Source of the DNA: a virus
Reading direction: 5' to 3' (one strand)
Virus record (IMG/VR): IMGVR_UViG_3300017989_000350
Coordinates: 1-28,807 of that record
DNA length: 28,807 bases
A model generated the notes under the pieces. That model was given only the letters and a program-made list of their open reading frames with translations, did not search any database and was not told where the DNA came from. How positions within the stretch are numbered: position 1 is the first letter of the stretch; the number at the start of each line of letters is the position of its first letter. Shown one piece after another: positions 1-28,807 of the stretch. The position numbers were made by a program, and so were the translations under genes.

Positions 1-1954
1 CACCAAGAGCACTCCCGATCAAACCAGTAGGCCCACCCCCGAGCAACAGTGCCAAACCGCCCACAGCCGCAACACCACCCACCCCGAATTCACTCCAAAT
101 CTCCCCAAACACGTCCTTCATAGCATCAAAAATCTGACTCCCAATGCCACCCTCTTTTGTGAAAGCCTTGATGCCAGAAATAATCCCTGGTTTAATTTTC
201 GTCTCCCACCAAGTGGGCCACTCCTCACCTATCCAAGTAGCAAACGAAGCGTACGCATCCTTCATCGCTGGAAGAATCTTCTCATCCCAGGTCTTAACAA
301 TCGTATCCCATAGCGGCTTAAGGGTCTTCATGATCGCGTTGCGCTGCTTGTCATCCAGCATAAAGAAGCCGACAACACCCCCAGCCGCAATACCCAGAGG
401 ACCAAACATCCCCAGCGTCTCCATGAGCGGACCCAGCGCACCACCGATATCTTTGATCTTGTCAAAAACAAAATCAAACTTGATACCCATCTTGGCAGCT
501 TCCTTCGCGTTAAGACCAAGCTGCTCACCAAAAGCCAAGAAGACCCCGCGCGCGCCCATCTGATCGAATGTCGAAACAGCATGCATCAACGGACCCCACG
601 TCTCATCAGACCCGAGATTTCTCAGCTCCTTACCCACTTCGCGATAAGCCTGCATCTGCTTCTTGACAAGGCCCCTCACGTTGGTTCGAGCAATCCTCCG
701 TATCTGTAACTCAAACGACTCCTGGGCCAAATTGAACGCGTCCTGCAATGTCCGACCCGAACTGTACGCCGACTGCCCATACTTCTTCAGAGCCCCCTCA
801 CCCTTCACAGTCATCGCCGCCATCGCCGCGAGTGACTTTGTTCCCGTGTCAGTATTCGAGGCCAACCAACCGAGCCCTGCCGCACTCTGGCCCATGGATT
901 CATTCAATTTGGAAAGCGCGTACTGCACCTGTGGTGTCTTGTCGCCTCCCATCTTGACAAAGATTTCATTGATCTTGGATACACCCTTGACCACATCCCT
1001 AGATCCTGTGCCAATAATATCCTTTGCCTCCTCTGTGCTCACACCCAGCTGAGTCAAGAATTTGAACAACGGAGAGTCATCCAGGTTCTGGTCGCCCCCC
1101 ATCGCATACAATCTATCGACCAGGACAGCCTGCTCCGCAAACATCTTCGCAGTATCCTGACCAAGAGCTGTCGCCTGCTCCTCTGTCTCACCCATCTCAC
1201 GGAATGCACCCGCGAGCTTATAGGTGGACTCCATAAGGCTTTGAACTTCATCTGCCGAACGAGCCATTGTCGGAGGCAATTTCTCAAAGATCGCATCAAG
1301 CGCATCCAGCTGACCCTTGGCACCCTTGATCGCCGATGTTCCGATCTTCGCCGCCTTGCCAATCGCCATGATATTATCCGTCATGACTGCGGCCTGCTTG
1401 CCCGATGCCCCCCAACTCGCCACCATGTCGCCCATCATCCCAGCGTAGTCTTGCATCGTCACGCCCGTCGTCTGCGTAACCTTGACCCAGTCCTTCTCAG
1501 ACATCGCCATCGCATCGATCGCCGACTTCGCAGGTCCACCCGCATCATGAATTGCCTTGAAAGTCTCAGCAACAGCATCAGCACTTGTATTGAGCCCGAT
1601 CGCCATGCCGACGACCCTGCCAGTCATCTTCCGTGCCTCTTTCCCTGTCAAAGCCATCGATGAGAGAATCGGTTTCGCAGCCTGGGCATAACTCACGGCC
1701 ATGGACTCCAGACCAGTCGAGAGATTACCTGTCTCTCCCGTGAGCGTCCTCATATTGCTAGCCATTGACGCGATATTGAACTTTTTGGTATCGGGACCGA
1801 TCTTCTTCCACACTTTACCCAGAGAGGATCCCTTTTTGTCCTGGTCATCCAGCAGATTATTGATCTTATCGAGGTTCTTCGTGGCAGAAGTAGTTGCCGC
1901 CTTGAGACCAACATCCCTGGCACCAAAACCAAACGCTGCGCCCAGGAAATTCAT
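1..1954 (-). CDS. tail tape measure protein (3' end cut by window edge)
   Basis: The tape measure protein fixes tail length, fills the tail tube and is ejected during infection. The first 651 residues are visible and the frame is still open at base 2. I start at the ATG at 1954 (MNFLGAAFGFGARDVG), preceded by GAGG. The protein is long, helical and Ala/Gly/Lys-rich. Residues of about 100-300 resemble phage tape measure cores (repeated MA-G-A, KAIHDAGGPAKSAIDAMAMS). Two hydrophobic stretches with PLGIAAGGVVGFFML and AAVAGLALLLGGGPTG near the visible end are typical of the membrane-active part. It follows the tail chaperone with its frameshift extension, the standard order in tailed phages. A conserved hairpin lies between the two genes. 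Length and position make the call secure; the true C-terminus is unseen. Confidence 0.85.
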   Translation of the reverse strand, partial: MNFLGAAFGFGARDVGLKAATTSATKNLDKINNLLDDQDKKGSSLGKVWKKIGPDTKKFNIASMASNMRTLTGETGNLSTGLESMAVSYAQAAKPILSSMALTGKEARKMTGRVVGMAIGLNTSADAVAETFKAIHDAGGPAKSAIDAMAMSEKDWVKVTQTTGVTMQDYAGMMGDMVASWGASGKQAAVMTDNIMAIGKAAKIGTSAIKGAKGQLDALDAIFEKLPPTMARSADEVQSLMESTYKLAGAFREMGETEEQATALGQDTAKMFAEQAVLVDRLYAMGGDQNLDDSPLFKFLTQLGVSTEEAKDIIGTGSRDVVKGVSKINEIFVKMGGDKTPQVQYALSKLNESMGQSAAGLGWLASNTDTGTKSLAAMAAMTVKGEGALKKYGQSAYSSGRTLQDAFNLAQESFELQIRRIARTNVRGLVKKQMQAYREVGKELRNLGSDETWGPLMHAVSTFDQMGARGVFLAFGEQLGLNAKEAAKMGIKFDFVFDKIKDIGGALGPLMETLGMFGPLGIAAGGVVGFFMLDDKQRNAIMKTLKPLWDTIVKTWDEKILPAMKDAYASFATWIGEEWPTWWETKIKPGIISGIKAFTKEGGIGSQIFDAMKDVFGEIWSEFGVGGVAAVGGLALLLGGGPTGLIGSALG

Positions 1955-1966
1955 CTATCGCCTCGC

Positions 1967-1982
1967 GCGAACTGGAGTTCGC
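1967..1982. repeat. intercistronic palindrome, copy 1 (GCGAACT-2-AGTTCGC)
   Basis: A perfect inverted repeat with 7-bp arms and a 2-base centre. It overlaps the stop codon of the frameshifted chaperone extension by one base and lies 12 bases before the tape measure start. The same palindrome occurs between genes at 10367-10380, 20085-20100 and 28047-28060. No U-run follows, so it is not a classical terminator. It may be an RNA processing or translation-control hairpin, or a protein site. Confidence 0.6.
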
Positions 1983-2188
1983 TATCGACTCCTGCGATAT
2001 CGCTGGCGAGATGCAGCCTGCTTTGCCTTTTCAGCTTTACGTTGTTCCAGGTCTTGTTTTTTCTCGACAAACCGCTTCCTCCTACTCCACGGAAGAGCCA
2101 TTATACTGTCGTAGTCGCCGCCCTGTAACTCTTCGAGAAAAAAGACCTCGGATTCCAGGACATCTACGTGTCCGAGGGGAAGAAAAAA
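1982..2188 (-). CDS. -1 frame extension of the tail assembly chaperone (T part of a G-GT type pair)
   Basis: This frame has no good start codon at its beginning. It joins the upstream chaperone through a slippery heptamer T TTT TTC (2188-2182) in exactly the right phase. After a -1 slip, translation avoids the chaperone stop at 2166-2164 and continues for 66 residues (LPLGHVDVLESEVFFLEELQ, then ...MALPWSRRKRF and a basic Lys/Arg-rich tail) to a TAG at 1984-1982. The fusion would be about 357 residues. Programmed -1 frameshifting of a tail assembly chaperone just before the tape measure gene is a widespread phage rule (lambda G/GT). An internal ATG within the extension could instead start a separate 38-residue product. 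Confidence 0.6.
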   Translation of the reverse strand, partial: FFLPLGHVDVLESEVFFLEELQGGDYDSIMALPWSRRKRFVEKKQDLEQRKAEKAKQAASRQRYRRSR

Positions 2189-3054
2189 CCCGCTTGTCCA
2201 ACATCCATATCAGCTTTCCACTCATGCTGACACGCGGGACACTCGAACTCCACCTCAGTGTCTACAGAACCCTCGTATTCCTCAAAAAGCTTCCTGATCT
2301 CATTTCGCTCCCGAATGGAAAGCGACTTAAGCAGGTTCAGCGCTACTCTGTATCCCTTGCCCTCACGCACTACCTCCTGGCGAACAATACTCCCATCTTC
2401 ATCCACAGCATCAATAGCATCAACACGAGCCAACATCGCGAGGGTGAGAATGTCCTCCTTGCGCTTCGTTCGTTTCGTGAGCCACGTCTCATCTGCGGCA
2501 CTCATAATGTGCCACACGACTGTCTTCCCCGACTCCAACTCATCCTGGCGCGTCCGCACCATTTGATCTTTCATCTTTACAATATCGATAGTGGACAAGT
2601 TCAGCGTGAACCTACTCTGCTCCCTGCAATCACGGTACGGACACTCGATTTTTATGTCGTAATGATCACCCAGGGACGTCCGACGAATCGCAATCAATGC
2701 AGCCATACGATCAGAGGCTGTCATTTGCGTGACAGCATTGGCAATATCCCGCTTTTCCGTCAAATCACCAAAACGCTTAGTGCAATTGGCTATGATCTGA
2801 TTCAGCCGAGGAACGATAGCCCCTTTCCCCGCCAAAATATCCTCCTCATAACCTGTCATCTCTCCAACAACCAACGTGTCATGAAGACCACCCTCCTGAT
2901 CGATAAAACCACACGGAAGATCGATAGCAAGAACTCCAGGCCCCACATCCATATGGTGAGCCTTCGTAGCCTCGGTCTCTATCTTCGCGCCCTCTTCATC
3001 GACAGGAGCCAGCTCGTCGTCGCTTTTAACCTGTTCGATCTGCTTGCCCATCAT
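2164..3054 (-). CDS. tail assembly chaperone / T4-type baseplate-hub-like protein with zinc ribbons
   Basis: A 296-residue protein directly upstream of the tape measure gene. It has an acidic N-terminus (QVKSDDELAPVDEEGAKIE), a central region with an IVPRLNQIIANCTKRFGDL segment, and two Cys pairs: CPYRDC near residue 140 and CPAC near residue 278. The Cys pairs suggest a zinc-binding fold like the T4 baseplate/hub assembly family (PF12322-type) that often holds this position. The start has a GAGGTGA ribosome site 3-8 bases upstream; a second ATG follows at once. The gene overlaps the end of the small upstream gene by 29 bases. Near its 3' end is the slippery run used for the extension described at 1982-2188. 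The chaperone role is inferred from position plus the frameshift; the family name is less sure. Confidence 0.6.
   Translation of the reverse strand: MMGKQIEQVKSDDELAPVDEEGAKIETEATKAHHMDVGPGVLAIDLPCGFIDQEGGLHDTLVVGEMTGYEEDILAGKGAIVPRLNQIIANCTKRFGDLTEKRDIANAVTQMTASDRMAALIAIRRTSLGDHYDIKIECPYRDCREQSRFTLNLSTIDIVKMKDQMVRTRQDELESGKTVVWHIMSAADETWLTKRTKRKEDILTLAMLARVDAIDAVDEDGSIVRQEVVREGKGYRVALNLLKSLSIRERNEIRKLFEEYEGSVDTEVEFECPACQHEWKADMDVGQAGFFFPSDT
2182..2188 (-). promoter_or_regulatory. slippery heptamer T TTT TTC for -1 frameshifting
   Basis: In the chaperone frame the codons are GGT TTT TTC TTC, giving the canonical X XXY YYZ arrangement. It lies five codons before the stop. The shifted frame stays open for 66 codons and ends just before the tape measure gene. 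Confidence 0.6.
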
Positions 3055-3226
3055 TCACCTCTTCCACTTCTTTTGCACGGAGGATTTTCATCTCCTCTCG
3101 GCGCACTTTGGCATTCCAACCAACCATCAACATACGTAAAACGTCGCTCATTGAACGACCCTTCTTTTTGCAATTCCGCTGAAAAGCTTTGTACTCGTCC
3201 ATAATAATATCGAAGTTCACCCTCAT
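3026..3226 (-). CDS. ribbon-helix-helix (Arc/MetJ/ParG-like) DNA-binding protein
   Basis: A 66-residue protein with the full ribbon-helix-helix pattern. It has one strand (RVNFDII, residues 2-8), helix A (MDEYKAFQRNCKKKG) and the turn plus helix B (SMSDVLRMLMVGWNAKV), followed by a charged tail. Such proteins dimerise through the strand and bind short palindromes or iterated 7-11 bp sites as repressors or partition proteins. The start at 3226 keeps the essential strand, although no Shine-Dalgarno is visible. A -10-like TAGAAT (3240-3235) would place the transcript start almost at the ATG, suggesting a leaderless message. A palindrome overlapping this -10 suggests autorepression. The gene overlaps the chaperone start by 29 bases, so the two are probably co-transcribed. 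Confidence 0.6.
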   Translation of the reverse strand: MRVNFDIIMDEYKAFQRNCKKKGRSMSDVLRMLMVGWNAKVRREEMKILRAKEVEEVNDGQADRTG

Positions 3227-3263
3227 TTGAGTAAATTCTACTCAAAAAAATAACCCAACACAA
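3226..3263 (-). promoter_or_regulatory. putative promoter with overlapping palindromic operator
   Basis: The inverted repeat has 8-bp arms TTTGAGTA (3226-3233) and TACTCAAA (3239-3246) separated by 5 bases. A minus-strand -10 TAGAAT (3240-3235) sits in its middle, 17 bases from a weak -35 TTGTGT (3263-3258). The arrangement fits an operator bound by the ribbon-helix-helix protein whose gene starts here. The -35 is poor, so the promoter call is tentative. Confidence 0.4.
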
Positions 3264-3313
3264 CAAAAAAATGGCGGCAGAGAAAATCCACAGAAGATTG
3301 GATTCTGCCGCCA
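3264..3313 (-). terminator. intrinsic terminator for minus-strand transcription
   Basis: The outer stem TGGCGGCAG (3272-3280) pairs with CTGCCGCCA (3305-3313). After a 4-base bulge the inner stem AATCCA (3285-3290) pairs with TGGATT (3299-3304) around an 8-base loop. On the minus strand the hairpin is followed by seven Ts (3270-3264). It would stop RNA coming leftward across the plus-strand island, separating late transcription from the right from the chaperone/tape measure unit. Confidence 0.6.
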
Positions 3314-3384
3314 ATAAAACCCACATCCTTCCCCAGGGAGGATCTCTATCCTACCACCTTTTTACAAAAAAAGCCGCGAACAAG

Positions 3385-3413
3385 TTGACAAACGCTCCCA
3401 AAGCCTTTAACAC
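3385..3413 (+). promoter_or_regulatory. sigma70-like promoter of the plus-strand island
   Basis: A perfect -35 TTGACA (3385-3390) is followed after 16-17 bases by TTAACA/TAACAC as a weak -10. The first 11 bases (TTGACAAACGC) are identical to those of the promoter at 6979. It precedes the small acidic gene at 3464 and the Nop/IS110-like gene. Confidence 0.45.
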
Positions 3414-3463
3414 TCACAGCAGGCAGCAATGATACGCGGGGCGATCCCGCGAAGGAGGAAGAG

Positions 3464-3640
3464 ATGGAACCACAAATACAAACCTTTCCTCACGATCCAC
3501 AAAATGTGTATGAGGAGCCCTATCTGTCTGATCCCGAGATCGCAGAAATTCTCGCCACAGAAAGCGAAGATGATACAGAGGGAGAGCCCTGGATCTCTGA
3601 GCCTGGCTGTATATTCGATCCGCTGTGCGAGGCCGAATAA
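3464..3640 (+). CDS. small acidic protein of unknown function
   Basis: A 58-residue protein starting MEPQIQTFPHDPQ. It has a perfect Shine-Dalgarno AAGGAGG (3452-3458) about 5 bases before the ATG. It is very acidic (ATESEDDTEGEPW) with two cysteines near the C-terminus (GCIFDPLCEAE). No family is recognised. It is the first gene after the island promoter and lies 46 bases before the Tas-like gene, so it is probably co-transcribed with it. Small acidic phage proteins are often inhibitors or nucleic-acid mimics, but nothing here shows that. Confidence 0.6.
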   Translation: MEPQIQTFPHDPQNVYEEPYLSDPEIAEILATESEDDTEGEPWISEPGCIFDPLCEAE

Positions 3641-3686
3641 CAAAGAAACCCCAAGATGCCGATCGTGATGATCGGAGGAGGAAAAC

Positions 3687-4865
3687 ATGGCTGACAAAAA
3701 AAAGAAACAGCCCAAGAAAAAGAAACTCAGTTCGAAGACTTCCGACGCACGGAGTCTGTTCACAAGCGCCGATCCCATCTACCGATTGTCCAAGGACATG
3801 AAAGAAGCTGCCAAGCTGATGGGGCTCCTCGAAGCGCGGTACTTGGTAGATACCTACTATGCGTACCAGCAGGTGAGGATCCGCGCGGCACACCAGGTCG
3901 ATCGGTGCGAGGAAGTCCAGGAACCAACCGCTCTCCTGCGGTGGACACACGGAAACTTCGACAGGATCGAGACCGATGTCAAAAGCTCCCTGCGAACCTT
4001 CGCAGCTGAATATGCCGTCGGCGAATGGCTCCAGAGCATCTGCGGAATCGCCGATGTCCTGTCCGCTGCATTCCTCACCACGTTCGACATCCGCGAACGT
4101 TTCCTCACCGCCTGCTACTGCACAGACAAGGACCAGGATCGGAAGCACGGCAAGGGCAACAGGATGATGCGACCGATCGGCGGATCGCAGAAGGATGGTA
4201 TCCTGCGATTCCGATGCACTGGACGACGCGGCAAAGGCGAGAAGGAGGATCCCGACGGCACGCCGCCCGAGCAGCTGAAGGACAAGAGCTGCAAGGTCAT
4301 CCACGAGGTGAAGGTTCGGGATCTCAGAGCGGGCCAAGGCGTCCTGGTCCGACCGAGCACCGCTGGTCACTGGTGGAACTACGCTGGCCTCAACCCCGAC
4401 ATCAGCTGGAAGAAGAAGGAGATGCGCCCCTGGAACGCCAGGGCGAAAGTTCTCTGCTTCAAGGCAGGTAGCTCCTTCATCATGACCCAGAACAGGGATG
4501 CGGACTTCTACGGCCACCTTTTCGCCGAACGGAAGCAGCGCGAAGTGAAGCGAAACGAGGCTGGACTGTTCGCCAAAGCCGCAGAAGAGCAGGCCAAGGT
4601 TGTAGGGGAGAAGACGGTCGCGTACAAGCACTACAGCAAGGGCAAGCTGCCGCCTCTCCATCTCACCGCTCGCGCGCGCAGGTACGCGGTGAAGATCTTC
4701 CTCAGCCACTTCCACGATGTGGCCTACCGAGACTACTACGGCGAGCCTCCCCCTGTCCCCTTCGCCTTCACAAAGCACTGCGATGGAGATCACACCCACT
4801 ACATCGAGCCTCCCTACATCAACTCCAACGGCAAGAGCCTGCGGCAGCTGTACGGCGAGGTATAG
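3687..4865 (+). CDS. Nop/IS110-like RNA-binding protein, probable TIGR-associated Tas (nuclease-less, TasA-like)
   Basis: A 392-residue protein with a Lys-rich N-terminus (residues 2-13). A helical segment follows, LEARYLVDTYYAYQQVRIRA (48-67). Then come a helix-hairpin-helix-like SICGIADVLSAAFL (117-130), a ~90-residue insert (136-226) rich in Lys, Arg, Gly and Cys, and HWWNYAGLNPDISWKKK (228-244) with RPWNARAKVLCFKAGSSF. The C-terminus has LPPLHLTARARRYAVKIFLS (321-340). The SI-GI...A-LL and GH-W-YAGL-P blocks are the hallmark of the C-terminal half of IS110 transposases and of the related Nop domain of Tas proteins. The IS110 DEDD nuclease domain, HNH and RuvC motifs are not visible. GGAGGAGG precedes the ATG. 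A repeat array begins 28 bases after the stop. I infer that the protein binds processed array RNAs; activity is unproven. Confidence 0.75.
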   Translation: MADKKKKQPKKKKLSSKTSDARSLFTSADPIYRLSKDMKEAAKLMGLLEARYLVDTYYAYQQVRIRAAHQVDRCEEVQEPTALLRWTHGNFDRIETDVKSSLRTFAAEYAVGEWLQSICGIADVLSAAFLTTFDIRERFLTACYCTDKDQDRKHGKGNRMMRPIGGSQKDGILRFRCTGRRGKGEKEDPDGTPPEQLKDKSCKVIHEVKVRDLRAGQGVLVRPSTAGHWWNYAGLNPDISWKKKEMRPWNARAKVLCFKAGSSFIMTQNRDADFYGHLFAERKQREVKRNEAGLFAKAAEEQAKVVGEKTVAYKHYSKGKLPPLHLTARARRYAVKIFLSHFHDVAYRDYYGEPPPVPFAFTKHCDGDHTHYIEPPYINSNGKSLRQLYGEV

Positions 4866-4892
4866 TCAGCACCCAGATCTTTGACAATAGAA

Positions 4893-6919
4893 TAGTACAG
4901 CCATTAGGTGTGAAAGAAACATATGAGTGGAGCGCAGGCAGGGTAGTTGAAAGAAACACTGTCGAAGATCGCAGACACGCCCATAGAAAGAAGCAAGTTC
5001 AAGGATCGCAGATATCATTGGCAAAAGAAACATGGAAGCTGATCGCAGACATGAGGATGAAATGAAACATCGTTTTCGAACGCAGACACATGGAGCGAAA
5101 GAAACACTGGACCTGATCGCAGGCAAAAGGGTGTAGAGAATCACCAGAGTAGAACGCAGACACGGTCGGCGAAAGAAACATAACACCTGATCGCAGACAT
5201 TCCAACAAAAAGAAACATCTTCCAAGAATGCAGACATCTCGTAGAAAAGAACCAAGGGATGGAATCGCAGGCAAAGGACAGGAAAGAAATACTGTATTGG
5301 ATCGCAACCAAATCCTATGAAAGAAACACACGGTAGGGAATGCAGACATTGAACAGAAGAGAAACATCAAGCCAGATCGCAGGCACAACAGCGAACAGAA
5401 ACAAAGCATCCGATCGCAACCAGACCTTCGGAATGAATCATCATAACCGAATGAAGACACACCATCGGAAAGAAACACGATCAATGATCGCAACCAGGGA
5501 GACGGAAAGAAACATCAAATCCGAATGCAACCCTAATCCATGATAAGCCATCGATATAGAAAGAAACATGAAGAACGAGCGAATCCATCCTGTGGAAAAG
5601 AAACATGAGCATAGAGAGCAACCAGACCCTCGGAATGAAGCATACGGAACGAATGAAAACATCCAAATCGACAGAAACAGAGAATGGAATGCAGCCATCT
5701 TAGGAAAAAGAACCACCTAGACGGAACGTAGCCATCATGACGGAAAGAAGTGAGAGGCAGAAACGCAAGCAGAACTCTAGAAAGAATCACTGGGGTGAAT
5801 CGCAACCAAAGCGTAGAAAAGAATCAAATTCGAGGAATGTAGCCAGACGCCGCAAAAGAAACAAGTTCAGGGATCGCAGTCAAGGTTGACGAAAGAAACA
5901 TACTATTTGAGCGCAACCATGATGTTAGACAGAAACACAATAAGAAAATGCAGACATAGTGAAGGATAGAGACATGTGAAGTAATCGCAATCAAACGAAC
6001 CGAAGAAAACATGACAGTAGAATGCAGACAAGCAGTTCGAAAGAAGTACGCCAGTTGATCGCAGACACGAATAGCGAAAGAAACAACAGGCAAAATCGCA
6101 AACACCTGGCCCGAAAGAAACATGAAGGAAGAATGTAGACACTTTGGTGAAAAGAAACAAACTGAGCAATCGCAGACAAAGCAAGTAAAAGAAACAGTCT
6201 GAAAGATCGTAGCCCGCACTGATGAAAGAAACATACGATTTGAACGCGGCCATAAGGAGAGAAAGAAACATATCCGAAGAGCGCAGCCAAGGAATTAGAA
6301 AGAAACAGGCTTGTGGAACGTAGCCATATAAGAAAAGAGAAACATGTTATCGGATCGCAGACATTCAGAATAAAAGAAACATTGAGTGGAATCGTAGACA
6401 CAACGGCAGAGAGAAACACATGACCGAAGCGTAATCACGTTCAGGGCAAGAAACATAAGCACAGAATGTAGCCATTGAGGGTAAAGGAAGCAGCTTCAAC
6501 GAACGTAGACAATTCGTAGGAAAGAAACATAGAATAGGATCGCAATCACGCAACCGGAAAGAAACACTAGAGAGGCGTGTAGCCAAGAGTCCAAAAAGAA
6601 ACAGGTATGAAGAACGCAGCCATGAAATTGGAAAGAAACAGGTTTTCGGAGCGCAGCCATGTTGTCAGATAGAAACAACTTAGGTGATCGTAGGCAATGA
6701 AACGAAAAGAAACAGAGCACTCGATCGAAATCATGCCGTCGAAAAGAATCATGGATTGGGAATGCAACCACAGCCCATGAAAGAAACAACTCAGCTGAAT
6801 GTAGCCACAAAAGGTGAAAGAATTACATAAGCAGAGCGTAACCAAGGTAATCGATAAGAAACAGAAGAATGGAATGCAGCCCAAAAAGGTAAAAGAATCA
6901 AATGAGCAGAGCGCATTCA
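4893..6919 (+). repeat. TIGR-like tandem interspaced guide RNA array (54 units of 37 bp)
   Basis: Two short conserved boxes alternate: A = RAAAGAAACA (10 bp) and B = GAWYGCARMCA (11 bp). Each is followed by 8 variable bases, so the period is 10+8+11+8 = 37 bp. A boxes start at 4912, 4949, 4986, 5023, 5060, 5097 and so on. From 5559 to 6891 there are exactly 36 periods without a length change. I count 54 A boxes and about 108 spacers that all look different. The array opens with a degenerate B at 4893 and closes with a B at 6909, suggesting B is the edge repeat and A the loop repeat. The drifted but length-locked boxes, non-coding period and neighbouring Nop/IS110-like gene fit a TIGR array whose RNA is cut into two-spacer guides of about one unit. 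A weak TTGACA at 4881 may assist transcription; otherwise it is read from the tas promoter. Strand is assumed from the gene. Confidence 0.8.
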
Positions 6920-6978
6920 CCCTTAAGAGCCCGTTATCCTTGTGGTTTTCGCAATTGTTCTTTTCTCGCCGTATACCG

Positions 6979-7007
6979 TTGACAAACGCCTCCACAGTCC
7001 TTATTAA
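6979..7007 (+). promoter_or_regulatory. strong sigma70-like promoter
   Basis: A perfect -35 TTGACA (6979-6984), a 17-base spacer and a -10 TATTAA (7002-7007). It sits just after the array and drives the small-gene operon to 8685. The predicted start of transcription near 7014 supports the downstream ATG at 7053. Bases 6920-6978 hold no gene or clear terminator. Confidence 0.7.
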
Positions 7008-7052
7008 TAGAGATGCAAGATGCTGGGCAAGATGCCCAAGAAGGAGAACGCG

Positions 7053-7559
7053 ATGATAGCCAAGCAAATCACATGGACGATCACGGGGACCTACGAGGAC
7101 GAGGAAACAAGCCTCAGCGAGACGATGACAATCGAGGCCGAGGACGAGAATGACGCCTGCACGTTTTTCCGCGCCGCCCATCCCGACCTCATGATCGACA
7201 CGATCAAAGCCGACCAGATCACCCCCAAGATGCAAGGGTGGAGCCGCCTGGCCAGCATCAACCTCCGACGGGTCATCGACACTCAGATCGAGATCGATCG
7301 CATGCAGCGCCTCAAGGCCGACGCCGAGATCGAGTTGGAGGACCACCTCTTCGCTATCGTCCGCGAGGCCATCGAGACCCTCCCCGAGGACTGGGAGGAC
7401 CATCTCAGCGACCTTTTCAGCTACTACAATATCGGCCAGATAGACTACGAACCCATCGTCGAGCAAGTCAAAGAGGAAGTCGCCCGCAAGGCCGAGAACG
7501 ATGCCAGAAAGCAGGCCCAGCACAGGCTCGCAGAAGAAACGTTCCACAGCACCCTTTAG
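7053..7559 (+). CDS. acidic protein of unknown function
   Basis: A 168-residue protein, MIAKQITWTITGTYEDEE. I chose the ATG at 7053 because AAGGAG (7041-7046) is well spaced from it. The in-frame ATG at 7020 lacks a ribosome site and lies almost at the predicted transcript start. The N-terminal 60 residues look like a small beta-alpha domain (WTITGTYEDEE, MTIEAEDENDACTFFRAAHPD). The rest is helical and strongly acidic (LKADAEIELEDHL, VEQVKEEVARKAENDARKQ). No family is recognised. It is the first gene of a three- to four-gene operon that follows the array. Confidence 0.65.
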   Translation: MIAKQITWTITGTYEDEETSLSETMTIEAEDENDACTFFRAAHPDLMIDTIKADQITPKMQGWSRLASINLRRVIDTQIEIDRMQRLKADAEIELEDHLFAIVREAIETLPEDWEDHLSDLFSYYNIGQIDYEPIVEQVKEEVARKAENDARKQAQHRLAEETFHSTL

Positions 7560-7565
7560 GAGGAT

Positions 7566-8027
7566 ATGATGACATTGGAAAAAGCACACAAACTCGCCGA
7601 CACCGTCCTGGCCTGCCTGGAGCTGCTCTTCGAGGATGCTGAGGCCGACGGATGCTCACGAACCTACCATAACGGCAGAGAGAACGGCTACGTCGTCAAT
7701 CTGCGCGAGTGGACTAGCTTCGAGGGCAAAATCATCGAGCTGGTCAAGATGAAACCGCTCGGCCGCACGGTCTTCTTCTCCGAGCACCGAATTTGGGACG
7801 GAATCATATGCTACCGCGACGAAGAAGGCCACACCGACGGGCTGACCGATCTCTCCTGCGAAAATACGATGAGCTTCGACCGCCACGAAGCCGCCAAGGC
7901 CGCCAAGGCGATCTTCGAGTGGCTCAAGGACGGAAAAGTCGACGAGCGGACCCCGCACCCCGACTACAAGACCTACAACGAGGAGGGTGAGCGCCCCACT
8001 CTCCAAATAAAAGAGGAAATCAAATGA
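7566..8027 (+). CDS. hypothetical protein
   Basis: A 153-residue protein starting MMTLEKAHKLADTVLACLELL after AGGAGG (7558-7563), six bases from the previous stop. It has a helical start, a central beta-rich part (GYVVNLREWTSF...GRTVFFSEHRIWDGIICYRDE) and a helical AAKAAKAIFEWLKDGKV near the end. It is acidic and probably cytoplasmic. No known family is recognised. Its stop overlaps the next start (ATGA), so the genes are translationally coupled. Confidence 0.65.
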   Translation: MMTLEKAHKLADTVLACLELLFEDAEADGCSRTYHNGRENGYVVNLREWTSFEGKIIELVKMKPLGRTVFFSEHRIWDGIICYRDEEGHTDGLTDLSCENTMSFDRHEAAKAAKAIFEWLKDGKVDERTPHPDYKTYNEEGERPTLQIKEEIK

Positions 8028-8200
8028 TAAACAAAATCGAAAAGCTCAAAGAAATCGCCGATGGCATCAACGACGCGGTCAATGCCGAAATATTACTAAC
8101 TGAAATCTGGACTGATATCGGCCCCTATCGCGATGGACAAATCAGCGATCAAACCCTCCAAAAACTCAACAAATGGATGGATTTCAACGACAGCGAATAA
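8024..8200 (+). CDS. small hypothetical protein
   Basis: A 58-residue protein starting MINKIEKLKEIADGINDAVNA. The start overlaps the previous stop by four bases (ATGA) and has GAGG (8013-8016) upstream. It is helical and acidic (EILLTEIWTDIGPY, QTLQKLNKWMDFNDSE), with no transmembrane segment or recognisable motif. The gene after it starts 11 bases downstream. Confidence 0.55.
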   Translation: MINKIEKLKEIADGINDAVNAEILLTEIWTDIGPYRDGQISDQTLQKLNKWMDFNDSE

Positions 8201-8211
8201 GGAGAAATCAA

Positions 8212-8685
8212 ATGGGCATATCAAATGAATTTTTTGTCGGAGTCTACCTTCTGGCAAAAGTAAAACCTGAAACATTCGTAGAGCGAAAAGGCAGCCGATT
8301 CTGCCCCAAAAACAAGAAGCATATAGTACGCCATGATGCAAAGTACTGCCCAACCTGTGGCACCCAGACATCTCGCAAAACTAGCAAGAAAATCCCCTAC
8401 CTGTATGAGCTTTTAGAGGGTCACGAACGAGAGGAAGATCTCGTAGAGCCATTCACAATGGACGACTTTTCAGACACGCATATGCTTATGATTGGAAACC
8501 TCGTAAGTAACAACCTCCCAACAGATATCGATTTCGATGACTACAAGCCCACAGAAATCACCCCCGAACTGATCGACCTGTACATCAAGAATTTCAAGGA
8601 AGTCTATGCAGAAGTCATCGAAGTCCTTCGCGAAAGAACTGAATCCATAGAGATCAAATTCGGAGCGTTAAGCTACTGGAGCTGA
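8212..8685 (+). CDS. hypothetical protein with a zinc-ribbon-like motif
   Basis: A 157-residue protein, MGISNEFFVGVYLLAKVKPE. The start at 8212 has AAGGAG (8199-8204) overlapping the previous stop; earlier in-frame starts lie inside the upstream gene. Residues near 28-50 read FCPKNKKHIVRHDAKYCPTC. This gives Cys, His, His and a CPTC pair that could bind one zinc ion. The remainder is acidic with a helical C-terminus (TPELIDLYIKNFKEVYAEVIEVLRE). No family is recognised. It is the last gene of the plus-strand island; the tRNA cluster faces it. Bases 8686-8785 show no gene and no clear terminator. Confidence 0.65.
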   Translation: MGISNEFFVGVYLLAKVKPETFVERKGSRFCPKNKKHIVRHDAKYCPTCGTQTSRKTSKKIPYLYELLEGHEREEDLVEPFTMDDFSDTHMLMIGNLVSNNLPTDIDFDDYKPTEITPELIDLYIKNFKEVYAEVIEVLRERTESIEIKFGALSYWS

Positions 8686-8785
8686 GGCGCAACCAGCAAC
8701 AGCGAGACGGCCTCCACATGCCCGCGCACCCTCGCGCGCGTATGCGTGACCCCATCAGGAACAACGAGGCACACAGGCGCTCCTG

Positions 8786-8857
8786 CTGGCCTGCTCGGAC
8801 TCGAACCGAGGACATCTGGTGTAGGAAACCAGCGCTCTTCCACTAAACTACAGGCCA
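8786..8857 (-). tRNA. tRNA-Arg(CCT)
   Basis: The acceptor TGGCCTG pairs with CAGGCCA. A 5-bp anticodon stem CTGGT/ACCAG holds loop TTCCTAC with anticodon CCT (codon AGG). The T arm is CTCGG-TTCGAGT-CCGAG and the discriminator is G. CCA is not encoded. It is the last tRNA of the cluster in the direction of transcription. Confidence 0.9.
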
Positions 8858-8858
8858 A

Positions 8859-8942
8859 TGGCCGAGGCGGAGGGAATCGAACCCCCGTTTCCAGCTCCTA
8901 GCTACGCTTACCTGGGTAGAAACCAGGCGCGGCTACGCCCCG
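8859..8942 (-). tRNA. atypical tRNA-Arg(TCT)-like gene with missing D arm
   Basis: The acceptor CGGGGCG pairs with CGCCTCG (one G-U), followed by G and an encoded CCA. The T arm GGGGG-TTCGATT-CCCTC is normal. An anticodon stem CCTGG/CCAGG holds TTTCTAC, anticodon TCT (codon AGA). Only 8 bases lie between the acceptor and anticodon stems, so no D arm can form. The variable region is 24 bases and can fold as AGCT-AGG-AGCT. It may be a decayed gene or a specialised tRNA. Confidence 0.55.
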
Positions 8943-8943
8943 C

Positions 8944-9018
8944 TGGTCCGAGAGGCAGGGATCGAACCTGCGACCTCCTGATCCCAAATCAGGCGTCCTA
9001 CCACTGGACTACTCTCGG
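8944..9018 (-). tRNA. tRNA-Pro(TGG)
   Basis: The acceptor CCGAGAG pairs with CTCTCGG, the discriminator is A and CCA is encoded. The anticodon stem CCTGA/TCAGG holds loop TTTGGGA, anticodon TGG (codon CCA). The T arm is GCAGG-TTCGATC-CCTGC. All arms are canonical. Confidence 0.9.
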
Positions 9019-9030
9019 ATATCGTTCAGA

Positions 9031-9102
9031 TAGGGGCAGAGGGATTTGAACCCCCAACTTCTGGCTTGTAGGGCCAGATTTCTTCCGTTGAATTATGCCC
9101 CT
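9031..9102 (-). tRNA. tRNA-Val(TAC)
   Basis: The acceptor AGGGGCA pairs with TGCCCCT and the discriminator is A. The anticodon stem CTGGC/GCCAG holds CCTACAA, anticodon TAC (codon GTA). The T arm is GGGGG-TTCAAAT-CCCTC. CCA is not encoded. Confidence 0.9.
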
Positions 9103-9103
9103 G

Positions 9104-9174
9104 TTGGCCGGGGAGGAATTGAACCTCCGTCAAGCTCTTATAAGGAGCCCGTTCTACCGTTGAACTACCAGCCA
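9104..9174 (-). tRNA. tRNA-Ile(TAT)
   Basis: The acceptor TGGCTGG pairs with CCGGCCA (one G-U) and the discriminator is A. The anticodon stem GGCTC/GAGCT holds CTTATAA, anticodon TAT (codon ATA, rare in many bacteria). The T arm is GGAGG-TTCAATT-CCTCC. Confidence 0.88.
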
Positions 9175-9175
9175 G

Positions 9176-9247
9176 TTGGGACGACAGGGATCGAACCTGC
9201 AACTTCCTCCGCGTCGAGGAGGCACTCTGCCGTTGAGCTACATCCCA
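9176..9247 (-). tRNA. tRNA with anticodon GAC by position (Val), unusual C33
   Basis: All arms pair: acceptor TGGGATG/CGTCCCA, D stem GCTC/GAGT, anticodon stem CCTCC/GGAGG, T arm GCAGG-TTCGATC-CCTGT, discriminator A. The anticodon loop reads TCGACGC, which puts GAC at positions 34-36 but C instead of the near-universal T at position 33. The identity is therefore uncertain. Confidence 0.75.
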
Positions 9248-9248
9248 G

Positions 9249-9320
9249 CACCTGGTGTAGGAATCGAACCCACATAAACACGGTCCGTAGCCGTGCGCTC
9301 ATCCATTAAGCCAACCAGGC
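9249..9320 (-). tRNA. tRNA-Arg(ACG)
   Basis: The acceptor GCCTGGT pairs with ACCAGGT (one G-U) and the discriminator is G. The anticodon stem CACGG/CCGTG holds CTACGGA, anticodon ACG (codons CGN through inosine). The T arm is GTGGG-TTCGATT-CCTAC. Confidence 0.88.
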
Positions 9321-9324
9321 ATGA

Positions 9325-9396
9325 CTGACCCGACAGGGCTCGAACCTGTGACCTCACCGTTCGGAGCGGTGCGCTCTTCCTCTGAGCTACGGATCA
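9325..9396 (-). tRNA. tRNA-Arg(CCG)
   Basis: The acceptor TGATCCG pairs with CGGGTCA (one G-U) and the discriminator is G. The anticodon stem CACCG/CGGTG holds CTCCGAA, anticodon CCG (codon CGG). The T arm is ACAGG-TTCGAGC-CCTGT. Confidence 0.9.
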
Positions 9397-9401
9397 TCTC
9401 G

Positions 9402-9474
9402 TGGAGCTGGTCGGGATCGAACCGACGACCTCCTGCTTGCAAGGCAGGTGCTCTCCCAATTGAGCTACAACCCC
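9402..9474 (-). tRNA. tRNA-Ala(TGC)
   Basis: The acceptor GGGGTTG pairs with CAGCTCC (two G-U) and the discriminator is A. The anticodon stem CCTGC/GCAGG holds CTTGCAA, anticodon TGC (codon GCA). The T arm is GTCGG-TTCGATC-CCGAC. Confidence 0.9.
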
Positions 9475-9480
9475 AAAATG

Positions 9481-9554
9481 AAGAGGCGACGGGATTTGAA
9501 CCCGCTATCCCGAGGATCAAAACCTCGTGGCTTATCCAGCTTGCCTACGCCTCT
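9481..9554 (-). tRNA. tRNA-Gln(TTG)
   Basis: The acceptor AGAGGCG pairs with CGCCTCT. The anticodon stem CGAGG/CCTCG holds TTTTGAT, anticodon TTG (codon CAA). The T arm is GCGGG-TTCAAAT-CCCGT. The discriminator is T, unusual for Gln. CCA is not encoded. Confidence 0.88.
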
Positions 9555-9556
9555 TG

Positions 9557-9627
9557 AGCCTTCAGACGGATTCGAACCGACGTTCTCGGATTGGCAACCC
9601 GATGCACTACCACTATGCTATGAAGGC
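9557..9627 (-). tRNA. tRNA-Gly(GCC)
   Basis: The acceptor GCCTTCA pairs with TGAAGGC and the discriminator is T, as expected for bacterial Gly. The anticodon stem TCGGG/TCCGA holds TTGCCAA, anticodon GCC (codon GGC). The T arm GTCGG-TTCGAAT-CCGTC has one T-T mismatch. Confidence 0.88.
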
Positions 9628-9631
9628 TGAA

Positions 9632-9712
9632 AGGACCGACTGGGATTCGAACCCAGGAAGCTTTCGCAGAAGATTAAAAGTCTTCTCCCTTTGACCACTA
9701 GGGTATCGGTCC
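9632..9712 (-). tRNA. tRNA-Lys(TTT) with an extended variable arm
   Basis: The acceptor GGACCGA pairs with TCGGTCC. The D arm stem is CCC/GGG. The anticodon stem GAAGA/TCTTC holds CTTTTAA, anticodon TTT (codon AAA). The T arm is CTGGG-TTCGAAT-CCCAG. The variable region is 12 bases with a small GC-GAAA-GC hairpin, a class II feature normally seen in Ser, Leu and Tyr tRNAs. The discriminator is T. Confidence 0.8.
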
Positions 9713-9715
9713 ATG

Positions 9716-9788
<73 letters not shown>

Positions 9789-9793
9789 CTGAG

Positions 9794-9865
9794 AGCCCCT
9801 ACTCGGTACTGCCCCGAGTTCTTCGGCTTGGAAGGCCGACACATCGCTTTTTATGCTTCAGGGGC
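9794..9865 (-). tRNA. elbow-deficient tRNA-Gly(TCC)-like gene
   Basis: The acceptor GCCCCTG pairs with TAGGGGC (one G-U) and the discriminator T fits Gly. The anticodon stem TCGGC/GCCGA holds a canonical CTTCCAA loop, anticodon TCC (codon GGA). A T-arm stem CTCGG/CCGAG is intact but its loop is GGCAGTA instead of TTC-type. The D stem GCAT/ATGT encloses AAAAAGCG without the GG pair. Both partners of the D-loop/T-loop contact are therefore lost while every stem is kept. Standard tRNA finders may miss it. Confidence 0.65.
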
Positions 9866-9868
9866 GTG

Positions 9869-9940
9869 TGACCCGACCGAGGCTCGAACTCGGACTCTCC
9901 AGATTGAAAGTCTGGCGGCTTACCATTTGCCTACCGGGCC
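9869..9940 (-). tRNA. tRNA-Glu(TTC)
   Basis: The acceptor GGCCCGG pairs with TCGGGTC (two G-U) and the discriminator is A. The anticodon stem CCAGA/TCTGG holds CTTTCAA, anticodon TTC (codon GAA). The T arm is CCGAG-TTCGAGC-CTCGG. Confidence 0.9.
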
Positions 9941-10237
9941 AATGACGGAGACGACTTCTCTGGTTTTCTACTGCTGATTACTGAAAGGAAGGAGTCCGCT
10001 GAGGAGCCGTCCCCGAATCTCGAAATGGGGAATTTAGATTGTCAAAGATCGCAGTCGAACACAGTGGCTTTTGCCCCTGGGACGCCCGTTTTTTCTTTGC
10101 AATCTGTTTCAGACGTCCCATGGTCTTATGGCCTTCCCGCTTCCACGACTGGGCGAGGCTCGGCCTGCCTACCGCCAGCGGGTTGGCGCTTTGTCGTGGC
10201 TATTGTTCTTGCCGCTGCCATGTTCGTCTCTCCTCAG
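9941..10237 (-). other. gene-free stretch in the tRNA cluster with inverted repeats; possible structured RNA
   Basis: No convincing protein gene or tRNA is seen in these 297 bases. On the minus strand it would be transcribed between tRNA-Asp and tRNA-Glu. It contains CGCCA/TGGCG (10073-10077 with 10084-10088), GGC-AGGC/GCCT-GCC (10052 region pattern at 10152-10169), TGGGACG/CGTCCCA (10078-10084 with 10114-10120) and a CCCC/GGGG hairpin near 10011-10030. A second TTGACA-like site lies at 10045-10040 without a good -10. A structured RNA is possible but no known class is recognised. Confidence 0.3.
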
Positions 10238-10313
10238 CGAGGTGTACGGGATTTGAACCCGTGAAACCCTGATCGACAGTCAGGTGCGATAGTCCAGACT
10301 ACGCGAACACCCC
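10238..10313 (-). tRNA. tRNA-Asp(GTC)
   Basis: The acceptor GGGGTGT pairs with ACACCTC (one G-U) and the discriminator is G, as expected for Asp. The anticodon stem CCTGA/TCAGG holds CTGTCGA, anticodon GTC (codon GAC). The T arm is ACGGG-TTCAAAT-CCCGT. It is the first tRNA after the cluster promoter. Confidence 0.9.
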
Positions 10314-10327
10314 GAATGTCTCCATCC

Positions 10328-10356
10328 AATATGGTCGCTCATCCTCAGATTGTCAA
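10328..10356 (-). promoter_or_regulatory. tRNA cluster promoter
   Basis: On the minus strand TTGACA (10356-10351) is followed by 17 bases and CATATT (10333-10328; 4 of 6 to TATAAT). Predicted transcription starts near 10321, eight bases before the tRNA-Asp 5' end. It lies immediately downstream of the palindrome at 10367-10380. Confidence 0.55.
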
Positions 10357-10366
10357 ATGGTTTCTG

Positions 10367-10380
10367 CGAACTGGAGTTCG
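10367..10380. repeat. intercistronic palindrome, copy 2 (CGAACT-2-AGTTCG)
   Basis: Same core as the copies at 1967, 20085 and 28047. Here it begins 4 bases after the stop of the last small virion gene and precedes the tRNA promoter. No U-run follows. Confidence 0.6.
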
Positions 10381-10384
10381 TGAT

Positions 10385-10693
10385 CTAGTAGCAGCGACAG
10401 GTGGTCGCAGTGCAATTGCAAGCCGACGTCGTCGTGCCGTAACGAATGCCGTACCCACCCGCCCAGCTGGCGCCGCAGGTCGTGGACGTGTCGGTCATAC
10501 GCCTGGACTCGGGCGGTTTCGGAGGTTCAATCGGCGGGAGTCTCTTCGCCCCGTATGGCTTCGGCCTCGCCGCGATCTTCGCTCGAACATTCTGCCTCGT
10601 TCTGCGACAAGAAACTGTCGCCCTCTTCAGCGGTGTCTGATCCCGAGACTGTACGTTGTGGAGATCATCCAGGACTTTGTAACGAGGCCGCAT
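10385..10693 (-). CDS. small Cys/Thr-rich hypothetical protein
   Basis: A 102-residue protein whose ATG follows the previous stop directly. The first 65 residues are basic and Pro-rich (AKIAARPKPYGAKRLPPIEP). The last 35 are Thr/Cys/Gly-rich (TDTSTTCGASWAGGYGIRYG, then ACNCTATTCRCY) with four cysteines. An internal Met before this segment could start a shorter product. No family is recognised. It is the last gene of the packed minus-strand block; a conserved palindrome and the tRNA promoter follow. Confidence 0.45.
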   Translation of the reverse strand: MRPRYKVLDDLHNVQSRDQTPLKRATVSCRRTRQNVRAKIAARPKPYGAKRLPPIEPPKPPESRRMTDTSTTCGASWAGGYGIRYGTTTSACNCTATTCRCY

Positions 10694-11056
10694 CTACCGA
10701 AGTTTCTTCTTGATCCACGCGATAGCATCAAGAACATCACTATCCCCTACATGCACAACCCCGCTCGATCGCGTGTTGAACCGCTCCTGGGCATCTGGAG
10801 CGCCGCCACGCTTGTTGACATCCTTCCAGTACCGCACATCGATCCCAGCGCCACTGACTCGTATCTCGGCCGCACGGAACCCCTTCTGCGCGTTGACAAC
10901 CTCATCGTCCTTCCACGCCTGGACGTTGTAGTCCTTGGACAGGACTTTTTTCAGTTCCTTGGCAATCGCCTTCAGATTCGGCTTCGCATTGGCGTCGACG
11001 AACTTGTGTTCGATCGCCTCCAGAAATTCGCCCAGTTTTGCAGTAAGAATTTTCAT
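10694..11056 (-). CDS. putative internal virion protein with CTS-like N-terminus
   Basis: A 120-residue protein, MKILTAKLGEFLEAIEHKFV. The first 16 residues resemble the amphipathic, Glu-ending tag shared by most genes of this block. The remainder looks like a compact alpha/beta domain (NLKAIAKELKKVLSKDYNVQ, AAEIRVSGAGIDVRYW, ending DAIAWIKKKLR). No known family is recognised. It lies three bases from its neighbours on each side, so it belongs to one long co-transcribed unit. Packaging in the head is inferred from the tag only. Confidence 0.6.
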   Translation of the reverse strand: MKILTAKLGEFLEAIEHKFVDANAKPNLKAIAKELKKVLSKDYNVQAWKDDEVVNAQKGFRAAEIRVSGAGIDVRYWKDVNKRGGAPDAQERFNTRSSGVVHVGDSDVLDAIAWIKKKLR

Positions 11057-11059
11057 CGA

Positions 11060-11284
11060 CTAATCCCAATCATAGCGTGCATTGAGCTGCTTCCCGAATT
11101 CATCAAAGCTTTTCATGAGCTTCTTGAACGCACCATGCAACTTGGAATCGCCGTCAAAAACATTGCTTTTTAGCGCTCCCTCAATCCCATATATTCCGTC
11201 CGAAGCGCTATAGTATGATTCCCTCATGTCCTGTCCATCAACCGACTTCTTTGCAGCAGATTTCCTCTCGATCAATTCTCGCAT
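11060..11284 (-). CDS. small putative internal virion protein (CTS-like N-terminus)
   Basis: A 74-residue protein starting MRELIERKSAAKKSVDGQDM, with AAGGAGG well placed before the ATG. The opening MRELIE is the shared tag of this block. The rest is helical (LHGAFKKLMKSFDEFGKQLN) with no recognised family. The stop is three bases from the next gene. Confidence 0.6.
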   Translation of the reverse strand: MRELIERKSAAKKSVDGQDMRESYYSASDGIYGIEGALKSNVFDGDSKLHGAFKKLMKSFDEFGKQLNARYDWD

Positions 11285-11296
11285 CTTACCCTCCTT

Positions 11297-11536
11297 CTAT
11301 CGAATCGTCCCATCCTCGATATTCTGCAAAACAGCACGCCGACGCTGACGAAACAGATCACTGCTGGCCTTCACTATGGCCTTGAAGAACGACTCGGCCT
11401 CGTCCTCATCCCTCCTGCCGTCAGAAGTGAACCACTTGATGATCCCTTTTTTGTGCTTCTGGAGAATCTTGTTGTCGTCGGCCATCTTCTTCCGAATATT
11501 CCGAAGATCCAACCTCTGCTCGATCAGCTTTTTCAT
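11297..11536 (-). CDS. small basic putative internal virion protein (CTS-like N-terminus)
   Basis: A 79-residue protein, MKKLIEQRLDLRNIRKKMAD. It carries the MKKLIE tag followed by a basic helical body (ILQKHKKGIIKWFTSDGRRD, ASSDLFRQRRRAVLQNIEDG). Its start overlaps the stop of the thermonuclease gene (ATGA), indicating coupled translation. The basic charge would suit a DNA-associated core protein; this is inference. Confidence 0.6.
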   Translation of the reverse strand: MKKLIEQRLDLRNIRKKMADDNKILQKHKKGIIKWFTSDGRRDEDEAESFFKAIVKASSDLFRQRRRAVLQNIEDGTIR

Positions 11537-11892
11537 CCCTTGTACTCCTCTGCGAGACCCTCTTTCAGGAGCCGATCGCTCAAGTTGATCATTTCGCCTT
11601 CACGGATGACCACGATCTCACCGATATATCGGCCGAATTTCCCCTTGTCCTTTTGAGTAGTCACAAGCACCTGTGAAATGCCATGAAGGAAATCCTCCAC
11701 AAATGCCTTCGCCTTGATACCCTCGGGACGCTCCTCACCGCGAACTTCAGGAGTATCAATTCGGGCAAGACGGACACGCTGTCGAGTATGAACACCAAAT
11801 CCGCAGTCGATCATCAGATCAAGAGTATCCCCATCGACAACTCGTAGAACCTTCGCAGGAAATGGCCTGGGCTCCCATTTGATAGCACCCAT
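11533..11892 (-). CDS. thermonuclease (SNase-like, staphylococcal nuclease fold)
   Basis: A 119-residue protein covering one OB-fold SNase domain (PF00565 type). The active-site set is complete by comparison with staphylococcal nuclease: VVDGDT (D20, D22), R41-LARIDTPE (D46, T47, E49) and KFGRY (R88). The LLKEGLAEEY end is also typical. The enzyme is a calcium-dependent sugar-nonspecific nuclease cutting DNA or RNA. No signal peptide and no CTS-like tag are present, so it probably acts in the infected cell rather than in the virion or medium. It overlaps the next small gene by four bases. Possible roles are host DNA degradation or nucleotide scavenging. Confidence 0.85.
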   Translation of the reverse strand: MGAIKWEPRPFPAKVLRVVDGDTLDLMIDCGFGVHTRQRVRLARIDTPEVRGEERPEGIKAKAFVEDFLHGISQVLVTTQKDKGKFGRYIGEIVVIREGEMINLSDRLLKEGLAEEYKG

Positions 11893-11900
11893 ATTGCCTC

Positions 11901-12482
11901 CTACACGCTGGCGACAGCCTGTCGCGTCTCCTTCTTCGCCTGACCACTGAGCGCCCCACTCAGCGACGCATCAGCCTGAACCAGCGCCAAGATCAGCGCA
12001 TTCTTCACGCCCATCCGTATGGAATCCTCCAAACCTGCACGCTTGGCAATATACTTCTCGTTGGCCTTGAGCAACTTTTGAAATTGGGGCGCCTCCCACA
12101 TCGCTTTGACCATGCGATTGATCAGCGACTCGCCGATCGCCTCGGCCAAAGCCTCCGCGTCGCCCTTTTCTTCCACAGAGCCGTCGCTCTCGGATTCCTT
12201 GCTCTCATCCTTCCCCATCGCAGCCAGCTTCTTTTTCGCATCTTCCAAGCGGGCCTTATCCTCCGCACTAAGATTCTTTCCCGCGCGATTGATGTAGAAG
12301 TTGAGACGCTCCATGGCCTGGGCCTGATCCTTGGACTCCTTCATCAAACCTGATGCAATCTTGCCCGCATCCTGCTTGAAAAATCCCTCGGGCGGACTCC
12401 ACTTGGTTTTCACCTTGGCGCTCCACTTTTCCTCGTCCATCACCGTCTCGATGCTTTCCATCAGATCATTGATTCTGCTCAT
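11901..12482 (-). CDS. putative internal virion protein, Lys/Glu/Ala-rich helical
   Basis: A 193-residue protein, MSRINDLMESIETVMDEEKW. The start resembles the CTS-like tag in looser form (NDLMESIE). The middle is charged coiled-coil-like (LSAEDKARLEDAKKKLAAMG) with an acidic linker (DESKESESDGSVEEKGDAE). The C-terminal half is a helical domain (ESLINRMVKAMWEAPQFQKL, MGVKNALILALVQADASLSG). An ATG just after AGGGTAGGACG serves as start. No family is recognised; composition resembles scaffold or core proteins. Confidence 0.55.
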   Translation of the reverse strand: MSRINDLMESIETVMDEEKWSAKVKTKWSPPEGFFKQDAGKIASGLMKESKDQAQAMERLNFYINRAGKNLSAEDKARLEDAKKKLAAMGKDESKESESDGSVEEKGDAEALAEAIGESLINRMVKAMWEAPQFQKLLKANEKYIAKRAGLEDSIRMGVKNALILALVQADASLSGALSGQAKKETRQAVASV

Positions 12483-12497
12483 CGTCCTACCCTTTCA

Positions 12498-13283
12498 TCA
12501 AGCCAACCGCTCGATACTCTTGATCGGGACTTTGCCCTTGCCCACGATCTGATAATCGCGCGTTCGCCCCGACTTGAGCGTCTGCACGAGATTCTTACTA
12601 TCTACCACAATTTTCCACAAATCCCTACCCTCGGTCCCCCCAAATTCACGCCCAAACCCCTCGGCACGGTCTGGACTATTCGTCACAAAAATACCCGACG
12701 GGACAGCCTTCACCCCCTGATAAATCCTGCGATCCTTCGCGGGCCGAGCCGTGTAGACCGTAGTAGGCTTCCCAGCCTTGAGCGTGCTGCCAGGCTGACG
12801 AATCTCGTTCACCAGTTGGAAATAGGCAATCTCGACATCCTGATCATCAAAAAAGTCAGAATCCCCCGCGTCCAACACGTCGTCAACCTCGCGCGGCCCA
12901 AAGTAAGTAAAACCAGGGGCATTTTTTGCAGGCTTACTCCCTTTATGGACCATCACATACGCGTGAGTCACTGGCGCATATATGTTGTCGGTGCTGTACT
13001 GCGGACGAACCGTCAGATTCACATCGCGTCCAATCTTGTCCACGGTCCGCGCCAACCCCCTGCCAAGCTTGTGCATATTCTTGAGGGAATCTGTAAATCT
13101 TACCTTGAATTCCTTGTCGGGGTCGAAGTCGACATTCCCTTCGCCATGGCGCCGCTCAGACCAAGCGTACAAATCATCAATCTCATCACGAAGCGCATCC
13201 TCGTACGCGCGCATGTCAAGATTGAAACGCCCCGCTGACTCTAAAAGAACGAACCCCAGTTCGTCAGTAAGGCGCCTCAGCAT
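12498..13283 (-). CDS. putative packaged protein with ADP-ribosyltransferase-like C-terminus
   Basis: A 261-residue protein. Residues 1-15 (MLRRLTDELGFVLLE) match the shared tag. The middle contains an HAYVMVHKGSKPAKNAPGFT segment. The last 85 residues read PTTVYTARPAKD, then GIFVTNSPDRAEGFGREF, then LWKIVVDSKNLVQTL and RDYQIVGKGKVPIKSIERL. This order (Y-R strand; SG-FVT-S-P-A-F strand; V-DS-NL strand; acidic-Y-V-G strand) resembles R-S-E ADP-ribosyltransferases. The usual ExE glutamates are not clear, RDYQ being the nearest match. T4 Alt is a packaged ADP-ribosyltransferase, so the idea is plausible but unproven. The gene starts directly after the previous stop. Confidence 0.4.
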   Translation of the reverse strand: MLRRLTDELGFVLLESAGRFNLDMRAYEDALRDEIDDLYAWSERRHGEGNVDFDPDKEFKVRFTDSLKNMHKLGRGLARTVDKIGRDVNLTVRPQYSTDNIYAPVTHAYVMVHKGSKPAKNAPGFTYFGPREVDDVLDAGDSDFFDDQDVEIAYFQLVNEIRQPGSTLKAGKPTTVYTARPAKDRRIYQGVKAVPSGIFVTNSPDRAEGFGREFGGTEGRDLWKIVVDSKNLVQTLKSGRTRDYQIVGKGKVPIKSIERLA

Positions 13284-14069
13284 CTAGCGACCTTTCTTCT
13301 TTGCCAGCTTTTTAGTGGCCTTGGCCAGAGATGCTTCAGCCTTTTTGAACGCAACAGGATCATCAGATCTCAATGCAGCCTGCATCCCCTTGAGCGCAGG
13401 CATCAAACGCTTGCCACTCTTGCTACGACTGGCCTTCAAAATCATACTATCAGTCTGGTTCAAAGTATCGTCGCGGCCTGGGATCTTGCTCTCCGCTTTT
13501 TTCTCTTTCTTGCCCTTTTTACCCTTGCCACCACTGGTTTTCTTCGCACCACCAGACTTCTTGGACGGCCCTTTTACATCCTTAACCTTGGATGCAGCCC
13601 CACCGCCACCCCCGAGCGCGCTTGAGATCTTGTCCATGATCCTGCCCAGGATTCCTTTTTTCTTGGGAGCACTCCCGCCACCCTGAGCCTTCGCACCCTT
13701 GGGCGCGCCCTTCTTTTCCTCACCGCCACGAATCTTAGGAATAGGACTGGACCCATCAACGGGAAAGAAATGCCGCTTCCCGCGCACGGTCCTCCATACA
13801 CCAATCTTGCCCAGGCTAGGAATCTTCCACAGATTGTCGCCCTTCTTGCCAACAGGCTCGGTAAACGCCTCCTGGACCTGACCCCTGGTGTTTAGATAAA
13901 GCATCCCCACCTGGCCGTAGTAGAGCTTCTCCCTCTTCTTTTTCTTACCAGGCTTGATCTCGTCAATCTTGAAGACCCTTGCGCTGCCATACGGCCACGG
14001 ACGTGTCCCGTGGCCCGCAACAACAAAAGGCTGCACAGTGCCCGCAATATTACCCGATGTCGTCGTCAT
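13284..14069 (-). CDS. highly basic Lys/Gly-rich virion-type protein
   Basis: A 261-residue protein, MTTTSGNIAGTVQPFVVAGH. A folded N-terminal half (YGQVGMLYLNTRGQVQEAFT, WKIPSLGKIGVWRTVRGKRH) is followed by a long low-complexity linker (residues ~125-200) of Lys, Gly and Ser (SKKSGGAKKTSGGKGKKGKK). A short helical tail ends LAKATKKLAKKKGR. It lacks the MRxLIE tag. Strong positive charge suggests nucleic-acid contact. No family is recognised. Its start overlaps the next upstream gene's stop by four bases. Confidence 0.55.
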   Translation of the reverse strand: MTTTSGNIAGTVQPFVVAGHGTRPWPYGSARVFKIDEIKPGKKKKREKLYYGQVGMLYLNTRGQVQEAFTEPVGKKGDNLWKIPSLGKIGVWRTVRGKRHFFPVDGSSPIPKIRGGEEKKGAPKGAKAQGGGSAPKKKGILGRIMDKISSALGGGGGAASKVKDVKGPSKKSGGAKKTSGGKGKKGKKEKKAESKIPGRDDTLNQTDSMILKASRSKSGKRLMPALKGMQAALRSDDPVAFKKAEASLAKATKKLAKKKGR

Positions 14070-14410
14070 CGATAGTAACCGTCCTTCATCCGCATCGCCC
14101 AGTCACGGAACACGCTGTCCGAGGCTCCCTCCTCTGGAATGCTCTCGATTGCCTTCTCCGCCTCGTCGACCGCGCGCCGAAGATGGTCCTCGATCCGTGA
14201 TGCTGCATGATACAAACCATTCGCAACCGTCCAGCTCTTCGCCTTCTTGGCCCGCGACTGCATCCCTCCAGCGAGCCCGTCCAGCTCTTTCGCCTGCTTC
14301 TTGATAAAGTCAGTGGCAGACTTGATCAGCCGCGTCGATGCCGCACCTGAAGCTGCCTCATCGATCCCCTCGATATTCTTAGCTTGCATTTTATCAATTA
14401 CATCTCGCAT
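14066..14410 (-). CDS. small putative internal virion protein (CTS-like N-terminus)
   Basis: A 114-residue protein if started at the ATG at 14410 (MRDVIDKMQAKNIEGIDEAA), which has AAAGGA seven bases upstream and gives the shared tag. An alternative ATG at 14434 overlaps the previous stop (ATGA) and would add MRTRKDGV. The body is helical (TRLIKSATDFIKKQAKELDG, ASRIEDHLRRAVDEAEKAIE). No family is recognised. Confidence 0.6.
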   Translation of the reverse strand: MRDVIDKMQAKNIEGIDEAASGAASTRLIKSATDFIKKQAKELDGLAGGMQSRAKKAKSWTVANGLYHAASRIEDHLRRAVDEAEKAIESIPEEGASDSVFRDWAMRMKDGYYR

Positions 14411-14430
14411 CACACCATCCTTTCGCGTCC

Positions 14431-14718
14431 TCATGACACGTATTTTGCGAATCTCCGCGCAGATTCCTTGGCGTCATCCATGTTTTTTATAGGCTTCTTG
14501 CCATGTTGCCTAAACAACGTCTTGTCATCACCGAAATTTACCTCGAAAATCATGTCGCCGATCCCAAAACCCTCTATGGCCCGATGACTCCAGCCGTACC
14601 ACTTCTGCTTCTTCTCCGAGAAACCAAGACCATAGCCGTCACCCGTGCTTACGATCCCGTGGATCTCCTTGAACCTCTCCAGACCCTTCTTGGCCTTCTC
14701 TTCGAGGAGCCTCCGCAT
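14431..14718 (-). CDS. small putative internal virion protein (CTS-like N-terminus)
   Basis: A 95-residue protein, MRRLLEEKAKKGLERFKEIH. The tag is followed by a compact Gly/Trp-rich core (GDGYGLGFSEKKQKWYGWSH, RAIEGFGIGDMIFEVNFGDD) that looks like a real fold. A helical end (NMDDAKESARRFAKYVS) follows. I recognise no characterised family. It is tightly packed between neighbours. Confidence 0.6.
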   Translation of the reverse strand: MRRLLEEKAKKGLERFKEIHGIVSTGDGYGLGFSEKKQKWYGWSHRAIEGFGIGDMIFEVNFGDDKTLFRQHGKKPIKNMDDAKESARRFAKYVS

Positions 14719-14720
14719 AA

Positions 14721-14993
14721 TTACCTGCCAGCCGTAACGCCAACGCCAATAGCGAGATTGGTAGCGTCCCGCTTGATCTGGTTGAGCTTGACGATGAGAT
14801 CGTCAATCTCTCGGGACTCCTTCTTGTTGGCCTTGCCCCACTTCGACGGTGGGATCAACTTGAGCGCTTTGACCGCAGAACCAGCTGACGAAATCGCCAC
14901 CTTCAATGAACTATAGACCTTCTTGTTGTCGAAGCTCGCCTCTTCCAGATTTTCAGCACCTTTGGCCGTCAAATTTTCGATGATCTTTTTCAT
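14721..14993 (-). CDS. small putative internal virion protein (CTS-like N-terminus)
   Basis: A 90-residue protein starting MKKIIENLTAKGAENLEEAS. The MKKIIE opening is the shared tag. The body is helical and basic (SSLKVAISSAGSAVKALKLI, IDDLIVKLNQIKRDATNLAI). Two bases separate it from the next gene. No family is recognised. Confidence 0.6.
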   Translation of the reverse strand: MKKIIENLTAKGAENLEEASFDNKKVYSSLKVAISSAGSAVKALKLIPPSKWGKANKKESREIDDLIVKLNQIKRDATNLAIGVGVTAGR

Positions 14994-14996
14994 TTT

Positions 14997-15326
14997 CTAT
15001 TCCTTTGAAACGTTCTCCAAAAAACCTGGAACGAAGCTCATGTACCGCTTGGCTTCGGTCCACATACCATTAGAGCCCTTCTGCCCAGCAGCCGTCGCAG
15101 CATTGATCAACTCTTCCATGCCAACCAACTTAAACATCGTCGTGCCAACCACGTGATACTCTCCCGACTGCGCCTTCTTCATCCGCGTAACAGCACCCCT
15201 CTTGGGCATAAATCTTTTCAGTATCCTACCAAAGTCCAACGCATTCCCACGGACAAAACCAAACACAGTAATACTACCGTCCTCCATGAGCAAACGTCTG
15301 CCTTCGATCAGATCACGCATCCGCAT
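14997..15326 (-). CDS. small putative internal virion protein (CTS-like N-terminus)
   Basis: A 109-residue protein, MRMRDLIEGRRLLMEDGSIT. An alternative start at the second Met gives MRDLIEG. The tag ends in LLMEDG, a plausible protease site of the x-x-E type used by T4-like prohead proteases. The rest is a basic alpha/beta domain (FGFVRGNALDFGRILKRFMP, SGEYHVVGTTMFKLVGMEEL). It overlaps the next upstream gene's stop by 14 bases. Confidence 0.6.
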   Translation of the reverse strand: MRMRDLIEGRRLLMEDGSITVFGFVRGNALDFGRILKRFMPKRGAVTRMKKAQSGEYHVVGTTMFKLVGMEELINAATAAGQKGSNGMWTEAKRYMSFVPGFLENVSKE

Positions 15327-15654
15327 TCGCCTTCGGGCGCAATATTACGCACGCACCATTCTTGGTCTTTACAACTTCTACAGAATCCACATCACGAGCC
15401 CCATTGAAACGACGAGCAACCTGCGCGCCCACCGACATCGCATGCCGTCCTTCCATGATCATCAGGAACGACACCCCAGCCTTGACCTTGGATTCAAAAA
15501 CTGTCTTGCCGATCTCGCGCCCCTTCGTGGCCCGCTCTCCCTGTGTCTTCATCGACCGAAACAACCGTTCCTCGGTCGCCGACAAGATCTTCCTGCGCTC
15601 AGGATTCGGTGCATCCGCAATGAAATCCTGAAGCTGGTTTGTAAGATGTTTCAT
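15313..15654 (-). CDS. small putative internal virion protein (CTS-like N-terminus)
   Basis: A 113-residue protein started at the ATG at 15654 (MKHLTNQLQDFIADAPNPER). That ATG overlaps the previous stop (ATGA) and has AAGGAAGG upstream. Its tag diverges (NQLQDFIADA) but keeps the amphipathic pattern. The body contains a helical middle and a beta-rich end (AGVSFLMIMEGRHAMSVGAQ, VEVVKTKNGACVILRPKA). No family is recognised. Confidence 0.58.
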   Translation of the reverse strand: MKHLTNQLQDFIADAPNPERRKILSATEERLFRSMKTQGERATKGREIGKTVFESKVKAGVSFLMIMEGRHAMSVGAQVARRFNGARDVDSVEVVKTKNGACVILRPKANADA

Positions 15655-16295
15655 CAGCCTTCCTTCCATCGCCAATATGCGGACTCGCTGCCGAAGTACC
15701 GCTCCGTCTCGCTCTTGCCATAGTCGGGATCCAACTCATCGTACTCTGGCATCTGCTTCTTCAGCTCCTTCATCACCGTCTTGATGAGAGGCCAGAGATT
15801 CTTGCTCGGATCAAATGCCTTCTTCTTACGCTTCCACTCCGCCTCGATCGTTATGCCATCTCTCGGTGGCACGGGAACCATCACCACACCAGGGTCGCTC
15901 TCATCTGGGCTGAAGTTGTCCACCGTAACACTGCAAACAACACCATCACCATTCCCGTAGGGATAGCAGGACAGACCAAAGTCGGCAGTGGCCGTCTCGA
16001 TCAACTCGTCGCTGATGCCGATTGGATATCCATAATCAGCCTCCAGCTCATTCCCTATGTATGCCTCGCCGCGCTTGCCCAAGATCTGCTTGTCCAGCGC
16101 CAATGCTTGAGTGATGACCCACCCTCTTGGAAGCATGCGAGGAATCTCGGAGATCCGAGCCTTCATGGCCGCACCGATCTGCTTGGCCATCATCTTATCG
16201 GCCTCACTTGCGCGCTTGCGCGTGCGACGCTTCCGAACCTTCTTCGCCTTGCTCTCGGCGATGAATTTACCCAGGCTCTCGATCAAATCCCTCAT
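15654..16295 (-). CDS. putative internal virion protein (CTS-like N-terminus)
   Basis: A 213-residue protein started at the ATG at 16295 (MRDLIESLGKFIAESKAKKV), which has GAGG upstream. The ATG at 16307 (MRLL) overlaps the previous stop and is also possible. The tag is followed by a very basic stretch (KKVRKRRTRKRASEADK). A folded part follows with GEAYIGNELEADYGYPIGIS, CSVTVDNFSPDESDPGVVMV and YWRWKEG at the end. FIAES resembles the T4 internal-protein tag FIAEA at the cleavage site. The function of the mature part is unknown. Confidence 0.62.
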   Translation of the reverse strand: MRDLIESLGKFIAESKAKKVRKRRTRKRASEADKMMAKQIGAAMKARISEIPRMLPRGWVITQALALDKQILGKRGEAYIGNELEADYGYPIGISDELIETATADFGLSCYPYGNGDGVVCSVTVDNFSPDESDPGVVMVPVPPRDGITIEAEWKRKKKAFDPSKNLWPLIKTVMKELKKQMPEYDELDPDYGKSETERYFGSESAYWRWKEG

Positions 16296-16303
16296 CAATA
16301 ACC

Positions 16304-16807
16304 TCATTTCGCCTTATGACGAGCCTCTTCATTCTTCTCGACCAAAGCACCATAGAGCGCATTGAGCCCCATCGCTATCGACTGAGGATGAAGATCGTGA
16401 ACCTTGGCCGTATCCTCAATCTCGACAGGCTCAGAGATCCCTACCGACATACGGCCAACTTTCCAAAATTCCCACTTATCACCCTTGCGATCTATCATTG
16501 CATCAAGCTGCCAATTATCACCGACAAAACGAACACCACCAATCGATCCGCCTCCGCCCATCGGAGGAATGCGGATCACCTCCATCTTGAGTCCCCTGTT
16601 CTGCTGCCGAAGATACTTCCTCGCAACCACCAGCACATTGCCCAGAAAAGCCTGTTCGGCATCTTTGAGCTTCTGATTGATCGAAACAACAGCCTCGGCC
16701 AACGCCTGAGATTCCTCATCAATCTCCTCGGCATTCTCAGGGCCTGATTCCAACAGCATATCCATCCCAGCCAGATATCGCATCTCCCTCATCGACCGTT
16801 CGTCCAT
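16304..16807 (-). CDS. putative internal virion protein (CTS-like N-terminus)
   Basis: A 167-residue protein started at the ATG at 16807 (MDERSMREMRYLAGMDMLLE), which has CAGGAGG upstream. The opening helix ending in LLES fits the shared-tag pattern in longer form. An acidic helix (NAEEIDEESQALAEAVVSIN) leads to an alpha/beta domain with a Gly-rich loop (IPPMGGGGSIGGVRFVGDNW). No family is recognised. A strong hairpin lies upstream. Confidence 0.58.
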   Translation of the reverse strand: MDERSMREMRYLAGMDMLLESGPENAEEIDEESQALAEAVVSINQKLKDAEQAFLGNVLVVARKYLRQQNRGLKMEVIRIPPMGGGGSIGGVRFVGDNWQLDAMIDRKGDKWEFWKVGRMSVGISEPVEIEDTAKVHDLHPQSIAMGLNALYGALVEKNEEARHKAK

Positions 16808-16844
16808 CGTGTCCTCCTGATCAAACCAGTCACACAAAGATCCA

Positions 16845-16873
16845 GGGGAGGCAGCCCCAAAGCTGCCGTCCCC
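16845..16873. other. strong intergenic hairpin
   Basis: GGGG-a-GGCAGC (16845-16855) pairs with GCTGCC-gt-CCCC (16862-16873) around a 6-base loop. It lies downstream of the 16901-17425 gene in the minus direction. No U-run follows on either strand, so a processing, pausing or mRNA-stability role is as likely as termination. A second inverted repeat, ACTGCTTC/GAAGCAGT (16894-16901 and 16905-16912), spans the stop codon of that gene. Confidence 0.5.
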
Positions 16874-16900
16874 CCTTCATACTACTTCAGCCAACTGCTT

Positions 16901-17425
16901 CTAGGAAGCAGTATCAATGATCTCGCCCATCAGATGCACGCTCGCGAGCGAACCAGCCGTGCCCGTCGAATCCGCCGAAGTCACCTTCACGAAGACGGTG
17001 GAATTGGCAGGTATCGCAGGTTTGGCCACTGCACTCAGATCGATAATGAGCATTTCATTGATGGTGACAGCCCCTGTCAATGCCGTCGCCGCCAAGATCT
17101 CCGTACCACCAGTCGTGATGCCGATGGTGATCTGTGCATCTCCTGCGATGGTACCACCCACGCCCGTTATCTGGACGACAGCCGTCACGGGAGCCCATTG
17201 GTGGAGAGCATCCCCGCCCAGGGCCACACTTTGCTCGTCGTTAAGCGTGACAATGTCGAGGGCCGTCACAGTCTTACGAAGTTTGTCGCCTAAGTTGTTG
17301 AGCACAGCCGCCACGGACTCTCCTTCCGAATTCGAATCATTCGAAATTTGAGAAGCCTGCGGGATTGCACCAGCGTTTCGAATACTGTCGGCCGACGGTG
17401 CGTCTGCTGCATTTCTTCTAGTCAT
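16901..17425 (-). CDS. beta-rich virion-type protein
   Basis: A 174-residue protein, MTRRNAADAPSADSIRNAGA, with AAGGAGAG before the ATG. The N-terminal 55 residues are Asn/Ser/Ala-rich and probably flexible. The remainder alternates short strands rich in Val, Thr, Gly and Ile (VTAVVQITGVGGTIAGDAQI, TVFVKVTSADSTGTAGSLAS), like small capsid decoration or fibre proteins. It lacks the shared tag. It is followed by two strong inverted repeats. Surface decoration is a guess from composition only. Confidence 0.5.
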   Translation of the reverse strand: MTRRNAADAPSADSIRNAGAIPQASQISNDSNSEGESVAAVLNNLGDKLRKTVTALDIVTLNDEQSVALGGDALHQWAPVTAVVQITGVGGTIAGDAQITIGITTGGTEILAATALTGAVTINEMLIIDLSAVAKPAIPANSTVFVKVTSADSTGTAGSLASVHLMGEIIDTAS

Positions 17426-17469
17426 TTCTCTCTCTCCTTTTTTGGCCGCCTCAGCGACACATGTTGATT

Positions 17470-18510
17470 CTATCCTTTGCGGACCAGTAGATCTTCAAGT
17501 ATGTACCGCCCGTCCGCGTGCGATGCAAAATCACGATGCGCGACAACGCCTGGCCCAGGGCGACCCCTTGGCTTCATCGTCAGCCCATCAATTTTTCGTT
17601 TCTTTTTGTTCAGCCCCTTGGTAGGGAAGCGATAAGGAACACTCGTAAGTTCACACAACCACGGCACCAACAACCGAATCGCCGCCATCTGTGGCGGAGT
17701 CGGCGTAACGTAACGCTTGGGAACCGCCTTCAAACCCCTGCGCTTAAGAAGGGACTGTATGCCCTTGTTGATACCCTTCCTCGTCTTCAGAGCGGGTACC
17801 CACGTCCACCACAGCCGCTTCAGGGTGTTGTACCAGATCGCCTTGTCGTTCACGAATATCGGATTGTACGGATTCACTATCTCAATACCAAAGCTCGTAT
17901 CATTAAGCTGGTTCGCATGGACCATCCGATCGCGTACAAGATCGCCATGGCAAGAAAGATGACCCGACGGCGCCAGAATAAGCTGCACTCCATATCCTTT
18001 TTTCTTGAGAGTGTTCTTGCATCCCTGGGCCGTATTACCACAAGTCTCATGCAGCACAAAATGGATCAATTCACCAACGCGCTCACCATGCTTGAAATGG
18101 GGCTCGTCATCCTCCAGGTAATTGCTGGCCGTCATACCAGCCGCCAAAAACTCAGACGGCAACTCAACGCGCTCACCATCTACGATAATCGCATTTGAAA
18201 ACTTGGAATCACTCAGCTTCCCATAGGGAGGAGGTGTGGGAGGCTTGGGTAAACTCGGATCCTTCGGAGGGATCGGAACCTCCACAGACGTATCGCCCTC
18301 GGCCTTCATGACCGCACGGAACGTCTTCGGCCCCATCTTTCCATCAACCGTCAGCCGATTTTCCAGCTGAAAATTCGCCGTCGCCCACGCAAACAAATCT
18401 GGCTTCGCCTCAGACCACGGCCACGGCATATCGCCCACATCGTAGAGCTTCCCACACTGCGTAGCGTTGTAGCGTATCGCTACAGTCAGTTGAATCTTCG
18501 TCAGCATCAT
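17470..18510 (-). CDS. endolysin: N-acetylmuramoyl-L-alanine amidase (amidase_2) with peptidoglycan-binding domain
   Basis: The enzyme cuts the amide bond between muramic acid and L-Ala for host lysis. The protein has 346 residues from the ATG at 18510, which overlaps the previous stop (ATGATG). Residues ~35-75 look like a peptidoglycan-binding_1 helix bundle (NFQLENRLTVDGKMGPKTFR). A Pro-rich linker (PIPPKDPSLPKPPTPPPYG) follows. The amidase domain then shows the zinc histidine in HFVLHET, a GHLSCHGDLV block, NDTSFGIEIVNP and a second histidine in VVAHRDF. There is no signal peptide, so it would need a holin. A holin-like gene lies about 1.2 kb upstream in the same unit. Confidence 0.85.
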   Translation of the reverse strand: MMLTKIQLTVAIRYNATQCGKLYDVGDMPWPWSEAKPDLFAWATANFQLENRLTVDGKMGPKTFRAVMKAEGDTSVEVPIPPKDPSLPKPPTPPPYGKLSDSKFSNAIIVDGERVELPSEFLAAGMTASNYLEDDEPHFKHGERVGELIHFVLHETCGNTAQGCKNTLKKKGYGVQLILAPSGHLSCHGDLVRDRMVHANQLNDTSFGIEIVNPYNPIFVNDKAIWYNTLKRLWWTWVPALKTRKGINKGIQSLLKRRGLKAVPKRYVTPTPPQMAAIRLLVPWLCELTSVPYRFPTKGLNKKKRKIDGLTMKPRGRPGPGVVAHRDFASHADGRYILEDLLVRKG

Positions 18511-18995
18511 CCCACCATCAAGCCCGCGCGCGATGCTCGATCCCGCACTCGGCTCTTCTTTATTTTTTTGAACATCCGATTCATCGATTTCACTCGCGTC
18601 GTTCCATCTGCCGTCCACTGGATCGGATCCAACGCCGTCCTCAGCTTTTGCACGTTCGCATGCTCAGGATCATCCACAGCGTCCTTCAAAATCACCTCCT
18701 GGCGATACCAGAACCCAAACGCATGTCGCGTCCACTCGATCGTGAACTTGATATTCTCACCGTTCGCAGGAACCGTCACATAAATCCGTATCGTCCCAAT
18801 GTCACGATGACGACGGTTCAACAGCGAACCCACCAACATCATCGAATACTCCGACGTACCAGTTGGCTTCGGAGATACCAGCTCTCGCTTAATCCGCCCC
18901 ATCCGCAGGAGCAGATCACGCACCATCGCCATGCCCGTTTCCGTGGCTACGATTTGAGGAGAAACCTCTGGCGCTTTGGGAACAGATTCAGCCAC
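18507..18995 (-). CDS. hypothetical protein, possible CTS-like segment
   Basis: A 162-residue protein if begun at the GTG at 18995, three bases after the previous gene, without a clear ribosome site. An ATG 21 or 23 codons in would give MAMVRDLLLRMGRIKREL, which resembles the shared tag; the true start is uncertain. The body is basic and beta-rich (IGTIRIYVTVPANGENIKFT, HAFGFWYRQEVILKDAVDD) with a basic C-terminus (FKKIKKSRVRDRASRAG). The gene is translationally coupled to the endolysin. No family is recognised. Confidence 0.5.
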   Translation of the reverse strand: MAESVPKAPEVSPQIVATETGMAMVRDLLLRMGRIKRELVSPKPTGTSEYSMMLVGSLLNRRHRDIGTIRIYVTVPANGENIKFTIEWTRHAFGFWYRQEVILKDAVDDPEHANVQKLRTALDPIQWTADGTTRVKSMNRMFKKIKKSRVRDRASRAGLMVG

Positions 18996-18998
18996 TAT

Positions 18999-19424
18999 TT
19001 ATTTTGCTTTCTCGACCGCCTTCACGATCGCTGCCATCTCTTTCACAACCTTCTTGATAGTGCTTCCGACCTTTTTAACATCTCGCACATCACCAACCTT
19101 GACCGATTTGCTCGCCAAGGAATCGCGCCCCTTATCTATTTTCATCCCCTTGGATTTCATCACTTTTTGCTGTGCCAGACTGAACTTGTCGACATGCGCC
19201 ACTAGAGCAATCTCAACCTCCTCGGCATCAATCACCAACTCTCCATAAAGAAACCAGTAGCCGTCTGGCGACTCAATCAAGGTCGAACTCGGCTCGGCAT
19301 CCTCGGGCTTCCATCCTGAAATCTTGACCCACTTGCGAAGGTCAAAACCATCCTTCTCCAGCTTGTCAGCCTCGGCATTCGTCATCTCACCAAGTGTCCG
19401 CAACCTTTCAATCAACTGCCTCAT
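18999..19424 (-). CDS. putative internal virion protein (CTS-like N-terminus)
   Basis: A 141-residue protein started at the ATG at 19424 (MRQLIERLRTLGEMTNAEAD), which has GGAGG seven bases upstream. The MRQLIERL tag leads to a small folded part (FDLRKWVKISGWKPEDAEPS, DGYWFLYGELVIDAEEVEIA). A long Lys/Val-rich helical end (VGSTIKKVVKEMAAIVKAVE) follows. It starts nine bases after the previous stop. No family is recognised. Confidence 0.6.
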   Translation of the reverse strand: MRQLIERLRTLGEMTNAEADKLEKDGFDLRKWVKISGWKPEDAEPSSTLIESPDGYWFLYGELVIDAEEVEIALVAHVDKFSLAQQKVMKSKGMKIDKGRDSLASKSVKVGDVRDVKKVGSTIKKVVKEMAAIVKAVEKAK

Positions 19425-19432
19425 GTCGCCTC

Positions 19433-19711
19433 CTACGGAAGATGGATCGTCCACACCTTGCCACCAGACTTATGGTCCACATTCGCATCGGGATGCTTCT
19501 TCTGGATCTCATCCGCAAATTTATCAAACTGCTTCTGGCCGTCCATCCCCGCATCCACCTTCGTGGCGATCGTAATGCTCTTGCCCTTCTTTGTGATCTT
19601 GCCGAACTGATCCTTGCCCAGGATCTTGTGGAGGAGCTTGTACACATAGGCAACAGAAATACCGCCACCAAGAACACCCTCTGTCGTCAGTCTTTCCAGT
19701 AGATCTCTCAT
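19433..19711 (-). CDS. small putative internal virion protein (CTS-like N-terminus)
   Basis: A 92-residue protein, MRDLLERLTTEGVLGGGISV. After the tag comes a Gly-rich turn, then VAYVYKLLHKILGKDQFGKI and a beta/helix module (KSITIATKVDAGMDGQKQFD, KVWTIHLP). The start overlaps the stop of the holin-like gene by four bases. No family is recognised. Confidence 0.6.
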   Translation of the reverse strand: MRDLLERLTTEGVLGGGISVAYVYKLLHKILGKDQFGKITKKGKSITIATKVDAGMDGQKQFDKFADEIQKKHPDANVDHKSGGKVWTIHLP

Positions 19712-20073
19712 CCGAGCAGCTCCTTCGGCTTATCTTCCTCGTCCTCTTCGGATGTATCATCCCAATTTGGACCGTCGTCATCCTCATCATCGTGGATAAC
19801 CGGCTGCCCATTGCCGTGACGCTGACCAAGAACACCAGTCACCGCCGCCGCAACTTCTGCGCCTTTTTTGATCGACCGCTCTGCGGCCTTCGCTGCCCCC
19901 TGCGCCCCGTGGTCGGCTATGCCTTGGCCCAGGATATAGGTCCCCAGGATACCCAGCACGCTGTAGACCGTCTTCTCGTCCACAGGATTGCCAAGCAGCG
20001 AGTTTACGACCATACCAACCGCCGCCAGCAACGTGACAAGCAGCTTCTTCGACTTCAAACTGTTCAAATCCAT
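19708..20073 (-). CDS. holin-like membrane protein
   Basis: A 121-residue protein started at the ATG at 20073 (MDLNSLKSKKLL), behind GGGAGGAAG. Two hydrophobic segments (VTLLAAVGMVVNSLLG, residues ~13-28, and TVYSVLGILGTYILGQGIAD, ~35-54) are separated by a short polar turn. A charged, strongly acidic tail follows (DDEDDDGPNWDDTSEEDEED). The pattern SKK-x-hydrophobic...NP-DE-T...YILGQG-AD is shared by many small phage holins. It lies near the amidase and would release it to the wall. The long acidic tail is unusual. The role is inferred from topology and context. Confidence 0.6.
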   Translation of the reverse strand: MDLNSLKSKKLLVTLLAAVGMVVNSLLGNPVDEKTVYSVLGILGTYILGQGIADHGAQGAAKAAERSIKKGAEVAAAVTGVLGQRHGNGQPVIHDDEDDDGPNWDDTSEEDEEDKPKELLG

Positions 20074-20084
20074 ATCTTCCTCCC

Positions 20085-20100
20085 GCGAACTGGAGTTCGC
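20085..20100. repeat. intercistronic palindrome, copy 3 (GCGAACT-2-AGTTCGC)
   Basis: Identical to the copy at 1967. It again overlaps the preceding stop codon (20102-20100) by one base. The Shine-Dalgarno of the holin-like gene follows directly. Confidence 0.6.
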
Positions 20101-20600
20101 TACTCCATAAAACCAGTTTTGGACCAATCCTTGGCCATTTTCATCAGGGCCTCATGGCCACTCGCACCCTTGAAGGAATCTTTGAACGCAACCCCCAGAG
20201 GTTTGGCAATCCGAGCGACCCAGCGATCCTCGCCCATTTTGATAATGTGGATCACCCCACCCAACAATCCTTTATCCTCCTCGACACTTTCCCCGCGCGC
20301 GCGACGCGTCTCATTGCGCCACGCATCACTGGCCTTCAGGAACGCATCGTAGGCCGCCTGGGTCTCCTTGTTGAAACCCTTCCCAGTGTACCTCTTGTCC
20401 TGGTAGTCCTTGCCGTACTGCTTTCTGAGAGCCTTCTCGAAGCGATCCTCGGCATCCTTAGCCGCGTGGTAGAATTTGAAATTGACGGTGCCCTCTTCCA
20501 CTGGCTCCTCGGATCCGATATTTTCGCCGCCCAAGATGCGCCCAGGATCAACACCCGCATTCCGCACCATCTCCTCAATTATCAGATCTTTGCGACTCAT
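20100..20600 (-). CDS. putative internal virion protein, NAGVDP-tag family member 1
   Basis: A 166-residue protein started at the ATG at 20600 (MSRKDLIIEEMVRNAGVDPG), two bases after the previous stop. Residues 5-30 (DLIIEEMVRNAGVDP-RILG) match the next upstream gene (QLLSEMVQNAGVDP-KILG), so the two share a distinct N-terminal module. The rest is basic and helical (FYHAAKDAEDRFEKALRKQY, EALMKMAKDWSKTGFME), with GLLGGVIHIIKMGEDRWVAR in the middle. No family is recognised. Confidence 0.6.
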   Translation of the reverse strand: MSRKDLIIEEMVRNAGVDPGRILGGENIGSEEPVEEGTVNFKFYHAAKDAEDRFEKALRKQYGKDYQDKRYTGKGFNKETQAAYDAFLKASDAWRNETRRARGESVEEDKGLLGGVIHIIKMGEDRWVARIAKPLGVAFKDSFKGASGHEALMKMAKDWSKTGFME

Positions 20601-20601
20601 A

Positions 20602-20994
20602 TCATTTTCCCTTCTTGGCATCCCTATCGTACGCCTTGGCCAGCCACTTAAGACCACCTCCATCACCACCGATTGCTTGATCCAACAGCTCGGAGAAGTG
20701 ATAAATGTCGCCCATAAAATCCAGGGGAGGAATCTTACTCAGATCCTTGATCGCAGCCTCGACGTGCGCCACCGCACTCTTGGCAAGATCTGCCCGCTTC
20801 TTCAGGTTTGCAGGGGTCTTGGGCGCGAGATCCTTCTTGCTGCGTGGCACCTTGTACATGGCCTCTGCCACTGGCTCGATAGCCTCCTCGGGATCCCCTT
20901 CAATTTCAGCATCATCACCAAGGATCTTCTTGGGGTCTACACCAGCGTTCTGAACCATCTCACTGAGCAACTGTTTTTTCGTTCTTGTGATCAT
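20602..20994 (-). CDS. putative internal virion protein, NAGVDP-tag family member 2
   Basis: A 130-residue protein, MITRTKKQLLSEMVQNAGVD. It shares the EMV-NAGVDP--ILG block and a following acidic EPVAE segment with its neighbour at 20100-20600, while the C-terminal parts differ. The body is helical (ANLKKRADLAKSAVAHVEAA, MGDIYHFSELLDQAIGGDGG). This is a clear case of a common leader on different cargo. No family is recognised. Confidence 0.6.
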   Translation of the reverse strand: MITRTKKQLLSEMVQNAGVDPKKILGDDAEIEGDPEEAIEPVAEAMYKVPRSKKDLAPKTPANLKKRADLAKSAVAHVEAAIKDLSKIPPLDFMGDIYHFSELLDQAIGGDGGGLKWLAKAYDRDAKKGK

Positions 20995-20997
20995 GAT

Positions 20998-21627
20998 TTA
21001 CTCCCATCCATAGTCGTCTTTGCAGACCTTGAACGCCTTGTCGAATGCCTTCCGAGCCGTCGGAGCAGATCCCCTGTCAGCGAGCGCCGTCTTGCCACTA
21101 TCCTGGCGCTCTTTGACGCTGTATTCGTATTTCTCGGGCTGACCATATCCCCCCATGGAAAAGATGCGAATCTCTCCCTGCGACTTGCGCTTCGCCTCGT
21201 CCAGGCCATCGGCGTCCTCGCCAAGTACCTTCTTGGCCGCCGTGGTCAGCGCATCAGACACCGCCGCCATGTACTTCTTGGCCTGCTCGTCCTCCTTAGT
21301 GACGGTGGCGAGCCCCTTGAGGAGCTGCACCATCTTGAAGAACGCGTCCTGGTCTCTGTAGTCAGTGTCGCGCAGAGCCTTGATCGCACCCTCGGTCTTG
21401 GCCTCCTCATCAAGCAGGTTGGACGCCTCGGCCAGAGATGCAGCCGCATCGACAGTGTTGGCATCTGTGGACTCGTCCTGGGGCTTACCATCGATTGCAT
21501 CCCCCAGCTCCTCAACCAACCCCTTTCGCATCACATTCGGCACACTAGATACAGAATCCTCCGCGCCATCTTCAACCTGCCCATCGCCCTCGATCGCATT
21601 GCCCAATTTCTCAATCAATTTTCTCAT
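20998..21627 (-). CDS. putative internal virion protein with duplicated CTS-like tag
   Basis: A 209-residue protein, MRKLIEKLGNAIEGDGQVED. The opening tag is repeated about 32 residues later as MRKGLVEELGDAIDG, so the leader has been duplicated within one protein. An acidic linker (KPQDESTDANTVDAAASLAE) and helical part (DQDAFFKMVQLLKGLATVTK) follow. A beta-containing end (GEIRIFSMGGYGQPEKYEYS) closes the protein. It is the first gene after the promoter at 21661-21688 and heads the block of small virion genes. No known family is recognised. Confidence 0.65.
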   Translation of the reverse strand: MRKLIEKLGNAIEGDGQVEDGAEDSVSSVPNVMRKGLVEELGDAIDGKPQDESTDANTVDAAASLAEASNLLDEEAKTEGAIKALRDTDYRDQDAFFKMVQLLKGLATVTKEDEQAKKYMAAVSDALTTAAKKVLGEDADGLDEAKRKSQGEIRIFSMGGYGQPEKYEYSVKERQDSGKTALADRGSAPTARKAFDKAFKVCKDDYGWE

Positions 21628-21660
21628 GATCTTTTCCCTTCAAACATCATCTACTCAGAT

Positions 21661-21688
21661 ATGTTACCCGCTATAACGGGTTTGTCAA
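21661..21688 (-). promoter_or_regulatory. promoter of the small virion gene block
   Basis: On the minus strand TTGACA (21688-21683) is followed by 16 bases and TAACAT (21666-21661; 4 of 6). The spacer holds an inverted repeat ACCCG/CGGGT (21666-21670 and 21677-21681), possibly an operator. It shares TTGACAAAC with the plus-strand promoters at 3385 and 6979. Confidence 0.45.
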
Positions 21689-21700
21689 CCAATGGTCTCT

Positions 21701-22240
21701 CTAAAGTGGCGACAAAAGCGTAAATTCCGTCACCGCCCACGGTTGAATCTCCAATTCCGCAATGCTGACCTCGCCGCCCTTGGCGTCAAAATCAGATCCC
21801 GCCTTGTACCGTGTAGGAATACAATCCCACAACAGCCAGGCTTTTCCAGGCAAAAACGCAGCTGACTCCCAGGCTGCAATACCAATCTCGTCGTCCGTGT
21901 GACCAATATTCGTGAAATGAAGAAGCAGCAGGTTGCGATTCGTCATGTCGAACCCACGGATCGCACGCATCATCCACTGCCACATCGTGTCATCGTATCC
22001 AAGAACTCCACGCGTCAAAGTGATCGGCGCCACGCCGCCACCCGAGTACGCACTGCGCTTGTACATCGAGTTAAGCTGCTTGATCTCGTCTACTTCAGCT
22101 GTGTATTCAGGCGTAGTTATTGACTGAAACCCCAGAATGGGAGCGCCCAATACAAGAAAGGGAAACGTCGCACTTGGCACCACATCCAGAAGCCAAAAGC
22201 GATGGTTCTGCATGAAATCTGCAATGCGCGACCGTGCCAT
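21701..22240 (-). CDS. tail tube protein (T4 gp19-like), paralog 1
   Basis: A 179-residue protein, MARSRIADFMQNHRFWLLDV. It has the contractile-phage tube pattern: the IADFMQNHRFWLLDV start, a strand after PILGFQSITTPEYTAEVDEI, PITLTRGVLGYDDTMWQWMM and a final sheet ending GGEVSIAELEIQPWAVTEFT. Hexamers stack to form the inner tube through which DNA passes. A related gene lies directly upstream. Either both are structural tube variants or one caps or initiates the tube. It is followed by the promoter of the small-gene block. Confidence 0.75.
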   Translation of the reverse strand: MARSRIADFMQNHRFWLLDVVPSATFPFLVLGAPILGFQSITTPEYTAEVDEIKQLNSMYKRSAYSGGGVAPITLTRGVLGYDDTMWQWMMRAIRGFDMTNRNLLLLHFTNIGHTDDEIGIAAWESAAFLPGKAWLLWDCIPTRYKAGSDFDAKGGEVSIAELEIQPWAVTEFTLLSPL

Positions 22241-22260
22241 TCAACGCTCTCCTCCCTTGG

Positions 22261-22791
22261 CTACGCAGGCTTCGGGAATACGTCAAATGACTCCAGGGAG
22301 AAATCGACCTCAGCCAGGGAAACCTCCCCCGACATCGAATCAAAATCACCAGCAGGCTTGGCACGCGTAGGAACACAGTTCTTGCATTCAATGCGACGGA
22401 AATCGTCTCCCGCCTCGGCCTGCGTGGCCGATGCCATTTCAGTCCGCTGATAATGATAGATCGTGACATCGCAACGGTACTCGTCCCCGTCGACCGAGTC
22501 GCGGACCCAATCATAAAACGTGGTGTCCGATTTCGCTACACCGCGCATCAGAGTGCCGTCAGAGACGGTGGGTGGCCCTGGATACTTCTGCGTCCACTGA
22601 AAAGTACCCTCGCGGTACTCAACAGCTTCGACAGTTAGCTCAGGGATCGACACACTCTGAAACCCAGCCTCCCCAGCTCCATCAAACTCACCTGGACGAT
22701 TAAATACCAGGGGAGTTGCCCCATCGGATTTGGTAGCTGTTACATGGAACCGAAATCCCTGCATCAGATCATCGACTGCTGCTCGTGACAT
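22261..22791 (-). CDS. tail tube protein (T4 gp19-like), paralog 2
   Basis: A 176-residue protein started at the ATG at 22791 (MSRAAVDDLMQGFRFHVTAT), behind AAGGAG. It shares order and motifs with paralog 1: DLMQGFRFHV, GFQSVSIPELTVEAVEYREG, DGTLMRGVAKSDTTFYDWVR and the closing GEVSLAEVDFSLESFDVFPK. The NCVPTRAKPAGDFDSMSGEV part parallels DCIPTRYKAGSDFDAKGGEV of the other copy, so the two arose by duplication. It is placed normally downstream of the sheath region. Confidence 0.75.
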   Translation of the reverse strand: MSRAAVDDLMQGFRFHVTATKSDGATPLVFNRPGEFDGAGEAGFQSVSIPELTVEAVEYREGTFQWTQKYPGPPTVSDGTLMRGVAKSDTTFYDWVRDSVDGDEYRCDVTIYHYQRTEMASATQAEAGDDFRRIECKNCVPTRAKPAGDFDSMSGEVSLAEVDFSLESFDVFPKPA

Positions 22792-22801
22792 TTTCTTCTC
22801 C

Positions 22802-23578
22802 TTAAACCGGCGACCGCTCCATGGTCGGCGGCAGATTTTCTTCGCCAATTATTCCAGTCTGACTCGGTACCGTCTGACCCCACCCATTGCCAATAACGAG
22901 ACCGACCCGGCCAATAAGATCGTAGTCATACGTCGCCAGAGCATTCACCGCGCTGAAACTCCCAGGAGTATTGAGAGTAATTACAACTGCACCAGTGAGG
23001 TAATCAATCGTTCCAGACCCCCCGCCACCGCCTGCCCCAACAAGAATGCCATCCGACGCTGGATCCGTGAAAACAACACTGCCCGCAGTAATCGAAACAG
23101 AGCCAGGATCCACACGACCGTTTACCAATTGAAGATTGTAAGTGGCCGTTATACCATCTCCAGTCACTCCCGTATCTTCTGCTGCCACCGATACCTCAGC
23201 ATCGACATTTTGGTCAGTTTTTACTCTCACCTTAAATGAGGGTGGGACCAGGAAGCCATGATTCGTCTGCACATACGAACCACTCGTAGAGCCAGTCTCC
23301 GTGTGAATCAGATATTCAACATCGTCATCATCAACAAGATAAATTGACACATCGGGAGCTGTTGAGCAATCAAAATACCACCAGACCTGTTCTACTCGCA
23401 TCCCCTCCAGCTCAGGCGCGGCCCATTCACCAGCCGCCGATCCGCCGATCCACTTCTGGATACGACCACGGTACAACGTCTCCTCTGAAGGAGTGCCATC
23501 TGGGGGCAATCCCAGAAATTTATTGCCAGAGTAGATCTCCTGAATAGAAATATTCGGATTGACCCCTGTAGTCATCAA
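22802..23578 (-). CDS. beta-rich tail structural protein sharing a module with the sheath
   Basis: A 258-residue protein, MMTTGVNPNISIQEIYSGNK. Its first 130 residues form an unrecognised beta domain (RVEQVWWYFDCSTAPDVSIY). Residues ~140-225 (FTDPASDGILVGAGG, GTIDYLTGAVVITLNTPG, ALATYDYDLIGR) repeat the pattern found in the sheath insertion (FTDAAGDGVLTATGG, FVDYTTGEVSITLAVPG, IEAVYDYTIF). The gene lies between sheath and tube genes, so a tail component is likely. Its exact role is unknown. Confidence 0.6.
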   Translation of the reverse strand: MMTTGVNPNISIQEIYSGNKFLGLPPDGTPSEETLYRGRIQKWIGGSAAGEWAAPELEGMRVEQVWWYFDCSTAPDVSIYLVDDDDVEYLIHTETGSTSGSYVQTNHGFLVPPSFKVRVKTDQNVDAEVSVAAEDTGVTGDGITATYNLQLVNGRVDPGSVSITAGSVVFTDPASDGILVGAGGGGGSGTIDYLTGAVVITLNTPGSFSAVNALATYDYDLIGRVGLVIGNGWGQTVPSQTGIIGEENLPPTMERSPV

Positions 23579-23595
23579 ACTCCCCTATCTATGCG

Positions 23596-26500
23596 TTATG
23601 ACAACGCTTTCTGTTGAAATCTGAACACGATAAACTCAGCTGGTTTGTTCGGCGCAAGTCCCACGTCGCAGAACACCAGCCCCTGATCCACAGTATTCTG
23701 TGGGTTGTTGGTGCGATCACACGTAACGTAGAACGCCTCCTCGGGGCTAGTTCCAGCGAAATATCCCGCCTGGTACAACCCAAGCAAGAAACTCGTAAGC
23801 TGTGTCCGAATTGCGGACCACAATGGCGGCCCATTATTCTTGAAGACATGGCTGTGTGTCGCATTGAAGACCGACTTCTCGACGAACATGAACAGCCGCC
23901 GCATCTGGATGAACGGCCACTCACCGCCCGCAATATCCAGGGTCCTTGCACCCCACACACATCGTCCAGTGTGTGGCCACTGCACGAGGCAGTTGATCTT
24001 CTCTGGATAAGCAACGCCCACCTGAGTCGGCGTGAGATCCAGCTCAAGACCAATGGACCAGTTCAACCGTCCATCGTTCGTGCCCGCAGGCGCCTTGCCG
24101 ACATTCTTCGAAATATCGGTACGCGCGTACACGCCCGCTACGTGACCACCACATGGAACGTCCGTCGCCACCTCAGTTACAGGATCGATGATCTTGATGT
24201 GTGGGTAGTACAGCGCCGCGTAGGAAGTGAATTTCTGCAACTGGAACTTCTTCCAGTTGACCGCTTCCTGCGGAGTAAGTCCCGACGGAACAGTCAGGAT
24301 CACGAACTTATCCTTGACCAGCTCGGCATATGTAATCAGTGCATCAGCAACCACCGTGTCGGTCTGGAAGTCAGAAGCGACCAGCTGCATGAGCGCATCA
24401 ACCTTGCCAAACGCCCACAGACCCCTCTGGTCGGCCGCGAGAGACGCCCCAACCACATCACTGGAGGCAATGGCCGCACCGTCCAGGCCGCCCGTCATCT
24501 GCCCCTCAATGCTCGTCGAGGGATAGGTGTAGTAGGAAGCCACCTGTGCGGATGCTCCAGCAGGACCGGCCGACGGGAATCCCGTCAACGCCCACGTCAA
24601 TGTAAAAGCGCCCGTGGTGTAAGTGACCTCATTGGTGCCATTGGCATCAAGGCCAAACTTCTGCGGATACCCCGTCGCCTGCGTACTCGCAACCGACAGA
24701 TTACCGTCGCCATCATCCTCGATCGCCACCGGAACAGCATACGCTGCTTCGAAATAGATCGGGAAGCCACTCGCGAAAGTAGTCGAGGAAGCCGTCAGGT
24801 CCAGAGTATCATCCGTGGTCCCAGCAGCATCACTGATCTGGCCCGTGGTATAGTCGATCGTACCAACGGCGTTCGCCGTCCCAGCTTCGACGAGGTTGCC
24901 AGCACCCGCAACACCCGTATCCTCGATGTCGAAGAATTTACCAAGCGTATCCCACTGGGTAGCGGCCACACCAGCTTCGGCTGCACCAGCAGCATTCACG
25001 AAATCGATGGAAGCAGGGGCTGCCGCAACACTCGTCACGACGAATGTGCCGTCGTTACCAGGAGTCGTCGCACCTTGCACCGTCACAATGTCGCCTACAG
25101 CCGTACTTCCGAATGGATTGGTCGAATCAGCCAGCGTCACAGTACCCGCTGCGAAAGCAAACGATATCGTCACACCAGTGTTGGTTGCCACGTCGCCCGT
25201 GCGCGCCGAGATACGAACACTACCAGGCGTAATCGCCGCAGGTGTCGTTGCCGTCCCAGGAGAAGTGATTGCCGCCGTCGCCGCACCACCGCCCGTTCCA
25301 ATCTGAGTCCCATTGACCCAGTGAATCGTCGAAGCCGCCGCGAAGGTGTCTGCAAGGCCAGCACCGCTCACATCCAAAGTATTCGCCGTCACGCCCGTCG
25401 GGTCAGTGATTGCACCTGTCGTGTAATCGATCGAACCCACTACAACACCTGTTGAAGTCTCGACCAGATTGCCAGGACCAGCCACGCCAGTGTCGATGAT
25501 GTTCGTCTTGCCAACACCCGTCAGCTCGCAAGAAATGAGAACCGAAGGAACAGCAGGATCCATCGCCAGCGGCAGCAAGGTCGTGTCGAAGGCATCTGGG
25601 CCAACTACAACAGCCGTAGCCAGAGCGCCCACAATGGTCGCCATCAAAGGCCCACCCTCCGCAAACGTGAAGCTCGCATCAAAGGTCGTCGGGAAACAGC
25701 CATTCGTCAGCTCGTAGTCCCAACCCTTCCATTTGCCGTTGTAGTAATCAGGCGTCACTACTGACGAGGCATCCGAGTGCACCATCGTTGCCGAAAAGTC
25801 CTCAGCCGAAACTGAAACACCCGCCAGGGCCTCGGGATCCATCTCGTTGCCGTACTCGACAACCTCGATGTAGTCCGATCCGCCTATATCGGCATTGATC
25901 ACTGTGGCAATGTAGTTCTTGCTGTTTGTGTCAGAGAAGTCCAGATCCGTGAACTGCTCAACAGTGCTCCAAGAAGGAGTCCCTGTCACACCCGCGTCAG
26001 TATCTTCCTCAACCAATACCGTAAACCGGCTATACGAAGCCGTGGCGTCAGTGAGATAATCGCTGGACCCAGGAACGATCGACACGCGATAATAATTACC
26101 CGCAAGACCAGGCCACTTCATCTGGAAGCGGAAGATGGTGTAGTCGTACACCGCTTCGATGTCGTTCGCACCACCAGCGTAATCGCCTGGAACCGCCAGA
26201 GTAATCGAAACCTCACCCGTCGTGTAATCGACAAAACCAGTCCCACCCGACCCACCGCCACCAGTCGCCGTCAACACACCATCGCCAGCAGCGTCCGTAA
26301 AGACGTTATCTGTGACTGCTGCATTGAAGGTGATCTCGACCGTCGTGGGCTTCGCGGGAGGATTGGAAAGCTGCAACGAATAGATGCCGCTCGCCTCCAC
26401 TGTATTGCCCAAGTCATCAGGAGCCGTACTCGGGATCGAGTACAAGAAATCCCAAAGACCATCGGCCGCGTCGCTCGCAGTGACACGCACGACATACAGC

Positions 26501-26736
26501 TGCTGACCACCATTCTGGAAAAAGGCATACGCCATCGTCGGCGTCAGACCCTTCTCGGTAAAGGTTCCGAAATTCGTCACGAACTCAGCATAGCTCGTGC
26601 AAAGAATCGGCTCGTCTACGAGCCCCTTCGTGGTAAACCCAATCAGGCCAAGAGTCGACGTCGAGACGCCACTGATCGGACCAGGTCCACCTGGAACTTC
26701 CTTGATATAGATACCAGGATGTGTGTATTCTGACAT
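23596..26736 (-). CDS. contractile tail sheath protein, enlarged with repeated inserts
   Basis: A 1046-residue protein started at the ATG at 26736 (MSEYTHPGIYIKEVPGGPGP), with GGAG upstream. The N-terminus (HPGIYIKEVPGG-PI-GVSTST-GLIGFT) and C-terminus (WPFIQMRRLFMFVEKSV..., then GLAPNKPAEFIVFRFQQKAL) are diagnostic of phage tail sheaths. The protein polymerises around the tube and contracts at infection. T4 gp18 has about 660 residues, so nearly 400 are extra. The insert contains repeated beta modules: NLVE-ST-VVVGSIDYTTGAI / NLVEAGTANAVGTIDYTTGQ and two LDVSG/LDLTA segments, plus the FTDAAGDG module shared with the next gene. The inserts are Ala/Thr/Gly/Val-rich and probably face outward. 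Confidence 0.9.
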   Translation of the reverse strand: MSEYTHPGIYIKEVPGGPGPISGVSTSTLGLIGFTTKGLVDEPILCTSYAEFVTNFGTFTEKGLTPTMAYAFFQNGGQQLYVVRVTASDAADGLWDFLYSIPSTAPDDLGNTVEASGIYSLQLSNPPAKPTTVEITFNAAVTDNVFTDAAGDGVLTATGGGGSGGTGFVDYTTGEVSITLAVPGDYAGGANDIEAVYDYTIFRFQMKWPGLAGNYYRVSIVPGSSDYLTDATASYSRFTVLVEEDTDAGVTGTPSWSTVEQFTDLDFSDTNSKNYIATVINADIGGSDYIEVVEYGNEMDPEALAGVSVSAEDFSATMVHSDASSVVTPDYYNGKWKGWDYELTNGCFPTTFDASFTFAEGGPLMATIVGALATAVVVGPDAFDTTLLPLAMDPAVPSVLISCELTGVGKTNIIDTGVAGPGNLVETSTGVVVGSIDYTTGAITDPTGVTANTLDVSGAGLADTFAAASTIHWVNGTQIGTGGGAATAAITSPGTATTPAAITPGSVRISARTGDVATNTGVTISFAFAAGTVTLADSTNPFGSTAVGDIVTVQGATTPGNDGTFVVTSVAAAPASIDFVNAAGAAEAGVAATQWDTLGKFFDIEDTGVAGAGNLVEAGTANAVGTIDYTTGQISDAAGTTDDTLDLTASSTTFASGFPIYFEAAYAVPVAIEDDGDGNLSVASTQATGYPQKFGLDANGTNEVTYTTGAFTLTWALTGFPSAGPAGASAQVASYYTYPSTSIEGQMTGGLDGAAIASSDVVGASLAADQRGLWAFGKVDALMQLVASDFQTDTVVADALITYAELVKDKFVILTVPSGLTPQEAVNWKKFQLQKFTSYAALYYPHIKIIDPVTEVATDVPCGGHVAGVYARTDISKNVGKAPAGTNDGRLNWSIGLELDLTPTQVGVAYPEKINCLVQWPHTGRCVWGARTLDIAGGEWPFIQMRRLFMFVEKSVFNATHSHVFKNNGPPLWSAIRTQLTSFLLGLYQAGYFAGTSPEEAFYVTCDRTNNPQNTVDQGLVFCDVGLAPNKPAEFIVFRFQQKALS

Positions 26737-26763
26737 TGCTCGTCTCCGTGTTGTCAAACCACC

Positions 26764-27297
26764 CTATTTGTGGCGTTTTTTCTTCTTCTTTTTCTTGGAA
26801 TTTTCACCGCCCCCTGGGTTCTCATCGGGGCTTCCATCAGCTTTTGACAACGCTTCAACAACATCAACACCGGAAGGAGGAGAATCGGACACAACAACAG
26901 AATCCGATTCTGAATCTTTTTTCGGCGAGTCTCTCTCAGCCTTTTCCTGGGCCGCAACCGTCAACTCACCTTCTGTCATCTCGGGCGCACCCGCAGGCTT
27001 TTTCGGGGCCTGCCCTTTGTCGGTCGTCACACCCTTTTCTGCAATCTTCTTAGCCATATCCGACTTCGGAGTGACGGCCTTGATATCAGCAGACGTTGTA
27101 ACAACCCCCTGAACTGGCCGCTCCGAACGCGGAGGTGGCCCCGTCCGACGGAGAACCCCCTTCTTCTGGAGCGCCTGTATCTCCCGAACGCCAGGCTCGA
27201 AAATCTCAACCCTGGAATGAGGGCGCACCGCAACCGACACCCCCTTCTTCACAGGCATCGATTTAGGCGTAGGACCTGAATAGTAAAACCACGGCAT
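26764..27297 (-). CDS. hypothetical virion-associated protein, charged and disordered
   Basis: A 177-residue protein, MPWFYYSGPTPKSMPVKKGV, with GGAGG before the ATG. The first 55 residues could fold (GVSVAVRPHSRVEIFEPGVR). The rest is low-complexity with Lys, Glu, Pro and Ser, ending in a run of eight consecutive Lys or Lys/Arg residues (KKKKKKKRHK). It lies between the putative tail-completion gene and the sheath. I recognise no family; a head-tail or regulatory role is possible but unsupported. Confidence 0.55.
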   Translation of the reverse strand: MPWFYYSGPTPKSMPVKKGVSVAVRPHSRVEIFEPGVREIQALQKKGVLRRTGPPPRSERPVQGVVTTSADIKAVTPKSDMAKKIAEKGVTTDKGQAPKKPAGAPEMTEGELTVAAQEKAERDSPKKDSESDSVVVSDSPPSGVDVVEALSKADGSPDENPGGGENSKKKKKKKRHK

Positions 27298-27316
27298 ATT
27301 ACCTCCTCACCTCGAA

Positions 27317-28033
27317 TCAGGAGCCTTCCTCGACCCCTTGGTTTGCAGGATTAAACTTGGCGTAAGTGACATGCGGATCGCCTATCAACGCAGGGAATAC
27401 CCGATCGTCATGAAGATCAACTTCTCCTCGAACTGTAAATGAAATCGTGTAGCTCACTGTCCTCTCCGCAATATCGGCCAGCTCCGAGGTGTTGGAAATT
27501 GAAACCTCTCCTGCATCATATTCTCGCACATCACCCTTGCTGTCAACTACTTTGAATATAAACCACGGCGCAATAAAGTGTCGAAGCGCGTAGTGCAACA
27601 TCAAAAGCGTCTCCTGCTTTCTGCGCCCCATCACCATACAATCATAGGTCATGTCAAACTGAGTGGCCCGCCACTGATTGTCATATTTGGTATAGCCCAC
27701 CGTCCCATCGGGCAACGTGACCTTCTCAGCATCCTTCGATGGTGCACGCGCAACCCAGGTGTACCAGGGGTGCCGATCGAACGCTGGAGTGTAGTCATTT
27801 TGACGAAACTGAAAACACGGCAGCTTGAATTCCTGGTACACATCCTCGGGATCCTGGAACTGACACGGAACTTTGTTGTTTATCTCGGGAAATCCCGAAT
27901 CAAGGTAAGGAACATCGCAAGCATAGATCGCCCGCGATTCACCATCGACTATGTAATGCTCTATCTCGGCACCGAGGGTCTTCATGCAACCCTCGTCCCA
28001 GTCCCGCAGATTGACCGTGCCAATTACTGTCAT
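27317..28033 (-). CDS. putative tail terminator / tail completion protein
   Basis: A 238-residue protein, MTVIGTVNLRDWDEGCMKTL. The C-terminal 110 residues (QFDMTYDCMVMGRRKQETLL, HYALRHFIAPWFIFKVVDSK, GEVSISNTSELADIAERTVS, YTISFTVRGEVDL) resemble small phage neck or tail-end proteins that cap the tube and sheath: helix, strands and a final sheet. Its place just upstream of the sheath region supports this. Four cysteines in the first half may matter. The ATG comes after the palindrome at 28047-28060. The family match is weak. Confidence 0.4.
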   Translation of the reverse strand: MTVIGTVNLRDWDEGCMKTLGAEIEHYIVDGESRAIYACDVPYLDSGFPEINNKVPCQFQDPEDVYQEFKLPCFQFRQNDYTPAFDRHPWYTWVARAPSKDAEKVTLPDGTVGYTKYDNQWRATQFDMTYDCMVMGRRKQETLLMLHYALRHFIAPWFIFKVVDSKGDVREYDAGEVSISNTSELADIAERTVSYTISFTVRGEVDLHDDRVFPALIGDPHVTYAKFNPANQGVEEGS

Positions 28034-28046
28034 GCACCACCAACTG

Positions 28047-28060
28047 CGAACTCAAGTTCG
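28047..28060. repeat. intercistronic palindrome, copy 4 (CGAACT-2-AGTTCG)
   Basis: Same 6-bp arms as the other three copies, with CA instead of GG at the centre. It begins three bases after the previous stop codon and lies 13 bases before the next ATG. No U-run follows. Confidence 0.55.
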
Positions 28061-28063
28061 TAC

Positions 28064-28360
28064 CTACTCTTCTGCGTCTCCGCCGTCCGAATCGTCTTCG
28101 CCGCCCGAGCCGTCGCCATCGTCCGAACCGCCATCGTCATCCGAGCCGCCACCATCTTGAGTTCCGCCATCGCCGTCGTCATCGTCGCAGCCATCACAAT
28201 TGTCAAGGGCAATCGCCCCTGCCTCTGCTGCCTGGTTAATGATGTCGAGCGCGCCATCTATCGTATCGTCCTGCCTAGCGACCTTCCTTCTCAGAAGCTC
28301 GTTTTCGACCCCTGTCAGAGTCTGATCCAAGGTTCCCAACTTTTCACCTGTTGTCATCAT
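28064..28360 (-). CDS. small protein with an Asp/Gly-rich acidic tail
   Basis: A 98-residue protein, MMTTGEKLGTLDQTLTGVEN (a second ATG follows at once). AAGGTGGA precedes the start. The first 50 residues are helical (LLRRKVARQDDTIDGALDII). After CDGC the last 45 residues are almost only Asp, Gly, Ser and Glu (DDDDGDGGTQDGGGSDDDGG). The tail could bind divalent ions or mimic nucleic acid; nothing confirms this. No family is recognised. Confidence 0.55.
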   Translation of the reverse strand: MMTTGEKLGTLDQTLTGVENELLRRKVARQDDTIDGALDIINQAAEAGAIALDNCDGCDDDDGDGGTQDGGGSDDDGGSDDGDGSGGEDDSDGGDAEE

Positions 28361-28371
28361 TCCACCTTCAA

Positions 28372-28806
28372 CTACCCTCTTGGGGCAAATGGAGCGAGCG
28401 TTCTTGCAAACGCATCACTCTTGTTCAACTGTGTGGCTGTAACATTCGCCACATTATTTGGCAAATCAAATGCACTCTCACGCCCAGTTTGAAGATATAT
28501 CAAATATCGCCGCATCAGATCAGGCATCGCATCCTTGATTTCCCGAAGAGCAGGGCGCCAATGAGCAACCTGACTCTCACCGTCATAACCAAACTCCGTC
28601 CGAAGAATATTGTAACCCACATCTTCGTGAACCACAACACCCACTGCACTCGGTGTTTTCTCGATACTAACATCCCCCGCGCCCGCGCGCCTGAGAGCAC
28701 TTTCAATCTCACCCCTGTGAGCGTAGATACGGTCCGACAACGCCTTCAGCTCGTCCTCGCGCGCGTTACGGGATATCACCCTCGCCTTTATCTTGCTCGA
28801 CGCCAC
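28372..28806 (-). CDS. hypothetical head/neck-region protein (possibly 5' truncated)
   Basis: 144 residues are seen to the window edge. The first codon in view is a GTG (VASSKIKARVISRNAREDEL) that may or may not be the real start, since upstream sequence is missing. It contains helices (ELKALSDRIYAHRGEIESAL, REIKDAMPDLMRRYLIYLQT) and a short beta part (AVGVVVHEDVGYNILRTEFG). Position upstream of tail-completion and sheath genes suggests a neck or tail-completion component. No family is recognised. Confidence 0.5.
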   Translation of the reverse strand: MASSKIKARVISRNAREDELKALSDRIYAHRGEIESALRRAGAGDVSIEKTPSAVGVVVHEDVGYNILRTEFGYDGESQVAHWRPALREIKDAMPDLMRRYLIYLQTGRESAFDLPNNVANVTATQLNKSDAFARTLAPFAPRG

Positions 28807-28807
28807 A

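Follow-up and report, generated by a model that had tools for sequence, protein, structure and literature searches.

What kind of system does a phage carry when the gene for a protein with Nop- and IS110-like sequence blocks is followed by a long array of two alternating short repeats? We examined this question in a 28,807-nt stretch of viral DNA (IMG/VR record IMGVR_UViG_3300017989_000350), referred to as the window, whose features at the locus are collected in Table 1. A sequence-only reading had proposed a TIGR-Tas system, and the curated protein family, profile matches, fold, array anatomy and edge-to-edge pairing all bear this out: taken as a whole, the locus is very probably a TasA-type TIGR-Tas system carried by a T4-like phage. 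TIGR-Tas systems were described in 2025 in a paper that calls the emergence and expansion of their arrays an enigma and their genuine targets hard to identify (PMC12045711).

Table 1 Features of the tas locus and its array in the window.
Feature	Position	Strand	Remark
Promoter-like sequence (TTGACA, 17 nt, TAACAC)	3385..3413	+	putative; spotted by eye
Short acidic ORF of 58 aa upstream of tas, carrying a ribosome-binding-like site	3464..3640	+	
tas gene, encoding a TasA-like Nop-domain protein of 392 aa	3687..4865	+	NCBIfam, profile, fold
Region coding ~85 extra residues (about 138-222) within Tas	4098..4352	+	alignment A4, model
TIGR dual-repeat array	4893..6919	+	54 loop repeats, 55 edge repeats, 37-nt period
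First edge repeat, 5'-truncated, TAGTACAGCCA, only CAGCCA fitting	4893..4903	+	clear truncation
Irregular unit, extra half-repeat	5523..5576	+	edge pair broken (A with C)
Last edge repeat, GAGCGCATTCA, 3' half degenerate	6909..6919	+	truncation less clear

The protein was assigned by family, profile and fold. It scored 131.7 bits against the NCBIfam TIGR-Tas family NF052498.1 (cut-off 100) with no IS110 match listed, and a profile of the Tas family matched TasR (PDB 9mty, E 1.1e-24) and TasH (PDB 21kl, E 1.5e-14). Structure prediction from the single sequence was useless (mean pLDDT 35); an AlphaFold model built from a 64-sequence alignment (A4) had a good core (mean pLDDT 77) and matched TasH at Z 18.8, TasR at 18.1, IS621 at 12.2 and, through fold similarity to the Tas core, the box C/D protein Nop5 (1nt2) at 7.2, in agreement with the structural relationships foreseen from the sequence. 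In box C/D snoRNPs, the partners of Nop5 are fibrillarin and L7Ae. Both sequence blocks named in the sequence-only reading were found in Tas, as SICGIADVLSAAFL and GHWWNYAGLNP. A Pfam search of the 392-aa protein gave zero matches, and PADLOC returned nothing.

The IS621 match raises the possibility that an IS110-like transposase gene lies beside an unrelated tandem repeat by coincidence. PHROG family 4285 is labeled transposase, 58 of the 64 A4 sequences hit the IS110 C-terminal family of Pfam, Transposase_20 (best E 4.5e-7), and both IS621 and ISCro4 share a Nop-like RNA-binding core with the window Tas at Z about 12. However, the alignment pairs model residue 44 with IS621 from residue 125 onward only, and the IS110 N-terminal catalytic domain is therefore missing in Tas; IS110 recombinases combine this domain with a single bridge RNA, and neither was seen at the window locus. 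TasR and TasH match Tas far better than the IS110 enzymes do, and relatives too have arrays of the same design adjoining the tas gene. We consider a chance neighborhood of this kind extremely improbable. Given the structural comparison and the NCBIfam assignment, we rejected IS110 identity.

We next asked which type of Tas protein the phage encodes. Structural alignment begins at model residues 43-47, opposite residue 111 of TasR and residues 64-66 of TasH, and neither Pfam nor this alignment recognised the N-terminal RuvC or HNH nuclease that marks those two proteins; the window Tas is therefore TasA-like, neither TasR nor TasH. TasR (TaTIGR) is 24% identical across 194 aligned residues and differs by its RuvC domain and 9-nt spacers, while TasH of Salicola phage CGphi29 (SpTIGR), the best structural match, carries an HNH nuclease and is only 14-15% identical over the aligned core. 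FpTIGR, the TIGR-TasA system of Flavonifractor plautii, resembles the window in its nuclease-free Nop-domain protein, dual-repeat array, edge and loop repeats and paired spacers; its spacers total 18 nt in a 36-nt unit, compared to 8+8 nt in a 37-nt unit here (PMC12045711). Relative to the TasA type as published, the window is distinguished by an 11-nt edge repeat, an insertion of ~85 residues and a T4-like carrier. The insertion is missing in 62 of 63 relatives in A4 (L091 has a shorter one) and could hide an unrecognised activity; model confidence is low across residues 140-221. Searching for relatives with the window protein alone recovered only the phage's own contig, and a plasmid search with one relative's Tas protein gave no match.

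The array consists of a 10-bp loop repeat (GAAAGAAACA, 54 copies) alternating with an 11-bp edge repeat (GATCGCAGACA, 55 copies), most copies of both starting with GA (or AA) and ending with CA. Common start and end motifs, box D-like and C-like, are a mark of TIGR edge and loop repeats; the TasR motif UG...CCA is not used. Among the 109 spacers, not counting the flank beyond the final repeat, 106 are 8 nt long, two are 9 nt and one is 7 nt. Self-match at lag 37 over 4893-6919 reached 0.53, compared to a maximum of at most 0.328 in 200 dinucleotide-preserving shuffles, taking the best value across lags 30-44. As described from the sequence alone, the array starts 28 bases past the end of tas and combines 10- and 11-bp boxes with 8-bp spacers at a period of 37; the 54 units then counted became, on parsing, 53 regular tigRNA units plus an irregular one, in which a half-unit, GATAAGCCA plus 8 nt, is added. 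Ten repeats in 5412-5596, the half-repeat included, were assigned manually and then verified in the sequence; automatic chaining gave 37 units because the chain stops at the irregular unit.

CRISPR arrays have a single repeat of ~25-36 nt and spacers of similar size, and the two alternating 10- and 11-nt repeats with 8-nt spacers led us to reject a CRISPR array. Published TIGR arrays alternate repeats of 8-12 nt with spacers of 9 nt (8 in SpTIGR) in a unit of ~36 nt, and their anatomy includes truncated edge repeats at the array ends (PMC12045711). They typically, if not obligatorily, end in a rho-independent terminator (PMC12045711), for which a simple scan of the + strand after the window array gave no candidate. 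Most often they hold 5 to 15 units (PMC12045711), against 54 repeats in the window, whose array is longer than every other in the sample compared. The 8-nt spacers, initially taken as a possible sign of divergence, are not divergent, because the variable sequence of SpTIGR is 16 nt (PMC12045711) and the CGphi29 array, read by eye, has 8-nt spacers; SpTIGR also has similar repeat ends (GA or AA ... CA). As a side observation, the window spacers show a three-base purine rhythm (positions 2, 5 and 8; permutation p 0.0002) that was noticed before testing and was not seen in the spacers of the closest relatives.

If the array encodes guides, the repeats themselves should record the RNA unit. In 50 of 53 couples of adjacent edge repeats (chance 29.6, sd 3.0), base 8 of the first pairs with base 4 of the second, compared to 27/54 within a copy, 27/52 at k+2 and 29/51 at k+3; the control distance k-2 was also in excess (37/52, p 0.004). 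The outer pair, 9-3, is partly kept (30/53 with G-T allowed, chance 17.1). In 14 relatives' arrays, we observed a two-pair clamp in which 8-3 is Watson-Crick in 294 of 305 cases and G-U in 11, and 7-4 pairs in 304 of 305, compared to 177/324 within one edge copy; these arrays are related, and the clamp pairs are therefore not all independent. Pairing between neighboring edge repeats that is absent within a copy is as expected of an RNA cut inside the repeat. Thus, the RNA unit can be read from sequence alone, with edge-to-edge pairing that fits the published tigRNA; such base pairs also occur in the guide of the TasR system, and the processed form is predicted for the window.

The same pattern bears on whether the array is instead a DNA element, that is, iterons or sites for partition or packaging that are bound in DNA form. 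Direct repeats at fixed spacing can serve as protein-binding sites, and TasA loci occasionally occur in operons with ParB-like genes (PMC12045711). However, covariation links the halves of neighboring edge repeats across one unit, the spacers vary and almost all measure exactly 8 nt, and the sole ParB_N match detected in the phage is in a methylase-like gene far away from tas. We consider a DNA element very improbable and retain the reading of the array as a source of guide RNAs.

The carrier of tas and its array is a large T4-like phage. Its contig is 194,905 bp long with an identical 123-bp sequence at both ends, and the genome is apparently complete. A second record, IMGVR_UViG_3300017987_000003, differs from the window at 6 positions across 28.8 kb and at none in the array, the two perhaps coming from one sample. 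Upstream of tas, the promoter-like sequence was absent from the output of a consensus promoter scan, and the 58-aa ORF found no convincing counterpart among the relatives examined (best tblastn E 0.16). A near twin of the promoter-like sequence is located at 6979, on the downstream side of the array.

To learn how such arrays change, we compared those of relatives (80 kept out of 308 confirmed). The Tas frame was present at 88 of 88 relative loci. Once repeated arrays had been dropped, 59 of these loci yielded a consensus array, two of them (L091 and L105) not TIGR-like. All 21 clean indels in related arrays involved whole units, and all 20 that could be typed start at an edge repeat; a single group of six related arrays supplied 13 of the 21, and the window phage none. 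Counting only spacers shared by two or more arrays, the B partner of a given spacer A was unrelated in only 5 of 81 cases, while the next A across the edge repeat from a given B was unrelated in 41 of 89 (Fisher p 1.4e-9). Judged from these sequences, the unit of array evolution is the A-B spacer pair, and the indels suggest that TIGR arrays change through gain and loss of whole guide units. We found no prior report, in open-licence papers, of whole-unit turnover bounded by edge repeats.

How the locus would act can be outlined from the published family. The array would be transcribed, and a host RNase together with Tas would cut inside each edge repeat to yield about 53 RNAs of 37 nt, each held in a Tas dimer, with spacers A and B pairing to opposite strands of a short DNA site. 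Extending this further, binding itself, through strand opening and a sharp bend, may block transcription or replication of the target in the absence of a nuclease, and the target would not be the phage's own genome but most likely a rival phage, a prophage, a plasmid or a host gene. Over time, arrays of the family would gain and lose whole units at edge repeats, as seen in the relatives rather than in the window phage.

We set out to find such targets as paired spacer matches, for which the sequence-only reading had proposed a comparison with shuffled controls. In the phage's own 195-kb contig, the 53 pairs (irregular unit left out), searched as A followed by reverse-complement B with gaps of 0-2, gave 0 exact and 0 one-mismatch sites and 20 two-mismatch sites, compared to means of 0, 0.9 and 17.5 in 12 pairing shuffles; the three other orders each yielded no exact site and one site with a single mismatch, which is chance level. 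Across other TIGR phages, 1,673 spacer pairs, taking both possible pairings for relatives, were searched in 1.89 Mb comprising the own contig and all or most of each of 38 further contigs, out of 47 viral records (G002-G048), with G033 and G035 represented by their first 20 kb only. The predicted order gave 12 exact matches (shuffles 7, 4 and 7) and the three other orders 1, 3 and 8 (shuffles 2 to 11), and in a second count, of 1,484 filtered pairs at gaps of -2 to 8, the predicted order was without a peak. We read these matches as no signal, with a weak excess possible. The second count also contained an apparent peak of 22 matches in the A.B order at gap 8, which probably reflects arrays with 8-nt repeats matching themselves.

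Wider searches yielded one lead. Two window spacer pairs matched 24 and 37 stretches among all viral contigs, where tens are our rough chance expectation given the collection's size, and none of these came from the phage's own sample, 3300017987. A relative is present in Halomonas sp. NO4, whose genome could therefore be searched for targets: of six spacer pairs, a single one matched exactly, at gap 1, and the site lies in a gene whose translation, read by eye, is transporter-like. The number expected by chance for the six pairs is 0.05, based on the composition of a single 20-kb piece, and we treat the match as a lead, not as evidence.

With DNA searches finding nothing clearly above chance, the guides might instead act on transcripts of the host or a phage in the manner of box C/D guides, given that the Nop domain is common to box C/D proteins and that paired 8-nt spacers could base-pair with RNA. 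Against this, published TasR was inactive on RNA substrates and active on DNA (PMC12045711), and spacers A and B are inherited together, consistent with a single composite site. RNA targets are accordingly unlikely, and DNA remains the favored substrate.

Combining these observations, we tentatively propose, as a possibility that is less than even, that the locus provides a virulent T4-like phage with a nuclease-free RNA-guided DNA binder carrying ~53 dual guides, which would repress rival elements or host genes in a programmable way, and that arrays of this kind turn over by tigRNA-sized modules ending at RNA cut sites, at interior as well as near-end positions. This pattern would fit insertion of copied guide RNAs, or recombination confined to edge repeats.

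The window locus adds a member to the TIGR-Tas systems already described, and the phage supplies an apparently complete T4-like genome with TIGR-Tas and the longest array among those compared. Turnover of whole A-B units bounded by edge repeats supports the view that, in nature, the two spacers work as a pair. Array turnover in the relatives offers a testable lead on the remodeling of TIGR arrays, and opens the way to ask if mechanism or selection sets the boundary of the unit.

The 392-aa Tas gene (3687–4865, plus strand) is followed, after 28 bases and on the same strand, by an array in which two short repeats alternate. Its self-match at a lag of 37 was 0.53, a value that 200 dinucleotide-preserving shuffles never approached (maximum 0.328), and 106 of its 109 spacers were exactly 8 nt long, which bears out the two alternating boxes, 8-bp variable segments and 37-bp period of the sequence-only reading. 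The 10-nt loop repeat (consensus GAAAGAAACA) occurs 54 times and the 11-nt edge repeat (consensus GATCGCAGACA), which varies mainly at bases 3, 4, 6, 8 and 9, 55 times. The loop-repeat count agrees with the 54 units originally claimed, but one of these units is irregular. Relatives' arrays had a median of 16 and a maximum of 44 units by a uniform chain count (60 array entries, a few entered twice); with 54 repeats the window array is longer than all of these, the uniform count itself giving 37 for it, as it halts at the irregular unit. PMC12045711 gives 5 to 15 units as the commonest TIGR array size. Positions 2, 5 and 8 of both window spacers were purine-rich (0.60–0.72 vs 0.35–0.62 elsewhere in the spacer), a three-base periodicity that the closest relatives did not show. 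The tas-array block has a promoter-like sequence on either side, at window 3385 and 6979, and the two are similar (TTGACAAACGC...).

Coordinates of features in the window and in the Halomonas sp. NO4 genome (L278)
Feature	Position	Strand	Description
Dual-repeat array	window 4893-6919	+	alternating 11-nt and 10-nt repeats, 8-nt spacers, 37-nt period
Irregular array unit	window 5523-5576	+	extra half-repeat
tRNA gene cluster	window 8785-10313	-	15 genes by ARAGORN, 14 by Rfam
Halomonas sp. NO4 spacer-pair match	L278 ~10001-10017		inside transporter-like gene

Searched as a single sequence, Tas matched PHROG 4285, a family labelled transposase; against NCBIfam NF052498.1 (TIGR-Tas system RNA-guided endonuclease) it scored 131.7 bits, where the cut-off is 100. 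We gathered relatives by a conserved-motif search and two alignment-based scans. The scan of viral contigs confirmed 308 stretches, 80 of which were kept, and a one-genome-per-species collection contributed three loci with a Tas relative, in Halomonas sp. NO4, Acidobacteriaceae KBS 96 and a Woesearchaeota MAG. A Tas reading frame was present in all 88 loci (L027–L114, a few sharing a contig), and removing near-identical proteins left 64 sequences; the profile was built from window Tas and 63 relatives, excluding the intein-bearing L047.

Both comparisons proposed in the sequence-only reading, with Tas and IS110 profiles and with TasR and Nop structures, turned out in its favour. The profile matched solved structures of TasR, which carries a RuvC nuclease (9mty, E = 1.1e-24), and TasH, which carries an HNH nuclease (21kl, E = 1.5e-14), and the IS110-type structures IS621 (E = 1.2e-4) and ISCro4 (E = 8.3e-4). 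An AlphaFold model of window Tas (mean pLDDT 77, core >90) matched TasH at Z 18.8, TasR at Z 18.1, ISCro4 and IS621 at Z ~12 and archaeal Nop5 at Z 7.2, a value that counts only alongside the other matches, as unrelated helical structures reach Z 8.7. The alignment starts at residues 43–47 of window Tas, opposite residue 111 of TasR and residues 64–66 of TasH, and thus opens behind the nuclease domains that precede the aligned region in both proteins. Because of this, and because a Pfam search of window Tas returned zero matches, sequence and model place it as TasA-like, with no recognised nuclease; the "endonuclease" of the NCBIfam name is not borne out here. Relative to 62 of the 63 relatives, window Tas has ~85 extra residues (about 138–222); L091 has 46 residues where most relatives have 6 and window Tas 91. 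In a close relative, the tas gene is broken directly past the conserved RPWNA block by an intein with a C-terminal splicing signature (L047:3279-5474, phage contig 3300025073_000048). The isolated and named Microcystis phage Mvi-JY20 (PP438412.1) carries a Tas relative annotated as a hypothetical protein, followed by an apparent TIGR array (L276:4080-4510).

We then considered how the edge repeats covary. Base 8 of one edge copy formed a Watson-Crick pair with base 4 of the next in 50 of 53 cases (expected 29.6, sd 3.0), with 35 G-C, 14 A-T and 1 T-A pairs across 52 units; the three exceptions were one G-T pair, the irregular unit and one A-C. The same bases paired within one copy in 27/54 cases and near chance at k+2, k+3 and k+4. 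Pairing at k−2 was in excess (37/52, P = 0.004), which we regard as an isolated oddity, eight distances having been tested. Pairing between bases 9 and 3, the outer pair, was weaker (30/53 including G-T, chance 17.1). In 14 arrays of relatives whose edge repeats are 10 nt long, bases 8 and 3 paired in 294 of 305 cases, with 11 further G-U pairs, and bases 7 and 4 in 304 of 305, while 8–3 pairing inside one copy (177/324) was under the chance value of 205. Since pairing joins neighbouring edge copies and not bases of one copy, the functional RNA is predicted to begin midway through one edge repeat and to end midway through the following one. In TIGR systems such base pairs join different edge repeats of the tigRNA, the processed dual-spacer guide (PMC12045711), and the RNA unit predicted for the window array corresponds to it. 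Covariation also distinguishes edge from loop repeat without experiment.

Apart from a rho-independent terminator, typical of published arrays, for which a simple scan gave no plus-strand candidate, the window system has every testable TIGR-Tas feature, and its earlier identification as a TIGR-Tas system stands on the NCBIfam score, the TasR and TasH matches, the dual-repeat array and the edge-to-edge pairing. By homology, the most likely course is that the array would be transcribed, the transcript cut inside edge repeats, one 37-nt RNA held in a Tas dimer, and both strands of a DNA site recognised by the spacer pair. With no nuclease recognised, the likely effect would be a block of transcription or replication, which the authors of PMC12045711 suggest for TasA.

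The window matches both ends of the 194,905-bp viral contig IMGVR_UViG_3300017987_000003 (G001), differing at 6 positions, 0 of them in the array; an identical 123-bp stretch common to both contig ends suggests a complete, circularly permuted genome. By gene content the phage is T4-like (Gp23 capsid, Gp20 portal, prohead protease, contractile-tail sheath), its capsid and sheath having only distant relatives among named phages. It is probably virulent, as a search covering the tyrosine family of integrases found none. Its portal protein contains an intein that bears an HNH endonuclease domain (L013:9220-11910, G001 148520-151210), and one gene, at G001 122844-124268 and not adjoining tas, combines a ParB_N match with a DNA methylase domain.

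For targets we searched for spacer A and then the reverse complement of B along the same strand, an arrangement derived from the overhangs reported in PMC12045711, with other A/B orders as controls. The 53 window spacer pairs gave 0 exact and 0 one-mismatch matches in this arrangement in their own genome, and 1,673 pairs from all arrays gave no convincing excess of matches against 1.89 Mb of TIGR-carrying phages. One of six Halomonas sp. NO4 pairs matched its own genome exactly with a gap of 1 (0.05 expected over six), as a target a lead only.

Finally, we compared 50 distinct relative arrays with typed repeats, in which 25 array pairs shared at least 8 spacers in order. These yielded 21 distinct clean indels, defined by two flanking spacers being adjacent on one side, in the array interior as well as near the ends. 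The spacer number was even in all 21 (2, 4, 6, 8 or 16), a necessity if edge and loop repeats are to keep alternating. The extra block started after an edge repeat in 20 of 20 typed indels, with a chance of ~2e-6 were both repeat types equally likely starting points, a figure that is a guide only, as 13 of the 21 came from a single group of six related arrays and common ancestry is possible for some. Where an aligned spacer was unrelated (differing at 4 or more of its 8 bases), its unit partner was also unrelated in 65 of 81 typed spacers, both pair members counted. Spacers A present in at least two arrays had an unrelated B partner somewhere in 5/81 cases, whereas for such B spacers the next A, on the far side of the edge repeat, was unrelated in 41/89 (Fisher P = 1.4e-9); the A and B spacers of one unit are therefore inherited together. 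The open-licence excerpts of PMC12045711, the one primary paper on TIGR-Tas found among open-licence papers, and of the review PMC12385481 make no mention of whole-unit turnover. Either units are cut and joined at edge repeats, or selection purges arrays with split pairs; under either, these arrays provide natural evidence that spacers A and B work as a pair.
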